From Curtobacterium flaccumfaciens (GTDB taxonomy: Bacteria; Actinomycetota; Actinomycetes; Actinomycetales; Microbacteriaceae): 64,000 bases of DNA. Positions 1-64,000 of the stretch are shown here, piece after piece; the stretch's first letter is position 1; every line of letters begins with the position of its first letter. A program made the position numbers and the translations under genes. The notes beneath the pieces are model-generated. The model was not told where the DNA came from. It saw nothing but the letters and a program-made list of their open reading frames with translations, and did not search any database. The DNA is taken from assembly GCF_004361695.1 (NCBI RefSeq), contig NZ_SNVW01000011.1, positions 62,001 to 126,000 of the forward strand. The letters are read 5' to 3'.

Positions 1-1
1 C

Positions 2-853
2 AGCGACCTCGGTCGTGCCGAGCGCGCTCGCGTTCGGCTCGAGGCCGAGAACGCCGAGGCCCAGGCCGACCGCGAAGCGCGTGAGGCGCGTGCGACCGCC
101 GACCAGGCCATCGCCGAGGCGGAGAACACGCTCGCCATCCGACGTGCGGCGCTGCAGCTCGACGCCGACCGTGCCTCGGCCGAGGCCGCGGCGGCGGGTC
201 CGCTCGCCCAGGCCCGCGCGGCGCAGGGCGTGGTCGAGCAGGAGCAGCTGACCGCGCAGAAGCGTGCCGAACTCCGTCGCGCCGAGCTCGAGTCCGAGGT
301 GAGCGCCGTCGCCGAGGCGCAGGCGCGGAAGACCCGTGTCGAGGCCGAAGCCGCCGCTGCGGCCCAGGTCGAGACGGCCCGCGCCCAGGCCGAGGCCCGG
401 CGGATCTCCGCCGAGGCGATCGCGGCCGAGGCGAAGGCCGAGTCCGAGGCCCGCAAGCTCGCCGCCGACGCATCGCGTGCCGAGGGCGAAGCGGCCGCCG
501 ACGCGATCCGCGCCAAGGGGCAGGCCGAGGCCGACGCCACGAAGGCGCAGGCCGACGCCCTTGCACAGCACTCCGACGCCGTGCTCCGCGTCAAGGCGAT
601 CGAGACGCTGCCGAGCATCGCCCGCGAGCTCGCCGCCCCGATGGGCAACATCGACAAGCTCACGGTGGTGTCGTCCGACGGCGCCGGTGCCTTGTCGAAG
701 AGCGTTGTCAGTCAGTTCAGCGAGGTCGACGCGCTGCTCGGCACCACGGCCGGGTTCACGCTGAGCGACATCGTGAAGAGCACCACGACCGGCCAGGCAG
801 CGGCCCGCGCCGTCGTGCGCGAACAGGCGCAGGAGCCGCTGGCCGCCGAGTAG
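2..853 (+). CDS. Flotillin-like SPFH protein, C-terminal part
   Basis: The reading frame is open from the window edge, so the N-terminal SPFH/Band 7 domain and start lie outside; 283 residues are visible. The first 190 or so are an uninterrupted Ala/Glu/Arg-rich coiled coil with repeated AEA steps, as in the flotillin stalk. A globular tail follows with the flotillin-type segments around IETLPSIARELA and the phrase IDKLTVVSSDGAGALSKSV. Flotillins assemble on the inner face of the cytoplasmic membrane and scaffold membrane microdomains. No neighbour in the window suggests a specific partner. The family call rests on the stalk and tail together and is fairly secure. Confidence 0.8.
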   Translation, partial: SDLGRAERARVRLEAENAEAQADREAREARATADQAIAEAENTLAIRRAALQLDADRASAEAAAAGPLAQARAAQGVVEQEQLTAQKRAELRRAELESEVSAVAEAQARKTRVEAEAAAAAQVETARAQAEARRISAEAIAAEAKAESEARKLAADASRAEGEAAADAIRAKGQAEADATKAQADALAQHSDAVLRVKAIETLPSIARELAAPMGNIDKLTVVSSDGAGALSKSVVSQFSEVDALLGTTAGFTLSDIVKSTTTGQAAARAVVREQAQEPLAAE

Positions 854-883
854 GGGTCGGTGCTCGGTGCGGGCGCGACGGGC

Positions 884-1381
884 TCAGGCCTCGTCGCGCC
901 CGTCGTCGTCGCGGCGCTCGCGCTGCTGGCCACCGGCGTCCTCGCGCTGCCCGCCGTGGTCCTCGCGCTCGGCGCGGTCGTGCTGGTGGTCGGCATCGTG
1001 CGGGTGGCGGCCGTCGTGCTGGTGGCGGACGTCGTGCTCGGCGTCGTCACGCTGCTGCGACAGCCGCTGCTGCCAGACGACGCTGCGGGCGGCACCCTCG
1101 AGGATGTCGTCGACGCTGCGGCCGGACTGGGCGGCGAGTGCTCCACTGAGGCCCGCGGTGAGCGTCCCACCCGCGGCGGCCAGGCGTTCGACGACCTCTT
1201 CCTGCCGCTCGGTCAACGGTTCGTCGATCATCTCGTCGATGGTGTCGCGGATGTTCTGCTCGCTCGCGTCCAGGGCCGCCTCGTCGCCCGAGTGCAGTGC
1301 TGCTGCCTCGCCGACGACGACCAGTCCGAGTCGTGCGGCGTCGTCCTCCGGACGTGGGGTGCTGCCGTGCTCGTCAGTCAT
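884..1381 (-). CDS. Small acidic protein with His/Asp/Arg-rich tail
   Basis: 165 residues, family not recognised. Residues 1-105 look folded and contain a helical region (IRDTIDEMIDEPLTERQEEV). The last 60 residues are low complexity, with repeated HQHD, HDADHQHD and ERRDDD runs that could bind divalent metal or be disordered. It is soluble with no signal peptide. It converges with the upstream flotillin gene and is separated by 71 bp from the ABC operon that ends at 1453 on the same strand. A TACGGT box ends 7 nt before the ATG and no ribosome-binding site is visible, which suggests a leaderless start. Confidence 0.6.
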   Translation of the reverse strand: MTDEHGSTPRPEDDAARLGLVVVGEAAALHSGDEAALDASEQNIRDTIDEMIDEPLTERQEEVVERLAAAGGTLTAGLSGALAAQSGRSVDDILEGAARSVVWQQRLSQQRDDAEHDVRHQHDGRHPHDADHQHDRAEREDHGGQREDAGGQQRERRDDDGRDEA

Positions 1382-1388
1382 GCGGAGG

Positions 1389-1394
1389 ACCGTA
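1389..1394 (-). promoter_or_regulatory. -10 box TACGGT, leaderless spacing
   Basis: TACGGT on the minus strand is followed by 7 nt and then the ATG at 1381. This matches the TANNNT-N7-start pattern seen at many genes in this window. Confidence 0.5.
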
Positions 1395-1452
1395 CGCTCC
1401 CGGGGGTCGCGCTTCCTGGATCGACGGGGTACCGCGGCCGACGGTGACCCGT

Positions 1453-2139
1453 TCAGGCCGGAGCGTGCCGGCCGCGGTGACCGATCCGCAAGAGGATCGC
1501 GGACGCCGGTACCTCGTCGTCGGACGAGCGCCCGACGACCACGATCCCGCCCCGGTCGGCCGCGGCCTCGAGCGCGTGGAGAACGACGAGCCCCGATGCC
1601 GGGTCGAGCTCGCTCGTCGGGTCGTCGAGCACCGTGACACCGGCATCGACCGCGAGCGCCCGAGCGAGTGCGACGCGCTGCTGCTGCCCGCCGGAGAGCT
1701 GCTCGGCGAGGTTGGTGCGGACCGCCGGCGGTACCCCGACGGCGTCGAGGGCCTCCGCGATGCGGTCGTCCCGGTCAGGACGTCCCCGCTCCGCGCGACG
1801 GCGGGACGGCGCGTGCGCGAGCAGGCCGAGTGCGACGTTCTCGGTCGCGGTCAGAGCTCCGAGCAGATCGTGGTCCCGCGTCAGGAGCGCGAGCGGTGGC
1901 CGTCCGGCGGCGAGGTCCTCGATCCGGACCGAGCCCGTGCTCCTGGCGCGTGCCGACCGGTCGAGCGGGGGCGCGTCCGGGTCGAGCGCGGCGACGACGG
2001 CCGAGAGCACCGCGGACACCTCAGCGCCGTCGTCCCCGGTCACGACCACGACCGCGCCGGCGTCGACCCGGCCGTCCACCGCGAAGACCTCCCGGTCGCC
2101 GAACCCGACTGTGAACCGTTCGAACACCAGTGCCGTCAC
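1453..2139 (-). CDS. ABC transporter ATPase, degenerate Walker motifs
   Basis: 228-residue ABC nucleotide-binding domain, last gene of a three-gene exporter operon. The signature LSGGQQQR (148-155) is perfect. The catalytic motifs are not: the P-loop position reads GDDGAEVS (35-42) with no lysine, the Q-loop glutamine is replaced (LLTRDHD, 85-91), the Walker B glutamate is aspartate (LDDPTS, 171-176) and the switch histidine is missing (VVGRSSDDEV, 201-210). The protein probably cannot hydrolyse ATP in its own P-loop but can supply the signature motif to the partner ATPase encoded at 2136-3005. Its GTG start overlaps the partner's stop in GTGA, so translation is coupled. Confidence 0.85.
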   Translation of the reverse strand: MTALVFERFTVGFGDREVFAVDGRVDAGAVVVVTGDDGAEVSAVLSAVVAALDPDAPPLDRSARARSTGSVRIEDLAAGRPPLALLTRDHDLLGALTATENVALGLLAHAPSRRRAERGRPDRDDRIAEALDAVGVPPAVRTNLAEQLSGGQQQRVALARALAVDAGVTVLDDPTSELDPASGLVVLHALEAAADRGGIVVVGRSSDDEVPASAILLRIGHRGRHAPA

Positions 2140-3005
2140 GCCGTCGCCTCCTCGTCCGCCCGTCGGATGCGCAGGCCGCCCGCGCTGTCCGGCTCGACCG
2201 TGACGAGTGCACCGGTCGGCCAGTCGCCCCGGAGGTGCTGGGGGATCGGCACGGAACCGTCGGCCGCGACGACGGCGCGGCGCCCCGACCCGGAGTCCTC
2301 CTCGCCGACCCGGCCGTCGCGGAGGTGGATCATCCGCTGCATCCGGCGGGCGACGGCCTCGTCGTGGGTGACGAGCAGGACCGCGATCCCCTCCCGCTCC
2401 GTCTCGGCGACGAGCAGGTCGAGCAGAGCATCCCGCGCGGCGGTGTCGAGGCGGCTCGTCGGTTCGTCGGCGAGCAGCAGCCGTGGGCGGGACGCCAGCG
2501 CCACCGCCAGTGCCGTGGTCTGCCGGTGCGACGCGGACAGCTCGGCGACGGGACGGCCGTCGTCGGAGACCCCGCCGGCTGCCAGCACGCGTTCGCCGAG
2601 AGCGCTGTCGCGGCTGGGGATCCCGCGGACCGTCCAGGCGACGTTGGCGCGGGCCGACTCGTGGCCGATGAGGTTGACGTCGGCGCCCTGCAGCATGAGT
2701 CCGAGGACGTCACGCCGCAGTCGGTCGAGGTCGCGCCGGTCGGCGGTGCCGAGGTCCTGCGCGCCGATGGTCACCGTGCCGGCACTCGGTCGCATCAGGC
2801 CGGCGGCGATCGACAGCAGGGTCGACTTGCCCGAACCGGACGGGCCGAGCAGCGCGACGCGCTGCCCGGGCGGCACCGTCAGGTCGACGCCGCGCAGGGC
2901 GGCCACGTCGACCTCGGCCTCCCGGTACACGTGCACGAGGCCCGAGGCGCGGAACGCCGGGAGGGACCCGTCGTCCGCGACGGGCGTGGAGCGCGATGGC
3001 GTCAC
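2136..3005 (-). CDS. ABC transporter ATPase, degenerate signature motif
   Basis: 289 residues. Walker A GPSGSGKST (54-62), Q-loop Gln106, Walker B LLLADEPTS (176-184) and switch His214 are all intact, so ATP binding and catalysis look possible. The signature motif is broken: LSGGQ is replaced by LSASH (156-160). About 65 extra residues follow the core, including a short basic tail of unknown role. The protein resembles LolD/MacB-type ATPases that pair with FtsX-like permeases. It overlaps the permease stop by GTGA at the front and the second ATPase at the back. The two ATPases complement each other's defects, so the working unit is most likely a heterodimer. Confidence 0.9.
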   Translation of the reverse strand: MTPSRSTPVADDGSLPAFRASGLVHVYREAEVDVAALRGVDLTVPPGQRVALLGPSGSGKSTLLSIAAGLMRPSAGTVTIGAQDLGTADRRDLDRLRRDVLGLMLQGADVNLIGHESARANVAWTVRGIPSRDSALGERVLAAGGVSDDGRPVAELSASHRQTTALAVALASRPRLLLADEPTSRLDTAARDALLDLLVAETEREGIAVLLVTHDEAVARRMQRMIHLRDGRVGEEDSGSGRRAVVAADGSVPIPQHLRGDWPTGALVTVEPDSAGGLRIRRADEEATA

Positions 3006-6000
3006 GGTGCGGGCCTCCCGTCTCTCGGGCGCCGGTGCTCCGCTCCGTCGCCGCTGCCGCGCGGTCGGCCGGAACCGTCCGCGCCGACGGCGGCGACCCC
3101 GGCGGAGACGGCGAGCAGCACGAGCATCGTCACCGCCGTGACCGCGAGCACGGTGAGCGGCCCCACGGGCACTCCGAGGGGCGGGACGGCCTCGGCGCGC
3201 AGCGGGAGCCGCGCGGCGGTCACCACCGTGGCGATCGTCCCCGCCACCGCGCCGAGCAGGACGGCGGCTGCGGCGGGGAGGAACGTCTCGCGGAGCACGG
3301 CTCGACGCACGGCGCTGCGCGAGAACCCGCTCGTCCGGAGCACGTCCACGTCGTCACGACGGCGACGCGCTCCGATCGCACCGACCCCGGCGACGACGAG
3401 CAGGACGAGCACGAGGGCCGCGCCGGCGGTCGGGATGCCGACCAGCGCCCCGAGCACCGGAGCGCTCCGCTCGGCCCGGCGTTCGGCGTCTGCGAGGGTG
3501 TGCCGGCCCGTCACGGTCACGCCGTTCCGGGCGAGGGCGGCCGTGACGCGCCGCTCGGCCCCGGGTGCGACCCACACCTCGTGGTCCGTGCCCGTGCCGA
3601 CCGGGTTCGAGACGTGGCCGGCCGAGGTCAGGTCGACCAGGGCGCCGTCGGCGAGCACCCGCGGGAGCGCCGGTGCCGTCCCGACCACGCGCAGCACGAT
3701 CGACTCCCCGTTGAGCCCGATGCCGACCGTGGCGTCGGGAACGCCCGCGAACGGTTGCGTGACCGTCGCAGCACCGATGACGGTCGGGAGGGGCTCGGCA
3801 CCGTCCCGCGGGGTGATGCTCGGTGTCCCGGAACCCGTCGGGTCGACCCACGAGACGCGGAGGCCGTCGCGGCGGTCCCCGAGGGTGGCGGTCGGGCCGC
3901 CGTCCGGCAGCGGGTTCTCGCCGAGGCGGCTCCGCCAGCGGTCCGCGTGGAGCCAGGCGGCGCCGACCGACCGCGCCGTCGTGCCGTCCCCGACCGTGAC
4001 GTCGGTGATCGTCGCCCCGAGTCCGTAGGGTGCGCTGGTGGTCGCGCTGGTCTCGAGGCCGAGCCAGACGAGTCGGCAGCCGTCGGTGCAGGGGAGGGCG
4101 CCGCGGGCACTCGTCAGCGTGCCGTCCCGCGGTGCGCCGAGGACGACCCGGTGCCAGCCGTCGGCCGCCTGCACGACGGCGACGACATCCACGTCGGCGG
4201 GGTCTGCGGTGGCGACGGTCTTCGCCGCCTCGCCGTAGGGTGCGCCGACCTCGCGGAGCGTCACGGCGAGCTGCGTCCCGGTCAGGCGGAGCGACCGGCC
4301 ACCCGTCGGACGGAGTTCGCGTTCGAGTGCGGCCGTGCTGCGCCCGCCCCAGGTCGGGTCCCACGCGCTGACGGCGGCGAGGCGGGTTGAGTCGAGGGCG
4401 ATCAGCCGCCCGACGCCGACCCCCCCGGGACGTCGCCTGCACCGCCATGGCTGAGCGCCCGCCGGGATCAGCGTCGCGCACGGCCTGCACGAAGGGCGTG
4501 TCCTCGGCCACCCGCACGTCGAGGACGGTCGCTGCGCCGAGGGTCGCGGCTGCGCGGTCGTCGGCGAGGCGGACGGCGAGGACGGCCGTCTGCGTCGACG
4601 ACACCGCCAGGGCGACGCCGAGGACGACCATGACGGCGGTCGTCAGCACCGACGGCGTCCGCGCGATCCGACGCACCACGAGCAGCTCGGTGAGGGAACG
4701 CGCCGGGCGGTCGGCGCGGCGGCGGACCACGGCGACCCCGACACGCAGTCCGACGATCGCCAGCAGGACGGCGATGAGCGACGGCGCGAGGAGCGCGATG
4801 CTCGGACCGGTGACCTCCGTCTCGGTCGCGACGGCCGCGAGTCCGACGACCGCGGCGATCACGGCCACCGCCTGGACGACCGCGCCCGCGCGGGACAGGG
4901 TCCGCGGCTCGGTGACACGCCGGAGCAGGTCGACGAGCGGCACCCGTGACGCGCGGGCGCTCGCGACGACGAGGGCGACGAGCGACCCGGCGAACGCCGC
5001 GGCGAGGGCGAGGAGGACGGGCGCGCGGAGCGGTTCGAGGGCCGGGGCCCCCGCGCCGAGCAGCACCGGCGCGCAGAGTGCGGCGAGGCCCAGACCGGCA
5101 GCCGCACCGGCGACGGCGCCGACGACCGTCGCGAGCACGGGCTCGAGCAGGACCGCGGCGAACCGACGTCGCGCCGGCAGCCCACGCAGCCGGGCGAGTC
5201 CCCACTCCGCCGCGCGCGCCTGCCCGATGCGGCCGGCGACGACCCCCTGGGCGAACCACGCCAGCACGACCGCCTGCAGTGCCGGCACAGCGACGATCGT
5301 CGTCGCGGCGTCGTTCCCGTCCGCCACCCGGTCGACCAGGTCGTCGATCCGTTCCTGCACCGACACCGACGACTGTGCGCTGCTCTCGGTCAGCGTGCCG
5401 TCCCGAGCGGCCGCGACGTCGCGCACCACCGCGGGCACGTCGTCGAGGCGGAGCCCGTGCCGGAGGGTCTTGACCGACCACATCGTCCCGGTGATCGACA
5501 GGTCGTCGAACCCGGCGAGGGACATCACCAGGTCGGGGCCGCCGGTGCCCCCGCTGCCGAACAGCTTGCCGGGCGCGCTCGCGATCCGGCCGACGCGGCT
5601 CGTTGCGTTGTAGGTACCGACCACCCGCACGCGGACGGACTGCTCGGGGACGTCGAGCACGGAGAGCGGCAGCACCGCCCCGGTCGCTATCCCGGAGCCC
5701 GCCGGGGCGAGCACCTCGTCGGAACCCGACGGACACCGCCCGTCGACGAGCCCGAGGGACGCGCAGTCGTCGGAGAGCCCGGCGAGCTGGGTGTACCGCA
5801 CGTCGGCGTCGGCCGGATCGGACGGCGCTCGGTAGGAGACGAGGGCCTTCGACTCGGCGACGACGACTTCTCCGTGCCAGAGGCGGCTCTCCGTCGCTGC
5901 GGAGGTGGTCGTGACGACCGCTCCCTGGGCCTCGCTGAGCTTCTGGTACTCGATCTCGGCCGAGGCTGCGATCGACGTGCCGCGTACCCCGGCGTGGGCG

Positions 6001-6158
6001 AGCGCATCGTCGAGCGTCGACTGTTCGACGGCGCGGAGGAGCAGGGGCGCGATCACGGACACCACGGTCGCGACGAGTGCGAGGAGGGCGAGCACCACGG
6101 CGGCCGCGGGGCGGCGACGGACGCTGCGTGCCCAGAACGGAGCCGACCCTCGTCCCAC
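3002..6158 (-). pseudogene. FtsX-like ABC permease with frameshift at a G7 tract
   Basis: Together the two frames encode about 1,050 residues of an FtsX/MacB-type permease: an N-terminal membrane segment (PAAAVVLALLALVATVVSVI), a large external domain, a central block of about six membrane helices, a second external domain and C-terminal helices (PTAGAALVLVLLVVAGVGAI). The frame breaks at a run of seven G (plus-strand C, 4420-4426) after AMAVQATSRG. Removing one G joins it to VGVGRLIALDSTRLAAV with no loss of sense. This may be a sequencing error, a recent mutation, phase variation or slippage. The start chosen is the GTG at 6158, which has GAGGGG 6 nt upstream; longer versions to 6233 are possible. 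It heads the operon with the two ATPases. Confidence 0.8.
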
Positions 6159-6263
6159 CGGCACCCCCTCGCGCGGTCGGCACCAGTGCCGACGTCGGAA
6201 GTCTGGCACACCGGTGGGGCGTGCGGCGGTCAACGGTGCGCGCGGGTCAACGGTGCGCGGCGG

Positions 6264-7202
6264 TCAGCGCGTCGTCCACCGGCGGAGGAGCCATTCCGCC
6301 GCCGCGAGTCCCTCGCGTCGCTGGAAGTCCCGGAGCGTCGGCATGTTGGGAATCGCTGGCCGCGCGGCCTTCTCGAAGAAGGTGCCGGCGAGCCCGGCCA
6401 GGACGGCGTCCACCGTCGTCGCGTCCAGCCCGGCGAACACCGGGTGCACGGCGAGGTGCTCCTCGACGTCGGTCGCTTCGCCTCGGACCAGCACGTCGAG
6501 CAGGTAGGTGAGCGGGTCGAACCAGTGCGCTCCCACGGCGGCCCACGGCCAGTCGAGCAGCCAGACCTGCCCGACGGCGTCGACGAGCAGGTTGTCCGCG
6601 CGACAGTCGACGTGGGTGAGGTGCTCCCCATCGACCAGGGCCGCGCTCCCGCGTGCCGTCCGCGCGAGGCGTTGCGCTTCGGCGGCGACGTGCCGCGGGA
6701 TCGTCGCCGGCAGCCCGATGGCGAGCATCCGATCCCAGGCGCCGAACTCCCCGGCGAGGTCGTTCGTGAGCCGAGGCCGTGCCGCCAGCGCACCGGTGGC
6801 GACGGGCAACGTGTCGAGGGCGTCGAGCACGGCTGCGACGTCGGCTCCGTCGCGGGTCTCACCCGGATGGCGGCCGTCCACGTCGGCGAGCACGAGGGCG
6901 ATCCAGTCGTCACCGTCGACCGTGTCCTCGAGCGTGGCGAGCAACCGCGGGGCCCGGACCGACGGTGGGAGGAGGGCCATCACGTGGGCCTCCTGCCCGT
7001 GGAGACCGAAGGCACCGGCGTTGCGCGACTGGGAGACCGTCTTGACGAACGCCCGTCCCCCGCCGGCGACGACGACCCGGTCGGCGCTCCCGGGCGAGTA
7101 GCCCTCGGCCTGCGACACGGCTTCGACCACCTCGCCGCCGAGCACCCCCTCGACGCGCCTGCGAAGCGTGTTCGGTACCGCGTCCCACGTCATCCGCCCC
7201 AT
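6264..7202 (-). CDS. Aminoglycoside phosphotransferase-family kinase
   Basis: 312 residues with the kinase-like APH fold. The catalytic loop reads LTHVDCRADNLLVD, with the Asp and Asn of the HxDxxxxN motif, and the metal-binding segment is WLLDWPWA. An ATP-lobe lysine lies in RAFVKTVSQ. The substrate cannot be told from sequence; members phosphorylate antibiotics, choline, sugars or other small molecules. It is transcribed alone between the permease and the MFS gene. TACCGT ends 6 nt before the ATG, so it is probably translated from a leaderless mRNA. An internal ATG four codons in is an alternative start. Confidence 0.75.
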   Translation of the reverse strand: MGRMTWDAVPNTLRRRVEGVLGGEVVEAVSQAEGYSPGSADRVVVAGGGRAFVKTVSQSRNAGAFGLHGQEAHVMALLPPSVRAPRLLATLEDTVDGDDWIALVLADVDGRHPGETRDGADVAAVLDALDTLPVATGALAARPRLTNDLAGEFGAWDRMLAIGLPATIPRHVAAEAQRLARTARGSAALVDGEHLTHVDCRADNLLVDAVGQVWLLDWPWAAVGAHWFDPLTYLLDVLVRGEATDVEEHLAVHPVFAGLDATTVDAVLAGLAGTFFEKAARPAIPNMPTLRDFQRREGLAAAEWLLRRWTTR

Positions 7203-7208
7203 GCACTC

Positions 7209-7214
7209 ACGGTA
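7209..7214 (-). promoter_or_regulatory. -10 box TACCGT, leaderless spacing
   Basis: TACCGT on the minus strand lies 6 nt before the ATG at 7202 of the APH-like kinase gene. Confidence 0.5.
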
Positions 7215-7263
7215 GTGGGCGGGTCAGCCTGAGAAGCCGTTCACGAACGTGCGCTCACGGCAA

Positions 7264-7314
7264 GTTTGCGTTGTGAGCAAACGTGCTCAAGGTGTAAAGT
7301 TGCAGCGTCTGCAA
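7264..7314 (+). promoter_or_regulatory. MFS promoter region with TetR-type operators
   Basis: A possible promoter has TTGTGA (7271-7276), an 18-nt spacer and TAAAGT (7295-7300). A perfect 15-bp palindrome, TTGCAG-CGT-CTGCAA (7300-7314), sits at the expected transcription start. Two further inverted repeats overlap the -35 side: GTTTGC-N7-GCAAAC (7264-7282) and TGAGCA-N4-TGCTCA (7274-7289). The TetR regulator encoded at 9542 is the natural candidate to bind here and repress the pump. Confidence 0.6.
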
Positions 7315-7408
7315 GGTTGACCCGCCGTCATCGGCCCGCCACACACGCTCAGGCGTCCCTCGCGACCACGAACCAGCACCACTCACCACCGCACCCCTGA
7401 AGGACCCC

Positions 7409-9469
7409 ATGTCTACTGCCACCGCACCCGTCGAGGTGCAGCGCGGACGACAGAGCACCCCGGCCAGCACGCCGGGGAAGCCGATCATGTCGCACCGCCA
7501 GATCCTCCTCGTCATCTACGGCCTGATGGCCGGCATGTTCCTGTCGTCCCTCGACCAGACGATCGTCGGCACCGCGATCCGCACCATCGGTGACGACCTG
7601 CACGGCCTCGACCAGCAGGCCTGGGTCACCACGGCGTACCTCATCGCGTCGACGATCACCACGCCGATCTACGGCAAGCTCTCCGACGTCTTCGGCCGCC
7701 GCCCGCTGTACATCTTCGGCATCGCGGTGTTCATCCTCGGGTCGCTGCTCTCGACGATGTCGACGTCGATGATCATGCTCGCCGCGTTCCGTGCGTTCCA
7801 GGGCATCGGTGCGGGTGCGCTGATGTCGCTGCCGCTCGCGATCATGGGCGACATCCTCGCCCCGCGTGAGCGCGCCAAGTACCAGGGGTACTTCCTCGCC
7901 GTCTTCGGCATCTCGAGTGTCATCGGCCCGCTCATCGGCGGACTGTTCGCCGGTGCGACGAGCATCCTCGGCATCACCGGGTGGCGCTGGGTCTTCCTGA
8001 TCAACGTCCCGATCGGCGTCGCGGCGCTCCTCATGGTCATCGCGTTCCTGCACCTGCCGAAGTTCGGCGACGCCAAGGCGAAGCCGCGCATCGACTGGTG
8101 GGGTGCGACCTCGGTCATCGTGACCCTCGTCCCGCTCCTGCTGGTGGCCGAACAGGGCCGCACGTGGGGCTGGGGTTCGGCCGGCGCGATCGCCTGCTAC
8201 GTCGTCGGTGCCCTCGGGCTCGTCGCCTTCCTCGTGGTGGAGACGCTCATGAAGGACGACGCGATCATCCCGCTCAAGCTGTTCCGCTCCGGCACGTTCT
8301 CGATGGCCACGATCCTCGGCTTCCTGGTCGGCTTCGCGATGTTCGGCGCCATGCTGACCATCCCGCTCTACCTGCAGATCGTCACCGGGCTGACCCCGAC
8401 CGAGTCGGGCTTCGCGACCCTGCCGATGATCGGTGGTCTGATGATCGCCTCGATCGCGTCCGGCCAGATCGTCGCCCGCACCGGCCGCTACCGGATCTTC
8501 CCGGTGATCGGCACGGCGCTGGTCTCGTGCGGCTACGTCGTCCTGACGTTCATGACGATCGACAAGCCGCTCTGGTTCCTCATGATCGGCATGTTCCTCA
8601 TCGGCCTCGGCCTCGGCCAGCTCATGCAGAGCATCACCCTCGCGTCGCAGAACTCGGTCCAGCCGCGTGACATGGGCGTGGCGACCAGCTCGGCCACGTT
8701 CTTCCGCCAGATCGGTGGGACGCTCGGCACCGCGGTGCTGCTGTCGGTCCTGTTCTCGATCATGCCGGCGAACATCCTGCACGCCACCGCGGACGAGAAG
8801 AACCTGACCTCGGCCCTCGACGCCGCCCTGAACCCGACCGTCGCGTCGGCGAAGGCGAACCAGGGTGTCATGGACCAGATCTGGAACCCGATCGTCACCC
8901 CCGTCAAGCAGCAGGTGCAGACCGGCCTCGACGCCGCGACCGCCAAGGTGACCCAGGCCACGGCCGGCGCTCCGGAAGCGGTGCAGCAGCAGGCGCTGGC
9001 GAGCGCCGCGACCCAGGCACACGCCAGCGTTCAGAACGGCGCGCTCACGGTCGACTGGTCGAACGCGGCGCAGCGCACCTACTGGGTGAACGACCTCGCG
9101 CCGACGCTCGCGAAGCAGATCGACAAGGGCGCGAACACGTCGAGCAACTCGAACGCCGAGACGAGCGACACGTCCTACCTCAACGGTGCGGACAAGGCCC
9201 TCACGAAGCCGTTCATGACCGGGTTCAACGCCTCGGCCGTGACCGTCTACTGGGTCGGCTTCGCGGTGATCCTGCTCGCGTTCGTGCTGAGCTGGTTCTT
9301 CAAGGCGCCGCCGCTCCGGAAGAGCTCGGCCCTGCAGGAGCAGGCGGACAACGCCGGCACGGCCGACGACCTCGAGGTGCAGGCGGTCAGGGCCGCCGAC
9401 ACGATGGGCTCGCCCACCGCGCCCGTCACCGGTTCGATCCCCGTCCAGCGGGGCGCGTCGAACGACTAG
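7409..9469 (+). CDS. MFS multidrug efflux pump, DHA2 family (14 TMS)
   Basis: 686-residue proton-driven exporter of the DHA2 family. Typical motifs are the TM1 segment LDQTIVGTAI, motif A GKLSDVFGRRPLY and antiporter motif C SVIGPLIGGLF. Fourteen membrane helices are readable. Unusually, about 150 soluble residues (roughly 450-600, Ala/Gln/Thr-rich) lie between the last two helices, probably outside the membrane. AAGGA stands 5 nt before the ATG. A strong hairpin (9477-9506) follows, then a TetR gene on the same strand. Operator-like palindromes upstream suggest substrate-inducible expression. The transported compound is unknown. Confidence 0.9.
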   Translation: MSTATAPVEVQRGRQSTPASTPGKPIMSHRQILLVIYGLMAGMFLSSLDQTIVGTAIRTIGDDLHGLDQQAWVTTAYLIASTITTPIYGKLSDVFGRRPLYIFGIAVFILGSLLSTMSTSMIMLAAFRAFQGIGAGALMSLPLAIMGDILAPRERAKYQGYFLAVFGISSVIGPLIGGLFAGATSILGITGWRWVFLINVPIGVAALLMVIAFLHLPKFGDAKAKPRIDWWGATSVIVTLVPLLLVAEQGRTWGWGSAGAIACYVVGALGLVAFLVVETLMKDDAIIPLKLFRSGTFSMATILGFLVGFAMFGAMLTIPLYLQIVTGLTPTESGFATLPMIGGLMIASIASGQIVARTGRYRIFPVIGTALVSCGYVVLTFMTIDKPLWFLMIGMFLIGLGLGQLMQSITLASQNSVQPRDMGVATSSATFFRQIGGTLGTAVLLSVLFSIMPANILHATADEKNLTSALDAALNPTVASAKANQGVMDQIWNPIVTPVKQQVQTGLDAATAKVTQATAGAPEAVQQQALASAATQAHASVQNGALTVDWSNAAQRTYWVNDLAPTLAKQIDKGANTSSNSNAETSDTSYLNGADKALTKPFMTGFNASAVTVYWVGFAVILLAFVLSWFFKAPPLRKSSALQEQADNAGTADDLEVQAVRAADTMGSPTAPVTGSIPVQRGASND

Positions 9470-9476
9470 GTCGACC

Positions 9477-9506
9477 GGGGCCTCCCACCACCGCGTGGGA
9501 GGCCCC
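9477..9506 (+). terminator. Hairpin after MFS gene
   Basis: A 12-bp perfect stem (GGGGCCTCCCAC with its complement) and a 6-nt loop, 7 bp after the MFS stop. There is no T tract, as is common in high-GC actinobacteria. It may only partly separate the pump from the tetR gene. Confidence 0.75.
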
Positions 9507-9541
9507 GTCCCGCACCACCCGTTCCGCACCAGGAGCACCAC

Positions 9542-10123
9542 GTGACCACCAGCGAAGCCCCCGCCGCCGACTGCGGCCTCCGGGAGCGCAAGAAGCAGCA
9601 GACCCGCGCCGCGATCCACGCCGCCGCCCTCGAACTCGTCACCGACCGAGGCCTCGCAGGCGTCACGGTCGAGGAGATCTGCGCCGCCGCCGGCGTCTCG
9701 CCGCGGACGTTCTTCAACTACTTCCCGTCGAAGGGCAACGCCGCACTCGGGCTGCCCGCGACGACCGTGCCGGACGAGGCGCGCGCGGCCTTCCTCACCG
9801 CCGAGGGGCCGCTCGTCTCGGACCTGTGCGACCTCGTCGCGCAGACGGTCACCCTGCCGGCGGACCGTCGCCGGATGAAGGAGCTCGTGCAGGCCCGGCC
9901 GGAGATGGTGCCGACGATGCTGCAGTGGATGGCGGACGCCCGGCTCGCCGTCCACGAGGTCGCCTCGGAACGAACCGACCCGGACTCCGCGCGGACCGCG
10001 GTGACGCTCGTGATGGCCGCGGTCATCGAGGCGGCGCACCGCTTCACGGTCGGCTCCCGCGACGACCTGGCGGACCGGCTCCGTGGGGTGGTCGCCGAGA
10101 TGGGCCGGCTCGCCACCACCTGA
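9542..10123 (+). CDS. TetR-family transcriptional regulator
   Basis: 193 residues. The N-terminal helix-turn-helix is clear (TRAAIHAAALELV, then GVTVEEICAAAGVSPRTFFNYFPSK). The C-terminal half is a ligand-binding helical domain without recognisable specificity. The start is a GTG with AGGAG 6 nt upstream. Its position just after the DHA2 pump and the palindromes before the pump gene suggest that it represses the pump and responds to a pump substrate. Confidence 0.9.
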   Translation: MTTSEAPAADCGLRERKKQQTRAAIHAAALELVTDRGLAGVTVEEICAAAGVSPRTFFNYFPSKGNAALGLPATTVPDEARAAFLTAEGPLVSDLCDLVAQTVTLPADRRRMKELVQARPEMVPTMLQWMADARLAVHEVASERTDPDSARTAVTLVMAAVIEAAHRFTVGSRDDLADRLRGVVAEMGRLATT

Positions 10124-10160
10124 TGACCGCGACGGTCGCGTCGCCCCCGGCGCGAGGCGA

Positions 10161-10215
10161 CCACGGCCTGGAGGCGCGGTGCGGGTCCGACCCGCACCGC
10201 GCCTCCAGGCCGTGG
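10161..10215. terminator. 26-bp perfect hairpin built from the CCTGGAGGCGCGG motif
   Basis: Two 26-nt arms are perfectly complementary around a 3-nt loop. Each arm carries one copy of the dispersed motif CCTGGAGGCGCGG. It lies 37 bp after the tetR stop and probably ends that transcript. Confidence 0.7.
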
Positions 10216-10411
10216 TGCGTTCTGACCCATCGCGAGTGCCGTGGAAAGCGGAATCGCGCGTAGGTGGTCGGAAAGAACGACTTCCTACGCACGGAACGTC
10301 TTCCTACGCGCGGAACGACCTTCTCCGCGCAGAATGGCTCGGGGCGAGGAGCGGCGCGAGTCATCGGACGACTCGGCGCGCTTCGTGGCTGAAACGCAAC
10401 ACGATCCGCTC
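10216..10411. repeat. Non-coding repeat region upstream of the fucose operon
   Basis: No gene is supported here. The stretch holds a 32-bp element (10242-10273) that recurs with 27 matches at 21689-21720, an imperfect hairpin (GCGTAGG...CCTACGC), and two 19-bp direct repeats beginning CTTCCTACGC (10281-10299 and 10300-10318) with a third degraded copy after them. The region directly precedes the fucose operon promoter. Confidence 0.6.
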
Positions 10412-10440
10412 TTGACAGCAGAGACATCGGATGTTTCGAT
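10412..10440 (+). promoter_or_regulatory. Fucose operon promoter with GntR-type operator
   Basis: A consensus -35 TTGACA (10412-10417) is followed after 17 nt by TTCGAT (10435-10440). The spacer contains the palindrome ACAT-CGG-ATGT (10424-10434), inside the longer shared string GACATCGGATGTTTC. Binding here would block RNA polymerase. Related sites lie at 20735-20745 and 21649-21659. Confidence 0.7.
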
Positions 10441-10482
10441 TACCTCGTTCGGTCGATGGCGACCGGACGGGCAGGAGACACG

Positions 10483-11817
10483 ATGAGCCGCATCACCGGT
10501 CTGCGCGTGCGCGACGTCCGGTTCCCGACCTCGCGGGACCACGACGGATCCGACGCGATGAACCCGGCACCCGACTACTCCGCCGCGTACGTCGAGATCA
10601 GCACCGACGCCCTCGACGGACACGTCGGCACCGGCTTCGTCTTCACGATCGGCCGCGGCAACGAGGTGCAGGAGGCCGCGATCGAAGCCCTCCGCGACCA
10701 CGTCCTCGGGGCCGACGCCGAAGCGCTCCTCGACGACATGGGCGGCACCTGGCGGGCGCTCGTGCACGATTCGCAGCTGCGGTGGCTCGGCCCGGAGAAG
10801 GGCGTGATGCACATGGCGATCGGCGCCGTGGTGAACGCGCTCTGGGATCTCCGGGCGAAGCGGGCCGGGCAGCCGCTCTGGGCACTGCTCGCCGACCTCA
10901 GCCCCGAGGAACTCGTCGACCTGGTCGACTTCCGGTACCTCACCGACGCGATCACCCCCGACGAGGCGCTCGCGATGTTCCGCGACGCCGTCCCGCTCCG
11001 TGCCGAGCGCCGTGCACGCCTCGAACGCGAGGGCTACCAGGCGTACACGACCACGCCGGGCTGGCTCGGCTACGACGACGAGAAGCTGGCGCGCCTCTGC
11101 CGCGAAGCCGTCGACGAGGGGTTCACCCAGATCAAGCTCAAGGTCGGCGGCGACGTCGACGAGGACATCAGGCGGATGGGCATCGCCCGCGCCACCGTCG
11201 GCCCCGACATCCGGATCGCCATCGACGCGAACCAGCGCTGGGACCTCGACGAGGCCGTGACGTGGATCGACCGGCTGCGGCAGTTCGACATCGCCTGGGT
11301 CGAGGAGCCGACGAGCCCGGACGACGTCCTCGCGCACGCCGAGATCGCCCGCCGCATCGCCCCCATCCCGGTGGCGACCGGGGAGCACATGGCGAACCGG
11401 GTGATCGCGAAGCAGCTCATCCAGGCCCGCGCGATGAGCGTCCTGCAGATCGACGCCACCCGCGTCGCCGGGGTGAACGAGAACCTGGCGATCCTGCTCC
11501 TCGCGGCCAAGCACGGCGTCCGGGTGTGCCCGCACGCCGGTGGTGTCGGCCTGTGCGAGGCCGTCCAGCACCTCTCGATGTTCGACGCGGTCGCTCTGAC
11601 CGGCGACCTCGACACCCGGTGCATCGAGTTCGTCGACCACCTGCACGAGCACTTCGTGACCCCGGTCGACGTCCACGACGGCCGCTACTGGCCGCCGACC
11701 GCTCCCGGCGCCGGCACCGAGATGCTCGCCGCCACCCTCGACACGTACGAGTTCCCGGACGGCCCGGTCTGGGCCGGCGCGTCCGCACCGCTCCCGGACG
11801 CCGTCCGCGTCGCCTGA
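10483..11817 (+). CDS. L-fuconate dehydratase
   Basis: 444-residue member of the enolase superfamily; converts L-fuconate to 2-keto-3-deoxy-L-fuconate in the cytoplasm. The N-terminal phrase [19 protein letters not shown] is characteristic of fuconate dehydratases. Active-site elements are the KxK base segment IKLKVGGD, metal ligands in [16 protein letters not shown] and ATGEH, and the His region [12 protein letters not shown]. The ATG at 10483 has AGGAG 5 nt upstream; an in-frame ATG at 10456 is less likely. It is the first gene of an operon running to 17797 and one of seven catabolic enzymes clustered here. Confidence 0.9.
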
Positions 11818-11867
11818 CCACCACACCCTCACCCTCACCCGATCACCACGACGAAGTGGAGACTCCG

Positions 11868-13106
11868 ATGCAACGACGACGAATGATCGCCGGGCTCGCG
11901 GCAGCAGCTGCCGCGGCCCTCGTGCTCACCGGCTGTTCCTCCGGCAGCAGTGCCGGTGGGAGCCAGTCGAAGGACGCCCTGACCTGGTCCATGTGGATCG
12001 CCGGTAAGGAGGACAAGGCCGCCTGGCAGAAGGTCGCCGACACCGTGAAGAGCGAGGACGGCATCACCCTGACGATCCAGGGCGCACCGTTCGAGAACTA
12101 CTTCACGAAGCTCAGCACGCAGCTGAGTGCCGGCGGCGCCCAGTGCGTCGTGAGCATGCAGTCGCTCCGCGCCGCGAACTACACGTCGTCGCTGCTGCCG
12201 CTCGACGACCTCGCGAAGAAGGACGGCACCGACCTCTCCGCGTTCGACAGCACCGCGCTCGACGGCATGAAGGTCGACGGGAAGCTCTACGGCCTGCCGT
12301 ACGACACCGGGCCCATCATGATGTTCTACAACCGCGACCTCTTCAAGCAGGCCGGCGTCGCCGAGCCGAAGCCGGGCTGGACGGTCGACGACTTCGAGGC
12401 GGCGGGCGCTGCGCTCAAGGCGAAGGGCATCACCGAGTTCGGTTCGACGGTCGGCGACCTCAACCTCGAGTCGATGGTCTACGGCTACAACGGCGGCCGG
12501 GTGATCACGTCCGACGGCAAGCTCGACGCGTCGAACGCGAAGTTCGCGGACGGCCTCGACTGGCTCTCGACGCTGGTGAAGAAGGGCTACGCGACGCAGG
12601 CGTCGTCGGACTCGTCGACACCGGGGAACGACTTCGCCGCCGGCAAGGTCGCGATGTACACCGACGGTCCGTGGTCGCTCATCAGCCAGAAGGCCAAAGT
12701 GAAGTTCGACCTGGGTGTCACGACGCTCCCCGCCGGCACCCCGGGTCCGTCGACCTTCGCCGCCGGCTCCGGCTTCGGCGTCTCGAAGCAGTGCAAGTAC
12801 CCGGAGCAGGCGTTCAAGGCCGTGCAGACGATGACCAGCGAGAAGGTCCTGACCTCGCTCGCCGAGCAGGGTCGCGCGTTCCCCGGTCGCACAGCGGCGC
12901 AGGCGGCCTGGTACTCCAGCGCCGGCATCGAGGGTGCCGAGCCCGCGCTCAAGGCAGCTCTCGCGAAGTCGTCCCCGCTCCTCGGGAACAAGCAGAGCGA
13001 CCAGCTCTCCCAGCTGTTCACGCAGTACGCGCTGCAGGCGGTGAACGGACAGACCTCGGGCAAGGAGACCATGTCCTCGATCGCCGGCCAGCTCGGCACG
13101 CAGTGA
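11868..13106 (+). CDS. Sugar-binding lipoprotein, CUT1 ABC importer
   Basis: 412 residues. It has a lipoprotein signal peptide (MQRRRMIAGLAAAAAAALV) and lipobox LTGC, so it is anchored outside the membrane. The mature part is an extracellular solute-binding protein family 1 domain (LTWSMWIAGKEDKAAWQKV; GLPYDTGPIMMFYNRDLFK). It should deliver the substrate to the permeases at 13214 and 14184. Because the only glycosidase in the operon is a cytoplasmic fucosidase, the likely ligand is a fucosylated oligosaccharide or fucoside; this is inference. A 16-bp hairpin follows the stop codon. Confidence 0.9.
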   Translation: MQRRRMIAGLAAAAAAALVLTGCSSGSSAGGSQSKDALTWSMWIAGKEDKAAWQKVADTVKSEDGITLTIQGAPFENYFTKLSTQLSAGGAQCVVSMQSLRAANYTSSLLPLDDLAKKDGTDLSAFDSTALDGMKVDGKLYGLPYDTGPIMMFYNRDLFKQAGVAEPKPGWTVDDFEAAGAALKAKGITEFGSTVGDLNLESMVYGYNGGRVITSDGKLDASNAKFADGLDWLSTLVKKGYATQASSDSSTPGNDFAAGKVAMYTDGPWSLISQKAKVKFDLGVTTLPAGTPGPSTFAAGSGFGVSKQCKYPEQAFKAVQTMTSEKVLTSLAEQGRAFPGRTAAQAAWYSSAGIEGAEPALKAALAKSSPLLGNKQSDQLSQLFTQYALQAVNGQTSGKETMSSIAGQLGTQ

Positions 13107-13124
13107 CGGACGCGACCGTCTGAG

Positions 13125-13166
13125 GGACGGGAGGCGCGGGTCGACCCCGCCCCGCGCCTCCCGTCC
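13125..13166 (+). terminator. Intra-operon hairpin after the binding-protein gene
   Basis: 16-bp perfect arms (GGACGGGAGGCGCGGG and complement) with a 10-nt loop, between the binding protein and first permease genes. Such hairpins often stabilise the upstream message and reduce read-through, giving excess binding protein over permease. Confidence 0.6.
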
Positions 13167-13213
13167 GATCCATCCCCTGTTCAGGACCGCGCGAACGACG
13201 AGGAGGTCGTCGC

Positions 13214-14191
13214 ATGACCACCATCCAGGACCCACCGGCCGAAGCGGCCGTCCCCGCGGTCGCGACCGCGATCGCGGTCGGAGCCGCCACCCCGCGGCGG
13301 AAGGGCGGCGAGGACACGAGCGCGCTCGGGCGCCGCTCCTGGTGGGGGGCTGCGTTCGCGGCACCGCACTCGATCGGACTCGTCGTCTTCACGGCGTTCC
13401 CGATCATCGCGTCGCTCGTCGTCAGCTTCATGAACTGGCCCATGCTCGGCGAGCGCAGCTGGGCCGGCATCGAGAACTACGCCCGACTGTTCGCCGACCC
13501 GGTGTTCCGAACGGTCGCGCTCAACACCGCGCTCTTCGTGGTGCTGTACGTGCCGCTGAACCTCGTCGTGTCCCTCGGGCTCGCCGCCTGGCTGACGCCG
13601 CGGATCGCCGGCCGGCACGTCTTCCGCGTCCTGTTCTTCATCCCGACCATCACACCGATCGTCGCGAACGTCGTCGTGTGGCGGATGCTGTACCAGCCCG
13701 GTGGGGCGATCGACGCGTCGCTGCAGTCCACCGTCGGCGTGCACGCGCCGAACTTCCTCGCCGACGAGCACTGGGCGATGTTCGCCATCGTCGCGATGAG
13801 CGTGTGGCAGGGCTTCGGCTACAACATGCTGATCTTCTCGGCGGCGCTCGACGCCGTGCCGGAGAACCAGATCGAGGCCTCGCAGCTCGACGGCGCGAAC
13901 GCCTGGCAGACCTTCTGGGCCATCAAGTTCCCGCTCATCTCGCCGTCGGTGTTCTTCGCGACGATGATGACGCTGATCACCTCGTTCCAGGTGTTCGTGC
14001 AGCCGTTCGTCCTGACGAAGGGCGGGCCGGGCACCGCGACGGAGACCCTCGTGCAGTACATCTACAACACCGGCTTCCAGAACCAGCAGCTCGGTCTGGC
14101 CTCGGCCGGCGCCTGGGTGCTGTTCGTCATCATCCTCGGGATCACGGCCGTCCAGTTCCTCGGGCAGAAGCGGTGGGTGCACTATGAGTGA
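13214..14191 (+). CDS. ABC sugar permease, MalF type
   Basis: 325-residue inner-membrane protein with six predicted helices and the permease coupling motif EASQLDGANAWQTFWAIKFP (EAA loop). A soluble N-terminal extension of about 45 residues precedes the first helix (SIGLVVFTAFPIIASLVVSF). AGGAGG lies 7 nt before the ATG. It overlaps the next permease by 8 nt. The two form the membrane channel of a CUT1 importer. No matching ATPase is encoded nearby, so a shared MsmX-type ATPase elsewhere is expected. Confidence 0.9.
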   Translation: MTTIQDPPAEAAVPAVATAIAVGAATPRRKGGEDTSALGRRSWWGAAFAAPHSIGLVVFTAFPIIASLVVSFMNWPMLGERSWAGIENYARLFADPVFRTVALNTALFVVLYVPLNLVVSLGLAAWLTPRIAGRHVFRVLFFIPTITPIVANVVVWRMLYQPGGAIDASLQSTVGVHAPNFLADEHWAMFAIVAMSVWQGFGYNMLIFSAALDAVPENQIEASQLDGANAWQTFWAIKFPLISPSVFFATMMTLITSFQVFVQPFVLTKGGPGTATETLVQYIYNTGFQNQQLGLASAGAWVLFVIILGITAVQFLGQKRWVHYE

Positions 14192-15101
14192 AGCGGTCCG
14201 CGGGCACGTCGGTGCCACCACGTCGAACCGGACGGTCAACCCCCGTGCCGTCGCCAGGACGAAGTCCGCGCCACGACCGGGGCGGGTCCGGCACGCGATC
14301 GGGTACGCCCTGCTCTGCCTCGTCACGCTCCTGTTCGTCTCGCCGCTCATCTACATGGTCGCGACGAGCCTCAAGCCCGCCGACCAGGTGTTCACCACCC
14401 CGCCGACGCTCTGGGGCCGCTCGCTCGAGTGGGACAACTACGTGCAGGCGTTCACCTACCTGCCGTTCGCCCGCTTCATCCTCAACGGCGTGTTCGTCGC
14501 GGCGGTCGGGACGGCGATCAACGTCGCCGTGGCCGTGCTCTCCGGGTACGCGTTCTCACGGTTGCGCTGGCGTGGCCGGAACACGGTGTTCCTGCTGTTC
14601 CTCGTCACCCTGATGATCCCGCAGGACGTCCTCGTCATCCCGATGTACGTGATGATGCAGGGCTTCGGCTGGGTCGACACGTTCCAGGCGCTCATCATCC
14701 CGTGGGCCTTCACCGCGCTCGGCGCCTTCCTCGTCCGGCAGTTCTTCCTGACCGTGCCGCAGGAGCTCGACGACGCCGCCCGCGTGGACGGTGCCGGCGC
14801 GATCCGGACGTTCTTCTCGGTGATGCTCCCGCTCGCCCGGCCGACCATGGCCGTGCTCGCGGTGTTCTCGTTCATCTCGTACTGGAACTCGTTCCTCTGG
14901 CCGCTCGTCGTCGTGAACGACGTCGAGGCCCACGGCACCATCCCGCTCGGCCTGCAGCAGTTCTTCGGCCAGCAGGGCTCCGAGTGGAACCTCGTGATGG
15001 CGGCCTCGGTGATCTCGATGCTGCCGACTGTGATCCTGCTCGTCCTGCTCCAGAAGCACCTCGTCAAGGGCATCGTCACCTCCGGCCTCGGCGGCCGCTG
15101 A
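14184..15101 (+). CDS. ABC sugar permease, MalG type
   Basis: 305-residue partner of the preceding permease, with six helices and the EAA loop ELDDAARVDGAGAIRTFFSV. The N-terminal 35 residues are basic and cytoplasmic. It begins inside the end of the previous gene, so the two are translationally coupled. The fucosidase gene starts 34 bp later. Confidence 0.9.
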   Translation: MSEAVRGHVGATTSNRTVNPRAVARTKSAPRPGRVRHAIGYALLCLVTLLFVSPLIYMVATSLKPADQVFTTPPTLWGRSLEWDNYVQAFTYLPFARFILNGVFVAAVGTAINVAVAVLSGYAFSRLRWRGRNTVFLLFLVTLMIPQDVLVIPMYVMMQGFGWVDTFQALIIPWAFTALGAFLVRQFFLTVPQELDDAARVDGAGAIRTFFSVMLPLARPTMAVLAVFSFISYWNSFLWPLVVVNDVEAHGTIPLGLQQFFGQQGSEWNLVMAASVISMLPTVILLVLLQKHLVKGIVTSGLGGR

Positions 15102-15135
15102 TGCCCCTCCCCCCTCTGAAAGGAACACCGGCCCC

Positions 15136-16479
15136 ATGACCATCACCGCACCTGCAGAGCCGCAGACCGCGACCGACGCCAACGGCCTGCCCGCCTGGTT
15201 CACCCACGACCGGTTCGGCATGTTCATCCACTGGGGGCTCTACGCCCTGCCGGCCCGGCACGAGTGGGTGAAGAACCGCGAGCGGATCACCGACGAGGAC
15301 TACCAGAAGTACTTCGACCACTTCGACCCGGACCTGTTCGACGCCGCCGACTGGGCCCGCCGCGCCCGCGAGGCCGGCATGAAGTACGTCGTCCTCACCA
15401 CGAAGCACCACGAGGGCTTCGCGCTCTGGGACTCGAAGCTGACCGACTACAAGGCGACGAACACCCGCTTCGGCCGCGACATCGTCCGCGAGTTCGTCGA
15501 CGCCGTCCGGGCGGAGGGCCTGCGCGTCGGCTTCTACCACTCGCTCATCGACTGGCACCACCCGGACTTCACGATCGACGGCGTGCACCCGCGACGGGAT
15601 GACGGCGAGGCAGCGATCGCCGCGCTCAACGAGGGCCGCGACATGGCCCGGTACCGCGCGTACCTGCACGGACAGGTCGAGGAGCTGCTGACCGACTACG
15701 GACGGGTCGACTACCTCTTCTACGACTTCTCCTACCGAGACAACGACCACGAGGACATCTGGGGCGGCAAGGGCCGCGAGGACTGGGGATCCGAGGAGCT
15801 GCTGGCGCTGACGAAGCGCCTGCAGCCCGGCATCATCGTCAACGACCGGCTCGACATCCCGGGGGACCTCGTCACCCCGGAGCAGTACCAGCCGGACAAG
15901 CCGATGGAGGTCGACGGCGTGCACGTGCCGTGGGAGGCCTGCCAGACCCTCAACGGCTCGTGGGGCTACGACCGCGACAACCTCAACGTGAAGAGCATCG
16001 ACTTGCTCGTCCGGATGCTCGTCGACGGGGTGTCGAACAACGGGAACATGCTCCTCAACGTCGGACCCACCGGCCGCGGCGAGTTCGACGGGGTCGCACG
16101 GACCGCGCTCGCCGGCATGGGGACGTGGATGCACCAGCACGCGCGGTCCGTCTACGGCGCCGGGCCGTCGTCCTTCCGGGCACCGGCGGGCACGGTGTAC
16201 ACGCAGAACGGGAACCGGCTGTACCTGCACCTGTTCACGTGGCCGTTCGAGCACGTGCACCTGGCCGGCCTGGCCGGGAAGGTCGAGTACGCGCAGCTGC
16301 TGAACGACGCGTCGGAGATCCACTTCCGCGAGATCCCGGCGGGCACGCGTGCGCAGAACACCGGCCTCGGCGGGCAGCCGGCGGGCACCCTGACGCTGAC
16401 CCTGCCGATCGTCCGGCCCGACGTCGCGGTGCCGGTGGTCGAGCTGTTCCTGCGCGACGACGCGGGGGTCGGCCGCTAG
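15136..16479 (+). CDS. Alpha-L-fucosidase, GH29
   Basis: 447 residues, GH29 catalytic domain throughout. Early motif FGMFIHWGLYALPARHEW, then VLTTKHHEGFALW. The nucleophile is most likely Asp197 in DYLFYDFSY, the position of the conserved GH29 Asp. There is no signal peptide, so it acts in the cytoplasm on imported fucosides and releases free L-fucose. A short C-terminal beta-rich segment follows the barrel. Its stop codon TAG overlaps the GTG of the mutarotase by one base. Confidence 0.93.
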   Translation: MTITAPAEPQTATDANGLPAWFTHDRFGMFIHWGLYALPARHEWVKNRERITDEDYQKYFDHFDPDLFDAADWARRAREAGMKYVVLTTKHHEGFALWDSKLTDYKATNTRFGRDIVREFVDAVRAEGLRVGFYHSLIDWHHPDFTIDGVHPRRDDGEAAIAALNEGRDMARYRAYLHGQVEELLTDYGRVDYLFYDFSYRDNDHEDIWGGKGREDWGSEELLALTKRLQPGIIVNDRLDIPGDLVTPEQYQPDKPMEVDGVHVPWEACQTLNGSWGYDRDNLNVKSIDLLVRMLVDGVSNNGNMLLNVGPTGRGEFDGVARTALAGMGTWMHQHARSVYGAGPSSFRAPAGTVYTQNGNRLYLHLFTWPFEHVHLAGLAGKVEYAQLLNDASEIHFREIPAGTRAQNTGLGGQPAGTLTLTLPIVRPDVAVPVVELFLRDDAGVGR

Positions 16480-16805
16480 TGCAGCGGATCCTGTCGCGGA
16501 CCCGACTGCGGGCCGGGAGCGAGGCGACGTACGACTCCGTGCACGCCGCGGTCCCGCCCGCGCTCGCGGCCCGACTGCGCGAGGCCGGCGTGCACGACTG
16601 GACGGTGTGGCGGGACGGGCGGGACCTGGTCCACCTCATCGAGGTCGAGGACTACCGTGCGATGCGCCGCGCACTCGCCGACGACCCCGTCAACGCCGAG
16701 TGGCAGGCGACGATCAACCCGCTGCTCGAGGCGGACGACGACTACTCCGGCGGCGACGACGGGGTGCCGCGGGTCTGGTCACTGGCGGACCAGGTGGACG
16801 CATGA
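16479..16805 (+). CDS. L-rhamnose/L-fucose mutarotase (RhaM-like)
   Basis: 108 residues matching the DUF718/RhaM mutarotase family (RILSRTRLRAGSEATYDSVH; VHDWTVWRDG; WQATINPLL). It interconverts anomers of the sugar so that the beta form feeds the dehydrogenase. The start is a GTG sharing its G with the fucosidase stop, and the gene ends in an ATGA overlap with the aldo/keto reductase. Family members act on rhamnose or fucose; the context argues for L-fucose. Confidence 0.88.
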   Translation: MQRILSRTRLRAGSEATYDSVHAAVPPALAARLREAGVHDWTVWRDGRDLVHLIEVEDYRAMRRALADDPVNAEWQATINPLLEADDDYSGGDDGVPRVWSLADQVDA

Positions 16806-17797
16806 GCTCGGCGGACGTGGCGCTGGACGTGGTGCCGGACGCGGGCCTTCCCGACCTCGACCGCGGGCCGTTCTGGCTCGGCGGTGCCGGCATCGCCAAC
16901 CTGCTGCACGCGGTGTCCGACGAGGACGCCCGGGCCACCGTCGACGCGGCGTGGGACGCTGGCGTGCGGGGGTTCGACACCGCTCCGCACTACGGCCTCG
17001 GGCTGTCCGAACGGCGACTCGGGGCGGCGCTCGCCGACCGGCCGCGTTCGGACTACCTGGTCTCGACGAAGGTCGGCCGGCTGCTGGTACCCGGCCGTGG
17101 CGACGGCGACGACCTGGCGTCCGGCGGGTTCGCGGTGCCGGACGACCTCGTCCGGCAGTGGGACCCGTCGCCGTCGGGTGTCCGGCGTTCGCTCGACGAG
17201 TCGCTCGGCCGTCTCGGCCTCGACCACGTCGACATCGCGTACCTGCACGACCCGGACGTCTACTCGCTGACCGACGGGCTGGCCCAGGCGCTCCCGACCC
17301 TCGCCGAGCTGCGGGACGCGGGCGTGGTGCGCGCGGTCGGCGTCGGGTCGAACTCGGTGGCCGCGCTCGAGGCAGCCGTCGAGACCGGGCTGTGCGACGT
17401 CGTCATGCTCGCGGGGCGGTACACGCTCCTCGAGCAGCCCGCGGCGGCGCTCGTCGCACGGTGCGAGGTGCTCGGCGTCGCCGTCGTCGCGGTCGGCGTC
17501 TACAACTCGGGGCTGCTCGGGCACACCCGCCCCGATGCGTCCGCGACGTACGACTACGCCACCGCGCCGGCTTCGGTCCTGGCGCGGGCGAACGCCATCG
17601 CGGACGTCTGCGAACGGCACGGTGTCACGCTGCCCGAGGCCGCGCTGGCCTTCCCGCTCCGGGCCGCCGCGGTCCGGGCGATCGCCCTCGGCGCGCAGTC
17701 CGCCGAGCAGGTGCGGCAGAACGCCGCACGGGCCGCTGCGGCCGTGCCCGCGGAGCTCTGGGAGGACCTGCGCGCCGCCGGCCTGCTCGACGCCTGA
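16802..17797 (+). CDS. Aldo/keto reductase, probable L-fucose 1-dehydrogenase
   Basis: 331-residue AKR (TIM barrel). Tetrad residues sit in GFDTAPHYGLGLSE (Asp, Tyr), STKVGR (Lys) and IAYLHDPD (His). It resembles D-threo-aldose 1-dehydrogenases, which oxidise L-fucose to L-fuconolactone with NAD(P). That is the missing first oxidation step of the pathway encoded around it, since no kinase or isomerase is present. It is the last gene of the plus-strand operon. Confidence 0.85.
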   Translation: MSSADVALDVVPDAGLPDLDRGPFWLGGAGIANLLHAVSDEDARATVDAAWDAGVRGFDTAPHYGLGLSERRLGAALADRPRSDYLVSTKVGRLLVPGRGDGDDLASGGFAVPDDLVRQWDPSPSGVRRSLDESLGRLGLDHVDIAYLHDPDVYSLTDGLAQALPTLAELRDAGVVRAVGVGSNSVAALEAAVETGLCDVVMLAGRYTLLEQPAAALVARCEVLGVAVVAVGVYNSGLLGHTRPDASATYDYATAPASVLARANAIADVCERHGVTLPEAALAFPLRAAAVRAIALGAQSAEQVRQNAARAAAAVPAELWEDLRAAGLLDA

Positions 17798-17859
17798 CCC
17801 CGGCCGGCTGCCTGCGCGGTGCGGTCTCCCGCGCGCCCGCCCGCGGTCGGCGACGCCCC

Positions 17860-17919
17860 GCACAACGAAAGTCACCCCGAACCACGCGTCTGCGCGGTTC
17901 GGGGTGACTTGGGTTGCGC
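17860..17919. repeat. Palindromic repeat R1 (GCACAAC family)
   Basis: Arms GTCACCCCGAACC (17871-17883) and complement (17896-17908) pair perfectly around a 12-nt loop. The outer edges GCACAACGAAA and GGGTTGCGC pair less well. Ends and layout match the repeats at 45838-45894, 52144-52205 and 52306-52367. Lying between convergent genes, it may serve as a two-way terminator. Confidence 0.7.
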
Positions 17920-17931
17920 GGGGGTTCCGCG

Positions 17932-18213
17932 TCAGCGGGTGCGGGCGCTGCTGCGGCCGGAGACCTTCAGGTAGATGAACAGCACGATGATCGCGCCGAT
18001 GATCGAACCGATGATGCCAGCCGGCTGGAAGAAGCCGTCCATCGGGTCGTGCTGGAAGATCAGGAAGCCCAGGAACCCTCCGACGAACGAGCCGATGATG
18101 CCGAGCAGGATCGTCATCGGGATCGAGATGTGCTGCTTCCCGGGCATGACGAGTCGGGCGACGGCGCCGGCGATGAGTCCGACGATGATGAGGCTGATGA
18201 TGAGACCGAGCAC
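17932..18213 (-). CDS. GlsB/YeaQ/YmgE-family small membrane protein
   Basis: 93 residues with three membrane helices, of the transglycosylase-associated family: LIAGAVARLVMPGKQHISI, then GIIGSFVGGFLGFLIF and GSIIGAIIVLFIYLKV. Members are stress-induced in several bacteria, but the biochemical role is not established. It is a single-gene unit on the opposite strand to the fucose operon, and probably unrelated to sugar use. Confidence 0.88.
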   Translation of the reverse strand: MLGLIISLIIVGLIAGAVARLVMPGKQHISIPMTILLGIIGSFVGGFLGFLIFQHDPMDGFFQPAGIIGSIIGAIIVLFIYLKVSGRSSARTR

Positions 18214-18308
18214 GGTTTCCTCCTTGTGGGGTCAACGTGTCCAGCGGGTTGCCGGGTTCACGACCGACGTCCTACCCAACACGACGGTGCCCCAGCGCGC
18301 TCTCAGGT

Positions 18309-18986
18309 TCAGTCGAGGGACCGTCGCAGCCAGCGCTCGACGCCCTCGACGTGCGACACCACGAGGGACTGCACGAGCTGCGGATCACGACGGCGGATCG
18401 CGTCCACGATCGCCGCGTGCTCATCGAGCGTGCGCTGCACCGAGCCGTTCTGGGTGAGGCCGCGCCAGACCCGCACGCGCACGGTCTTGCTCGACAGTGC
18501 GTCGAGCAGACCGGAGAGGTACTGGTTGCCGCCGATGCCGGCGATCGTCGAGTGGAACAGCAGGTCGTGGGCGACGAGGTCCTCGACGCCGGTGTCCTCG
18601 CCGACCGACGCCATCAGGGTCGCCAGGTCGTCGATCTGCTGCTCGGAAGCGCGCGCGGTCGCGAGGACGGCCGAGGCGGGCTCGAGGATGCGACGGACCT
18701 CGAGCAGGTCGACGAGCGAACGGTCGTGGTGCATGTCGACGACGAACGACACCGCCTCGAGCAGGACCCCCGGCTCGAGCGAGGTCACGTAGGTGCCGTC
18801 GCCGCGGCGGACGTCGAGCACGCGGATGAGCTCGAGGGCCTTCACCGCTTCGCGCAGGCTGTTCCGGGACAGCCCGAGCGACTCGCTCAGTTCCTTCTCT
18901 GGTGGGAGGCGCTGCCCGGGTTGGAGCTCGCCGCTCACGATCATCTGCTGGATGCGTGCGATCGCGTCGTCGGTCAACGAAGCCAC
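18309..18986 (-). CDS. GntR-family regulator, FadR/FCD subfamily
   Basis: 225 residues. Winged helix at the N-terminus (IVSGELQPGQRLPPEKELSE, then LGLSRNSLREAVKALE) and an all-helical FCD effector domain with metal-site histidines (HDLLFHSTIAGIGGN; VVSHVEGVERWL). The GTG at 18986 was chosen because AGGAGGT lies 6 nt upstream; a longer frame to 19046 lacks one. The cluster has no other regulator, so it most likely controls the fucose genes through the shared ACAT-N3-ATGT sites, with a pathway intermediate as effector. Confidence 0.88.
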   Translation of the reverse strand: MASLTDDAIARIQQMIVSGELQPGQRLPPEKELSESLGLSRNSLREAVKALELIRVLDVRRGDGTYVTSLEPGVLLEAVSFVVDMHHDRSLVDLLEVRRILEPASAVLATARASEQQIDDLATLMASVGEDTGVEDLVAHDLLFHSTIAGIGGNQYLSGLLDALSSKTVRVRVWRGLTQNGSVQRTLDEHAAIVDAIRRRDPQLVQSLVVSHVEGVERWLRRSLD

Positions 18987-19082
18987 GTCACCACCTCCTG
19001 GGGACCCGGCCACGAGCCGGACCGGACAGGGCGACGATACCGGCACCGCGCCTCCAGGCCGACGCGGCGGAGCCGACCGCCA

Positions 19083-19835
19083 TCAGGCGGGCCGGAGCCG
19101 GAGTGCCTGCATCCCGCCGTCGACCGCGAGGTCGACGCCCGTCGTCGACCGGGCCAGGGGGCTCGTCAGGTAGGCGACGGCCTCGGCGACCTCCTCGGGG
19201 GCGACGAGCCGTCCGTGCGGTTGGCGGGCCTCGAGGGCTGCGCGCTCGGCGGCAGGGTCCGGCGCGCTGGCGAGCAGACGACCGACCCACGGGGTGTCCG
19301 CGGTGCCCGGGTTGACGGCGTTGACGCGGATGCCCTCGCGGAGGTGGTCAGCGGCCATCGCGCGGGTGAGCGCCGCGATGGCGCCCTTCGTGGCCGAGTA
19401 CAGCGCGCGCTGCGGGAGCCCCGCGGTCGCGGCGATCGAGCACGTGTTGACGATGCTCGCGTTCCCGGAGGCACGGAGGTGGGGGAGTGCGGCTCGCGAG
19501 AGGCGGACGGCGCCGAGGACGTTGACCTCGTACACGCGACGCCACTCGTCGTCGGGGTTGTCCTCGACGGTGCCCTGTGCGCCGATGCCCGCGTTGTTGA
19601 CGAGGACCTCGAGGCCGCCGAGTTGTTCCACTGCAGTGGCGACCGCTGCGCGCACGGACTCGTCGGACGAGACGTCGCACGTGACCGAGACGACGCCCTC
19701 GGCACTCGACGGCTGCAGGTCGAGCACCGCCACGGTGGCACCGCGGTCCTGCAGCGCGGTGACGATCGCGGCGCCGATGCCGGACGCGCCGCCGGTCACG
19801 ATCGCCCGGACGCCCTGGTGGGTGGCGCCGTCCAT
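19083..19835 (-). CDS. SDR, probable 2-keto-3-deoxy-L-fuconate dehydrogenase
   Basis: 250-residue short-chain dehydrogenase. Cofactor motif TGGASGIG, structural NNAG, catalytic Ser plus YSATK, and the C-terminal VDGG. In the non-phosphorylating L-fucose route an SDR oxidises 2-keto-3-deoxy-L-fuconate to the 2,4-diketo acid; the adjacent FAH hydrolase would cleave that product. Start and the FAH stop overlap by one base (TGATG). An L-fucose dehydrogenase role is the alternative, but the AKR in the operon already fits that step. Confidence 0.85.
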   Translation of the reverse strand: MDGATHQGVRAIVTGGASGIGAAIVTALQDRGATVAVLDLQPSSAEGVVSVTCDVSSDESVRAAVATAVEQLGGLEVLVNNAGIGAQGTVEDNPDDEWRRVYEVNVLGAVRLSRAALPHLRASGNASIVNTCSIAATAGLPQRALYSATKGAIAALTRAMAADHLREGIRVNAVNPGTADTPWVGRLLASAPDPAAERAALEARQPHGRLVAPEEVAEAVAYLTSPLARSTTGVDLAVDGGMQALRLRPA

Positions 19836-20698
19836 CACGCCGCCCCGATCGTCTGCCGCTGCGAGCCGAGGCCCTCGGCGGTGAGCTCGACCACGTCGCC
19901 GGGCTGCAGGTACGGCGCACCGCTGCCCAGCGCGACGCCCGCCGGGGTGCCGGTGCTGATGACGTCGCCCGGGTACAGGACCATGAACTGGGACAGGTAC
20001 CGGACGATCTCGGCGGGCCGGAAGATCATGTCCGCCGTGGTGCCGTCCTGCCGGACCTCGCCGTTCACGGTGAGGCGCAGCGTGAGTGCCTCCGGGTCGA
20101 GGCCGGCGTTCTGCAGTGACGACGGGGTCACGAGCCACGGCCCGAGCGGGTTGAAGGTCTCGCACGACTTGCCCTTGTCCCACTGCCCGCCGCGCTCGAG
20201 CTGGAACTCCCGCTCCGAGACGTCGTTGGCGATCGCGTACCCGGCGATGTGGGTCGCGGCCTCGGTCTCGGACTCGCAGTAGCGCGCGGTCGTGCCGATG
20301 ACGATCGCGAGTTCGATCTCCCAGTCGGTCTTCGTGCTGCCACGGGGGACCAGGACCTCGTCGTCGGGGCCGATCACCGTCATCGGGTCCTTCATGAAGA
20401 CGATCGGTTCGGTCGGGATCTCCGCGCCCGTCTCGGCGGCGTGGTCGCGGTAGTTCAGGCCGATGCAGACGACCTTGCCGGGCCGGGCGACCGGAGCGCC
20501 GCGGCGGAGGGCATCGGCGTCCGGGACGGGCCGCAGGTCGCCGGCGCTGCGGGCGTGCTGCACACGGCCGATCGGGTCGGACGCCAGGAACGACCCCGAG
20601 ACGTCGTTCGTGATCGGGCGGAGGTCGAGGACCTCGCCGTCGGTGTCGATGGCCACGGGGATCTCGCTCCCCGCCGGGCCGAGTCGTGCGAACCGCAT
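19835..20698 (-). CDS. FAH-family hydrolase, probable 2,4-diketo-3-deoxy-L-fuconate hydrolase
   Basis: 287 residues of the fumarylacetoacetate hydrolase fold. Typical segments are GLNYRDHAAETG, PIVFMKDPMTVIGP, the acidic metal ligands in DWEIELAIVIG and AIANDVSEREFQ. The enzyme would split 2,4-diketo-3-deoxy-L-fuconate into pyruvate and L-lactate, the last step of the pathway. GAGGAACG precedes the ATG. An operator-like palindrome lies 37 bp upstream, so the FAH-SDR pair probably has its own promoter. Confidence 0.87.
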   Translation of the reverse strand: MRFARLGPAGSEIPVAIDTDGEVLDLRPITNDVSGSFLASDPIGRVQHARSAGDLRPVPDADALRRGAPVARPGKVVCIGLNYRDHAAETGAEIPTEPIVFMKDPMTVIGPDDEVLVPRGSTKTDWEIELAIVIGTTARYCESETEAATHIAGYAIANDVSEREFQLERGGQWDKGKSCETFNPLGPWLVTPSSLQNAGLDPEALTLRLTVNGEVRQDGTTADMIFRPAEIVRYLSQFMVLYPGDVISTGTPAGVALGSGAPYLQPGDVVELTAEGLGSQRQTIGAA

Positions 20699-20734
20699 CG
20701 TTCCTCGCTCTCCTGCTGCGCCGGTGCAGCGGAA

Positions 20735-20745
20735 ACATCCTATGT
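20735..20745 (-). promoter_or_regulatory. GntR-type operator before the FAH gene
   Basis: On the minus strand the site reads GACATAGGATGTTTC, identical at 14 of 15 positions to the site in the fucose operon promoter. Its core ACAT-N3-ATGT is a perfect palindrome. It lies at the end of the lactonase gene. Confidence 0.65.
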
Positions 20746-21630
20746 CTGCGGGTGCTTCCCGGCAAGGTAGACGCGGTCGGCGGTGCCTCGGAACACCGCG
20801 TCGCGCTCGTCGTCACCGAGGTCGTCGAGGGCGGTCGTGGTCGCGGTGAGGACCTCGGCGTAGTCGGTCGCGAGGGTCGACACCGGCCAGTCGGAGCCGA
20901 ACAGCGAGCGGTGGGGGCCGAAGAACTCGACGACCTCGCGGGCGTAGCGGGCCACCGGGCGGTGGCGCCAGTCGTCGCCGGCCTCGGTGAGGAGGCCGGA
21001 GACCTTGCAGACCACGTTCGGGTGGGCGGCGAAGTCGCGCATCCGGGCGCGCCAGGCGTCGGCCACGGCGGGGTTGTCGCGCTCGGTTTCGGTGGCGTCC
21101 CGTTTGCCGGATCGGTCCCGCGCGATGGGGGGTTTGCCGGCGTGGTCCAGCACGAACACCGCCGCCGGCACCGTGTCGACGAGTGCCAGGGCGGCAGCGT
21201 GCTCCCGCTCGCGGACGAGCAGGTCGAACACGAGCCCCGCATCGGCCAGGGCGCGGACACCACGGGCCACGTCGGGACGCGCGAGCCAGCCGGGGTCGGG
21301 TTCGTCCTGCGCCTGGTGCCGGATACCGACCAGCCGGTCCCCGCCCGGTAGCGCCAGGGTGGCCGCGAGCCGGTCGGCCACGTCCGGCGCGGTCAGGTCC
21401 GCCCAGCCGACGACGCCGACGACCGGCTCGGGCTGCGCGAGGAGCCACGCCGTCTCGCCGGGGTCGTGCACGGCCTGCACGACGATGGTCCGCGTGACGT
21501 CGGTGTCCCGCGAGACCGCGCGGAGGTCGTCCACGTCGAACCGTCGCCGGATCGGGGCGACGGAGTCGTCCATCCAGGGGTACGGGCGGTCGGCCGGGTC
21601 CCAGAGGTGGTGGTGAGCGTCGATGATCAC
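20740..21630 (-). CDS. Amidohydrolase (COG3618), probable L-fuconolactonase
   Basis: 296-residue amidohydrolase barrel. It starts with the metal-binding IIDAHHHLWDP, followed by GIRHQAQDEPDPGW and the later His and Asp ligands (VFVLDHAGKPPI; LFGSDWPV). COG3618 members hydrolyse sugar lactones such as L-fucono- and L-rhamnono-lactone. Here it would open L-fuconolactone to L-fuconate between the AKR and dehydratase steps. The start is a GTG. A near-palindromic operator lies 19 bp upstream. Confidence 0.85.
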   Translation of the reverse strand: MIIDAHHHLWDPADRPYPWMDDSVAPIRRRFDVDDLRAVSRDTDVTRTIVVQAVHDPGETAWLLAQPEPVVGVVGWADLTAPDVADRLAATLALPGGDRLVGIRHQAQDEPDPGWLARPDVARGVRALADAGLVFDLLVREREHAAALALVDTVPAAVFVLDHAGKPPIARDRSGKRDATETERDNPAVADAWRARMRDFAAHPNVVCKVSGLLTEAGDDWRHRPVARYAREVVEFFGPHRSLFGSDWPVSTLATDYAEVLTATTTALDDLGDDERDAVFRGTADRVYLAGKHPQT

Positions 21631-21648
21631 GCCGCCATCATGCCCGAG

Positions 21649-21659
21649 TCATCCGATGT
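21649..21659 (-). promoter_or_regulatory. Probable third GntR-type operator
   Basis: Reads ACATCGGATGA on the minus strand, 10 of 11 positions like the operator core of the fucose operon, just upstream of the lactonase gene. Confidence 0.55.
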
Positions 21660-21688
21660 CCGGTCGGTCGGGCCCATCACGCGCGCGA

Positions 21689-21813
21689 TGGAAAGTGGAA
21701 TCGGGCGTACCCGGTCGGAAGTTCCGACCAGGTACGCCCGATTCGACCCGGTACGCCCGGTTCGACCAGCGCGCGCCCGATCAGGCGCGCGCCCGGCCGG
21801 ACCCAGGCGCGCG
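21689..21813. repeat. Non-coding repeat region downstream of the fucose module
   Basis: Contains the second copy of the 32-bp element (21689-21720). It is part of a 47-nt hairpin (21698-21744) with 23-nt arms and one C/A mismatch. Further GTACGCCCG and GCGCGCCCG steps follow. No coding sequence is supported. Confidence 0.65.
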
Positions 21814-22077
21814 TCAGACCAGCGAGGAAGCCTCGAGCTCGGACCGCAGCTCCGCGTCGGACGGCTCCACGAAGTGCTTGCCGTTGGGCAGCACCACGAC
21901 GGGGATGTTCTTCCGCCCGCTGATCGCCTCGGCGCGGTCCGCCGCGGAGAGGTCCGCCTCGACGTCCACGTACTCGTAGTCCACGCCGAGCGTGTCGAGC
22001 AGCGCCTTGGACCGTCGGCAGTCGCGGCACCAGTCGGCACCGAACATCGTCACCTTGTCGAACGTCTCGTCAGTCAT
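21814..22077 (-). CDS. Glutaredoxin-like (mycoredoxin-type) protein
   Basis: 87 residues, thioredoxin fold. The redox site is WCRDC near residue 17, followed by the cis-Pro loop IPVVVLPNG. Size and the WCxxC context match small actinobacterial glutaredoxin-like proteins that use mycothiol to reduce disulphides in the cytoplasm. The Arg-Asp pair between the cysteines differs from the usual Gly-Tyr or Pro-Tyr of mycoredoxins, so the exact partner is uncertain. It is a single gene, with a purine-rich G run directly before the ATG. Confidence 0.8.
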   Translation of the reverse strand: MTDETFDKVTMFGADWCRDCRRSKALLDTLGVDYEYVDVEADLSAADRAEAISGRKNIPVVVLPNGKHFVEPSDAELRSELEASSLV

Positions 22078-22150
22078 GTCCCCCCGAACAGATGACTCGA
22101 TCCCGGCATTCCCGCGGTCGCACCGTGCGACCTCGGAGCACCATGTCCCC

Positions 22151-23182
22151 ATGAGCCTGCCCTCGGACCTCCCCGCCGTCCGTGCCGAGCAACGGGACGC
22201 GCACCCGGACCAGCACCAGCACAAGCACCCGGACCCGCACCAGCACCCGGACCCGCACGAGCAACCCCCGCACCCGCACCACCGGCACGGGTGGTGGTGG
22301 AAGACGCTGCTGACCGGGTTCGTGCTCTGGGTCGTCACGATCATCGTCACGTTCTCCACGCTCAACACGAACCTCGTGCCGACGATCATCCTGCTCGGCA
22401 GCTTCCTCGTGCCGTTCACGGTCGTGCTCTTCGTCATCGAGCGGGTGACCGGCTCGGTGAGCACGATGCAGCTCATCGTCGCGTTCTTCGTCGGCGGCAT
22501 CCTCGGCGTGCTCGGGGCGTCGCTGCTCGAGGCCGACCTCCGCGCCGGCGCCGGCCTGTACATCGTGGTCGGCTTCGTCGAGGAGTTCGTGAAGGGCGTC
22601 CTCCTGGTGGTCGTCGGCTGGCGGGTGCGCCCGAAGACGGCTCGGCAGGGTGCGCTCCTCGGCGCGACGGTCGGTGCCGGCTTCGCCGCGTTCGAGTCCG
22701 CCGGCTACGCGTTCAACGCGGCGATCACGAGTCGCGGCATCGACCTCGTGTCGCTGCTGCAGACCGAGGTGGTGCGGGCCATCCTGTCGCCGGTCGGCCA
22801 CGTGCTGTGGACCGCGATCCTCGGGGCGGTGGTGTTCGGCGCCGCGCACGGACGGGCGCGCTTCCGGTGGTCGTGGTCGATCCCGATCGCCTACGTCGGG
22901 GTGGCGCTGCTGCACGGCCTGTGGGACTCGAACTCCACGATCTCGACGCTGCTGGCGTTCCTGGTGACGGGGACGCCGTTCTCCGCGGCGCGGAACGGTG
23001 CCGTCCCGGTGTCGATCGCCGGGCTGGCGACGACGCTCTACGTGGTGGGGCTGGCGATCGTCTCGGCGATCGGGGTGGTCATCCTGATCGCGGTGCTGAT
23101 CCGAGCGAAGAAGCGGACTGCCGGCGGCCTCGACGAGGACCCGGCCTGGTCCGCGACCCCGGCACCGCACCCGCTCGGGTGA
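22151..23182 (+). CDS. PrsW-family intramembrane metalloprotease
   Basis: 343 residues. After a soluble 46-residue head come eight or so membrane helices with the PrsW motifs: VGFVEEFVKGVLLV (EExxK), AAFESAGYAF, a His in SPVGHVLWTA and HGLWDSNST. Family members cut membrane-bound substrates such as anti-sigma factors. The head is striking, with about 11 His alternating with Pro, Asp and Gln from residue 18 to 45, and could bind metal. The ATG at 22151 is weakly supported by GGAG 15 nt upstream. No anti-sigma substrate is encoded nearby. Confidence 0.85.
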   Translation: MSLPSDLPAVRAEQRDAHPDQHQHKHPDPHQHPDPHEQPPHPHHRHGWWWKTLLTGFVLWVVTIIVTFSTLNTNLVPTIILLGSFLVPFTVVLFVIERVTGSVSTMQLIVAFFVGGILGVLGASLLEADLRAGAGLYIVVGFVEEFVKGVLLVVVGWRVRPKTARQGALLGATVGAGFAAFESAGYAFNAAITSRGIDLVSLLQTEVVRAILSPVGHVLWTAILGAVVFGAAHGRARFRWSWSIPIAYVGVALLHGLWDSNSTISTLLAFLVTGTPFSAARNGAVPVSIAGLATTLYVVGLAIVSAIGVVILIAVLIRAKKRTAGGLDEDPAWSATPAPHPLG

Positions 23183-23198
23183 TGCTGCCCGCTCGCCC

Positions 23199-23204
23199 TA
23201 CGAT
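23199..23204 (+). promoter_or_regulatory. -10 box TACGAT, leaderless spacing
   Basis: TACGAT ends 6 nt before the ATG at 23211, with no ribosome-binding site between. Confidence 0.5.
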
Positions 23205-23210
23205 TGACCC

Positions 23211-24896
23211 ATGCCGCCCGGACCCGACCCCGAGACCCGCGCCTGGGCCTCGGCCGCCGTCCGACGCTTCGCGGCCGCGACGAACCTGCTCGTCGCCGCC
23301 CGCCGGTTCCGCATCGTCGGCGGCGACCCCCGCGACACGGCCGCGCTGCACGCCCTGCTGACCGGCCTCGGAGCCCGACCCGCCGCCGACCACGAGCCCG
23401 TCGACCAGCTGTGGTGCGCCGGGTCGCCCGACGAGAGCACGGCCGTCGTCGAACGCGAGGCCGACCGTCCCCGCGGCGCCACCCTCGTCGTCGTGGACGC
23501 CGGGCGACACGTGCCCGCCGTCGACGAGGACGCCTTCGGCCCGGTCACGAGCGTCCGACCCGGGGTGCTCGGCGTGCCGGCCCTGTCCGACGACGTCTTC
23601 CTCGTCTCCACCGGCCGCGACCCCGAGGACGACCCCGCCGCCGACGCACGCCTGCGCTGGGCGCGCCGTTCGATGCCCGTCTCGCGAGCGGTCGCCGCCG
23701 AACTCCGCGAGGGCGGGCTGCTCCGCGGCACCCGCATCGGCGTGAGCATGTTCCTCGAGCCGAAGACCGCCGTGCTGAGCCTGCTGCTCCGTGACGCCGG
23801 AGCCGAGGTCGTCGTCTACGCACACGCCGACGAGACGGACGACGCCGTCGCGGATGCGCTCCGGCGCGCGGGGTTGACCGTGCACGCCAGCAGCACCGCG
23901 ACGCTGTCGGAACAGCAGGACCTCGCGCTCGCGATGCTCGACACCCGGCCGCACGTCCTGCTCGACGACGGCTCGCACGTCATCCGGCTCGCCCACCAGG
24001 AGCGCCCGGACCTGCTGCCGACGATGCTCGGTGCGGCTGAGGAGACGACGAGCGGCCTCCGGCCCCTCCGCGTGATGGCATCCCGCGGCGAGCTCGGGAT
24101 CCCGGTGGTCGCCGTCAACGACGCCCGCACCAAGACGTTCTTCGACAACCGGTACGGCACCGGGCAGTCGACGGTGTTCGCCGTGCTCGACCTGGTCGAC
24201 GGGCTCGCGTCCGCCACCCACCGGGTCCGGCCTGGAGGCGCGGCTGTCGTCGCCGGGTTCGGGCACGTCGGCGAGGGGGTCGCGCTGGTGCTCCGCGCGC
24301 TCGGTTTCACCGTCACGGTCGCCGAGACCGACCCGGTCCGCGCCCTGCAGGCGCTGTTCGCCGGGTACGAGGTCGCGCCGCTCGTCGACGCGGTGCGCGA
24401 CGCCGACCTGGTGATGAGCGCGACCGGGGTCGCCGACACGATCGACCTCGCGACGCTCCGGGCCTGTGCGGACGACGCCGTCGTGGCGGTCGCCGGCGGG
24501 GTCGACGGCGAAGTGGCGATCGACGCGGCGCTCGCCGCGGGCGCTGTGCGGACCGGGATCGGCCGGAAGGTCGAGCGCTTCGCCTGGCCGGACGGCCACC
24601 ACGTGCTCGTGCTCGACGGCGGCGGGTGCATCAACATCACCGCTGCCGAGGGCAACCCGATCGAGATCATGGACCTGTCCTTCGCCGCGCAGCTCGGCGC
24701 CGTCCGGATGCTCCTCGAGCGCGGCGACGAGCTCGACCGCGCCGTCGTGCCGATCGACCCCGCGGTGGACCACGCGACCGCCCGCGCGGCGCTCGCCGCC
24801 TTCGGGAGCCGACCCGCGCCTCCCGGCCCGCTCGCCGCGCAACCCGCGGACCGTGCGCCCGACGTCCGGACCCGCCGTTTCGGGGACCCGTCGTGA
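23211..24896 (+). CDS. Adenosylhomocysteinase paralogue, possible S-inosylhomocysteine hydrolase
   Basis: 561 residues. From about 155 on it follows S-adenosylhomocysteine hydrolase: Asp252/253 in LLDDGSH, Glu277/278 in AEETTSG, VNDARTKTFFDNRYG with Lys308 and Asp312, and the NAD motif GFGHVGEGVA (349-358). Three features differ. The adenine-binding HMTxQ/E position reads FLEPK (Phe181, Glu183, Lys185). The C-terminal Lys/Tyr tail of normal enzymes is absent. About 150 unassigned residues precede the domain. A lysine in place of the residue that contacts the purine 6-amino group suits a 6-oxo purine. With the deaminase-like neighbour, this suggests cleavage of S-inosylhomocysteine to homocysteine and inosine. 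It is coupled to the next gene by GTGA. Confidence 0.75.
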   Translation: MPPGPDPETRAWASAAVRRFAAATNLLVAARRFRIVGGDPRDTAALHALLTGLGARPAADHEPVDQLWCAGSPDESTAVVEREADRPRGATLVVVDAGRHVPAVDEDAFGPVTSVRPGVLGVPALSDDVFLVSTGRDPEDDPAADARLRWARRSMPVSRAVAAELREGGLLRGTRIGVSMFLEPKTAVLSLLLRDAGAEVVVYAHADETDDAVADALRRAGLTVHASSTATLSEQQDLALAMLDTRPHVLLDDGSHVIRLAHQERPDLLPTMLGAAEETTSGLRPLRVMASRGELGIPVVAVNDARTKTFFDNRYGTGQSTVFAVLDLVDGLASATHRVRPGGAAVVAGFGHVGEGVALVLRALGFTVTVAETDPVRALQALFAGYEVAPLVDAVRDADLVMSATGVADTIDLATLRACADDAVVAVAGGVDGEVAIDAALAAGAVRTGIGRKVERFAWPDGHHVLVLDGGGCINITAAEGNPIEIMDLSFAAQLGAVRMLLERGDELDRAVVPIDPAVDHATARAALAAFGSRPAPPGPLAAQPADRAPDVRTRRFGDPS

Positions 24897-26257
24897 CGTC
24901 CGGGCGCACCGCCGACCACACGGTGACCGTGCACGCGGCGCGCATCGTCGTCCCGATGACCGCACCGCCGATCGCGGACGGTGCCGTCGCCGTGCAGGAC
25001 GGTCGGATCCTGCACGTCGGTGACCGCTCGTGGGTCGTCGACCAGCTCGCCGGCACCGGCACGACGTTCACCGAACGGCGCTGGCGCGGCGCGCTGCTGC
25101 CCGGCCTGGTGAACGCGCACTCGCATCTGCAGTACACCGGCATGGCCAGTGTCGGGCAGCGGCAGTACGAGGGTTTCGAGGACTGGGCGGCCGCGTTCAA
25201 CCGCGACTACGCCGAACCGCACGACTGGCGTGCCGAGGCCGCTGCCGGCGCTGAGCTGTCGATCCTGGCGGGCGTGACGAGCATCGCCGACGTCGTCACC
25301 GACCTCGAAGCGGCGACCGCGCTCGAGACGCACGGCCTCGGCGGCATCGCCTACTGGGAGGTCATGGACTGGGAGAACGAGGCGTGGCAGACCCACGGCC
25401 GCGACCAGGTCCTCGCCGAACTCGAGCGCTTCCCGACCACCCCGGGCGCCGGACTCTCGCCGCACGCCCCGTACTCGCTCGACGTCGCACCCCTGCTCGA
25501 GCTGCCGGACATCGTGCGACAGCGCGGCCTCCGGCTGCACCTGCACCTCGGTGAGGCGGCGTTCGAGGGGGAGCGGGTCGCACTCGGACCCGTCCCCGGA
25601 CTCGACGGCGTCGACGGCGTCGGCCACGGCAGCGACTGGCACCTGGCGAACGCGCCGTCGTTCCGGGCCATGCGGGCGCTCGGCTTCGGTGCCAGCGCGA
25701 CCGCGTTCGTCGACCGGCTCGGCGTGCTCGGGCCGGACTGCCACATCGCGCACGGGGTCTACATGACCGCGGCGGACCGGGCGCTGCTCCGGGCCCGCGG
25801 GACCGCCGTCGCGCTCTGCCCGCGCTCGAACGCGGTCATCGGCCTCGACCCGCCACCCGTCGCGGACTACCTCCGCGAGGGCAGCCCGATCGCGATCGGC
25901 ACCGACTCGCTGTCGTCGTCGCCGTCGCTCGACCTGATGGCCGACGTCACCGCACTGCACCGGATCGCCCGCGCCCAGGGGTACGGCCACCGGGACCTGC
26001 ACGAACGGCTCCTCGCCGCCGCGACCCTCGGTGGCGCGCACGCGATGGGACTCGCCGTCGGGGCGGACCGGGTCGGGCACCTCGCCGTCGGCGCGCGGGC
26101 CGACCTGGCCGTGTTCGACGTCGACGCCCGCACCGTGCCGGACGCGCTGGCCGAACTCGTCGAGGACGGAGCCGGCCGTGCGGTCGCGACCGTCATCGGC
26201 GGTGTCGTCCGGGCCGCCGACGGCGACCTCACCCCGAACCACGTGGAGGAACCATGA
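24893..26257 (+). CDS. Amidohydrolase, SAH/5'-deoxyadenosine deaminase-like
   Basis: 454 residues of the TRZ/ATZ-type amidohydrolase family. Metal ligands: His76 and His78 in NAHSHLQYTG, His218 in LHLHLGE with Glu221, and Asp338 in IGTDSLSSSPSLD. LSPHAPYS (His191) and CHIAHGVYM complete the site. Related enzymes deaminate SAH, methylthioadenosine, 5'-deoxyadenosine or guanine-like rings. The GTG start is embedded in the stop of the SAH-hydrolase-like gene, and the product would match that enzyme's suspected substrate. The next gene starts in its stop codon. Confidence 0.8.
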   Translation: MTSGRTADHTVTVHAARIVVPMTAPPIADGAVAVQDGRILHVGDRSWVVDQLAGTGTTFTERRWRGALLPGLVNAHSHLQYTGMASVGQRQYEGFEDWAAAFNRDYAEPHDWRAEAAAGAELSILAGVTSIADVVTDLEAATALETHGLGGIAYWEVMDWENEAWQTHGRDQVLAELERFPTTPGAGLSPHAPYSLDVAPLLELPDIVRQRGLRLHLHLGEAAFEGERVALGPVPGLDGVDGVGHGSDWHLANAPSFRAMRALGFGASATAFVDRLGVLGPDCHIAHGVYMTAADRALLRARGTAVALCPRSNAVIGLDPPPVADYLREGSPIAIGTDSLSSSPSLDLMADVTALHRIARAQGYGHRDLHERLLAAATLGGAHAMGLAVGADRVGHLAVGARADLAVFDVDARTVPDALAELVEDGAGRAVATVIGGVVRAADGDLTPNHVEEP

Positions 26258-26751
26258 CCGAGACCGCACCCCGACCCGGCATGGCCGCACGACGCACCGT
26301 GGGCGGCGACCTGATCGAGTGGCTCGACGTCCCGAAGCGCGCCGTCGCCCTCGGCATGGAGCCGCACCCGGAGGGCGGCTGGTACGTCCGCACCTGGACC
26401 TCGCCCGCGACGGTGCCGACCGCCGCCGGTGACCGTCCGGGCGCCACGCTCATCCACTTCCTGCTGCCCCCGGGCGAGGCCTCCGCCTGGCACCGGGTGA
26501 CGAGCGACGAGATCTGGATGTGGCACGGCCCCGACGCCGTCGACCTGCAGCTCGGTGGCGACGGCGACGAGCCCGTGCCGGGAGCGACCATCACCCTCGG
26601 ACCCGACGCCGGACGCGACCGCGTGAACGACGCGCAGGCGTTCGTGCGTGGCGGGGTCTGGCAGCGGACGATCCCGGGCGACGGCGAGGTGCTGCTGAGC
26701 TGCCTCGTGTCGCCGGGGTTCTCGTTCGACGACTTCACGATGGCGGACTGA
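26254..26751 (+). CDS. DUF985 cupin-family protein
   Basis: 165 residues. Typical DUF985 elements: HPEGGWYVRTW, TLIHFLLPPGEASAWHRV, EIWMWHGPDAV and VSPGFSFDDFTM. The single cupin barrel keeps several His that could bind metal or a small ligand. The function of the family is unknown. The ATGA overlap ties it to the deaminase-like gene, so a role in the same nucleoside or sulphur metabolism is plausible but unproven. Confidence 0.85.
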   Translation: MTETAPRPGMAARRTVGGDLIEWLDVPKRAVALGMEPHPEGGWYVRTWTSPATVPTAAGDRPGATLIHFLLPPGEASAWHRVTSDEIWMWHGPDAVDLQLGGDGDEPVPGATITLGPDAGRDRVNDAQAFVRGGVWQRTIPGDGEVLLSCLVSPGFSFDDFTMAD

Positions 26752-26753
26752 CG

Positions 26754-26770
26754 TACCACATTGGTATGTT
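26754..26770 (+). promoter_or_regulatory. Promoter with TACCA-CAT-TGGTA palindrome
   Basis: TATGTT (26765-26770) ends 6 nt before the ATG at 26777, giving a leaderless start. The inverted repeat TACCA-CAT-TGGTA (26754-26766) overlaps the -10 box and could be a repressor site. No good -35 is visible. Confidence 0.5.
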
Positions 26771-26776
26771 GGCCGG

Positions 26777-27568
26777 ATGGACTCCGGCCGCGTCCCCGCC
26801 CTCGCTCGAGCGGCGCTCGAGGCGCCGTTCGAGTTCGCCTACGTGGACGAGACGGGCGACGAGGGCGACCCTGCGGCCTCTCCCGGGGCGACCCGTACGT
26901 ACACGCTGGGCTGCGTCCTCGTCCCCGGCGGAGACTGGACCGATCGCCTGGACTGGCTGGCCGGAGTCCGTCGCGAGTTCCGTGACGCCTACGGCATCCT
27001 CGTCCGCCACGAGCTCAAGGCGAACGTGCTGCTCCGCGGACGGGGCGACCTCCGCGACCTCGGGCTCGGTGACGGTCAGCGGCGTGACGTGTTCCGCCGG
27101 TCGCTCGCCGCGTTGACGGTGGCGTCGTCCGGTGTCTTCGCGGTCGTGATCGACAAGGAAGCGCGGCCGATGGACTACCAGCCGGAGGACCGGGCGTGGA
27201 CCTACCTGCTCCAGCGTCTCCGACTCCGTTCGGAGCGGTCCGGCAAGCCGATCATCCTCGTGCACGACGGCGGAGACGACGCGACGGTCCGCGCGATCCA
27301 CCGCCGGTTCCGCCGACACAGCTTCGCTCCCGGTGGTGTCCGGGTCACGGCGCCGTTGCTGGTCGAGGACCCGGTTCCGCGCGACTCCGCGTCGTCGTAC
27401 TTCATCCAGGCCGCCGACCTCGTGGCGTACGCGGCGTTCCGACGGTTCCAGGCGCCGGGCGCGAAGAGCGGCAGTGTCTGTGACGAGACGATGTGGGACG
27501 AGCTCCGGCCGGTCTGGCGGACCGAGGTCACGAACGCCCGCCGGGACGCGATCGTCGTCTGGCCGTGA
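26777..27568 (+). CDS. DUF3800-domain protein
   Basis: 263 residues. The family marker YVDETGDEGD is at the N-terminus, followed by RHELKANVLL, ILVHDGGDDA and SSYFIQAADLVAYAAFRRFQ near the end. The acidic residues in these positions suggest an RNase H-like metal site, but the activity is not established. DUF3800 genes are scattered, frequently transferred and sometimes found in defence regions. Here it stands alone between housekeeping operons, with its own palindromic promoter and a tandem-repeat tail region. Confidence 0.85.
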   Translation: MDSGRVPALARAALEAPFEFAYVDETGDEGDPAASPGATRTYTLGCVLVPGGDWTDRLDWLAGVRREFRDAYGILVRHELKANVLLRGRGDLRDLGLGDGQRRDVFRRSLAALTVASSGVFAVVIDKEARPMDYQPEDRAWTYLLQRLRLRSERSGKPIILVHDGGDDATVRAIHRRFRRHSFAPGGVRVTAPLLVEDPVPRDSASSYFIQAADLVAYAAFRRFQAPGAKSGSVCDETMWDELRPVWRTEVTNARRDAIVVWP

Positions 27569-27571
27569 CGG

Positions 27572-27716
27572 CGTTCGGGAACGTCCGGAGACAGCACGGG
27601 CGTTCGGAGATCAGAAGGGGCGTCCGGAGAGCGGGAGGTGCGTCCAGGGAACGGAAAGGGGGCGCCCCGTGCTGGGACGCCCCTTGATCTCAGACCTCAG
27701 CCGAGCATGCGCTCGG
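27572..27716 (+). repeat. Degenerate 20-bp tandem repeats and hairpins after DUF3800 gene
   Basis: Four head-to-tail units with the consensus CGTCCGGAGA...GGGG begin at 27582, 27601, 27621 and 27641, the first one base shorter. A G-rich hairpin (AAGGGGGCG...CGCCCCTT, 27656-27686, one bulge) and a perfect CCGAGC-ATGC-GCTCGG hairpin (27701-27716) follow. The hairpins probably terminate transcription. Confidence 0.6.
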
Positions 27717-27813
27717 TTCAGCCCGCACCTGCAGGCTACCAGTCTGGCGCGAGGCGGTCGATGGCCGCGGGTGCGTCACCCGGTGACGGCGGTTTCGCGC
27801 TGGTATCCCACTG

Positions 27814-27827
27814 CGAAGTACACTTCG
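27814..27827 (+). promoter_or_regulatory. Amino acid ABC operon promoter with palindrome
   Basis: The perfect palindrome CGAAGT-AC-ACTTCG covers a -10-like TACACT (27819-27824), 33 bp before the binding-protein start. A repressor bound here would cover the promoter core. Confidence 0.5.
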
Positions 27828-27859
27828 TCCTGCCCTGACCCCCTCACGAAGGCCCGACC

Positions 27860-28681
27860 GTGACCCGTTCCCTCCGCCTCACCCTCGCCGTCGCCACCGC
27901 CGCGGTCGCCGCCATCGCCCTGTCGGCCTGCTCCGCCGGGGGCAGCGGCAACGCCGACGGCACCGTCACCGACGGCAAGCTCACCATCGCGACCGGCCAG
28001 CCCGCGTACTCGCCCTGGGTCGAGGACAACAAGCCCCAGTCCGGCAAGGGCTTCGAGTCCGCGGTGGCCTACGCCGTCGCGAAGGAGATGGGTTACGCGA
28101 AGTCCGACGTCGTCTGGAAGCGCAGCACGTTCGACAGCGCGATCGCCCCCGGCCCGAAGGACTGGGACCTCAACGTCCAGCAGTTCTCGATCGACGCGAA
28201 GCGCAAGAAGGCCGTCGACATGTCGACGCCGTACTACACGACCACCCAGGCCGTGGTCACGACCACGACCTCGAAGGCCGTCGACGACACGACCATCGCG
28301 GCGCTCAAGAAGGACGCGATCGGTGTCGCCACCGGGTCCACGTCGATCGCGAGCGTGAAGAGCGTCCTCGGGGTCACCCCGCAGGTGTTCAACTCGAACG
28401 ACGACGCCGTCCTCGCGCTCAAGTCGGGCCAGATCGACGCGATCGTCACCGACCTGCCGACCGCGTTCTACATGGCCGCCGCGCAGCTCGACGACGGCAC
28501 GGTGTCCGCGCAGTTCCCGGCGGACGGCAAGGGCGACCAGTTCGGGTTCGTGCTGCCGAAGGACTCGAAACTGACGAGCAAGGTCGACAAGGCGCTGAAG
28601 GCGCTGAACGACGACGGCACGCTCGAGGACCTGCAGACGAAGTGGCTCTCCTCGGAGACCGGTACGCCGGTCCTGAAGTAG
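27860..28681 (+). CDS. Polar amino acid-binding lipoprotein
   Basis: 273 residues. Signal peptide and lipobox LSAC near residue 23 place it on the outer face of the membrane. The mature part is a family 3 solute-binding protein: LTIATGQPAYSPWV, GKGFESAVAYAVAKEMGY, DLNVQQFSIDAKRKKAVDMS and DAIVTDLPTAFYMA. The ligand is probably a polar amino acid or related compound. The start is a GTG. The permease and ATPase follow. Confidence 0.9.
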   Translation: MTRSLRLTLAVATAAVAAIALSACSAGGSGNADGTVTDGKLTIATGQPAYSPWVEDNKPQSGKGFESAVAYAVAKEMGYAKSDVVWKRSTFDSAIAPGPKDWDLNVQQFSIDAKRKKAVDMSTPYYTTTQAVVTTTTSKAVDDTTIAALKKDAIGVATGSTSIASVKSVLGVTPQVFNSNDDAVLALKSGQIDAIVTDLPTAFYMAAAQLDDGTVSAQFPADGKGDQFGFVLPKDSKLTSKVDKALKALNDDGTLEDLQTKWLSSETGTPVLK

Positions 28682-28708
28682 CCGCGTGATCCGGTCGGAA
28701 GCCAGCGC

Positions 28709-29587
28709 ATGACCCTGCCAGCAGGTGCCGGGACGCCGGTGGCCACCCCCGCGCCGAGCCCGGTCGAGCTCGAGCGTCGGCTCTACCGCCGGCAGCGCGG
28801 TCGCCGGGCCGTGGTGGTGTCGGTCGCGTCGACGCTCGTCGTCATCGCGATCGCCTACTTCGGCGTCGTGAACACCCCGGGCTGGGCTGCGGTCCAGCAG
28901 TCGTTCTTCGATCCGCAGACGGCGATCGAGTCGTTCCCCTCGATCCTCGAGGGACTCTGGCTGAACATCCGGATCCTGTTCTTCAGCGCGATCGGCGTCG
29001 CCGTGTTCGGCACGCTCCTCGCCGTGGTGCGAGGGCTGCGGAACCCGGTGTTCTTCCCGCTGCGGATGCTCGCGACCGGGTACACCGACCTGTTCCGCGG
29101 GCTGCCGCTCATCATCGTCCTGTACCTGGTGGGCTACGGGATCCCCGGCCTCGGGGTCTTCCCGCGACTGCCCGCCGAGGTCTGGGGCACGATCGCGATC
29201 ACCCTGACGTACTCGTCGTACATCGCCGAGGTGCTCCGCGCCGGCATGGAGGCCGTACACCCGTCGCAGCGTCTGGCAGCCCGGTCGCTCGGCCTCTCGC
29301 ACGCGAAGACGCTGCGGCTCGTGGTGCTGCCGCAGGCGATCCGGAAGGTCACGCCGGCGCTCATGAACGACTTCGTGTCGATGCAGAAGGACGTCGGGCT
29401 CGTGTCGATCCTCGGCGCGGTGGACGCGGTCCGCTCGGCGCAGATCGCCCAGGCCGAGACCTACAACTTCACGCCGTACTTCGTCGCCGGTCTGCTGTTC
29501 GTGGTGATCAGCCTGCCGCTGATCCGCGTCACCGACGCGATCGCGCGTCGCCAGCAGCGGCGCGAACAGATCGGAGGGACCGTATGA
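28709..29587 (+). CDS. Amino acid ABC permease, HisM/GlnP type
   Basis: 292 residues. A long N-terminal cytoplasmic part and one helix precede the permease core, whose EAA loop reads AARSLGLSHAKTLRLVVLPQ. TDLFRGLPLIIVLYLV is typical of polar amino acid permeases. A single permease gene implies a homodimeric channel. It overlaps the ATPase start by ATGA. Confidence 0.9.
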   Translation: MTLPAGAGTPVATPAPSPVELERRLYRRQRGRRAVVVSVASTLVVIAIAYFGVVNTPGWAAVQQSFFDPQTAIESFPSILEGLWLNIRILFFSAIGVAVFGTLLAVVRGLRNPVFFPLRMLATGYTDLFRGLPLIIVLYLVGYGIPGLGVFPRLPAEVWGTIAITLTYSSYIAEVLRAGMEAVHPSQRLAARSLGLSHAKTLRLVVLPQAIRKVTPALMNDFVSMQKDVGLVSILGAVDAVRSAQIAQAETYNFTPYFVAGLLFVVISLPLIRVTDAIARRQQRREQIGGTV

Positions 29588-30366
29588 GTGACAGCGGCTC
29601 GGGCCTGGAGGCACGGATCACCCCCGACACGTCGGCCGCGGTGCTCGAGCTGCGCGGCCTCCGCAAGGCCTTCGGCGAGCACGAGGTCCTGCGCGGGATC
29701 GACCTGACCGTGCACCGCCACGAGGTCATCTGCGTCATCGGCGCGTCCGGCTCCGGCAAGTCGACCCTGCTCAAGACGGTGAACCTGCTCGAGGGCATCG
29801 ACGACGGCGAGATCCTGCTGCAGGGCACGGACATCGCGGACCCGCGGATCGACGTCGACGCGACCCGGGCCCGCATCGGCGTGGTCTTCCAGCAGTTCAA
29901 CCTGTTCCCGCACATGACCGTGCTCGACAACGTGACGCTCGCGTCGCGGCAGGTGCACGGCGTCGGGAAGGCGCAGGCCGAGGAGACCGCTCGTCGGCTG
30001 CTCGACCGGATCGGCCTGGCCGACTTCGCCGGGGCCTACCCGGATCGGCTCTCCGGCGGGCAGCAGCAGCGCGTCGCCATCGTGCGGGCGATCGCGTCCG
30101 ACCCCGAGCTGCTGCTGCTCGACGAGGTCACGAGTGCCCTCGACCCGCAGCTGGTCGGCGAGGTGCTCGACCTGGTCACGGAGCTCAAGCGGCAGGGCTC
30201 CACGATCCTGATGACCACGCACGAGATGCACTTCGCGCGGAACGTGGCCGACCGGATCGTGTTCCTGCACCGGGGCGAGGTCGTCGAGCAGGGCACCCCG
30301 GCCGAGGTCCTCGACGCCCCCGGCCACCCGGCCCTCGTCGAGTTCCTCGCCCGCGTCCACGCCTGA
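29584..30366 (+). CDS. Amino acid ABC importer ATPase, GlnQ type
   Basis: 260 residues with all motifs intact: Walker A GASGSGKST, Q-loop FQQFNLFPHMTVLDN, signature LSGGQQQR, Walker B LLLLDEVTSALD and switch MTTHEM. It energises the uptake system encoded by the two genes before it. The dispersed 13-mer CCTGGAGGCACGG lies inside the coding start (29604-29616) and encodes LEAR. Confidence 0.92.
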   Translation: MSDSGSGLEARITPDTSAAVLELRGLRKAFGEHEVLRGIDLTVHRHEVICVIGASGSGKSTLLKTVNLLEGIDDGEILLQGTDIADPRIDVDATRARIGVVFQQFNLFPHMTVLDNVTLASRQVHGVGKAQAEETARRLLDRIGLADFAGAYPDRLSGGQQQRVAIVRAIASDPELLLLDEVTSALDPQLVGEVLDLVTELKRQGSTILMTTHEMHFARNVADRIVFLHRGEVVEQGTPAEVLDAPGHPALVEFLARVHA

Positions 30367-30432
30367 GCCGGGCCGTCGCGACCGGTGCCGTCGCGACCGG
30401 GGCAGGCGGGACAGGACCCGCGCGACCGGGGA

Positions 30433-31875
30433 CTACGCGACCGGGGCCGGCGCGACGGGGGTGACCCGTGCCTCCAGGCCGTCGTCGGCGACCATGTCGG
30501 GGACGTGGGCTGAGCGTCCGGCCGGCAGGAAGGCGGCGGCGATCGCACTGATCGCGACCACGGCCGCGCCGACCGCCACCGCGGGCTGTGCCGCGTCGAC
30601 GTAGCCGGTCGGGGTGAGTTCGCCGCCGTTGCCCGTGAAGACCGCGGTGAGGACGGCGATGCCGAGCGCGACCCCGATCTCGCGGAGCGTGGAGTTCGCA
30701 CCCGACGCCTTCGCGTGGTCGTGCTGCGGCATCCGGGCGAGCACCGCCGTCGAGATCGGCCCGAACACCGCACCCATCCCGATGCCCGCGAGCACGAAGC
30801 CCGGCAGCAGCGTCGTGAAGGTGACGTCGGCCGACATCGTGCCGGCGATCCAGAACAGTCCCGCGGACAGGAACACCATGCCGCCCGTGATGAGCGCACG
30901 TGTGCCGATGCGGGGCGCCACGATGCCGGCGAGCGGTGCGACGACCATCGGGGCGAGCGTCCACGGCATCGTCCAGACGCCGGCCTCGAGCGGGGTGCGT
31001 CCCTGCACGACCTGCAGGAACTGGATGAGGATGAAGACCGCGCCGAAGGCCCCGAACGAGAACGTCATCGCGACGACGTTGGCGAGGGCGAAGCTGCGGT
31101 CGCGGAAGAAGCGGAGCGGCAGGAGCGGCGCACTGGTCCGGGCCTGCCAGAGGACGAACGCGACCAGGAGCACGCCGCCGCCGACCAGGCCGGTGAGGAC
31201 CTCGCCGCTCGTCCAGCTGGCGTCGTTGCCGCGCACGACCCCGAAGACGACCCCGAGCACGCCGAGTCCGGCCAGCAGGACGCCCACGACGTCGGCGCGG
31301 ACGCGGGCTCCGCGGGTGTTCGGCAGGGCGTACAGCGCGAGCGGGATCGCGACGACGCCGACCGGCACGTTGAGCCAGAAGATGGCCTCCCAGCTCCAGC
31401 TCTCCACGACCGCGCCGCCGATGAGCGGGCCGAGGGCGACGCCGAGGCCGGAGATCCCGCCCCAGACGCCGATGCCGACGGTGCGGAGTCGGTCCGGCAC
31501 GCTGCCGACCAGCAGGGTCAGCGAGAGGGGCATGATCGCGGCGGCCCCGGCGCCCTCGACGGCGCGCCAGACGATCAGGGCCGTCGGGTCGGTGCTCAGC
31601 GCGGCGAAGGCGGAGGAGACCGTGAAGACGGCGATGCCGGCGACGAAGAGGTGCCGGCGGCCCAGCCGGTCACCGAGCCCGACGGCCAGCAGCATGAGCG
31701 CGGCGAACGCGAGCGTGTAGGCGTTCGTGATCCACTGCAGCTCCTCGACCGAGGCACCGAGGTCGGCGTGCACGGCGGGCAGCGCACTCGTGACGACGAG
31801 GTTGTCGAGCGTGGCCATGAACATCGGGAGGGACGCGGCTGCGACGGCGAGCCAGACGGGGATGCGTCGTTCCAT
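30433..31875 (-). CDS. MFS drug exporter, DHA2 family
   Basis: 480 residues with 14 helices; TM1 ATLDNLVVTSALP, motif A GDRLGRRHLF and motif C GVALGPLIGGAVV. It is likely a proton-coupled drug exporter. It is divergent from a TetR gene with two GTAATC-type operators between them. The last residues (DGLEARVTPV) are encoded by a copy of the dispersed CCTGGAGGCRCGG motif. The 3' end and the 66-bp gap to the ATPase gene contain repeated CGCGACCGG steps. Confidence 0.9.
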   Translation of the reverse strand: MERRIPVWLAVAAASLPMFMATLDNLVVTSALPAVHADLGASVEELQWITNAYTLAFAALMLLAVGLGDRLGRRHLFVAGIAVFTVSSAFAALSTDPTALIVWRAVEGAGAAAIMPLSLTLLVGSVPDRLRTVGIGVWGGISGLGVALGPLIGGAVVESWSWEAIFWLNVPVGVVAIPLALYALPNTRGARVRADVVGVLLAGLGVLGVVFGVVRGNDASWTSGEVLTGLVGGGVLLVAFVLWQARTSAPLLPLRFFRDRSFALANVVAMTFSFGAFGAVFILIQFLQVVQGRTPLEAGVWTMPWTLAPMVVAPLAGIVAPRIGTRALITGGMVFLSAGLFWIAGTMSADVTFTTLLPGFVLAGIGMGAVFGPISTAVLARMPQHDHAKASGANSTLREIGVALGIAVLTAVFTGNGGELTPTGYVDAAQPAVAVGAAVVAISAIAAAFLPAGRSAHVPDMVADDGLEARVTPVAPAPVA

Positions 31876-31896
31876 GGGAGGGGTCCGTTCGTTTTG

Positions 31897-31947
31897 GTAA
31901 TCCGATGATTACTTCCGAGGTGGACTGTAGTAATCGACTGATAACCT
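31897..31947 (+). promoter_or_regulatory. Divergent MFS/TetR operator pair
   Basis: A perfect palindrome GTAATC-CGAT-GATTAC (31897-31912) and a near-perfect one GTAATC-GACT-GATAAC (31930-31945) have centres 33 bp apart, about three helical turns. The second overlaps TAACCT (31942-31947), a -10-like box 7 nt before the TetR ATG. The TetR protein probably represses both directions. Confidence 0.7.
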
Positions 31948-31954
31948 GTCAACC

Positions 31955-32620
31955 ATGACCTCCTCGACCACCGGATCGACGCCTCCGACCACGGCGAGCA
32001 CCGGATCGTCGGCGGGTGTGTCGGCCCCCGCCGGCCGCATGCCGGCCGCGCAGCGTCGCGCGATGATCCTCGAGGCTGCCCGTGGTCTCTTCGGGCGTCA
32101 GGGGTACCACGGCACCACGACAGACCAGATCGCCTCGGCCGCCGGGATCAGCCAGCCCTACGTCGTGCGGATGTTCGGCTCGAAGGAAGCCCTGTTCATC
32201 GAGGTGTTCCGCGGGACCCTGACGACACTGCTCGATGCCTGGCGCGAGACGCTGACGCACCTCGGACCGGACGACACCGTCGCCCACGTCATCGGCGAGC
32301 AGTTCGTCGACCTCGCCGCCGAGCGCGGCCTGCACACGATGCTGCTCCAGGGCTTCGTCTCCGGGGCGGACCCGGCGATCGGAGCAGCTGCCCGGGCCGG
32401 GTTCCTCGAGATGTACCGGTTCCTCCGCGACGAGGCCGGGATCCCGGACGAGCAGGTGCAGGGCTTCCTCGGCAGCGGCATGATCTTCGCGGTGATGCTC
32501 GCGATCGACATGCCCTCGCTGGCCGACGCGGACCCTGATGCGGACGCGCTGCTCCGTGCCACCTTCGGTGAGAAGTGCGGGCAGGTGCTCGACCTGGTGC
32601 GCCAGGACCCCGGCGCCTAG
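31955..32620 (+). CDS. TetR-family transcriptional regulator
   Basis: 221 residues. DNA-binding domain: RAMILEAARGLFGRQGYHGTTTDQIASAAGISQPYVVRMFGSKE. The C-terminal domain shows the usual length for a drug-binding TetR. It is divergent from the DHA2 pump and overlaps the convergent quinone oxidoreductase gene by 4 nt at its 3' end. A short Ser/Thr-rich N-terminal arm (about 30 residues) precedes the fold. Confidence 0.9.
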   Translation: MTSSTTGSTPPTTASTGSSAGVSAPAGRMPAAQRRAMILEAARGLFGRQGYHGTTTDQIASAAGISQPYVVRMFGSKEALFIEVFRGTLTTLLDAWRETLTHLGPDDTVAHVIGEQFVDLAAERGLHTMLLQGFVSGADPAIGAAARAGFLEMYRFLRDEAGIPDEQVQGFLGSGMIFAVMLAIDMPSLADADPDADALLRATFGEKCGQVLDLVRQDPGA

Positions 32621-33582
32621 GGCGTCAGCAGGACCTTGCCGATCACCTCGCCGTCGCGCACCCGGCGGTGCGCCTCGGCGGCGTCGTCGAGCGGCAGGAC
32701 CGAGTCGATCACCGGACGGACCCGCCCGTCGGCCACGAACGGCCAGACGTTGTAGCGGACCGCCTCGACGATGGTGGCCTTCTCGTCGAGCGGACGCGCG
32801 CGGAGCGTGGTGGCGCTGATGGTTGCCCGCTTCCGCATCATCGTCCCGAAGTCGAGCTCGCCCGTCCGGCCGCTGCCCGAGGCGATCACGGCGACGTGGC
32901 CGTTCTGCGCGAGGACGTCGAGGTTCCGCCCGAGGTAGTCCGGGCCGACGACGTCGAGGACCACGTCGACGCCACGGCCGTCGGTGTACTCGAGCGACCG
33001 GGCGACGAAGTCCTCCGAGCGGTGGTCGATCACCAGGTCGGCGCCGAGGTCGCGGGACGCCTGCACCTTGCGCTCCCCGCCCGACGTCGCGATCACCGTG
33101 GCGCCGAGCGCCTTCGCCCAGAGCACCGCGTGCGAGCCCATCCCGCCGGTGCCTCCGTGCACCAGGAGCGTCTGGCCCGGCCGGAGCCCCGCGAGCATGC
33201 CCACGTTCGAGTAGACGGTGCAGGCGGCTTCGGGCAGCCCGGCGGCCTCGACCAGGTCGACCCCGTCCGGCACGGGCAGCACCTGCGTCGCGGGCGCGAC
33301 CACGAGCGAGGCGTACCCGCCGCCGGAGAGGAGCGCGCAGACCCGGTCGCCGACGGCGAAGCCCTGCACGTCGGGACCGAGTGCGCGCACGGTGCCGGAC
33401 ACCTCGAGGCCGAGCACGTCGGATGCCCCGGGCGGCGGTGGGTAGTTCCCCGCGACCTGCTGCAGGTCCGCGTTGTTGACCCCGGCTGCGGCGACCTCGA
33501 TGAGCACCTCGCCGCTGCCCGGCACCGGGTCCGGGCGTTCGCCGACGTGGAGGGAACCGTGGTCCGGGGTGATCGCTCGCAT
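32617..33582 (-). CDS. Zinc-independent quinone oxidoreductase (MDR family)
   Basis: 321 residues of the medium-chain dehydrogenase family. VNNADLQQVAGNYPPPPG is the quinone-reductase substrate segment, and VHGGTGGMGSHAVLWAKALG is the NADPH-binding loop. The zinc ligands of alcohol dehydrogenases are absent. It probably reduces quinones or enones with NADPH. The start ATG at 33582 lacks an obvious ribosome-binding site. Confidence 0.87.
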   Translation of the reverse strand: MRAITPDHGSLHVGERPDPVPGSGEVLIEVAAAGVNNADLQQVAGNYPPPPGASDVLGLEVSGTVRALGPDVQGFAVGDRVCALLSGGGYASLVVAPATQVLPVPDGVDLVEAAGLPEAACTVYSNVGMLAGLRPGQTLLVHGGTGGMGSHAVLWAKALGATVIATSGGERKVQASRDLGADLVIDHRSEDFVARSLEYTDGRGVDVVLDVVGPDYLGRNLDVLAQNGHVAVIASGSGRTGELDFGTMMRKRATISATTLRARPLDEKATIVEAVRYNVWPFVADGRVRPVIDSVLPLDDAAEAHRRVRDGEVIGKVLLTP

Positions 33583-33705
33583 GCCCTCGACCGTACGCGA
33601 CCGGACCCGTTCCGCCGTCCGGTCGTGCGGCGGACCCGGTCGGTACGCTCGGCGGGGAGCCGCGCTCCGACCGGAGCGGCGGCCAGGACCGGGGGAACCA
33701 CCACC

Positions 33706-34167
33706 ATGCCGAAGAAGCTCGTCTCGCTCGCCACGGCCGCGATCGCCGTCGCACTCCTCGCCGGGTGCTCGTCCGGCGGTTCGCCGTCCGGTCGGTCGTC
33801 GGACAGCAGTGCCGCCGCGACGCCGACGGCCACGGGCACCGCGTCCGCGCAGTCGCAGCAGGAAGCGTGCGCCCAGCTCGAGGGCGAGTTCCGCTCGTTC
33901 GTCGCGTCGCAGACGTCCGCCTCGGCCCCGGCTGACCCGAAGGCGCGTGCCGCCGTCGTGTCGGAGCTGAACGAACGGCTCGACGCGGCGCTGCCGGACA
34001 TCGGCAACGCCACCGTGAAGACCGCGTTCTCGGACTTCAACGCCGCGGCGAAGGACTACGCCTCGGCGCTCACGTCGAGCGGGTCGGCCGACTCCACCGA
34101 GGCGAAGCAGGCCCAGTCCGACGTCCAGTCGGCCCTGCGGGAGGTCTCGGCGGCCTGCCCCGCCTGA
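33706..34167 (+). CDS. Small secreted lipoprotein
   Basis: 153 residues. Signal peptide with lipobox LLAGC (residues 18-22), then a Ser/Thr/Gly-rich linker and a helical domain (QQEACAQLEGEFRSFVAS; ALPDIGNATVKTAFSDFNAAAKDYASAL; VQSALREVSAACPA). Family not recognised. A TACGCT box stands 57 bp upstream at 33644-33649. It is a single-gene unit ended by a shared hairpin. Confidence 0.75.
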   Translation: MPKKLVSLATAAIAVALLAGCSSGGSPSGRSSDSSAAATPTATGTASAQSQQEACAQLEGEFRSFVASQTSASAPADPKARAAVVSELNERLDAALPDIGNATVKTAFSDFNAAAKDYASALTSSGSADSTEAKQAQSDVQSALREVSAACPA

Positions 34168-34187
34168 TCGCAGTCGACGGGGAGCGG

Positions 34188-34223
34188 GCCCCGTGCCGCC
34201 GGTCCGACCTGGAGGCACGGGGC
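34188..34223. terminator. Two-way hairpin between lipoprotein and aldo/keto reductase genes
   Basis: Arms GCCCCGTGCC and GGCACGGGGC with a 16-nt loop, placed between convergent genes. The right arm contains the dispersed CCTGGAGGCACGG motif (34208-34220). Confidence 0.6.
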
Positions 34224-34230
34224 GCGTCCG

Positions 34231-35109
34231 TCAGACGGCCGCCGGTTGCGACGCGTCGAGTCGGGCGACGTCCTCCGGACGCAGCTTGATCGTCGCGGCC
34301 GTCACCGAGTCGAGGATCGACTGCGGGCGGGACGCCCCGGGGATCGGCACGACGACGTCGCTCTTCTGCAGCTCCCACGCCAGTGCGATCACCTGCGGGC
34401 TGACCCCGCGGTCACGGGCGATGTAGGCGAAGTCCTCGAACGCCGTGCCGAGCTCCGCCGCGTTCGCGATGCCGCCGAGCGGGCTCCACGGCAGGAACGC
34501 GATGCCGAGCTCGTCGCAGAGTTCCAGCTCCGGCTCGCTCGATCGGAACTTCGGTGAGTACTGGTTCTGCACCGAGGCCAGGCGGCCGTCGAGCACATCG
34601 TTGGCGGTGCGGATCTGGTCGGGGTCGGCGTTCGAGATGCCGGCCATCCGGATGACGCCCTCGTCGAGGAGCTCACCGAGCGCACCGACCGACTCGGCGT
34701 ACGGCACGGCGGGGTCCGGACGGTGGAACTGGTACAGGCCGATCGTCTCGACGCCGAGGCGCTTCGCCGATGCCTTCGCAGCCTCCTTCAGGTACTCCGG
34801 GCGACCGTTCTGCGCCCACGCACCGGCTTCGGGGCGGAGGTGTCCGCCCTTCGTCGCGATGAGGACGTCGGAGGTGTCGCCGTGGTACTCGCGCACCGCC
34901 TTCGCGATGAGCGACTCGTTGTGTCCCACCTCGTCGTGGGCGGCCAGGTGGTACGCGTCGGCGGTGTCGATGAGGGTGACGCCGGCCTCGAGTGCGGCGT
35001 GGATCGTGGCGATCGCCTGCCGTTCGTCCGGGCGTCCCTCGATGGACATGGGCATGCCGCCCAGTCCGATGGCACTGACCGACACGTCTCCGATGACTCG
35101 TTGCTTCAT
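34231..35109 (-). CDS. Aldo/keto reductase
   Basis: 292-residue AKR. Tetrad segments are LIDTADAYHL (Asp, Tyr), IATKGGHL (Lys) and IGLYQFHRPD (His). VPIPGASRPQSILDS near the end is the NADPH-binding region of AKR11-13-type proteins. The substrate cannot be predicted. It is followed on the same strand by no partner; the FAD monooxygenase lies 33 bp upstream and may be cotranscribed. Confidence 0.88.
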   Translation of the reverse strand: MKQRVIGDVSVSAIGLGGMPMSIEGRPDERQAIATIHAALEAGVTLIDTADAYHLAAHDEVGHNESLIAKAVREYHGDTSDVLIATKGGHLRPEAGAWAQNGRPEYLKEAAKASAKRLGVETIGLYQFHRPDPAVPYAESVGALGELLDEGVIRMAGISNADPDQIRTANDVLDGRLASVQNQYSPKFRSSEPELELCDELGIAFLPWSPLGGIANAAELGTAFEDFAYIARDRGVSPQVIALAWELQKSDVVVPIPGASRPQSILDSVTAATIKLRPEDVARLDASQPAAV

Positions 35110-35142
35110 GGGCCCAGCATGCGCCGAGGCGGATCGCGGCGC

Positions 35143-36462
35143 TCAGGGAGCGGGGTCGGAGGCCGACGGCGGGACGGTGGAGTGCACGCCGCGTCGAGCC
35201 CAGGCGGGCGCGTGCTCGGGCAGCGGGCCGAACGCGATGCCGCGCGCGTAAGCGCCCCGGACCGGCGGGACCCAGCGGGCGAGCAGGACGGGGAGCTTCG
35301 GCGGCCCGGCCTGCAGTGCACCGGCGAAGGCCCGTTCGAACACCACCCGGTGCAGCACCGCCTGTGCCGTCTGGACGATGACCGCGGGCGTCGAGCGGCG
35401 TCGCTGCACCGCCGCCAGCGCCCCGTCGAGCCCCGCACCACCGAGTCCGCGTCGGAGCGCGGGCACGAGGATCGCCGCCGTCGCCACGGCGTCCTGCACC
35501 GCCAGGTTGATGCCGACCCCGCCCGCCGGTGACATCGCGTGGGCGGCGTCGCCGATGCAGAGCAGCCCGGGGCGCCACCACCGCCGGAGCCGGTCCATCC
35601 GGACGTCGAGCACGTGCACGTCGTCCATCGAGGCGATCGCGTCGACCCGTCCGGCGAAGTCCGGCCGGAGCCGGGCGACCCGGGCGCGGAAGGCCGCCAG
35701 GCCCTCGGCGCGGAGGGCGGCGTCCGAGCCCTTCGGCGCGAAGTACGCGACCTGGTGGTAGTCCGGCCGCGGGAAGCTGAGCAGCACGTCGGTGCCGGAG
35801 AACGCGGGGACGAGGGCGGTCTCGGCGTCGCCGGGCTCGCGCGGCAGCCGGAACCACCAGGTGTCGAACGGCACGGGGAACGTGTGCGGACGGAGCCCGG
35901 CGGCGCTCCGCAGCACCGAGTCGCGGCCGTCGCAGGCGATGACGACGTCGGCGCGGAGCTCCTCGGCCTCCGTCCTGGACTCGACTTCGGCCGCACCGCC
36001 GCGGGCGCCGTACGGCCGGAGGTGCACGCCGGTGACGACGCCGTTCTCCACGATCATGCCGGTCGCCGCGAGGCCCATCGAGATGGTGAACGACGGCTCC
36101 TCGCGTGCCGCGGTCACGAGCATGTCCAGCAGGTCCCACTGCGGCACCATCGCGACGTGGTCGTACGGCGGTCGGAGGCGCGAGAAGTCGCCGAGCAGCG
36201 CCCGTGAGCCGTCGGGCATCGGCAGCGAGAAGTCGTCGAGCCGAGACTGCGGCAGTGCCCGGAACCGGTCGCCGAGGCCCAGCTCGTCGAGCAGCCGGAT
36301 CGTCGAGGCGTGCACGGTGTCACCGCGGAAGTCCCGGTTGAAGTCGTCGTGCTTCTCGACCACGCGCACCGCGACGCCGGCGCGCGCGAGCAACAGGCCG
36401 AGGACGACCCCGGCGGGGCCGCCACCGACCACCGCGACGCTCGTCCGCGACACCGTCACCAT
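35143..36462 (-). CDS. FAD-dependent monooxygenase
   Basis: 439 residues of the PF01494 group. FAD-binding VAVVGGGPAGVVLGLLLARAG, the mid-protein DG motif VIACDGRDSVLR, and the second FAD motif LLCIGDAAHAMSPAGGVGIN. Members hydroxylate aromatic or other small compounds with NAD(P)H and oxygen. TAGCGT (36470-36475) stands 7 nt before the ATG, giving a leaderless start that nearly meets a divergent one. Confidence 0.88.
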   Translation of the reverse strand: MVTVSRTSVAVVGGGPAGVVLGLLLARAGVAVRVVEKHDDFNRDFRGDTVHASTIRLLDELGLGDRFRALPQSRLDDFSLPMPDGSRALLGDFSRLRPPYDHVAMVPQWDLLDMLVTAAREEPSFTISMGLAATGMIVENGVVTGVHLRPYGARGGAAEVESRTEAEELRADVVIACDGRDSVLRSAAGLRPHTFPVPFDTWWFRLPREPGDAETALVPAFSGTDVLLSFPRPDYHQVAYFAPKGSDAALRAEGLAAFRARVARLRPDFAGRVDAIASMDDVHVLDVRMDRLRRWWRPGLLCIGDAAHAMSPAGGVGINLAVQDAVATAAILVPALRRGLGGAGLDGALAAVQRRRSTPAVIVQTAQAVLHRVVFERAFAGALQAGPPKLPVLLARWVPPVRGAYARGIAFGPLPEHAPAWARRGVHSTVPPSASDPAP

Positions 36463-36469
36463 GCACCGG

Positions 36470-36487
36470 ACGCTACGCCGCTACGCT
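36470..36487. promoter_or_regulatory. Back-to-back divergent -10 boxes
   Basis: TAGCGT on the minus strand (36470-36475) precedes the FAD gene by 7 nt, and TACGCT on the plus strand (36482-36487) precedes the GTG at 36494 by 6 nt. Only six bases separate the two boxes. Confidence 0.5.
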
Positions 36488-36493
36488 GCCGTC

Positions 36494-37672
36494 GTGGGGA
36501 ACGACGGGGCATCGGGTTCCGACCGGCTGCGGGCGGTCGTCGACACGCAGGCTGCTCGTGCGGCCCGCGACCGAGCGGCACGGCAATCGTGGGCGCCCGT
36601 CTTCGCGATCGTCTGGACCCTCGCGGTGATCGGGTTCCTCGCCGTCGCGGTGCTCCTCAACGCCCTCGCCGGCTGGCGCGAAGGGCCGTCGTGGGGCTTC
36701 GCCGCGCTCTGCACCGGCGTCCCCGTCGTGCTGCTCCACGTCGTGCACGCGCTCGTCGTCCGGAGCGGGCGGGAGCGCAACCGTCAGGCCTGGGACGAGG
36801 TCGCGGACCGTCTCGACGAGCAGGTCGAGCGCGCCGGCATGCCCGCGCCCGACCGTGGCGCCGTGCTGCGCATGCTCCGAGCCTCGGACGCGGGGCCGGT
36901 CCAGCCCGGTGGCCCCGCACCGGACGGGCCGTCGTACCGGTGGACGTTCCCGGTCGCCGACGACGCGGCGCGGCGGCTCGTCGTGGACCGGCAGGACGGA
37001 CCGCGGGGTGAGGTCGTGGTCGTGACGGCGGACGTCGAGGGACGTGCGGACGTCGCGGGTGCTGCCGTGGTCGGTGCTGACGTGGCCGAAGCGGACGTGG
37101 CCGAAGCGGACGTCGTCGGTGCTGACGTCGCGAGTGCCGTCCTCGGCGCCTACCGCTCGCACATCCCGGCCCCGATCACGGCGTCGCGGCTCGGTGGTCG
37201 GCCCGCCGCCCCGCCCGGGTTCTCGTGGCCGCGGTGCGCCGAGCACGGAGCGCCGATGTGCTTCACCGCCCAGCTCGAGCACCGTGGTGCGCTGGTCCTG
37301 CTGTTCTTCTGCCAGGCAGACCCGGGTGGCTGCGCTTCGTGGGACCCCGACGCGGGGGCCAACGCGGCGGTCGTCGTCGGCGGTCGCGACCTCGAGCTCG
37401 CGGCACCACCGGCGGATGCGACCGCGGCGCTGCTCGACGGCGATCCGTGGTTGCTCGGTGTCCGAGCGCCCGGCACCGCACCCTGTCCCACGGTGGGGGA
37501 TGCCGGGCAGTGGGGCGGCGTGCCGGAGTGGATCCAGGGGGACGAGCAGCCCGCCGACACCGAGTTCGTCGCGATGCTCGAGGAGCCTCCGGGCACGGGG
37601 GTGTTCGGCGGCGGGGCCGCGTACGTCTTCGTGGGTCCGGACGGCTCGGCCACGACCCTGTGGCAGCGGTGA
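36494..37672 (+). CDS. Membrane protein with C-terminal YwqG/DUF1963-like domain
   Basis: 392 residues. Two membrane helices near residues 36-80 (VFAIVWTLAVIGFLAVAVLL; GVPVVLLHVVHALVV) are followed by a soluble region. Residues about 180-215 form five-residue repeats of the ADVxx type (DVAEA twice, DVVGA, DVASA), encoded by near-identical 15-bp units. The C-terminus has the pattern of DUF1963 proteins (GFSWPRCAEHGAPMCFTAQL; VPEWIQGDEQPADTEFVAML). Function unknown. The GTG at 36494 was chosen for its -10 spacing; the ATG at 36461 is an alternative. The next gene starts 4 bp after the stop. Confidence 0.65.
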   Translation: MGNDGASGSDRLRAVVDTQAARAARDRAARQSWAPVFAIVWTLAVIGFLAVAVLLNALAGWREGPSWGFAALCTGVPVVLLHVVHALVVRSGRERNRQAWDEVADRLDEQVERAGMPAPDRGAVLRMLRASDAGPVQPGGPAPDGPSYRWTFPVADDAARRLVVDRQDGPRGEVVVVTADVEGRADVAGAAVVGADVAEADVAEADVVGADVASAVLGAYRSHIPAPITASRLGGRPAAPPGFSWPRCAEHGAPMCFTAQLEHRGALVLLFFCQADPGGCASWDPDAGANAAVVVGGRDLELAAPPADATAALLDGDPWLLGVRAPGTAPCPTVGDAGQWGGVPEWIQGDEQPADTEFVAMLEEPPGTGVFGGGAAYVFVGPDGSATTLWQR

Positions 37673-37676
37673 CGCC

Positions 37677-38432
37677 GTGGGGCTCCTGTGGTGGCGACGA
37701 CGTCGACCGGCTCCGGACGAGCCCTTCGACCCGCAGCGCGTGCCGGACGAGGACCTGGACCGGGTCGAGCCGGACGGGGAACAGCTCGACGAGGTGATCG
37801 ACCCGCTCCTGCTGCCCGGGTTCACCACGGAGCAGGACCTCGTCGACGTGGTGACGGAGTGGTTCGCGGACGACAGCGACGACCTCCCCGCCTTCCGACG
37901 CCGCGTCGAGGACCACGTGCACGCACGGTGGCGGGCGCGACTCGACGAGCAGCGGACGTGGCCGACGGTGACCAGCCAGTACGAGCTGCTCCGCGACGCG
38001 TTCACCGCGCTGCACGACGAGCACGGTTTCGCGGTGGGCTCGGCGGCCGGCGTCGACCAGTCCGACGGGTTCCGGATCGTGCGGGACGGTCGGACGCCGG
38101 ACCCGGAGTCGCCGGACGGGTTCCGCGAGTGGGCGTACGTGTTCTTCCACGAGCAGGACGCCGAGGGCCTCACCGCACCGGGCGCCGTCCTGCGTCTGGC
38201 GTTCGGTGCCTTCCGTCCGTCACCGGACCTCGGACCGGACGCCGTGGCACGCGCCGCGCTGTCCGAGCGCGGGCGGACGGCGCTCGCCGAGCGCAGTCGC
38301 GCGGTCGCGGGTGACACCGTGGTGTCCGTCCTGGTCGAGCACGGACTCGCGGCGGTGTGGACGGGCGACGGGTCCGCACGCATCCGGGTGTCGATCGACC
38401 GGTGGCGGAAGCCGTTGTCCGGAACCGACTGA
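37677..38432 (+). CDS. Uncharacterised protein, DUF6891-like
   Basis: 251 residues, soluble. The region TSQYELLRDAFTALHDEHGF, followed by GFREWAYVFFHEQDAEGL and LRLAFGAFRP, resembles DUF6891 proteins of actinobacteria, whose function is not known. The assignment is from memory of the family pattern and is tentative. The GTG start lies 4 bp after the previous stop, so the two genes are probably cotranscribed. Confidence 0.6.
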   Translation: MGLLWWRRRRPAPDEPFDPQRVPDEDLDRVEPDGEQLDEVIDPLLLPGFTTEQDLVDVVTEWFADDSDDLPAFRRRVEDHVHARWRARLDEQRTWPTVTSQYELLRDAFTALHDEHGFAVGSAAGVDQSDGFRIVRDGRTPDPESPDGFREWAYVFFHEQDAEGLTAPGAVLRLAFGAFRPSPDLGPDAVARAALSERGRTALAERSRAVAGDTVVSVLVEHGLAAVWTGDGSARIRVSIDRWRKPLSGTD

Positions 38433-38469
38433 TGCGACGGGCCAGCGCCGAAGGACCAGCGACGACCGG

Positions 38470-39450
38470 TCAGCTCCGCGCGGACTGCCGCCCGACGACG
38501 ACACGCACGACGACGACCCGCACGATGACGACCACCGCGGCCGCCAGCGCTCCGGCCACCGCCGCGACCACAGTGTCCTGGGTGGCGGCGCCGGCGAGCA
38601 CGAAGACGACCACGGCGGCGGAGATCGCCGTCACGACGGTCCGCCACCACGTCCAGGGCGCCGCACGGTCGGCGGCACGCGCGCGTCGGCTCGCGGCGTC
38701 GGTGGCCGCGCGTTCCCAGAGGTCGTCGCCTCGGGGGTCGTAGCGCCGTCGCCACTGTTCCGGCGTGATCCACGACGGACGGGGCACCTCCGGCCGCTCG
38801 GGACCGATCCCGCCCACCTCGGTCGGCCCGACGTCGGCAACGCGGTCGGCGACGCGCTCGGCGACGCGGTCGGGGAGCGCGGGCGGGGCCTGCCGCGGGA
38901 GGGCGTTGCCGCCGACGGTCCACTCGCCGCCGAGCAGGAAGGAGCGCTCCGGTTCGGCCTCGGCGACCGCGCGCTCGAGCTCGGACACCCGGGTGGTCGC
39001 CCGGCGGTCGGGGCCGTCCCAGAGGCTGGCGTCACCGACGACCTCGGCGACGTGGTCGTCGACGTCGTGCTCGTCCGCGACCGACATGACGACGAGTTCG
39101 AGCAGGTCGAGGCAGAGGACGGCGTCGACGGGACGGGCCGCCACCGAGGCGACGTCGCCCAGGAAGGCACGGGCGGCATCGGCGAGCTCCGGCCACGTCC
39201 GCTCGACGGCGCCGAGGCGGTCACGGTAGGACGGCAGCGCCACTGACCAGGGCACGCGGACCTCGGCCGCGTCGGCGTCGAGCGCACGCCCCGACCGGAG
39301 CGCCGCGGTCAGCCGGGCTCCGTGCTCGTCCCAGACCTGCGGAGGAACGAAGCCGAGCCACAGGAAGGGCAGGACGTACTGGATCTCCCACTCGGCGAGC
39401 ACGGTGCCGTCGGGCTCGGAGCACACCTGCAGCCGGACGGAGTTCCCCAC
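38470..39450 (-). CDS. Uncharacterised protein with C-terminal membrane helices
   Basis: 326 residues, family not recognised. The N-terminal 250 residues are soluble and Asp/Glu-rich. The end has two membrane helices (VVTAISAAVVVFVLAGAA; VVAAVAGALAAAVVVIV) and a basic tail. SWITPEQWRRRYDPRGDDLWERA just before the helices looks like an actinobacterial membrane-proximal segment. The GTG at 39450 was chosen because TAGGGT (39458-39463) ends 7 nt before it. Confidence 0.6.
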   Translation of the reverse strand: MGNSVRLQVCSEPDGTVLAEWEIQYVLPFLWLGFVPPQVWDEHGARLTAALRSGRALDADAAEVRVPWSVALPSYRDRLGAVERTWPELADAARAFLGDVASVAARPVDAVLCLDLLELVVMSVADEHDVDDHVAEVVGDASLWDGPDRRATTRVSELERAVAEAEPERSFLLGGEWTVGGNALPRQAPPALPDRVAERVADRVADVGPTEVGGIGPERPEVPRPSWITPEQWRRRYDPRGDDLWERAATDAASRRARAADRAAPWTWWRTVVTAISAAVVVFVLAGAATQDTVVAAVAGALAAAVVVIVRVVVVRVVVGRQSARS

Positions 39451-39457
39451 CCGGGTG

Positions 39458-39463
39458 ACCCTA
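39458..39463 (-). promoter_or_regulatory. -10 box TAGGGT, leaderless spacing
   Basis: TAGGGT lies 7 nt before the GTG at 39450 and includes the TAG stop of the upstream gene. Confidence 0.45.
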
Positions 39464-39949
39464 CCGGGCCGGTGCGGCGGTGCTGGAGACCTGGCCGGAC
39501 CCCGTCCCGTCGGCGGCACCGGCGAAGACGATCCCGCCCCAGGTGATGCACCCGATCGCGAGCACGAAGCCGATCGCCGCGATCCACCACGAGCTGCGTC
39601 GGCGGATCCAGGCGCCGATCGCGAGGACGACCGTCGCGACCCCGATCACGAACGCCCCGCCGACCGCGATCGCCGCCCCGCCGAAGTACGTCCCCGGGGA
39701 GCAGCCGGTCGCCGCGTCGCAGGTCGCGGTGGCCGAGATCACCGCGATGATGCCGACGATCGCCGTGACCACGGTCATCACGGTGCCGAACGCCAGCAGC
39801 AGCACCGTCGAGATGCGGTCGGCGAGCCGCGCCGGCGGGAAGAGCGTCGTGCCGCCCTGCTCCCACGCGCGCTGGGCGTCGGCGGCGCCCGGGGAGGAGC
39901 CGGACGGGGTGGGCTGCGGCGGTCCGCCGGGGACGTTCGACCAGGTCAT
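39461..39949 (-). CDS. Small membrane protein
   Basis: 162 residues: a Pro/Gly/Ser-rich cytoplasmic head of about 40, then four helices (TVLLLAFGTVMTVVTAIVGI; GGAAIAVGGAFVIGVATVVL; WIAAIGFVLAIGCITWGGIV). A Cys pair (TATCDAATGCSPG) sits in an external loop and could form a disulphide. Family not recognised. The start is 10 bp after the CitE-like gene, so they may share a transcript. Confidence 0.65.
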   Translation of the reverse strand: MTWSNVPGGPPQPTPSGSSPGAADAQRAWEQGGTTLFPPARLADRISTVLLLAFGTVMTVVTAIVGIIAVISATATCDAATGCSPGTYFGGAAIAVGGAFVIGVATVVLAIGAWIRRRSSWWIAAIGFVLAIGCITWGGIVFAGAADGTGSGQVSSTAAPAR

Positions 39950-39959
39950 GGAGACCGTC

Positions 39960-40865
39960 CTACCGCGCCTCGACCCCGAACGCCTGTGCGAGACGCTGGA
40001 TCTTCTGCGCGCGACCGAGCCGCGGCAGGTCCGATCCGTCGCGGATGACCTTCCCGCGGGCCTCGAAGTCGTCGAGGAAGTCCTGCGCCCAGGCGACGTC
40101 GGTCGGCGTCGGGGAGATGACCTCGTTGATGACCGGCAGCTGCTCGGTGTCGAGGCAGAGCTTGCCGGTCAGGCCGAGCGACACGGCGACCTGCGACTGC
40201 TCGCGGAGGATCGGGTGCGACGAACCGACGGTGGGTCCGTCGATGGGGCCGGGCAGGTCGCCCACGCGCGAGGCCACGACGAGCTTCGACCGCGGGTACG
40301 CCATCGCGAGCGTGTCCGCCGAGGTCCCGGTGTCGCGGCGGTAGTCCCCGGAGCCGAAGGCCAGCCGGAACGCTCCCTGCGCCCGTGCGATCGACACCGA
40401 CTCCTCGATGCCGAGCGCCGACTCGACGAGCGCGATCACCGGCGTCTGGCCACCCAGGCGGTGCCACGTGTCGGTGACCTGCGCGGGCGACTCGGTCTTC
40501 GCGAGCATCACGCCCTGCAGGCCGGGCAGCCCACGGAGCTCCTCGACGTCGTCGGCCCAGAAGTCCGTCGTGACGTCGTTGATCCGGACCCAGGCCTCGC
40601 CGCCGCCGGCCAGCCACGAGGCGACCGTCGTGCGGGCACCGGGCTTCGCGGCGGGGTCGACGGCGTCCTCGATGTCGAGGATGATCTGGTCGGCCCGCGA
40701 GCGCTGTGCCCGCTCGAACCGGTCGGACGCCGTGCCCGAGACGAGGAGCCACGACCGCGAGATCTCGGCGGGGACCGATCGACGCCGGTTCGGCCCGGCC
40801 GACGAGGGCGCGGGGATGGACGGAGCGGAGCGGTCGTCGATGGCCATGTCCCGTTGGTACCACAT
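39960..40865 (-). CDS. HpcH/HpaI aldolase / CitE-like lyase
   Basis: 301 residues. CitE-type motifs: SWLLVSGTASDRFERAQRSRADQIILDIEDAVDP with the acidic metal ligand, VRINDV, and VIALVESALGIEE with the second acidic ligand. Members cleave or form acyl-CoA esters such as citramalyl-, malyl- or citryl-CoA. No CoA ligase or citrate lyase partner is near, so the substrate is open. An ATG at 40847 is an alternative start. It is divergent from the helicase-like gene. Confidence 0.85.
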   Translation of the reverse strand: MWYQRDMAIDDRSAPSIPAPSSAGPNRRRSVPAEISRSWLLVSGTASDRFERAQRSRADQIILDIEDAVDPAAKPGARTTVASWLAGGGEAWVRINDVTTDFWADDVEELRGLPGLQGVMLAKTESPAQVTDTWHRLGGQTPVIALVESALGIEESVSIARAQGAFRLAFGSGDYRRDTGTSADTLAMAYPRSKLVVASRVGDLPGPIDGPTVGSSHPILREQSQVAVSLGLTGKLCLDTEQLPVINEVISPTPTDVAWAQDFLDDFEARGKVIRDGSDLPRLGRAQKIQRLAQAFGVEAR

Positions 40866-40946
40866 CGCCTCGCCCGGGATCGCATCGGGCCGGGCCGGAA
40901 ACCCCGAAACCTCGGTTCATTGCCAGAGAGGCGGCGCGATCCCGCC

Positions 40947-40952
40947 TACAGT
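40947..40952 (+). promoter_or_regulatory. -10 box TACAGT, leaderless spacing
   Basis: TACAGT ends 7 nt before the GTG at 40960, which decided the start of the helicase-like gene. Confidence 0.5.
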
Positions 40953-40959
40953 GTCGGAT

Positions 40960-43900
40960 GTGTGGCGAGCGGACAGGGTGACCGACGGCGAGGGCGACGT
41001 GAACGACGGCGTCCGCGTCGAGGGCGCCGTCGCGCCCACCAACCAGCGGGATCAGCAGGATCAGCACGACCAGCAGGGGGAGCAGGACCAGCGGGGGCAG
41101 CAGGAAGAGACCGTCGTGAGTGACGAACCCGACCGCACCCTGCGTCCGGAACTGCAGCTCACGAGTCCGCAGGCGATCAGCCTGGGTGATCCGCGCCTCC
41201 AGGCCGGCAACGCCGCCGAACCCGCATGGGACGTCTGGCGGAAGCAGCTGACCGGCGTCGGCGGGACCAGCCCCCTCACGCACTTCTCCGACCACCCGCG
41301 GGCCCGGATCGAGCTCTCGACGACGCACCCCGGCGGCCTCGCCCAGTTCATCACCGGCAAGACCACGCTGCTCTCCAGCCTCATCCGCGACGAGGTGGCG
41401 CTCCGTGCCGCCCGCATCGCCGCCGCCCAGGTCGAGGCGAAGGGCACCGAGCTCGCCACCGTGCGCGGCATCGACGCCGTGAAGCTCGGCATCGGCATGG
41501 CCGACTGGCAGCACGGCGACGAGCAGTTCCGCGGCCCGGTCCTCCTCCGCCCGCTCGCGATCCGTCGCCACGGCCGTGACTTCGAGGTCCGCCTGCTCGG
41601 CGAACCCGTGCTCAACCCCGGCCTGGCCGATGCCCTGCACGAGCAGTTCGGCGTCATCCTCGACGCCCAGTCCTTCGTGGCGCTGGCGCAGCAGGACGGC
41701 TCGTTCACGCCGAACCCGGTCATCGACCGCCTCCGTGGCCTGACCGCGCACATCCCGGGCTTCTCGGTCCACGCGCGCCTCGTCGTGTCGACCTTCGCCG
41801 AGGTCGCGACCGGCATGGTCGAGGACACCGAGGACCTGTCGCACCCCGTGCTCGACGCCCTCGCCGGCAACCCCAGCGCCAAGTGGCAGGTCGAGCAGTC
41901 GTACCACCCGGTCGAGCAGACCCCGTCGGACGAGCGCAGCCCCGAGACGGACACGCTCCTCCTCGACGCGGACGACGAGCAGGAGAACGTGATCGCGCAG
42001 ATCACGGCCGGCAACTCGATCGTCGTCAAGACCCTGCCCGGCACCGGTGGCACGCAGACCATCGTCAACGCGCTCGGCGGCCTCGTCGCCGCGAACAAGC
42101 GCGTGCTCGTCGTCAGCCCGCGCCGGGCCACGCTCCGTGGGATCGCCGCCCGCTTCGCCGAGGTCCAGCTGCCCGGCGTCGCCGTGACGCCCGGCACCCT
42201 GCGCCGCGACGTCGTGCGCTCCATCGCGCGCAACGAGAAGGCATCGCGTCCGAACCTGCGCGAGGTCGACGACGCCCTCGTCCGGCTGCGGAAGGTGCTC
42301 AAGGACTACCGCGGCTCGCTGACCCGCGTCGACCCCGACTTCCGCGTCTCCGTCCTCGACTGCCTCGTCGAACTGTCGCGGCTCTCGCTGCTGCCGGTGC
42401 CGCCGTCGACCACGGCCCGGCTCTCGAAGACGTCGGTGACGTCCATGGTCGAGGGGCGCTCCCGCGTCGCCGAGACGATGGTCAGTGCCGCGAACCTCGG
42501 CGAGTTCCGCTACGGCCCGGACGACTCGCCCTGGTACGGCGCGAAGTTCGGCTCGAGTGACGGCGCGCAGCGTGCCCACAAGACGGCGAAGGACCTCGAC
42601 ACCGACGGCCTGCCGACCCTGCTCCGCCGTGCCCACGACCTCGTGGACTCGACGCACATGCGCCAGTTCACGACGATCAACGAGCTCGGCATCTACCTGC
42701 GCCTGCTCACCGAGATCCGGGACACCCTCGACCGCTTCCTGCCCGTCGTCTTCGACCGTTCGGTCTCCGAGCTCGTGGCAGCCACCGCCCCGCGCGGCGA
42801 GGGCGCCCCGATGTCGGCCACGAACCGCCGCCGGCTGAAGAAGCTGGCGCGCGAGTACGTGCGGCCCGGCGTGCACGTGTCCGACCTGCACGAGGCGCTC
42901 ACCCGCGTCCAGCAGCAGCGCGTGCTCTGGCAGCGCTACGTCGCCGCCGGCGTGAACCCCGAGGTCCCCACCGGCATCGCGGACGTCCAGGTGCTCTTCT
43001 CGAACGTGGTCGAGGACCTCGCGCGCCTCGACGAGCCGCTCGGCCGCACCGCGCGTGAGACCCAGCTGGCGAACGTGCCGATCGACGAGCTCGTCCCGAC
43101 GATCGCCCGCCTCGCCGAGGAGTCCGACGTCCTGCACAACCTGCAGGAGCGCACCGAGCTCATGCAGACCCTGCGCGACCTGCAGCTCGAACCGCTCATC
43201 ACCGACCTGGCGAACCGGCACGTGCCGGACACCCACGTGCCGGCCGAGCTCGAGCTCGCCTGGTGGCAGTCCGCGCTCGAGACCATGCTCGAGTCCGACC
43301 GGGCCCTGCTCGGCGCGAACACCGACATGCTCGACCGGGTCGAGGCCGACTTCCGCCTCGTCGACGACGCGCACGCGGCCGGGGTCTCCCAGGGTCTGGC
43401 GTGGCAGCTCGCCGAGAACTGGAAGGTCGGGCTCGTCGACTGGCCGGACGAGGCCGTGGCGCTCAAGACGCAGCTGAAGGAGGGCGCGATCAGCTCGCGC
43501 CTCCTGCAGGACTCCGCCCCGCACCTGTCGCGCTCGATCGCCCCGGTCTGGCTCGCCTCGCCGTACGAGGTGTCGCAGATCGCGGACACCATGCCCTTCG
43601 ACACGGTGATCCTCGTCGACGCCGGTGCCGTCACCATCGCCGAGACCGTCGGCGCCGTCCGCCGCGCCCGGCAGACCGTCGTGTTCGGCGACCCGGTCAC
43701 GCAGACCCCGTCGCCGTTCCGGATCGCGGTCGACCCGGCGCACCGCGCGCTGCAGGTCGACGAAGCGGTCCTCGACGCCTTCCACGCCGACTCGGCGCTC
43801 GCGAAGCTGTCGACGCTCCTGCCGACGCTCTCGCTCACCCGGTCGTACCGCGCCGGCGGCGAGGACCTCGCCGAGCTCGTCAACCGTCGCTTCTACGGCG

Positions 43901-44838
43901 GCCGCATCGAGTCGCTGCCCTGGGCCGGTTCGTTCCTCGGGCACGGGTCCATCGCGCTCGACTACGTCAGCGACGGCAAGGCCGTGCCGGACCCCGAGTC
44001 CGGTGCCGTCGAGAGCGTCGACGCCGAGGTGGACCGTGTCGTCCGCCTCGTCATGGACCACGCCCGCACCCGGCCGACCGAGTCGCTCATGGTCATCACC
44101 GCGTCGGCGAAGCACGCCGTCCGGGTCGAGCAGGCCGTGCTCACCGCGGCACAGGGGCACAAGGACCTCACCGAGTTCGTGATCGGGGACCGCGCCGAGC
44201 CGTTCATCGTCGCGACGCTCGAGCAGTCCGTCGCGCAGAGCCGCGACCGCGTCGTGTTCTCGATCGGCTACGGCCGGACGCCGCACGGCCGCGTGCTGCG
44301 GGACTTCGGTCCGCTCGGCAAGCCCGGCGGCGAGCGGCTGCTCGCGGTCGCGATGACCCGTGCCCGTCGCTCGATGGTGATCGTGACGTGCTTCCAACCG
44401 TCCGACATCGAGGCCGAGCGCATGGGCCACGGCACCGTCGCGTTGGCCGAGATCCTCGCCGAGGTCCGGGCGCGCACCACCGCTGAGTACGTGCCGGACG
44501 ACTCCGACCCGCTGCTCGTCGACCTGGCCCGCCGGCTCGAGATGCGCGGCATCCCGGTCGCCCTCGGCCACCGCGGCAAGCTCGGCCTGGTGGCCGCGCA
44601 CGGCGGGGTCTGCGTGACGATCGAGACCGACGCGTCGCTCGTCAAGGGCTCGCTGCGCGAGTCCCTGCGGCTCCGGCCCGAGGTGCTCCGTCGTCTCGGC
44701 TGGCACTACGTGCGCGTGCACGCGTTCCAGCTGTTCTCCGACCCGGACCGGGTCGCGAACACCGTCGCCGCCGTGCTCGGCGTCGACCGTGGCGCCACGC
44801 AGGAGATCAGCATCCCTCCGATTCCCGCACGCCGATGA
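40960..44838 (+). CDS. SF1 helicase-like protein with dead ATPase motifs and endonuclease-like tail
   Basis: 1,292 residues. The middle and C-terminal parts follow DNA2/NAM7-type SF1 helicases: motif I region TLPGTGGTQTIVNALG (from 358), motif II region DTVILVDAGAVTI (Asp887), RSYRAGGEDLAELVNRRFYG and motif VI VAMTRARRSMVIV. The P-loop lysine is glycine (Gly364) and the motif II glutamate is alanine (Ala888), so ATP hydrolysis is unlikely. The last 100 residues (LARRLEMRGIPV; CVTIETDASLVKGSLRESLR; LRRLGWHYVRVHAF) resemble the MTES_1575 nuclease domain, also with catalytic positions altered. A Gln-rich head precedes the fold. Such fusions are linked to defence or repair; here a structural or sensing role is more likely. 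The small gene at 44835 overlaps its stop. Confidence 0.75.
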   Translation: MWRADRVTDGEGDVNDGVRVEGAVAPTNQRDQQDQHDQQGEQDQRGQQEETVVSDEPDRTLRPELQLTSPQAISLGDPRLQAGNAAEPAWDVWRKQLTGVGGTSPLTHFSDHPRARIELSTTHPGGLAQFITGKTTLLSSLIRDEVALRAARIAAAQVEAKGTELATVRGIDAVKLGIGMADWQHGDEQFRGPVLLRPLAIRRHGRDFEVRLLGEPVLNPGLADALHEQFGVILDAQSFVALAQQDGSFTPNPVIDRLRGLTAHIPGFSVHARLVVSTFAEVATGMVEDTEDLSHPVLDALAGNPSAKWQVEQSYHPVEQTPSDERSPETDTLLLDADDEQENVIAQITAGNSIVVKTLPGTGGTQTIVNALGGLVAANKRVLVVSPRRATLRGIAARFAEVQLPGVAVTPGTLRRDVVRSIARNEKASRPNLREVDDALVRLRKVLKDYRGSLTRVDPDFRVSVLDCLVELSRLSLLPVPPSTTARLSKTSVTSMVEGRSRVAETMVSAANLGEFRYGPDDSPWYGAKFGSSDGAQRAHKTAKDLDTDGLPTLLRRAHDLVDSTHMRQFTTINELGIYLRLLTEIRDTLDRFLPVVFDRSVSELVAATAPRGEGAPMSATNRRRLKKLAREYVRPGVHVSDLHEALTRVQQQRVLWQRYVAAGVNPEVPTGIADVQVLFSNVVEDLARLDEPLGRTARETQLANVPIDELVPTIARLAEESDVLHNLQERTELMQTLRDLQLEPLITDLANRHVPDTHVPAELELAWWQSALETMLESDRALLGANTDMLDRVEADFRLVDDAHAAGVSQGLAWQLAENWKVGLVDWPDEAVALKTQLKEGAISSRLLQDSAPHLSRSIAPVWLASPYEVSQIADTMPFDTVILVDAGAVTIAETVGAVRRARQTVVFGDPVTQTPSPFRIAVDPAHRALQVDEAVLDAFHADSALAKLSTLLPTLSLTRSYRAGGEDLAELVNRRFYGGRIESLPWAGSFLGHGSIALDYVSDGKAVPDPESGAVESVDAEVDRVVRLVMDHARTRPTESLMVITASAKHAVRVEQAVLTAAQGHKDLTEFVIGDRAEPFIVATLEQSVAQSRDRVVFSIGYGRTPHGRVLRDFGPLGKPGGERLLAVAMTRARRSMVIVTCFQPSDIEAERMGHGTVALAEILAEVRARTTAEYVPDDSDPLLVDLARRLEMRGIPVALGHRGKLGLVAAHGGVCVTIETDASLVKGSLRESLRLRPEVLRRLGWHYVRVHAFQLFSDPDRVANTVAAVLGVDRGATQEISIPPIPARR

Positions 44839-45134
44839 CGGACCGACCGAGTCGGCGGGCCTCCCGGCCCGCCGGGCCGGTCACGCCGGAGACGGACCAG
44901 CTGGTGGGCACGTGGACGCGGGCCGGCGACGCGACGTCAGCCGCGCCTCCCGTCCGATCAGCGACGCCGGAACGCGCGACGGACGACCAGCCGGGAGGCG
45001 CGGGTCGACGCCGCCGACGCGTCACCACCCAGCCCGCTCCGGGCTCCGACCCCGCACCGGCCCCGGAACCGGCGCGCCACCGCGACGGCGAGAACGACGC
45101 CCGGCTCCTGGGGGACGTCCCTCCCCACTGGTGA
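44835..45134 (+). CDS. Small Pro/Arg-rich protein
   Basis: 99 residues, probably disordered, rich in Pro, Arg and Ala, ending in RLLGDVPPHW. The ATGA overlap with the helicase-like gene and its position before the phosphatidyltransferase gene support it as real. Family not recognised. Two copies of the GGGAGGCGCGGG-type repeat lie inside it in opposite orientations (about 44943 and 44994) and could fold in the mRNA. Confidence 0.5.
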   Translation: MTDRPSRRASRPAGPVTPETDQLVGTWTRAGDATSAAPPVRSATPERATDDQPGGAGRRRRRVTTQPAPGSDPAPAPEPARHRDGENDARLLGDVPPHW

Positions 45135-45139
45135 GCCGG

Positions 45140-45145
45140 TACCCT
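45140..45145 (+). promoter_or_regulatory. -10 box TACCCT, leaderless spacing
   Basis: TACCCT ends 8 nt before the ATG at 45154 of the phosphatidyltransferase gene. Confidence 0.4.
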
Positions 45146-45153
45146 GGGCTTCG

Positions 45154-45744
45154 ATGACTGACACCGCGCGGGAGCGACCCGACTGGCAGACCTGGCCGAA
45201 CCTGATCTCGCTGTTCCGGCTGCTGCTGATCCCGGTCTTCGTGTGGCTCGTCGTCGCCGGGCACCCGGGCTGGGCGCTCTTCGCGCTCGTCGTCATCGGG
45301 GTGAGCGACTGGGCGGACGGCTTCATCGCCCGCCGCTTCGACCAGGGCTCGAAGCTCGGGAAGGCCATCGACCCGATCGCCGACCGGCTCGCCATCATCG
45401 CGATCGTGCTCTCGCTCGTGCTCACCGGGCTGCTGCCGTGGTGGGTCGTCGCCGTCGTGGTCCTCGTCGACCTGGTGCTCGTGGTCCTGTCGAGCGTGCT
45501 GTTCCACGGCAACCCCGACCTCGACGTCACGTGGACCGGCAAGATCCGGTCCGCGCTGCTGTTCGTCGGACTGCCGGTGCTGCTCTTCTCCGCCGTGCAC
45601 GCCGTCGACGAGAACGCGCCGTGGGTCCGGATCGTCGCGCTCGTCTTCGTGTACCTCGGCACCGCCGGCCACGTGCTGGCGGGCGCGCAGTACGCCGTCG
45701 CGATGGTCGCGAAGCGCCGCGCAGTCGGGGCGCCCGCGCGCTGA
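45154..45744 (+). CDS. CDP-alcohol phosphatidyltransferase
   Basis: 196-residue integral membrane enzyme. The family motif is complete: SDWADGFIARRF followed by GSKLGKAIDPIADR, giving DxxDGxxAR...GxxxDxxxD. Several helices follow. It makes a phospholipid from CDP-diacylglycerol and an alcohol; PgsA (glycerol phosphate) or cardiolipin synthesis are both possible. A palindromic repeat (R2) after the stop may end the transcript. Confidence 0.9.
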   Translation: MTDTARERPDWQTWPNLISLFRLLLIPVFVWLVVAGHPGWALFALVVIGVSDWADGFIARRFDQGSKLGKAIDPIADRLAIIAIVLSLVLTGLLPWWVVAVVVLVDLVLVVLSSVLFHGNPDLDVTWTGKIRSALLFVGLPVLLFSAVHAVDENAPWVRIVALVFVYLGTAGHVLAGAQYAVAMVAKRRAVGAPAR

Positions 45745-45837
45745 GCGCTGCGCGCGCCCGCCCCACCTGGCGCGCCGCGCCCGCTCGCCGCGCCCGCGCC
45801 CGCTCGGCCGCGCCCCGCGCCCGGCCGCGCCCGCTCG

Positions 45838-45894
45838 CACAACGAAAACCCGCCCGAACCACGCGATCGCGCGGTTCGGGCGGGTTTCGGTTGG
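45838..45894. repeat. Palindromic repeat R2 (GCACAAC family)
   Basis: AAACCCGCCCGAACC (45846-45860) pairs perfectly with 45873-45887. The loop contains CGCGATCGCG, also palindromic. Outer CACAACGAA and TTCGGTTG match the family ends. It lies between the convergent phosphatidyltransferase and mscL genes and is a likely two-way terminator. Confidence 0.7.
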
Positions 45895-45903
45895 GCGAAG
45901 CGC

Positions 45904-46404
45904 CTACAGCTTCGTCGTGCCGCCGATCCCCGGACCCTCGGGAGCGTTCGACGGCGCCACGTGCGCGCCGCCCCCGGCCTGCGCGGGCACGCCGTTCTGC
46001 GACCGGAGCAGGTCGCGGATCTCGAGCAGCACCTCGACGTCGGTCGGCGGGACGTCCTGCGGCGTCTGCTCCTCGTCGTTCTTGACCCGCTCGAACGCGA
46101 CCTTCTTGAGGTGGTTCACGGGGAGCACGAGGGCGAAGTACACGACCGCGGCCACGATGACGAAGTTGAGCGCCGCGCCGATGATCGCGCCGAAGAGGAT
46201 CTTCGCGCTGCCGCCGGAGACGGTCGGGATCTCCCAGATCAGCGCCTCGTCGAGGCTCGACGCGTTGAAGACGGCGCCGATGAGCGGGTTGATGAGCGAC
46301 GTGACGATCGCGGTGACGATCGCGGTGAACGCCGCACCGATGACGACTGCGACGGCCAGGTCGATGACGTTGCCGCGGAGCAGGAACTCCTTGAATCCCT
46401 TCAC
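45904..46404 (-). CDS. mscL: Large-conductance mechanosensitive channel MscL
   Basis: 166 residues. GFKEFLLRGNVIDLAVAVVIGAAFTAIVTAIVTSLINPLIG is the MscL N-terminal amphipathic helix and pore helix, followed by an external loop and TM2 (ALNFVIVAAVVYFALVL). The C-terminal coiled segment (VEVLLEIRDLLRSQ) is present, with an extra Gly/Pro-rich tail of about 30 residues. It forms a pentameric emergency valve against osmotic downshock. The GTG at 46404 has GAAGGAG upstream. Confidence 0.95.
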   Translation of the reverse strand: MKGFKEFLLRGNVIDLAVAVVIGAAFTAIVTAIVTSLINPLIGAVFNASSLDEALIWEIPTVSGGSAKILFGAIIGAALNFVIVAAVVYFALVLPVNHLKKVAFERVKNDEEQTPQDVPPTDVEVLLEIRDLLRSQNGVPAQAGGGAHVAPSNAPEGPGIGGTTKL

Positions 46405-46477
46405 GGGACTCCTTCCGGGTCGAGGACGGCCGCCGGTCGGCGACGTCCACAAACCTATCGAGGAGTCCGGCTCCGGG

Positions 46478-46768
46478 TCAGGACGCGGCGGGCTTCGGCG
46501 TGCTCGGCTTCGAGTCGGTCTTCGCCGGGGCGGGCTTCGACGGTTCGGCCTTCGGCGCGCTCGACGACCCCGACTCGGAGTTCTTCGGCGCCGGGCGCGA
46601 GTCCGTGCGGTAGAAGCCGCCGCCGTTGAAGGTGACCCCGACGGGGGAGAACACCTTGCGCAGGACGCCGCCGCACACCGGGCACTCGGTGAGCGTGGCG
46701 TCGGAGAACGACTGCTTGATGTCGAAGGCGTTGCCGCACTCGGTGCAGCGGTACGAGTAGGTGGGCAC
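46478..46768 (-). CDS. FmdB-family zinc ribbon protein
   Basis: 96 residues. The zinc ribbon MPTYSYRCTECGNAFDIKQS...ECPVCGG is the FmdB family domain (four Cys). The last 40 residues are a Ser/Pro/Lys-rich low-complexity tail. Function is uncharacterised; some members are thought to regulate nearby genes. The GTG overlaps the end of the 5-FTHF cyclo-ligase gene region, and the two are probably cotranscribed, a common actinobacterial arrangement next to mscL. Confidence 0.88.
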   Translation of the reverse strand: MPTYSYRCTECGNAFDIKQSFSDATLTECPVCGGVLRKVFSPVGVTFNGGGFYRTDSRPAPKNSESGSSSAPKAEPSKPAPAKTDSKPSTPKPAAS

Positions 46769-46769
46769 C

Positions 46770-47354
46770 CTAGCTCCGGAACGTGATGATGCGGGACGGC
46801 GTGATGATGCCGTCGACGGGTTCGTCGTGGGCTTCGCGCGGGACCTCGTCGAGGTACTCCGCGTCGAAGATCACAGCATAGACGGGCGGGCGGTTCGCCA
46901 TCGACCCGAGGGTCTTGTCGTAGTAGCCGCGGCCCCAGCCCATCCGGACGCCGTCGTGTCCGACCGCGGCGGCGGGGGCGAGGATCGCGTCGACCTCGCC
47001 GAGCGCAAGCGGGGAGAGGACCTCGCCGACGACCTCCGGCATGCCGAGGATGCCCTCGGTCTCGGACGCCCCGTCGTCGACGGCCCAGTCGAGCAGGCCG
47101 TCCTCGCGGGTGATCGGCAGGAGCACGCGGATGTCGTGCGTGAACGCCCAGTTCAGGAAAGGACGGACGTTCGGTTCGTCCGGTGCCGACAGGTACAGGG
47201 CGAGGGAGTGCACCTGGCGCTCCTCGGCGAAGCGCTGCAGGGTCGCGGTGAGCGCCTCGGTGTCGGCGTCGCGTTCGGTCGTGGTCCGGGTGCGCCGCCG
47301 CTGCCGGAGCTCGGCTCGCAGGGCGCGCTTCTCGTTCCCGAGATCGGCGATCAT
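46770..47354 (-). CDS. 5-formyltetrahydrofolate cyclo-ligase
   Basis: 194 residues. The family signature GVRMGWGRGYYDKTL is near residue 150, with KRALRAELRQRRR at the N-terminus as the ATP-binding start. It converts 5-formyl-THF to 5,10-methenyl-THF with ATP. TAGACT (47362-47367) lies 7 nt before the ATG, suggesting a leaderless message. It is divergent from galU. Confidence 0.93.
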   Translation of the reverse strand: MIADLGNEKRALRAELRQRRRTRTTTERDADTEALTATLQRFAEERQVHSLALYLSAPDEPNVRPFLNWAFTHDIRVLLPITREDGLLDWAVDDGASETEGILGMPEVVGEVLSPLALGEVDAILAPAAAVGHDGVRMGWGRGYYDKTLGSMANRPPVYAVIFDAEYLDEVPREAHDEPVDGIITPSRIITFRS

Positions 47355-47361
47355 GCGGAGG

Positions 47362-47367
47362 AGTCTA
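47362..47367 (-). promoter_or_regulatory. -10 box TAGACT, leaderless spacing
   Basis: TAGACT on the minus strand ends 7 nt before the ATG at 47354. Confidence 0.5.
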
Positions 47368-47456
47368 CCGAGCGGCCCCGTTGCGGCTTCCCGCCGTGGG
47401 CAGCGGGAAGCCGTGTCCCCAGCAGTGACGACATGCCCCGTCCAGGGGTCATCCGA

Positions 47457-47462
47457 TAGTTT
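47457..47462 (+). promoter_or_regulatory. -10 box TAGTTT, leaderless spacing
   Basis: TAGTTT ends 7 nt before the galU ATG at 47470, and no ribosome-binding site lies between. Confidence 0.5.
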
Positions 47463-47469
47463 CTGACGC

Positions 47470-48360
47470 ATGGGCTTCCAGATTTCCAAGGCGGTGATCC
47501 CAGCGGCAGGGCTGGGCACTCGCTTCCTCCCCGCGACCAAGGCGATGCCGAAGGAGATGCTCCCCGTCGTCGACAAGCCGGCCATCCAGTACGTGGTGGA
47601 AGAGGCCGTCGGCGCCGGGCTCACCGACGTGCTGATGATCACCGGCCGCAACAAGAACGCGCTCGAGAACCACTTCGACCACGTGTCCGAGCTCGAGGAG
47701 ACCCTCAAGAAGAAGGGCGACCACGAGAAGCTGCAGAAGGTGAACCAGTCCACGGACCTCGCCGACATGCACTACGTCCGTCAGGGTGACCCGCTCGGCC
47801 TCGGCCACGCGGTGCTCCGCGCGAAGATGCACGTCGGCCGCGAGCCGTTCGCCGTGCTCCTCGGTGACGACATCATCGACGCCCGCGACCCGCTGCTCAA
47901 GCGCATGATCGAGGTCCAGGGCGAGAAGAACGCGACCGTCGTGGCCCTCCTCGAGGTCCCCGCGTCGCAGACCCACCTCTACGGCATCGCCACGGTCGAG
48001 GAGACCGACACCGACGACGTCGTGAAGATCACCGGCCTCGTCGAGAAGCCGGCCCAGGGCGAGGCCCCCTCGAACCTGGCCATCATCGGCCGCTACGTCA
48101 TCCGTCCCGAGGTCTTCGACGTCCTCGAGAAGCAGGAGCCGGGCAAGGGCGGCGAGATCCAGCTGACCGACGCGCTCATGAAGATGGCGAGCGCCGAGGA
48201 GTGGACCGGCGGCGTGTACGGCGTCGTGTTCCGTGGACGCCGGTACGACACCGGTGACAAACTCGACTACATCAAGGCGATCGTGCAGCTCGCCTCGGAC
48301 CGCGAGGACCTCGGCCCCGACCTCAAGTCGTGGCTCAAGGAGTTCAACGCGGGCGAATGA
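47470..48360 (+). CDS. galU: UTP-glucose-1-phosphate uridylyltransferase
   Basis: 296 residues. GalU motif AVIPAAGLGTRFLPATKAMPKEMLPVVDKPAIQYVVEEA at the start, then RQGDPLGLGHAVL and FAVLLGDDIID, and VEKPAQGEAPSNLAIIGRYV. It makes UDP-glucose for cell-wall and trehalose or glycolipid synthesis. A strong hairpin lies after the stop. Confidence 0.95.
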   Translation: MGFQISKAVIPAAGLGTRFLPATKAMPKEMLPVVDKPAIQYVVEEAVGAGLTDVLMITGRNKNALENHFDHVSELEETLKKKGDHEKLQKVNQSTDLADMHYVRQGDPLGLGHAVLRAKMHVGREPFAVLLGDDIIDARDPLLKRMIEVQGEKNATVVALLEVPASQTHLYGIATVEETDTDDVVKITGLVEKPAQGEAPSNLAIIGRYVIRPEVFDVLEKQEPGKGGEIQLTDALMKMASAEEWTGGVYGVVFRGRRYDTGDKLDYIKAIVQLASDREDLGPDLKSWLKEFNAGE

Positions 48361-48370
48361 GTCGGCCCAT

Positions 48371-48405
48371 CCCGCTCGGGTCCCGGTACGCCGGACCCGA
48401 GCGGG
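48371..48405 (+). terminator. Hairpin after galU
   Basis: 13-bp stem CCCGCTCGGGTCC with complement and a 9-nt loop, 10 bp after the galU stop. No T tract. Confidence 0.75.
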
Positions 48406-48451
48406 ACACCCGCCCCGCAGGAACTGCCGGGGCACCGGAGGAACCTGAGCG

Positions 48452-49111
48452 ATGACGACGATCCCGACCCTGTCCCACGGGCGGGTCACCATCCGGCCCC
48501 TCCGGCTGCGCGACACCCGCGATCTCGACGTCGCGCTCGCGACCAACCGTCCGTGGCTCCGCACCTGGGAGGCCACGAACCCCTCCGGACACGTCTCCTC
48601 CGACGTCCGGGGCAGCATCCGCGCGCTCCAGGCCAACGCCCGCGCGGGACTCGGACTCCCGTTCGCGATGGAGCTCGACGGCCGGTTCGTCGGCCAACTC
48701 AACGTCTCGGGCATCACCTACGGCTCACTTGCGAGCGCCTCGATCGGCTACTGGGTCGTCGAGGACGCCGCGGGCCACAACGTCACGCCGATCTCGGTCG
48801 CCATGGCGGTGGACCACTGCTTCCGCGTGGTCGGCATCCACCGGGTCGAGATCTGCATCCGACCCGAGAACGCTCCGTCGTTGCGGGTCGTCGAGAAGCT
48901 CGGCTTCCGGTTCGAGGGCCTCCGCCGCCGCTACATCCACATCAACGGCGACTGGCGCGACCACTTCTGCTTCGCACTCGTCGCCGAAGAGGTCCGCGAG
49001 GGCGTCCTCGAGCGCTGGGTCCGCGGGCAGGTCCCGCCGGGCGTCGGCAGCGTCCCGCTGGCCGCCCGCGACGAGGCGGCGCTGCCGCTGCACACGACGC
49101 CCCGCGTCTGA
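48452..49111 (+). CDS. GNAT acetyltransferase, RimJ type
   Basis: 219 residues. Starts VTIRPLRLRDTRDLDVALATNRPWL, with the acetyl-CoA region and IRPENAPSLRVVEKLGFRFEGLRRRYIHINGDWRDHFCFALV typical of RimJ/RimL-like enzymes. These acetylate the N-terminal amine of ribosomal proteins or other small targets; the exact target is unknown. GGAGGAA precedes the ATG at about 9 nt spacing. Confidence 0.88.
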   Translation: MTTIPTLSHGRVTIRPLRLRDTRDLDVALATNRPWLRTWEATNPSGHVSSDVRGSIRALQANARAGLGLPFAMELDGRFVGQLNVSGITYGSLASASIGYWVVEDAAGHNVTPISVAMAVDHCFRVVGIHRVEICIRPENAPSLRVVEKLGFRFEGLRRRYIHINGDWRDHFCFALVAEEVREGVLERWVRGQVPPGVGSVPLAARDEAALPLHTTPRV

Positions 49112-49239
49112 CCCGCCGGTCCGGTCCGTCCGTCGGTCGCCTCGGCAACGGCCTGGAGGCGCGGCTCGCCCCCCGGTGAATTCGTCACGACACGCGCAAC
49201 ACGCGTCCGGCAATCACCCGGCAGGGGAACGCCCGCCCC

Positions 49240-49245
49240 TACCGT
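49240..49245 (+). promoter_or_regulatory. -10 box TACCGT, leaderless spacing
   Basis: TACCGT ends 6 nt before the ATG at 49252. Confidence 0.5.
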
Positions 49246-49251
49246 GTCCCC

Positions 49252-50364
49252 ATGGCAGGAATCGGCTCGTGGGGTGGCGGCATCGTGCTCCTCGTGGCGG
49301 CCGTGCTCTGGCTCGTCTACCTCATGCCGTCGTGGGCGGCACGGCGGCAGTACCTCGCCACCGAGCGGAACGCGATCCGTCTGCAGCAGACCCTCCGGAT
49401 CCTCGCGCAGACCGCTGAACTGCCGGACGAGGTCCGCGTCGAGATGAACGCGAAGTCCCTCGCCGAAGCGCAGCGCGTCGCCCGCTCCGAGGAGGCCAAG
49501 CGCACCGCGATCGTCCGCGCCCACGAGGCCGCCCGGCAGCGGGAGATCACCCGCCGGCTCGCCGAGCAGGCACCCGTGCTCGAACGCGCCTCGGCCGTCC
49601 CCGCGCTCACCGCGATGCGCATGCGGCGCTCCCGGCTCGGCGCGACGCTGCTCGGCACCGTCGGTCTCGTCGTCGCGATCGTCGTCTTCGTCGCCGCCCC
49701 CGCGATGTGGCTCGTCGGCGTCGCCGGCCTCATCGCCGTGGGTGGGTCCGCAGCGGTCCTCGCGCAGCTGCACCAGGTCGCGACGGCCCGGAAGGCGCGC
49801 ACCGCGACCGGCGTGACGGGCGCGACCCGTGCCTCCAGGCCGGCGACCACCTGGACGGACCCGGCGCCGCCGCTGTCCACCGAACAGCCCGCGGAACCCG
49901 TGCGCGACCGCTCGTGGACGCCGAACTCGGTCCCGAAGCCCCTGTACGTCGCGCAGCCGACCGCTCCCGCTGCCGCTCCGGAGTCCGCCGCCGAGCTGGC
50001 TGCGCGGCTCAAGCAGCGCGTCGCCGAGGCGAAGGCCGAGGCCGAGGCCGAGGCGGCCGCGATCCGAGCCGCCGAGACCGACCCGTCGCTGGCGCGCGTC
50101 TCGCGGATGCGTCCCGACGTCGAGGAAGCCGTGTCGTCGCTGTCTGCGCACGACCAGGGCCGGCTCGCGGAGCGTCTCGGTCTGCGGGCGCCGGCGTCGG
50201 ACGGCTCGGCTGCTGCCGCTGCTCCTGCCGCACCCGCCGCTTCGGCTGCTCCTGCCGCACCCGCTGCGCCTCCGAGCAAGTGGGCGGGCATGGGCGTGCT
50301 CGGGGAGGACGCGTACGAGCAGGCCGACCTCGACGCGATCATGCGTCGTCGCCGCGCCGTCTGA
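49252..50364 (+). CDS. Membrane protein with coiled-coil and Ala-rich regions
   Basis: 370 residues, family not recognised. One helix near the start (GIVLLVAAVLWLVYLMPSW), a charged coiled-coil region (about 40-110), a pair of helices (LLGTVGLVVAIVVFVAAPAM; LVGVAGLIAVGGSAAVL), then a long soluble tail with AEAEAEAAA repeats and Ala/Pro runs (AAPAAPAASAAPAAPAAP). Proteins of this layout next to tRNA-Ala are common in Microbacteriaceae, but no function is known to me. One copy of the CCTGGAGGCRCGG element falls within it (49827-49839). Confidence 0.65.
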   Translation: MAGIGSWGGGIVLLVAAVLWLVYLMPSWAARRQYLATERNAIRLQQTLRILAQTAELPDEVRVEMNAKSLAEAQRVARSEEAKRTAIVRAHEAARQREITRRLAEQAPVLERASAVPALTAMRMRRSRLGATLLGTVGLVVAIVVFVAAPAMWLVGVAGLIAVGGSAAVLAQLHQVATARKARTATGVTGATRASRPATTWTDPAPPLSTEQPAEPVRDRSWTPNSVPKPLYVAQPTAPAAAPESAAELAARLKQRVAEAKAEAEAEAAAIRAAETDPSLARVSRMRPDVEEAVSSLSAHDQGRLAERLGLRAPASDGSAAAAAPAAPAASAAPAAPAAPPSKWAGMGVLGEDAYEQADLDAIMRRRRAV

Positions 50365-50397
50365 GCCGTCGATTTCGGTTCGGCCGCGGCCTGGTGC

Positions 50398-50403
50398 TAG
50401 TGT
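50398..50403 (+). promoter_or_regulatory. tRNA-Ala promoter -10
   Basis: The extended -10 TGCTAGTGT contains TAGTGT (50398-50403), with a possible -35 TTCGGT (50374-50379) 18 nt upstream. The tRNA begins 12 nt downstream. Confidence 0.5.
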
Positions 50404-50415
50404 GGTCGAGCACTT

Positions 50416-50491
50416 GGGGCTATGGCGCAGTTGGTAGCGCGTCTCGTTCGCAATGAGAAGGTCAGGGGTTCGAATCCCCTTAGCTCCACCA
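50416..50491 (+). tRNA. tRNA-Ala (anticodon CGC)
   Basis: 76-nt cloverleaf with encoded CCA. The acceptor GGGGCTA pairs with TAGCTCC and carries the G3-U70 wobble that identifies alanine tRNAs. D arm GCGC...GCGC, anticodon loop TTCGCAA (anticodon CGC, reading GCG) and T arm AGGGG-TTCGAAT-CCCCT are all regular. A strong hairpin follows. Confidence 0.97.
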
Positions 50492-50499
50492 AGAGGCAA

Positions 50500-50539
50500 G
50501 AACGACGAAGGCCACCCGCTCGGGTGGCCTTCGTCGTTC
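50500..50539 (+). terminator. Hairpin after tRNA-Ala
   Basis: An 18-19 bp stem (GAACGACGAAGGCCACCC and complement) with a 2-4 nt loop, ending in GTTCC, 8 bp after the tRNA. It lies between convergent units. Confidence 0.8.
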
Positions 50540-50555
50540 CACGGGTGGATCAGCG

Positions 50556-50939
50556 TCAGCCGGGGACGCTCTCGGTCAGGATGCCCGCCTGCGTGAGCTC
50601 GTGGTGGATCGCGTTCGCGGCCTGCTCGAACGCGCGGTTGCCGCGGGTGATGCCGATGGCTCCGCCCTTCAACGCCGACTTGCCGGAGCCGCGGAGGAGC
50701 CGGGCGACGGTCCGACCGTCGGGCGTCACCATCACCTGGACGTCGAGGCGCGTGTGGAAGGTGCGGTCGTTCGCCAGCCCGCCGATGAGCAGCGTGAGGC
50801 CCATGCTGCCCCGGGTCGCACGGAGCGATCCCTGCTCGCCGCCCTCGACGGTGTAGCCCTCACGGGTCAGGGCACCGGCGACGCGGCTGCGGACGGACTC
50901 GGGATCGGCGGCGACGAAGAAGTCGTGGCTCTCGGGCAT
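50556..50939 (-). CDS. Small soluble protein of unknown function
   Basis: 127 residues. The fold looks alpha/beta with a glycine-rich strand (GLTLLIGGLANDRTFHTRLDVQV) and a helix (NRAFEQAANAIHHELTQAG); no family recognised. The ATG at 50939 has AGAGGA 11 nt upstream. A longer frame to 51005 would add residues made by a 12-bp repeat (CTCTCGGCGGTG, three units at 50953-50988 on the plus strand) and is less likely. Its 5' end faces the amidase gene. Confidence 0.55.
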   Translation of the reverse strand: MPESHDFFVAADPESVRSRVAGALTREGYTVEGGEQGSLRATRGSMGLTLLIGGLANDRTFHTRLDVQVMVTPDGRTVARLLRGSGKSALKGGAIGITRGNRAFEQAANAIHHELTQAGILTESVPG

Positions 50940-51034
50940 GTGCGTGGTGATCCTCTCGGCGGTGCTCTCGGCGGTGCTCTCGACGGTGTTCCTGCCAGTG
51001 ATCATGCCGTGTCGTCGCCTACGCTGGAAGCACC

Positions 51035-52078
51035 ATGACTGCTTCGCTGACCCGCCGGTCCCTGCTCTCCCTCGCCGGCGTGACCGGGATCGGGCTCGCG
51101 GTGGCGGCGTGCTCGTCGGGCGACGGCTCGGGCACGGGCACGGACGGCGGCGGGAAGGGCGGCGCCGGTGGTGGTTCCGCCACCCCGACCGCGAAGCCCG
51201 TCGCGAAGTCCGTCAGCCCCGCACAGGTCCCGCTCGCCGGCGGCGTCACGATCACGGTCGCGGGCACCGGCCTCGCCGCGGTCAAGGGCGTCACCGTCGG
51301 TGGCGTCGCCGCACGGGACGTCCAGGCCTCGGCGACGAAGGTCACCTTCACGGCGCCGCACCAGGCGATGTACACGGCCGGATCGGCCGACGTCGCCCTC
51401 TTCACGTCGGCCGTCGAGCCGACCCCCTCGGCGAACCAGTCGTCGGACGGCAACGGCAGCGCGGCGAACGACGGACAGTCCGGGGCGACGCAGGACTCCT
51501 CGACGTCCACCCCGACGCCGACCGCCGCACCCCTTCCGGACGCCTCGACCGCGGTGGCGACGTCGACGCTTGCGTACGCCGCGCTCACCGACGTCGACCG
51601 GCAGCTGCAGTACGCGATGGCGCACTGGAAGGACTACAACCTCGCCGAGTACGGCACGATGAACCCGATCGGCGGCGACTGCGCGAACTACGTCAGCCAG
51701 ACGCTCATCGCCCGCGGGTGGCAGCAGCGGTCGGACTGGTACAACCGCGACGCCGGCGCAGCACACAGCGCGACGTGGACCTACTGCCCGACGATGGACC
51801 CGTGGCTGACGGCGAACGCGGCCGAGTTCGGGCTGACCCGGCGTTCCCTCGACGAGCGCGACAAGGTCAAGGTCGGCGACATCGTGTTCTACGACTGGAA
51901 CGACAACGACTCGCCGGACCACACGACGATCGTGTCCGAGGTCTTCACCGAGCCCGACGGCACCGTCCGCATCAAGTCGGCGAGCCACAACCAGGACGGC
52001 CCGTACCGCGACCTCGACGAGATGATCACCGTGCAGCACCCGGGCGGCACCGCCTGGTTCCACACGTTCGACGCGTAG
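51035..52078 (+). CDS. Lipoprotein with TIG-like and amidase domains
   Basis: 347 residues. The head TRRSLLSLAGVTGIGLAVAACSS has a twin-Arg pattern and a lipobox Cys, so the protein is probably exported and lipid-anchored. Residues about 55-130 form an IPT/TIG-like beta domain (VPLAGGVTITVAGTGLAAV), followed by a Ser/Thr/Asn-rich linker. The C-terminal amidase_6-type domain has the Cys/His pattern NPIGGDCANYVSQTL, VGDIVFYDWNDNDSPDHTTIV. It may cut peptidoglycan. TACGCT (51020-51025) lies 9 nt before the ATG. Confidence 0.85.
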   Translation: MTASLTRRSLLSLAGVTGIGLAVAACSSGDGSGTGTDGGGKGGAGGGSATPTAKPVAKSVSPAQVPLAGGVTITVAGTGLAAVKGVTVGGVAARDVQASATKVTFTAPHQAMYTAGSADVALFTSAVEPTPSANQSSDGNGSAANDGQSGATQDSSTSTPTPTAAPLPDASTAVATSTLAYAALTDVDRQLQYAMAHWKDYNLAEYGTMNPIGGDCANYVSQTLIARGWQQRSDWYNRDAGAAHSATWTYCPTMDPWLTANAAEFGLTRRSLDERDKVKVGDIVFYDWNDNDSPDHTTIVSEVFTEPDGTVRIKSASHNQDGPYRDLDEMITVQHPGGTAWFHTFDA

Positions 52079-52143
52079 GCGCGGGCGCCGCGCGCGCCGC
52101 GCCGCGGCGCTGCGCCGCTCGCGCCGCCGGTGCGGGGTCGCTG

Positions 52144-52205
52144 CGCACAACCGAAGTGCGCCCGAGTCGTGGGAACGCGCGGCGCGAACGCACTTTGGTT
52201 GTGCG
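52144..52205. repeat. Palindromic repeat R3 (GCACAAC family)
   Basis: Arms CGCACAACCGAAGTGCG (52144-52160) and CGCACTTTGGTTGTGCG (52189-52205) pair at 16 of 17 positions, with a 28-nt loop. The surrounding 52079-52406 interval is otherwise low-complexity CG-rich DNA with no supported gene. Confidence 0.75.
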
Positions 52206-52305
52206 ACCCGCGCCGACCGCCCGGCGCGCGCCCGCGCGCGCCCGCCGCCGCGCGCGCCCCGCGCCGCTCGCGCCGCCGCGCCGCGGTGCCGGTTCGGGGT
52301 CGCTG

Positions 52306-52367
52306 CGCACAACCGAAGTGCGCTCGAACCATGGGAACGCGCGGCGCGAATGCACTTTGGTTGTGCG
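52306..52367. repeat. Palindromic repeat R4 (GCACAAC family)
   Basis: Same layout and arms as R3, 162 bp downstream. The last 20 bases of the loop are shared with R3. Loop length is again 28 nt. Confidence 0.75.
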
Positions 52368-52406
52368 AACCGCCCGGCGCGCGCCCGCGCCCGCCCGCTC
52401 CGCCCG

Positions 52407-53612
52407 TCAGGGGTACCCGAGGTACCAGAGCAGCACGATCGCGACCGGCTGCAGGCACACGCCGACGACCAGCCACGTGACCGCTCGCCGCCGCGTGCCC
52501 ACGAACACGTCCGACCCGAGCAGCGGCGCCATCGGCATGAGCAGCCGAGGCAGGCTCTGCTGCGGCAGGAACACCGCGACGAGGTAGAGCCCGTACGACG
52601 CCGTGAACGCGAGCACGTCGACCCCGAGCGCGCGCACGGCCGGGCGGGTGAAGAAGATCACCGCTCCCACGAGCACCACCACCACGAGCACGATGCCGAT
52701 CGGCCCGAGCCACGTCCCCGCCATCGTGAACCACGGCGTGAGCGGCGCGAAGTGCTGTCGCCCGACGAACCCCACCCACCACGACAGCTCGGTGTCGAGG
52801 TACGCGTTCGGCCGTCCGGTCACCGCCGACGCGATCACCGGCCAGGCCAGTCCCGCCGCGGCGACGACGAGCCCGGACACCACGATGGCGACAGCGTCTC
52901 GGACCGGGAACGCGCGCCGCTCCTGCACCCACCGCACGACGAGGTGCACCGCCAGCGCCACCGCGAGCGCCAGCACGCCGGGCTTCGTGAACGCGGCGAC
53001 CACCCCGAGCGGCGCGATCAGCCAGTAGCGCCGTCGGACCAGGGCCAGGAGCGCACCGAAGAGCAGCAGCAGGAAGGTGCTCTCGGCGTAGGCGACCTGC
53101 AGCAGGAACCCGGTCGGCGCGAACGCGAACAGCGCCGTCGCCCAACGTGCCCGCCGCGAGCACCCGACCGCCAGGACGAGCCGGTACAGCACCACGCACG
53201 CCCCCGCCCCGGCGAGCGTCGCGACGAGCACGCCTGCCACCCAGAACGAGCCGCCCGTCAGCGGCATCACGATCCGGACGAGCGCGGGGAACACCGGCAG
53301 GAACGCCCACGCGTTCGGCAGCACGTGTCCCGCGTCGTCGAGCGGCAGGGTCGCCGGGTACCCGTGCTCCGCGATGGTCCGGTAGAACGAGGCGTCCCAC
53401 GAGCCGGAGAAGGTGAAGAAGGTGGGGTCGCGCCGGTACGAGGCGAACCGCCACCCGTTCGCCGTGGCGACGGCGTAGACCGTCGCCAGCAGGACGGTGC
53501 TCACGACGCGGGAAGCCAGCCACAGGAGCAGGGGGGTGGTCCACCCGCTGTGACGCGCCTCCAGGTCCAGGGCCGGACTGGAGGCGCGGCTCGTCTCCGC
53601 AGCGCTCGTCAC
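52407..53612 (-). CDS. Mannosyltransferase-like membrane protein (PIG-V type)
   Basis: 401 residues, with about ten membrane helices. The N-terminal loop after TM1 (WDASFYRTIAEHGYP) matches PIG-V-like and related GT-C glycosyltransferases, which use polyprenyl-linked sugars on the outer face. The rest is hydrophobic helices. The GTG at 53612 has GAGGA upstream. An imperfect pair of GGAGGCGCG repeats (53552-53589) lies inside the N-terminal coding part. The acceptor substrate is not known. Confidence 0.75.
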   Translation of the reverse strand: MTSAAETSRASSPALDLEARHSGWTTPLLLWLASRVVSTVLLATVYAVATANGWRFASYRRDPTFFTFSGSWDASFYRTIAEHGYPATLPLDDAGHVLPNAWAFLPVFPALVRIVMPLTGGSFWVAGVLVATLAGAGACVVLYRLVLAVGCSRRARWATALFAFAPTGFLLQVAYAESTFLLLLFGALLALVRRRYWLIAPLGVVAAFTKPGVLALAVALAVHLVVRWVQERRAFPVRDAVAIVVSGLVVAAAGLAWPVIASAVTGRPNAYLDTELSWWVGFVGRQHFAPLTPWFTMAGTWLGPIGIVLVVVVLVGAVIFFTRPAVRALGVDVLAFTASYGLYLVAVFLPQQSLPRLLMPMAPLLGSDVFVGTRRRAVTWLVVGVCLQPVAIVLLWYLGYP

Positions 53613-53674
53613 CGACCGATCCTCGCACGCCCAGGGCGTCCGGCTCGCGTCGTCCGCACCGGCGGCCCCGCCGG

Positions 53675-55552
53675 TCAGCGCCCCGTGACCGCGCGCCGGA
53701 TCTGCTCGATCGGCACCTTGGGGGTGCGGTCGGCGTTGAGCAGGCCGTTCGTCTCCTGCATCGTGTCCGTCAGCTGCGTGTAGCAGGAGCCGGCCAGGAA
53801 CGAGCTCGCTCGGATCGCGTCGTACAGAGCCGTGATCCGCGCCACCCAGTCGTCGCCGTCCGTTGCGGAGGTGTAGCCCCAGCCGTCCTCGCGCTGGGCA
53901 CCCGGCTGGTAGTTCACGCCGCCGAACTCGGTCAGCATCACCGGCTGCCCGTGGTCGACCGCTCCGCCGACGAGGATGCGCCGGTCGGCCGGGCCGATCC
54001 CGTTCACGAGCACCGTGCGCGCGGCGTCGTCCGAGTAGGTCGCGGCGAGCCGGGGGCCGTCGCCCTCGTAGTCGTGGATCGTCAGGATGTCCGAGTTCGT
54101 GTGCTCCCAGCCGTCGTTCGAGATCACGGGTCGTGTCGGGTCGAGCGCCCGGGTCACGTCGGCCAGGGCTCGGGCGTACGCCTGCTGCGCCGGGTCCGTC
54201 GCGATGTGCTGCACGCCCCAGCTCTCGTTCGCCGGCACCCAGGTCACGATCGACGGGTGCGAGGCGTCGCGTTCGACGGCGTCCATCCACTCCCGGACCA
54301 GCCGCTGCACCGCACGCGGCGAGAACGCGTAGGCGCCCGGCGCCTCGCCCCAGACGAGGATGCCGAGCCGGTCCGCCCAGTACAGGAAGCGGGGGTCCTC
54401 GATCTTCTGGTGGTTGCGGGCGGCGTTGAAGCCGAGCTCCTTGATGAGTTCGACCTCGCGGCGGAGCGCCTCGCGCGAGGGGGCGGCGATGTGGGAGTCC
54501 GGCCAGTACCCCTGGTTGAGGACGCTGCGGACGTCGTAGCGGCGGCCGTTGAGCAGGAACGCGCCGCCGTCGGTCCCGACGGTGCGGACGCCGAAGTACG
54601 AGGCGACGACGTCGACGGGGGTCGGGTCCGCGGTGCCACCGGTTGCCGGGGGGAGCAGGGCGACCGTGGCGTCCACCAGGCGCGGTGCCTCCGGGGTCCA
54701 GTGGAGTTCGTCCTCGGCCTGGCCGTTCGACTGGCGTGCGATCGGCACGAGGACGTCGAACTCGTCCCCGGTCGCGCCGAGGGTGGCCTCGATCGTGGCG
54801 AGGTGCTCGTCGCGCTCGTCCCAGCGGGCGTCGACGCGGAGGCGCTCGCCGCCGGTGCGCTGTCCGGCGATCCGGACGGTCAGGCGCAGGGTCGCGTGGT
54901 CGGTGTTCGTCCAGCGGACGTACTCGATCGAGGCGGTCGGAACGGCCTCGAGCCAGACGGTCTGCCAGATGCCGGTGGTCCGGCGGTACCAGATCGCGTG
55001 CGGGTCCTCGTGCCAGTCCTGCTTGCCGCGGGGCTGGGTGAGGTCGTGCGGGTCGTCCTCGGCGCGGACGACGAGGGTGTGGACGGCGTCGGGGTCGGTC
55101 GCGAGGGCGTCGGTCACGTCGAACGAGAACGGGGTGTGCCCGCCCTCGTGCTCGCCGATGAACCGGCCGTCGATCCAGACCCGTGCGCGGTGGTCGACGG
55201 CGCCGAAGTGCAGCACCAGGCGCGGGGCGGACTCACCGTGGCCGGCGGCGTCGAGTTCGGCGTGGGTGATCGAGCGGGAGTACCAGACCACCGGGTGGAA
55301 GCCCGGCTCGTCGATGCCGGAAGCGACGGACTCCGGCGGGAACGGGACGACGATGTCCCGCGCGTCGGGGAAGCCCGCGGCCCAGGCGGGGTCGTCGCCG
55401 TCGTTCCGGAACGACCACGTGCCGTCGAGGTCCGCCCAGTGCGGGCGGAGCATCTGCGGCCGGGGGTACGTGCCGTCCTGCCGCGAGGCGAGCGGGAGGG
55501 CCGGCGAAGGGGCGGTGTCAGGTGCGGCGACGGTGCCGTCGAGCGTGCTCAT
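53675..55552 (-). CDS. GH2-family glycoside hydrolase
   Basis: 625 residues. Sugar-binding jelly-roll domain (LDGTWSFRNDG; LHFGAVDHRARVWIDGRFIGEHEGGHTPFSFDVT), an Ig-like linker domain and the TIM barrel. Acid/base Glu in VPANESWG and nucleophile Glu in LTEFGGVNY are in GH2 order. No signal peptide, so cytoplasmic. The sugar is probably a beta-galactoside, glucuronide or mannoside; the sequence does not settle it. A LacI-type operator lies 22 bp upstream of the ATG. Confidence 0.9.
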   Translation of the reverse strand: MSTLDGTVAAPDTAPSPALPLASRQDGTYPRPQMLRPHWADLDGTWSFRNDGDDPAWAAGFPDARDIVVPFPPESVASGIDEPGFHPVVWYSRSITHAELDAAGHGESAPRLVLHFGAVDHRARVWIDGRFIGEHEGGHTPFSFDVTDALATDPDAVHTLVVRAEDDPHDLTQPRGKQDWHEDPHAIWYRRTTGIWQTVWLEAVPTASIEYVRWTNTDHATLRLTVRIAGQRTGGERLRVDARWDERDEHLATIEATLGATGDEFDVLVPIARQSNGQAEDELHWTPEAPRLVDATVALLPPATGGTADPTPVDVVASYFGVRTVGTDGGAFLLNGRRYDVRSVLNQGYWPDSHIAAPSREALRREVELIKELGFNAARNHQKIEDPRFLYWADRLGILVWGEAPGAYAFSPRAVQRLVREWMDAVERDASHPSIVTWVPANESWGVQHIATDPAQQAYARALADVTRALDPTRPVISNDGWEHTNSDILTIHDYEGDGPRLAATYSDDAARTVLVNGIGPADRRILVGGAVDHGQPVMLTEFGGVNYQPGAQREDGWGYTSATDGDDWVARITALYDAIRASSFLAGSCYTQLTDTMQETNGLLNADRTPKVPIEQIRRAVTGR

Positions 55553-55573
55553 GCATCCATGCTGGCGTGGCTG

Positions 55574-55585
55574 TACATCGTTGTA
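55574..55585 (-). promoter_or_regulatory. LacI-type operator before the GH2 gene
   Basis: TACATCGTTGTA (10 of 12 positions symmetric) around a central CG, the form typical of LacI-family sites, 22 bp before the GH2 ATG. No LacI regulator is in the window. Confidence 0.5.
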
Positions 55586-55627
55586 AAGGGGTGGCCGCCG
55601 ATTGCCGTCGACACGTGTGCCCGGCAG

Positions 55628-55680
55628 CTGGGGCCCGCGGCTGGGGGCCTGCGGCCGGGGCCCGCGGCTGTGACCTGCGG
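55628..55680. repeat. Four degenerate 13-bp repeats
   Basis: Units starting CTGGGGCCCGCGG, CTGGGGGCCTGCGG, CCGGGGCCCGCGG and CTGTGACCTGCGG follow each other between the GH2 promoter and the MaoC stop. Confidence 0.5.
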
Positions 55681-55683
55681 CGC

Positions 55684-56139
55684 TCAGCCGATCGCGGCGT
55701 CGCGGGTGAGGACCATGACGTCCATCCGACCCTGCTGGACCACCTCGCCGCGCTGGTTGCGCAGCGACACGGTGCGCTCGACGATGCCCGTGCGCCCGGA
55801 GCTCGTCAGCCGGGTCGACAGGATCTCGACGTCGCACGTGAGGGTGTCGCCGATGAACACCGGCGCCGTGAACCGCCACTGGTCGATGCCGAGGAGTGCC
55901 ACAGCGGAGCCCTCGAACACCCCCGTGCGCGCGATGAGCCCGAGGCAGAGCGACGTGCCGAGCAGTCCGTGCACGATCCGTTGGCCGTACCGGGTCTTCG
56001 CGGCGAACTCGACGTCCGTGTGCACCTGGTTGTTGTCGTTCGTCCACGAGGCGAACGACACCACGTCCGCCTCGGTGATCGTGCGACCCGGGGTCGTGAA
56101 GGTCTGTCCGGCGGCGAGGTCCTCGAGGTAGTGCGGCAC
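55684..56139 (-). CDS. MaoC-like hot-dog dehydratase
   Basis: 151 residues of the single hot-dog MaoC fold. The family motif is the region ITEADVVSFASWTNDNNQVHTDVEFA with the Asp/His pair, followed by IVHGLLGTSLCLGL. Members hydrate enoyl-CoA or bind CoA thioesters. No fatty acid genes are near. It is a single gene. Confidence 0.88.
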   Translation of the reverse strand: MPHYLEDLAAGQTFTTPGRTITEADVVSFASWTNDNNQVHTDVEFAAKTRYGQRIVHGLLGTSLCLGLIARTGVFEGSAVALLGIDQWRFTAPVFIGDTLTCDVEILSTRLTSSGRTGIVERTVSLRNQRGEVVQQGRMDVMVLTRDAAIG

Positions 56140-56220
56140 GTCGTCATCCTCGCAGACCGGCGACCGCCCGGCCGGTCACGTTCCCGCCGGTCACGGCTTC
56201 GCTGGTCACGTCGCCGCTCG

Positions 56221-57714
56221 TCATGCCTTCGCGAGCAGCTTGCGCGCCCGGCCCCATGCCTGCTCGAGGACCGCGTGCTCCGTCGTGGCCAGCGCACCGT
56301 GGCCGAACGTGTCCTCGCCCCGCTGCGCCGCCGGCCCCGCCAGGTCTCGGTAGGCAGCGGTCGCGTGTGCAGCGTCGAGCACTTCGCCGAGGGACTCCTG
56401 CAGCCGCTTCAGGAACCCGAGCCGGCGCTTCCCGAGGTCCGGCCGGTCGCCCGCGGCCTGCAGCGCGTACCGCAGTCGCCGGGCGGTCTTCCGGACCTCG
56501 TGCAGGTCGTCGAGTCCCTCGACCCGGCCCCCGAGCGTGCCGGCGACCCGGTCCCGCTCCTTCCGGATCCGGTGCACCGCGAAGGCCGCGGCGTCGTCGT
56601 CGGCGTGCGGCCCCCGGGGTGCCCGCTCGACCAGGTCGTCGAGGTGGTCGAGCGAGGACGCCCACGCGGGGGAGCGCAGGGTCCGGCGGAGCTCGGCGGC
56701 GGCCGCTGCGCGCGCCCCCTCGACGTGCGCGCCGATCCGGTCGAGCGTGCCGGCGTCGACGAAGCCCTCCGGTGCGCGGGCGGCGGTCCGCAGGAGCCGG
56801 TCGCGGAGGACCTCGGCGTCCCGCGCCACCCCGGCGACCCGCGCCACCCCGGCGAGCTCGGCCCGCAGCACCTCCGTCGCACCGCGGTCGAGCGCACCCC
56901 GGTACGCGGCGAGCACGCTCCGCAGCCGTCGCAGCACCTTCCGGAAGTCGTGGACGGACTCCCGCTCGTCGGCGCGGACGCGGGGATCGACCGCGACGAG
57001 GTCGGCCCGCAACGAGCGCAGCACCTCGCGCAGCGCCGCCGCCGCGGTGCCACGCCGCGGACGCTTCGACGTCCCGCCGCGTCGAACGGGTTCCGGTCGA
57101 GCGGGCCGGGGACGGCCGTGCTCCGGGGACCGCCCGCCGCCGGCCGCTGCTGGTTCGGCGGCGTCGGCCAGCGCACGCTCCGCCGCCCGTGCAACCGACC
57201 CTGCGCTCCCGTCGTCGCTCAGCGCCCACCACCTGGCCGACCGCAGGAGCGCGGTGTCCGGGTCGCCCTCGTCCACCCGCACGTCGGCGACCTCGGCGCG
57301 GAGTCGTCCGTCGCGCCCGCGGAGCTCGACCAGCGTCGTCGCCGTGTCCCGCACCCGCACCACCCGGAGCTGCCGGCCGCGGAGGAACACCTCGACCGTG
57401 TCCCGGGGTGGCTGCTCGGCGCTGCCGACGCCGTCGTCGCTGCCGACGCCGTCGTCGTCCAGGTCGGGTCCCACCGCCACGGGCCCGTCCCCGCGGTCGA
57501 CGGACCACCCGGCGTCCGACCGCAGCAGCTCGACCCCCTCCGCAGCCAGGACGCGGTCCTCGCTGTCCCACACGGTCTCGCGCAGGACGACCGGCTCGTG
57601 ACGGCGGACGTCGTCGGCGAAGGGTTCGAGCGCGGGGAGTCGGCGGTCGTCGGGGATCCGCCAGGTGCAGCGGGGGTCGGTGCGGGCCTCTGGGTCACGG
57701 TGCGGGGTCGGCAT
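56221..57714 (-). CDS. CYTH-like/CHAD domain protein
   Basis: 497 residues. The C-terminal half is a CHAD domain with two characteristic His/Lys/Arg helices, VHDFRKVLRRLRS and LHEVRKTARRLRYALQ, which bind polyphosphate in studied members. The N-terminal 180 residues look like a degenerate CYTH (triphosphate tunnel) domain, with acidic runs such as DLDDDGVGSDDG replacing parts of the tunnel. A basic linker lies between. It probably associates with polyphosphate granules. Its ATG and the maltokinase start are divergent, with an array of 18-bp repeats between them. Confidence 0.85.
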   Translation of the reverse strand: MPTPHRDPEARTDPRCTWRIPDDRRLPALEPFADDVRRHEPVVLRETVWDSEDRVLAAEGVELLRSDAGWSVDRGDGPVAVGPDLDDDGVGSDDGVGSAEQPPRDTVEVFLRGRQLRVVRVRDTATTLVELRGRDGRLRAEVADVRVDEGDPDTALLRSARWWALSDDGSAGSVARAAERALADAAEPAAAGGGRSPEHGRPRPARPEPVRRGGTSKRPRRGTAAAALREVLRSLRADLVAVDPRVRADERESVHDFRKVLRRLRSVLAAYRGALDRGATEVLRAELAGVARVAGVARDAEVLRDRLLRTAARAPEGFVDAGTLDRIGAHVEGARAAAAAELRRTLRSPAWASSLDHLDDLVERAPRGPHADDDAAAFAVHRIRKERDRVAGTLGGRVEGLDDLHEVRKTARRLRYALQAAGDRPDLGKRRLGFLKRLQESLGEVLDAAHATAAYRDLAGPAAQRGEDTFGHGALATTEHAVLEQAWGRARKLLAKA

Positions 57715-57806
57715 GGGGACGAGTGTCGTCCGACCCGCCTGTTCCGGCCCGGCGCTCATCGCGTTCTGTGGACGGCGCCCTTCGGCACACGCCCTGTGGA
57801 GGACCG

Positions 57807-57896
57807 CCACCACTCCCGGACCCGCCACCACTCCCGGACCCACCCCCACTCCGGACCGAGCACCACTTCCGGACCCGACACCGCTCCCGGCCCCGA
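57807..57896 (+). repeat. Five 18-bp tandem repeats upstream of maltokinase
   Basis: Units at 57807, 57825, 57843, 57861 and 57879. The first two differ at one base (CCACCACTCCCGGACCCG/A) and later ones are more degenerate. The array ends 4 bp before the -10 box TACGGT of the maltokinase gene. Confidence 0.7.
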
Positions 57897-57900
57897 CGCG

Positions 57901-57906
57901 TACGGT
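57901..57906 (+). promoter_or_regulatory. -10 box TACGGT, leaderless spacing
   Basis: TACGGT ends 7 nt before the ATG at 57914. Confidence 0.5.
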
Positions 57907-57913
57907 TCGCTGC

Positions 57914-59200
57914 ATGAGCGACGAGGCACCCGAGCGCCCCACCGACCCCACGCACGACAGCGGCCCCACCGACACCGTGCTCGAAGGCTGGATCGCCCAC
58001 CAGCGCTGGTACACGGCGAAGGGGTCGAGCCCCCGGCTCCGCACCGTCGCCCGGTCCGACGGCACCCGCCTGGTCCTCGACGACGCCCCCACCGGCCCCG
58101 TCCTCTACCAGGCCCCCGTCACGAGCGGCGCCGACGGCTCCCTGCGCGACGCCACCACCGACCCCGTCTGGGTCGCCTCGCTGGCCGCACGCATCGACGC
58201 CGACCCCGACAGCCTGCGCCCGATCGGCACGGTGACGTCCTCCCGGGTCCTCAGCGGCGAGCAGTCGAACACCTCGGTCATCTGCGACACCGATTCCGGC
58301 GACCAGGTGATCGTGAAGGTGTTCCGCGTCCTGCACCACGGCGACAACCCCGACGTGACGACCCAGCTCGCCCTGTCCGCGGCCGGGAGCACCCGGGTCC
58401 CGCGGGTGTCCGGCGCGCTCCGGGGATCGTGGCCGGACCCCGGCCGACCCGACGGCACGGCCACGGGGCACCTCGCCTTCGCCCAGGAGTTCCTGCCCGG
58501 ACTCGAGGACGCCTGGCGCGTGGCCCTCCGGGACGCCCGGCAGGGCACGTCGTTCACCACCGGTGCGGACCGGCTGGGCGAGGCGCTCGCCGACGTCCAC
58601 CGCACCCTGGCCCGCGCACTGCCGACGGAGCCCGCCGACGACACCAGGCGGAGCGCAGCGGTCGCGACGATGCACGCGCGCCTCGACGCAGCAGCAGCCG
58701 AGGCACCGGCGATCGCCGAGCACGTCGACGCCGTCCGGGCCGTCTACGGCCGAGCCGCCGCCGTCGCGTGGCCGGACCTGCAGCGCATCCACGGCGACCT
58801 GCACCTCGGGCAGGTGCTCGCCGCACCGGAACCCCGCGGCTGGGTCTTCCTCGACTTCGAGGGCGAACCGCTGCGCCCGCTCGCCGAACGATCCCTGCCC
58901 GACGTCACGCTCCGTGACGTCGCCGGCATGCTCCGGTCCTTCGACTACGTCGCCGGCGCACTCGCACAGGGCGCCGAACCCGTCGACGCGGGCGAGTGGG
59001 CGCTGGCGGCACGGTCGGCGTTCCTCGACGGGTACGAGCGCGGCACCGGCGCGGCACTCGGCGCGCACCGAGAACTCCTCGACGCGTTCGAACTCGACAA
59101 GGCCGTCTACGAGGTCGTCTACGAGACGCGCAACCGACCCGACTGGGTCGGGATCCCGCTCGCAGCGGTCACGCGCCTCGCCACCCGCAGTGCGGCCTGA
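57914..59200 (+). CDS. Maltokinase
   Basis: 428 residues. The Mak pattern is clear: the N-terminal HQRWYTAKGSSPRL, kinase loop IHGDLHLGQVL, metal Asp in WVFLDFEGEPLRPLAER, and the C-terminal ELDKAVYEVVYETRNRPDWVGIPL. It phosphorylates maltose to maltose 1-phosphate for the TreS-GlgE alpha-glucan pathway. The usual partners treS and glgE are not visible here. The terminator after it is shared with the convergent DUF1844 gene. Confidence 0.9.
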   Translation: MSDEAPERPTDPTHDSGPTDTVLEGWIAHQRWYTAKGSSPRLRTVARSDGTRLVLDDAPTGPVLYQAPVTSGADGSLRDATTDPVWVASLAARIDADPDSLRPIGTVTSSRVLSGEQSNTSVICDTDSGDQVIVKVFRVLHHGDNPDVTTQLALSAAGSTRVPRVSGALRGSWPDPGRPDGTATGHLAFAQEFLPGLEDAWRVALRDARQGTSFTTGADRLGEALADVHRTLARALPTEPADDTRRSAAVATMHARLDAAAAEAPAIAEHVDAVRAVYGRAAAVAWPDLQRIHGDLHLGQVLAAPEPRGWVFLDFEGEPLRPLAERSLPDVTLRDVAGMLRSFDYVAGALAQGAEPVDAGEWALAARSAFLDGYERGTGAALGAHRELLDAFELDKAVYEVVYETRNRPDWVGIPLAAVTRLATRSAA

Positions 59201-59215
59201 GGACGCGACCCACCC

Positions 59216-59263
59216 GACGGACTGGAGGCGCGGTGCCAGCTGGCACCGCGCCTCCAGTCCGTC
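59216..59263. terminator. 24-bp perfect palindrome between convergent genes
   Basis: Two 24-nt arms meet with no unpaired loop. Each contains the sequence ACTGGAGGCGCGG, a variant of the dispersed motif. It lies between the maltokinase and DUF1844 stops and would terminate both. Confidence 0.75.
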
Positions 59264-59278
59264 ACCGGGTCACGTCGG

Positions 59279-59641
59279 TCAGTTGACCGGACCCGTGTAC
59301 TTCTCGCCCGGTCCGGCGCCCGGCGCGTCCGGGATCGCCGATGCCTCGCGGAAGGCGAGCTGCACCGACCGGAGCCCGTCGCGCAGCGGCCGGGCGTGGT
59401 GGTCACCGATCTCGGTCGCGGCCGCGGTGACCAGACCCGCGAGGGCGGTGATGAGCTTCCGGGCCTCGTCGAGGTCGGTCTGCTCCTGCGGGTCGTCCGC
59501 CAGGCCGACCTTGACCGCGGCGGCGCTCAGCAGGTGCACGGCGACGGTGTTGATGAGCTCGACCGCCGGCACCTCCGAGATGTCGCGCGCGGCCTCGTCG
59601 GCGGCGTTCCCTGCCTCGAACGGTGCTGGGGTGTCGGTCAC
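59279..59641 (-). CDS. DUF1844-domain protein
   Basis: 120 residues. The family pattern is the long helix [24 protein letters not shown] with [22 protein letters not shown]1844 is commonly encoded opposite infC in actinobacteria, but has no established role. The start is a GTG with AGAGGAG upstream. An acidic head precedes the domain. Confidence 0.88.
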
Positions 59642-59942
59642 GGTGCTCCTCTGCTAGAGTTTGTCGCGGCAGATGCTGTCTGCGTGCCCGGACTCGTGCG
59701 AACGAGGCCGAACACACCGCCAGCGTCACGAAAGAGGAGTCTCTCCCACCCGCGGCCGCGCACCACCAGGCTACCGGGTCCACACCGCTCCACCGGCGTC
59801 CGCGTCGGTCGGTCACCCGCAGGGGTGACGTCGGGCGGCTGCCGAACGGGTCGAAGATCCCGTGCGTCAGATCTCCTCTCTCGTGCCGTCGCCCTGGGCA
59901 AGAACGCCCCGGACGGCCACCACCTGATTGAAGGAGCTCCGC
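59642..59942 (+). promoter_or_regulatory. infC promoter and long 5' leader
   Basis: An extended -10 TGCTAGAGT (TAGAGT at 59655-59660) should start a transcript near 59667, giving a leader of about 275 nt. The leader has a GTCACCC-GCAG-GGGTGAC hairpin (59812-59829) and other GC-rich segments but no supported small gene. Long structured infC leaders are often control sites; which type this is cannot be told. Confidence 0.55.
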
Positions 59943-60590
<648 letters not shown>

Positions 60591-60666
60591 GTCCCACCGA
60601 CCGCTTCGCGCAGTCCTCCCAACCGCAATGGCGCGGCTCCCATCCATCCCACGGAAAGGCACCACC

Positions 60667-60861
60667 ATGCCCAAGCAGAAGACCCACTCCGGGTCGAAGA
60701 AGCGCTTCAAGGTCACCGGCAGCGGCAAGATCATGAAGCAGCAGGCCGGTATGCGTCACAACCTCGAGGTCAAGTCTGCCAAGCGCAAGGCCCGCCTCAA
60801 CGAGGACCAGGTCCTCTCGAAGGCCGACGCGAAGAACGTCAAGAAGCTCCTCGGCCACTGA
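60667..60861 (+). CDS. rpmI: 50S ribosomal protein L35
   Basis: 64 residues, the usual length for L35. [22 protein letters not shown] is the family start. It is followed after 27 bp by rplT, giving the standard infC-rpmI-rplT order. Confidence 0.97.
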
Positions 60862-60888
60862 GCCCCCGGATCGTAAAGGAATAGTGCA

Positions 60889-61272
60889 ATGGCACGAGTA
60901 AAGAGAGCGGTCAACGCCGCCAAGAAGCGTCGCGTCATCCTCGAGCGCGCCGAGGGTTACCGCGGCCAGCGTTCGCGTCTGTACCGCAAGGCCAAGGAGC
61001 AGGTCACCCACTCCCTCGTCTACGCGTACCGCGACCGTCACGCGAAGAAGGGCGAGTTCCGTCGCCTCTGGATCCAGCGCATCAACGCTGCGTCCCGCGC
61101 CAACGGCCTGACCTACAACCGCCTCATCCAGGGTCTGAACCTGGCCGGCGTCGAGGTCGACCGTCGCATCCTCGCCGACCTCGCGGTGAACAACCCGGAG
61201 ACCTTCACGGCGCTCGTCGAGACCGCGAAGAAGGCCCTCCCGGCCGACACCTCGGCCCCGAAGGCCGCGTAG
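60889..61272 (+). CDS. rplT: 50S ribosomal protein L20
   Basis: 127 residues. [39 protein letters not shown] is the conserved basic N-terminus, followed by the globular domain ([27 protein letters not shown]). L20 is needed early in large-subunit assembly. A 15-bp hairpin terminator follows at 61290. Confidence 0.97.
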
Positions 61273-61289
61273 TCCGTCCTGCAGTTCCC

Positions 61290-61323
61290 GAAGCCCCCGT
61301 TCCGTCCGCGGAACGGGGGCTTC
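61290..61323 (+). terminator. Terminator after infC-rpmI-rplT
   Basis: 15-bp stem (GAAGCCCCCGTTCCG with complement), loop TCCG, 17 bp after the rplT stop. Confidence 0.85.
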
Positions 61324-61346
61324 GTGCATGCTGCGACACTTGTCGG

Positions 61347-62174
61347 GTGAGCGATCTCCTCGAGAACCCCCGTGCCGGCCGCGTCAAGGCCGTTGCCGCC
61401 CTGTCGAAGAAGGACGTCCGTGCCGAAACGGGCCTCTTCCTGCTTGAGGGACCACAGGCGGTGCGCGAGGCGATCGAGTACCGACCGGAGCTCCTCCGCG
61501 AGCTCTACGTGACGCCGACTGCGGCCGCGCGCTACGCGCTCGACGACGCCCCGGTGGACACGTGGTTCGTCACCGAGCAGGTGCTCGACGCGATGGCCGA
61601 CACGGTGACGCCGCAGGGCGTGGTCGCCGTGTGCCAGCAGTTCCCGACGTCGGTGAAGGACGTCTTCCCGGAGACGGCTGACGACCAGGAGGCGCGTGGC
61701 GGCCTCCCGGGGATCGTCGCGATCCTCGAAGAGGTGCGTGACCCCGGCAACGCCGGCACGATCATCCGCGCTGCGGACGCGGCGGGTGCCGACGCGGTGG
61801 TCCTCACGGGGCGGAGCGTCGACCCGTACAACCCGAAGGTCGTGCGCTCGACCACGGGGTCGCTGTTCCACGTCCCGGTGTCGGTCGGCGTGACGCTGGC
61901 CGACGCGGTGTCCCGTGCACGGGGCCTCGGCTACACGATCCTCGCGGCCGACGTCTCGGGCGACGACCTGCCCGACGTGCGCGCCGAGGGGCTGCTCGAC
62001 GGCCCGACCGCCTGGGTCTTCGGCAACGAGGCCCGTGGCCTGACGGCGGAGGACCTCGCCCTGGCCGACCGCGCGGTGAAGGTGCCGATCTACGGCAAGG
62101 CCGAGTCGATGAACCTCGCCACCGCTGCGTCCGTCTGCCTCTACGAATCGGCGTTCGCGCACCGGACCGCCTAG
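61347..62174 (+). CDS. TrmH/SpoU-family rRNA methyltransferase
   Basis: 275 residues. The N-terminal substrate domain (ETGLFLLEGPQAVREAIEYRPELL) is followed by the SpoU knot: motif 1 LEEVRDPGNAGTIIRAADAAGADAVVL, motif 2 WVFGNEARGL and motif 3 VPIYGKAESMNLATAASVCLYE. It methylates the 2'-OH of a ribose in 23S rRNA or tRNA using SAM. The start is a GTG with no ribosome-binding site; a weak GACACT box lies 6 nt upstream. Confidence 0.92.
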   Translation: MSDLLENPRAGRVKAVAALSKKDVRAETGLFLLEGPQAVREAIEYRPELLRELYVTPTAAARYALDDAPVDTWFVTEQVLDAMADTVTPQGVVAVCQQFPTSVKDVFPETADDQEARGGLPGIVAILEEVRDPGNAGTIIRAADAAGADAVVLTGRSVDPYNPKVVRSTTGSLFHVPVSVGVTLADAVSRARGLGYTILAADVSGDDLPDVRAEGLLDGPTAWVFGNEARGLTAEDLALADRAVKVPIYGKAESMNLATAASVCLYESAFAHRTA

Positions 62175-62249
62175 TCCTCCACAGCCCGGTCCGCGTCCGG
62201 TTCCGTCCACCGTCCGTGCGGTGCAGGACGCCGGTATCCCACGGGCCGG

Positions 62250-62255
62250 TAGGCT
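62250..62255 (+). promoter_or_regulatory. pheST -10 box TAGGCT, short spacing
   Basis: TAGGCT ends 8 nt before the pheS GTG at 62264. Confidence 0.5.
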
Positions 62256-62263
62256 TGGGCCTC

Positions 62264-63304
62264 GTGTCAGAACCTCTCGAGATCAGCGAATCGGCCGTCG
62301 CCGACGCGGTGGACCAGGCCCTCGCGGCGGTCCGCGCCACGACGACCGTCGCCGAGCTGAAGCAGGCCCGAGCCGAGCACACCGGTGAGCAGTCGCCGTT
62401 GGCGCGGATGAACGCGTCGATGCGCAGCGTCCCCCCGGAGCAGAAGGCCGCCGCCGGCAAGCTCGTCGGACAGGCCCGCGGCCGGGTGAACACGGCGATC
62501 GCCGAGCAGGAGTCCGTGCTCGCCGAGGCCGAGGAACGCGCGCGGCTCGAGGCCGAGCGCGTCGACGTCACCGCGCTGCCGTCGCGCCGCACGCCCGGCG
62601 CACGCCACCCACTGTCGCTCCTCAACGAGACGGTGGCCGACATCTTCGTCGGCATGGGGTGGGAAGTGGCGGAGGGCCCCGAGCTCGAGCACGAGTGGTT
62701 CAACTTCGACGCGCTGAACTTCGACCCCGACCACCCCGCTCGGGCGATGGCGGACACGATCTTCGTCGAGCCCGTCGACCGGCACCTGGTCATGCGCACG
62801 CACACCTCGCCCGTGCAGGTGCGCTCGCTCCTCTCGCGCGACCTGCCGCTCTACGTGATCGCCCCGGGCCGCGTGTACCGCGCGGACGAGCTCGACGCGA
62901 CCCACCTGCCGGTCTTCACCCAGGTCGAGGGCATCGCGATCGACAAGGGCCTGACGATGGCGCACCTCCGTGGCACGCTCGAGCACTTCGCACGGCAGAT
63001 GTTCGGCGCCGAGGCGCAGATCCGTCTGCGCCCGAACTACTTCCCGTTCACCGAGCCCAGCGCCGAGATGGACGTCTGGCAGCCGAACGCCAAGGGTGGC
63101 GCGCGGTGGGTCGAGTGGGGTGGCTGCGGCATGGTCAACCCCAACGTCCTGCGCTCCGCCGGCATCGACCCGGACGAGTACCAGGGCTTCGCGTTCGGCA
63201 TGGGCATCGAGCGGACGCTGCAGTTCCGCAACGGCCTGAACGACATGCGTGACTTCCTCGAGGGCGACATCCGCTTCTCGCAGCAGTTCGGAACGGTGGT
63301 CTGA
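62264..63304 (+). CDS. pheS: Phenylalanine-tRNA ligase alpha subunit
   Basis: 346 residues. The N-terminal coiled-coil (about 1-90) is followed by the class II core: HPLSLLNETVADIFVGMGW, motif 2 PLYVIAPGRVYRADELDATHLPVFTQVEG and motif 3 GFAFGMGIERTLQFRNGLND. It charges tRNA-Phe as part of the alpha2-beta2 enzyme. The GTG at 62264 gives the normal length. Its stop overlaps the pheT ATG (TGATG). Confidence 0.97.
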   Translation: MSEPLEISESAVADAVDQALAAVRATTTVAELKQARAEHTGEQSPLARMNASMRSVPPEQKAAAGKLVGQARGRVNTAIAEQESVLAEAEERARLEAERVDVTALPSRRTPGARHPLSLLNETVADIFVGMGWEVAEGPELEHEWFNFDALNFDPDHPARAMADTIFVEPVDRHLVMRTHTSPVQVRSLLSRDLPLYVIAPGRVYRADELDATHLPVFTQVEGIAIDKGLTMAHLRGTLEHFARQMFGAEAQIRLRPNYFPFTEPSAEMDVWQPNAKGGARWVEWGGCGMVNPNVLRSAGIDPDEYQGFAFGMGIERTLQFRNGLNDMRDFLEGDIRFSQQFGTVV

Positions 63305-64000
63305 TGCGCGTCCCACTCCGTTGGCTCGGTGAGTCCGTCGACCTCCCCGAGGACGTCACCCTCGAGCACGTCCACGCGGCGCTCGTGTCGGTCGGCTTCG
63401 AGGAAGAGGACGTCCACACCTACGACCTCACCGGACCGATCGTCGTCGGCCGCGTGCTCGAGCGCGAGCCGGAGCCGCAGAAGAACGGCAAGACCATCAA
63501 CTGGTGCCAGGTCGACGTCGGCGAGGCAGAGCCCCGCGGCATCGTCTGCGGCGCGCACAACTTCGACGTCGGCGACCTCGTCGTGGTGACGCTCCCCGGC
63601 GCCGTGCTGCCCGGGCCGTTCCCGATCGCCGCACGGAAGACCTACGGCCACGTGTCGGACGGCATGATCGCCTCGGCGCGCGAACTGGGCCTCGGCGACG
63701 AGCACGACGGCATCCTGCGCTTCGCCGACCTCGGCATGGAGCCCGAGGTGGGCGCGGACGCCATCGGCCTGCTCGGCCTCGACGACGCGGCGGTGGAGAT
63801 CAACGTCACCCCGGACCGCGGCTACGTCATGAGCATGCGCGGTGTCGCGCGGGAGTACTCGCACGCCACCGGCGCCACCTTCCACGACCCGGTCGACCGG
63901 GTCACGCCCCGCGCGGGCGAGGGCTTCCGGGTCACGATCGACGACCGGGCCCCGATCCGTGGGCGGGTCGGCGCGAGCACCTTCGTCACGCGCGTGGTCC
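63304..64000 (+). CDS. pheT: Phenylalanine-tRNA ligase beta subunit, 5' part
   Basis: 232 residues are visible; the gene runs off the window. MRVPLRWLGESVDLPEDVTLE opens the B1 domain, then the EMAP-like tRNA-binding OB fold (GPIVVGRVLEREPEPQKNGKTINWCQVDVG; RGIVCGAHNFDVGDLVVVTLPGAVLPG), and the B3/B4 start (VEINVTPDRGYVMSMRGVAREY). It forms the second subunit with PheS. Confidence 0.97.
   Translation, partial: MRVPLRWLGESVDLPEDVTLEHVHAALVSVGFEEEDVHTYDLTGPIVVGRVLEREPEPQKNGKTINWCQVDVGEAEPRGIVCGAHNFDVGDLVVVTLPGAVLPGPFPIAARKTYGHVSDGMIASARELGLGDEHDGILRFADLGMEPEVGADAIGLLGLDDAAVEINVTPDRGYVMSMRGVAREYSHATGATFHDPVDRVTPRAGEGFRVTIDDRAPIRGRVGASTFVTRVV

Follow-up and report, generated by a model that had tools for sequence, protein, structure and literature searches.

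Comparison With Described S-Inosylhomocysteine Systems

In the literature, S-inosylhomocysteine (SIH) metabolism is associated with Euryarchaeota and a small number of thermophilic bacteria. The closest described enzymes are the SIHH of Methanocaldococcus (EC 3.13.1.9) and the HxExK-type SAHHs of Pyrococcus, Methanococcus, and Thermotoga; HxExK has been published as the motif that marks a preference for SIH, as in the tested archaeal and T. maritima enzymes (PMC10978960). In the DadD or MTA/SAH deaminase route (M. jannaschii; T. maritima TM0936), such an ExK hydrolase acts together with a deaminase. For actinobacteria, PMC10978960 cites a 1988 report of SAH deamination to SIH in Streptomyces flocculus, and states that the Streptomyces SAHHs that were tested did not cleave SIH.

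The window analyzed here is a 64,000-nucleotide stretch of the genome of Curtobacterium flaccumfaciens, a bacterium of soil and leaves. It encodes an SAHH paralogue of 561 amino acids (SAHL; 23211-24896, forward strand) followed by a metal-dependent purine-nucleoside-type deaminase (an amidohydrolase of the cog0402 type; 24893-26257, forward strand). Both genes are real at the positions given in the first-pass annotation, and the pattern, which recurs in approximately 100 SAHL orthologues, did not arise by chance. SAHL resembles SIHH and the HxExK enzymes in its fold and NAD site, and has in common with them the redox Lys/Asp/Asn and the ExK base-reading pair. In contrast to SIHH, it has neither the motif His nor the His-Phe gate, a third active-site His is also missing, and it has a fused relic domain, importer genes as neighbors, and a canonical SAHH in the same genome. 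The logic of deaminase plus ExK hydrolase is that of the DadD/TM0936 route, although the window's deaminase is from a distant cog0402 branch, and the module's genes are coupled into a single unit, fused in some loci, to which transport and cupin genes also belong. The proposed module would also share with S. flocculus the actinobacterial conversion of SAH to SIH; given that 1988 report, as cited, this deamination step is not new to actinobacteria. A search, without a positive control, of 81 genomes from a genus with large genomes, which might or might not be Streptomyces, found no relative of the window's deaminase at E ≤ 1e-50.

SAHL: Fold and Active Site

SAHL contains the substrate- and NAD-binding domains of SAHH, as judged by Pfam (both AdoHcyase_NAD and AdoHcyase match), NCBIfam (346 bits against the adenosylhomocysteinase model NF004005, cut-off 275), and fold. 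For full-length SAHL, N-terminal head included, the AF2 model is confident (pLDDT 93.5). Among solved structures, HxExK enzymes from T. maritima, P. furiosus, and M. maripaludis are the closest by both sequence and fold (TMt 0.86-0.91), and the closest relatives in named genomes are from Curtobacterium spp. (96% to Curtobacterium sp. MCBA15_008). The two features of canonical enzymes that were examined, the HxTxQ/E motif and the 40-residue bacterial insert, are both missing from SAHL, which has FLEPK and a short core like that of T. maritima. The current annotation of SAHL as an adenosylhomocysteinase is probably misleading.

The SAHL core (23631..24896, forward strand) is SAHH-type NAD-dependent hydrolase-like. 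When SAHL is aligned with solved structures and with the canonical SAHH of the same genome, FLEPK (F181-L-E183-P-K185) replaces HMTVQ, with Glu183 and Lys185 occupying both base-reading positions; Lys185 aligns with Gln63 of the canonical SAHH, confirming the first-pass reading of a Lys where other enzymes have Glu or Gln. The catalytic Lys, Asp, and NAD site had also been read correctly: Lys308 and Asp312, together with Asn313, are kept at the 3'-redox positions, and the GxGxxG NAD site spans G349-G354. Asp252/Asp253 and Glu277/Glu278 are also kept. Three active-site His residues are absent, with Phe181, Gly430, and Asn482 at the positions that we take to be His55, His301, and His353 in human numbering (placed through T. 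maritima). The replacement of the motif His by Phe181 and the losses at Gly430 and Asn482 were overlooked in the first-pass annotation. Measured against SIHH, the window's SAHL thus has the Glu and Lys of HxExK (E183, K185) and the redox Lys/Asp/Asn with GxGxxG; the motif His that donates a proton to sulfur (F181 here) and the His-Phe molecular gate, GHF (G430-V431 here), are absent.

These features extend across the family. Among 102 aligned sequences, which include two intact HLEAK partner subunits, the first motif position is Val, Phe, Thr, Ile, or Leu, with His only in the two HLEAK partners; the gate His position is Gly in 96 sequences, and the third pocket His position is Asn in 96. No sequence departs from Lys308 or Asp312 (102/102), each of Asn313, Asp253, and Glu278 is changed in no more than one or two, and ExK is kept in 100-101. 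The motif His is important for catalysis (PMC10978960), and a recent review assigns protonation of the leaving sulfur to H62 (PMC13406329), which by our own mapping is the motif His. Because the His residues have been lost while the redox residues and ExK are kept, SAHL has the appearance of a working 3'-redox enzyme whose 5'-side chemistry has changed. With the catalytic motif His lost family-wide, motif and activity should not be equated, and standard SIH hydrolysis is not assured for a protein in which this position is never His. The first-pass annotation took ExK as a mark of action on S-inosylhomocysteine; this agrees with the published signature and with the HxExK nature of the nearest structures, but SAHL has lost the His of that motif and, on its residues, is not a plain SIH hydrolase. 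By analogy, the module would work like the DadD-SIHH route, but SAHL itself is not classed here with the true SIHHs, given that it lacks two of the active-site features that define them.

The same residues bear on whether SAHL might stop at the 3'-keto stage and act as an NAD-dependent depurinase, converting SIH to hypoxanthine and S-ribosylhomocysteine. SAHL retains the residues that would oxidize the 3' position and read the base, but has lost the 5'-acid and the gate that has been proposed to shield the 3'-keto intermediate; furthermore, LuxS, a potential user of the product, is encoded in several SAHL genomes that lack canonical SAHH. However, no LuxS was found in the window's genome, an MTAN-like protein encoded beside luxS in several LuxS genomes would itself supply S-ribosylhomocysteine, and the proposed chemistry is deduced solely from missing residues. 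We consider a depurinase quite improbable.

SAHL: Origin of the Head

The head of SAHL (approximately residues 1-140; 23211..23630, forward strand) has no Pfam match of its own, in keeping with its first-pass description as unassigned, but it can be explained as the relic NAD-binding domain of a lost partner. In hhalign profile-profile comparisons, heads of the fused type seen in the window (type A) matched the stand-alone partner genes of type-B loci at 99% (E 1e-18) and the NAD domains of intact SAHH at 92% (E 8e-8); matches to controls were approximately 0%. An internal duplication of SAHL's own NAD domain is disfavored, as the heads matched that domain at 3%, versus the values for intact SAHH and partner domains. 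In the AF2 model, strands and helices alternate through the head, and the block means of pLDDT are mostly 90-97.

Loci with separate partners provide a decay series. In two loci (L197 and L054), the gene directly upstream of SAHL encodes an intact HLEAK enzyme that retains every His, and the same deaminase is present. In L139 the partner is full length, having lost the motif and the redox Lys, and in type-B loci a separate gene, overlapping SAHL by 4 nt, encodes a degenerate NAD-binding domain only. In the tree, the SAHLs with an intact partner are basal (94), followed by L139, type B, and type A; this is the branching order that stepwise decay of the partner would be expected to give. At the level of profiles, then, the head is the degenerate NAD-binding (Rossmann) domain of a lost second SIHH-type subunit, of which intact, decayed, and fused stages survive. 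The ancestral system probably comprised two SIHH-type subunits, of which the HLEAK subunit would have decayed to the NAD-domain relic that now forms the SAHL head, whereas SAHL would have become the sole enzyme, with changed 5'-side chemistry.

The decay of the partner, which is clearly a pseudoenzyme in L139 and subsequently a bare domain, could also be extended to SAHL itself, which would then be a pseudoenzyme with an assisting or regulatory role toward the deaminase, in the manner of the AHCY-like proteins of animals. The loss of three active-site His residues would be consistent with this. We regard it as very unlikely, given that the near-invariance of Lys308, Asp312, Asn313, Asp253, Glu278, and ExK across the 102 sequences would be hard to explain without catalysis.

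Deaminase and Its Coupling to SAHL

The deaminase has an HxH motif, His216/His218, His287, and Asp338, and has the amidohydrolase fold, with the metal-site residues H76/H78, H216, H218, E221, H287, and D338 conserved in 62-63 of 63 deaminases. The best fold matches to its model (pLDDT 90.5) are adenosine, methylthioadenosine, and SAH deaminases, which bears out the likeness to SAH-type deaminases proposed in the first-pass annotation. The deaminase falls short of the curated models for 5'-deoxyadenosine deaminase (99.6 vs. 522 bits) and MTA/SAH deaminase (39.8 vs. 779 bits). By profile, the sequence-nearest solved deaminase is DR_0824, which we take to be an aminofutalosine deaminase; the alignment spans most of the protein and includes a shared CPRSN motif, but the module differs in its partners and has no futalosine-type genes.

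In the window, the GTG start of the deaminase gene overlaps the SAHL stop by 4 nt. Among 83 adjacent SAHL-deaminase pairs, 76 overlap, 71 of them by exactly 4 nt, and in three loci (L051, L052, and L134) the two are fused into a single protein. The first-pass description of the pair as fused in an operon is thus apt with regard to coupling, whereas fusion itself is confined to loci other than the window. An EGNPI stretch occurs in both SAHL and the deaminase.

Weak sequence matches of the deaminase to 8-oxoguanine, guanine, and triazine enzymes raise the question of whether it acts on one of these unrelated rings, the gene pairing being incidental. This appears extremely improbable in view of the fusions, the near-universal coupling, the retention of the pairing across a switch of importer (see below), and a list of fold matches that is headed by nucleoside deaminases.

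Importers, Cupin, and Distribution of the Module

The gene downstream of the deaminase, which it overlaps by 4 nt, encodes a DUF985 protein (Pfam Cupin_5; 26254..26751, forward strand) that is present in most modules. A DUF3800 gene (26777..27568, forward strand) separates the cupin gene from the importer genes both here and in L034, the window's closest relative; it is absent from most other modules, and is probably not part of the module. The importer genes, which the first-pass annotation had not connected with the enzyme pair, encode an SBP_bac_3 substrate-binding protein (27860..28681), a polar-amino-acid-type ABC permease (28709..29587), and a GlnQ-like ABC ATPase of the same type (29584..30366), all on the forward strand; the permease and ATPase genes are conserved beside SAHL. 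The substrate-binding proteins have kept the alpha-amino-acid Arg (48/48) and Asp (46/48), which in glutamine-type binding proteins hold the alpha-carboxylate and alpha-amino groups. The window's importer therefore has all the components of an amino-acid ABC importer, including the Arg/Asp pair, as in importers of the GlnHPQ type, although, in contrast to these, its binding protein falls short of all curated amino-acid models. Because the Arg and Asp are kept, the ligand is probably an amino acid.

SAHL orthologues at ≥43% identity were counted from the match list in 33 of the 201 genomes sampled in the family. Named relatives are from Leifsonia, Microbacterium, Rathayibacter, Schaalia, and Actinomyces, and also from Demequina, Acidipropionibacterium, Mycolicibacterium, Nocardia, and Rhizohabitans. 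Across 52 non-redundant SAHL loci outside Curtobacterium, the deaminase gene lies beside SAHL or close to it in 50; of the two exceptions, one is at a contig end, and in the other (L059) SAHL lacks several otherwise invariant motifs. DUF985 is present in 34/52 loci. An amino-acid ABC importer is likewise found in 34/52, and an ECF importer, identified by Pfam and NCBIfam as an ATPase pair, S component, and T component, in nine; the two importer types are unrelated. A few modules have no recognized importer within the stretch read. There is no detectable relation between the S components of the type-B ECF modules and those of the PIEAK ECF modules. In several type-B loci and L054, a LacI-type regulator is divergent from the module; no SAM or SAH riboswitch was found in the window region or in 20 related loci. 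These data establish the unit as a conserved actinobacterial module of SAHL, deaminase, usually a DUF985 cupin, and importer.

The class of importer changes while the enzymes stay the same, and therefore uptake of a shared substrate is the best explanation. The literature searched contained nothing relevant on SAH uptake by bacteria, or on ECF importers with SAH. The alpha-amino-acid site of the binding protein suits SAM as well as SAH, which is pertinent to the possibility that SAHL cleaves an inosyl compound whose 5'-leaving group requires no proton, such as the sulfonium S-inosylmethionine derived from imported S-adenosylmethionine, or another adenosyl-sulfur compound. Such a leaving group would accommodate the replacement of the proton-donor His by Val, Phe, Thr, Ile, or Leu alongside essentially invariant redox residues. 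However, the basal HLEAK partner, which has all its His residues, suggests that the ancestral system handled an ordinary thioether, and SAM is short-lived outside cells. On balance, we consider this unlikely.

SAH Recycling Genes

The window's genome encodes a canonical SAHH (591 bits) as well as an MTA/SAH nucleosidase (MTAN), and therefore the module is not needed for internal SAH recycling; the earlier suggestion that the pair could replace normal recycling is at odds with this gene content. Canonical SAHH is absent from 11 SAHL genomes, eight of which also lack a TIGR01704-type nucleosidase, and in those genomes the SAHL-deaminase pair might be thought to replace or supplement the internal route. 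Most of the 11 carry LuxS, however, including six of these eight, and beside luxS in several LuxS genomes lies the gene for a short protein whose 'TGVGKVNAA' stretch resembles MTAN (identified by eye). We therefore do not accept that a missing canonical SAHH proves a role for SAHL in SAH recycling. Given also that an internal route would have no need of importer genes, a role for the pair in internal recycling is decidedly improbable.

Proposed Function

The presence of an importer (amino-acid ABC in the window, ECF elsewhere) argues for uptake and salvage. In the mechanism that we propose, the amino-acid-type ABC importer would take up an external adenosyl amino acid, most likely SAH, and the deaminase would convert its adenine to hypoxanthine, yielding S-inosylhomocysteine. 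SAHL would then read the hypoxanthine via Glu183/Lys185, oxidize the ribose 3'-OH with bound NAD via Lys308/Asp312/Asn313, and cut the nucleoside from the sulfur amino acid to give homocysteine and inosine; these products would feed the supply of sulfur, methionine, and purines. The sequences themselves show the components, their conservation, coupling, and fusion, the residues kept and lost, the amino-acid signature of the binding protein, and, at profile level, the origin of the head; the transported compound, the specificity of the deaminase, and the bond cut by SAHL are inferred. SAH or a close adenosyl-sulfur amino acid is favored as the substrate because of the site in the binding protein, the fold matches of the deaminase, the HLEAK modules, and the SIH preference of HxExK enzymes.

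Uptake, deamination, and NAD-dependent cleavage of an adenosyl amino acid is the probable role of the module; that the specific compounds are SAH and SIH, with release of homocysteine, has about an even chance of being correct. More speculatively, and with doubt, we suggest that SAHL, instead of hydrolyzing SIH, has been neofunctionalized, with its 3'-oxidation machinery redirected to another cleavage (of a sulfonium such as S-inosylmethionine, or NAD-dependent removal of hypoxanthine) at the core of an uncharacterized bacterial route for taking up adenosyl amino acids, the head being the fossil of a displaced SIHH subunit.

Implications

The first-pass observation was real and its base-recognition motif was read correctly, whereas the plain SIH hydrolase, the recycling role, and the head called for revision; a more fitting description is that of a salvage module coupled to an importer, in which the SAHH paralogue has ExK but lacks the active-site His residues. 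The deamination half alone has been reported for actinobacteria, without an SIH-cleaving enzyme, and the module is a candidate for the missing half, linked to transport. The loci also constitute a natural series, in which one copy of an essential-enzyme fold loses its catalytic His residues while the other shrinks to a fused relic, so that stepwise neofunctionalization can be tested. If confirmed, the module would represent an uncharacterized nutrient-scavenging route spread through the actinobacteria.

Neighboring genes and divergent copies

The minus-strand cluster at 18309-21630 of the window, which encodes a GntR/FCD regulator, an SDR, an FAH-type hydrolase, and an amidohydrolase_2 protein, looks like one for sugar-acid catabolism, unrelated to the SAHL module (the SAHH paralogue with its deaminase, importer, and usually a DUF985 cupin). 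A DUF3800 gene (window 26777-27568) lies between the cupin and the importer, as it also does in L034, a related locus. The SAHL copy of L059 (6902-8620) is without a deaminase and is missing several motifs that are invariant elsewhere; it looks like a decaying copy that lost its deaminase partner first.

Short MTAN-like proteins with a ‘TGVGKVNAA’ stretch are encoded near luxS in L186 (4251-4829), L187 (4056-4709), and L191 (422-1048); their likeness to MTAN is a by-eye identification only, and none was reported in the TIGR01704 search.

Other SAHH-like proteins of Actinomycetota

A second SAHH-like group in Microbacteriaceae (L062-L073; e.g., L063:6983-8143) has the motifs HLEPK and LDNG, with GEN where FDN otherwise stands. 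These genes are located in a nucleoside operon, the neighbors of which, judged from the start of each sequence, resemble an IclR regulator, adenosine deaminase, PTS EIIA/EIIB, and nucleoside hydrolase. In distant Actinomycetota, a third class with the motif PIEAK (L156-L171 and L173) retains GHP and lacks the gate His; among the loci read, an ECF-type transporter adjoins the gene in four (neighborhoods L199, L202, L203, and L205).

Intact IHLEAK copies occur in the same or other genomes of the PIEAK-class family. Actinomycetota SAHHs with the full HxExK motif (IHLEAK) and every His present were identified in L174-L176, L180, and L183. The range of HxExK SAHHs is wider than the usually quoted distribution of Euryarchaeota and Thermotoga.

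Follow-up and report, generated by a model that had tools for sequence, protein, structure and literature searches.

A helicase-shaped protein without its ATPase residues, retained almost throughout an order of Actinomycetes, and a small neighbour protein as its probable partner

What does a helicase-shaped protein do once the residues that should drive it are missing? The question is raised by a gene of Curtobacterium flaccumfaciens (Microbacteriaceae), found in a contig stretch of 64,000 nucleotides that was analysed as a whole and is called here 'the window'. Its product, of 1240 residues, is encoded by nearly all sampled genomes of the order, including those of about 1 Mb, and has no named function. 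Default annotation makes it a helicase, but helicase action is very probably impossible for it. A literature search for an earlier report on the pseudohelicase gene found nothing relevant. The original prediction, made from the sequence, had proposed a selected non-catalytic function with the overlapping small gene as a possible partner, and had suggested that intact orthologues would instead mean a decaying copy.

The features of the locus are collected in Table 1; residues of the helicase-shaped protein are numbered from position 41113 (P0001, window positions 41113-44838). The gene had been thought to begin at 40960, which was not borne out. Homology to other genera starts at about residues 4 to 17 of P0001, and the GTG at 41116 is preceded by an SD-like AGGAAGAG at 41102-41109. 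This GTG is therefore the likely start, and the Gln/Asp-rich stretch 40960-41112 probably lies outside the coding region. The only tRNA gene within the window, a tRNA-Ala (CGC), is located at 50416-50491.

Table 1. Features of the pseudohelicase locus, in window coordinates
Feature	Position	Strand	Remark
Pseudohelicase gene; DUF4011-like N-terminus, dead SF1B core, dead MTES_1575/Vsr-like nuclease-like C-terminus	41116..44838	+	
N-terminal segment, residues 65-95 (..THPGGLAQFITGKTTLLSSLIRD..)	41305..41397	+	Most conserved part across the order's dead families
Degenerate Walker A, LPGTGGTQT	42034..42060	+	Lys replaced by Gly313 (42049-42051)
Degenerate motif II	43615..43620	+	Val835-Asp836 replacing Asp-Glu
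Degenerate motif V	44221..44247	+	EQSVAQSRD against ERVQGDERD
Motif VI, VAMTRARRS	44347..44373	+	Retained
MTES_1575 (Vsr-like) nuclease-like domain	44587..44772	+	First Asp replaced by Gly1158, Glu1171 kept
Small Pro/Arg-rich tail protein, 99 aa	44835..45134	+	Start overlaps the helicase stop (ATGA)
C-terminal motif ENDARLLGDVPPHW of the tail protein	45090..45131	+	Conserved

Of what an active SF1B helicase should possess, the window protein has the UPF1-like SF1B fold but neither the Walker A Lys nor the DE of motif II. In the alignment with intact orthologues, Walker A reads LPGTG-G-TQT, with Gly in the Lys column; this is the residue that had been reported, correctly, as Gly364. Motif II reads FDTVILVDAGA against FDVVVFDEASQ in intact orthologues. 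It is non-canonical, as predicted, but the Glu column had been assigned to Ala888, whereas it is occupied by Asp836, next to Val835 in the Asp column (886/887 in the earlier numbering). In motif V, QGDERD has become VAQSRD. The Arg of motif IV and the TRAR of motif VI are kept, in agreement with the retained SF1 scaffold that had been described. As for the nuclease-like C-terminus, said to lack clear catalytic residues, its first Asp is indeed lost, but its Glu is present.

These losses are shared by the whole family. Among 53 non-redundant members, the Lys column contains Gly in 34, Ala in 8, Ser in 4, Val in 4, Ile in 2 and Thr in 1, and Lys in none; in motif II the Asp column is Val, Leu, Ala or Met, and the Glu column holds Asp in 52 members. 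The orthologue comparison that had been proposed gave the same answer, Lys being found in 0 of 84 scorable family orthologues and DE in 0 of 85. In the set of 53, the Walker A window without its Lys nevertheless lies at the 98.9th conservation percentile and motif III at 98.1, and the Arg residues of motifs IV and VI are present in 53 and 52 members, respectively. These alignments show a lasting loss of the Walker A Lys, of DE in motif II and of motif V, with the helicase fold, the P-loop shell, the arginines and, most of all, a DUF4011-like N-terminal segment conserved. The possibility that a misplaced alignment conceals the true P-loop elsewhere was discarded: the shell stands at the expected place, it forms a strand-loop-helix in the predicted structure, and every family aligns. 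The replacement of Lys by Gly in Walker A is by itself no proof of lost ATP binding.

Outside Microbacteriaceae the picture changes. Families are designated below by our own labels (f5, f7 and so on) except for Dermatophilaceae (f4) and Micrococcaceae (f2), which were assigned from close named sequences; f1 is taken to be Microbacteriaceae and the genus to be Curtobacterium. The P-loop pocket is eroded in f7, f8, f47, f48, f50, f52 and f57, and also in the most streamlined members of Microbacteriaceae. Across the dead families, conservation does not peak at the ATP site; residues 65-90 are at the 99.7th percentile. The first Asp of the nuclease, lost throughout Microbacteriaceae, is kept in most Micrococcaceae and Dermatophilaceae. 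Copies from Micrococcaceae (L054, L175 and others) have a dead ATPase, with the first nuclease Asp kept in 55 of 65 and the Glu in 61 of 65. Since both residues are mostly kept, the nuclease may have outlived the motor in that family.

Structure prediction, also suggested at the outset, recovered a UPF1-like SF1B fold in which the strand-loop-helix at the P-loop is kept (AlphaFold; pLDDT 87.4, pTM 0.76). Compared with UPF1, IGHMBP2 and Dna2, the model gave VIA Z values of about 20 over 455-513 residues. Together with SETX, these are the nearest solved folds (VIA Z 19-21, taking the best of each), but they are active ATPases with 14-16% identity to the window protein, which is without ATPase residues. 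A sequence search for solved relatives yielded nothing meaningful, only chance matches to AlgE. With Pfam, the window protein had sub-threshold matches alone, to AAA_11, AAA_12 and MTES_1575 (PF18741, 23.2 bits against a gathering score of 38.2), and no match to DUF4011 (PF13195) at E values up to 1. The DUF4011 gathering score of 22.2 was passed by an intact orthologue (27.6), a dead Micrococcaceae copy (23.2) and a dead f26 copy (29.0). Because the intact orthologue of Pedococcus cremeus (L172) scores above the cut-offs for DUF4011, AAA_11, AAA_12 and MTES_1575, the ancestral architecture can be given as DUF4011, an SF1B helicase and a Vsr-like nuclease.

An orthologue was present in 60 of 60 genomes of the genus, in 197 of 199 genomes of the family (85 of 85 genera sampled), and in 247 of 248 genomes of the order (86 of 86 genera), the last being counts from an HMM search in which some matches may be paralogues. 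Beyond the order, but within the class, the full-length form was found in all sampled genomes of f26 and in single genomes of f13 and f33. Every sampled genome of the genus has an open frame, and so have the reduced genomes of 0.9-1.5 Mb. Whether the copy is dead or intact, mscL, fmdB, 5-FCL and galU follow downstream in an unchanged order and mostly with unchanged orientation, and at least one of the four was near the locus in 17 of 20 and 44 of 50 loci in two comparisons. Here synteny was assessed by tblastn with named window genes; clustering of flanking ORFs was confounded by antisense ORFs at 72% GC. In the window, the small gene and mscL are separated by a CDP-alcohol phosphatidyltransferase gene (45154-45744), of which no homologue was present among the 20 compared neighbourhoods from other genera.

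In a FastTree phylogeny computed without the motif columns, in which deep branches are not firm, nearly every family forms a clade, f47 being the exception. Synteny and tree together show that dead and intact forms are one vertically inherited locus, and they rule out paralogy, that is, intact homologues being different genes. Intact motifs (GKSQT/DEAS/QGDERD) occur almost exclusively in the small family f5 (4 of 4) and in most Dermatophilaceae, where Lys is present in 36 of 41 scorable copies. The Lys state changed at least four times on the tree; the changes are read as losses, because a joint regain of all motifs is implausible. Two dead copies, L168 and L170, are nested with full support among the intact Dermatophilaceae copies. 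An apparent Lys in a further family (L231) was discarded, the sequence there being PPGSEKFST, with no P-loop. The contig of one Micrococcaceae-type copy (L215) carries the label of an Acidobacteria MAG, probably through a binning error. Such a range from intact to dead orthologues at one locus, with several separate losses, constitutes a natural series for the passage from enzyme to scaffold.

Rough dN/dS values were obtained by NG86 from few pairs: 0.03-0.06 within the genus, 0.02-0.05 in 7 of 8 pairs of the dead Micrococcaceae (one pair at 0.10), and 0.08-0.29 in the intact Dermatophilaceae. The dead Dermatophilaceae pair L168/L170 gave 0.385, at high divergence. On these estimates the dead forms are more tightly constrained than the intact ones. 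The selected non-catalytic function that had been proposed is strongly supported by order-wide retention, conserved catalytic loss and a dN/dS that stays at 0.02-0.06 in most close pairs of dead copies.

The small Pro/Arg-rich gene is real, and its product has a conserved C-terminal ...L..D.PPHW. Across 229 loci, this tail is fused to the helicase as its C-terminus in 84, encoded by a separate small ORF in 111, and not seen in 34, some of these only because the flank was short. For the separate tails, the start codon is at most 20 nt from the helicase stop in 101 of 111, and the overlap is of the ATGA type in 48. In Arthrobacter, a fused form (L175) coexists with forms in an overlapping frame (L178, L181 and L183), suggesting repeated fission and fusion at the helicase stop. 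The fusions and the near-universal proximity of stop and start favour the small gene as a partner, as originally envisaged; fusion of neighbouring genes can also be incidental. The pattern L..[DE].PPH[WY] has a single occurrence in the genome of the window, at the pseudohelicase locus, and in 16 genomes 8 of 8 matches were at the helicase gene or within about 4.4 kb of it. In a second sample, a wider tail pattern matched the locus in most genomes of the order.

Proteins with W-G-[DE]...PPHW are, however, present without the helicase in f23, so that helicase and tail are not strictly interdependent and the tail has a wider role. The ending WG[DE]...L..[DE].PPHW at a stop codon is widespread in Actinomycetes (C-termini of L054, L059, L241 and L249; L298, L318 and L320). 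The tail protein matched no family in Pfam or NCBIfam, and the titles and abstracts listed by a literature search contained nothing relevant to the PPHW motif. Because this short conserved end also stands alone in other Actinomycetes, the partner of the tail should be directly fishable.

Retained at one chromosomal locus almost order-wide and with hardly any change, the ATPase-dead, helicase-shaped protein very probably has a non-enzymatic job, carried out together with the small neighbour protein. Our best explanation, with a probability of about one half, is that a catalytically dead SF1B helicase-nuclease of the UPF1/IGHMBP2 type has turned into a housekeeping gene that the order inherits vertically. 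Its product would now be a scaffold of RecC/AddB type, binding nucleic acid independently of ATP and docking a partner through a tail. Viewed more broadly, and with even chances of being right, the locus would be a two-part, order-wide housekeeping module, in which a dead UPF1-like body is joined by a PPHW tail that switches between fused and overlapping forms. It would then represent a new kind of factor in Actinomycetes, one that acts on nucleic acid or nucleoprotein independently of ATP and descends from a helicase-nuclease whose motifs are still intact in one family. The helicase body would bind DNA, RNA or nucleoprotein without hydrolysing ATP, as RecC and AddB do; the PPHW tail, acting in cis or in trans, would dock a conserved cellular partner; and the two together would serve as adaptor or scaffold. 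With a theoretical pI of 5.8, the protein as a whole is acidic, which was counted against nucleic-acid binding, although its 1A and nuclease-like domains are basic.

The P-loop shell of Microbacteriaceae may retain a nucleotide ligand that is not hydrolysed. This leads to a possible but rather doubtful alternative, a nucleotide or alarmone switch, in which LPGTGxTQT and VD would hold ATP, GTP or some other nucleotide without hydrolysing it, and would thereby control the opening of the scaffold. The conservation of the shell, of motif III and of both Arg residues in that family is what such a switch would need, as is the strand-loop-helix geometry preserved in the model. But the eroded pocket in seven other families and in streamlined members of Microbacteriaceae implies that nucleotide binding is not the function shared across the order.

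Somewhat less likely still is a role against phages or plasmids, with the protein as a dead member of the ProA/Hhe helicase-nuclease defence families acting as sensor, decoy or regulator. The best matches in the NCBIfam and PADLOC libraries were ProA (5.9e-89), Hhe and PDC-S37, all partial, and the intact orthologue scores higher with ProA (822 bits). The window protein, however, reaches 299.2 bits with ProA (NF058533) and 132.4 bits with Hhe (NF042953), far below the equivalog cut-offs of 1500 and 2000 bits. Its genome contains no other match to the pseudohelicase query, so that no active paralogue was found for it to regulate. Present-day defence is made less likely by the fixed, vertically inherited locus with its housekeeping synteny and by retention in streamlined genomes. 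A 'defence-derived' origin, as originally suggested, is supported as far as homology to the anti-phage ProA/Hhe architecture goes; a current defence function fits the core locus poorly.

An active motor using unconventional residues is improbable: the fold and motifs IV and VI are kept, but Lys, Asp, Glu and motif V are jointly lost, with diverse replacements among families. Finally, intact orthologues, which had been named as the sign that an active helicase is decaying into a relic, do exist in Dermatophilaceae, but retention across the order, open frames even in reduced genomes, and a dN/dS within the genus that is lower than in the intact clade rule decay out, the dead versions being the more tightly constrained.

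The reading as a dead scaffold has precedents. In RecC (of RecBCD) and AddB (of AddAB; see also PMC4824097), a dead SF1 helicase and nuclease body serves as the subunit that recognises nucleic acid. Here, too, selection has kept a helicase and nuclease body that is dead, but RecC and AddB belong to the UvrD-like branch of SF1, whereas the window protein is UPF1-like and no partner helicase gene was seen adjacent to it. Deinococcus PriA and yeast Utp25 are described as pseudohelicases with a retained non-catalytic role (PMC4504706, PMC9539457); they come from other helicase families, and neither is known as a core gene of a whole order that is coupled to a tail. In the HEPN/SF1-helicase/Vsr-nuclease proteins of MTES_1575 type, an SF1 helicase is combined with a Vsr-like nuclease (PMC3710099), but these carry additional HEPN, transglutaminase and wHTH domains, unlike the window protein. 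A search of the literature found no paper on PDC-S37. ProA/PDC-S37 and Hhe likewise have an SF1B core followed by an MTES_1575-like nuclease; their models are 1550-1911 positions long, and the best stretch of the window protein covers part of the profile. What sets the gene described here apart from ProA/PDC-S37 and Hhe is that it is a core gene, inherited vertically in conserved synteny, and that its motifs are dead.
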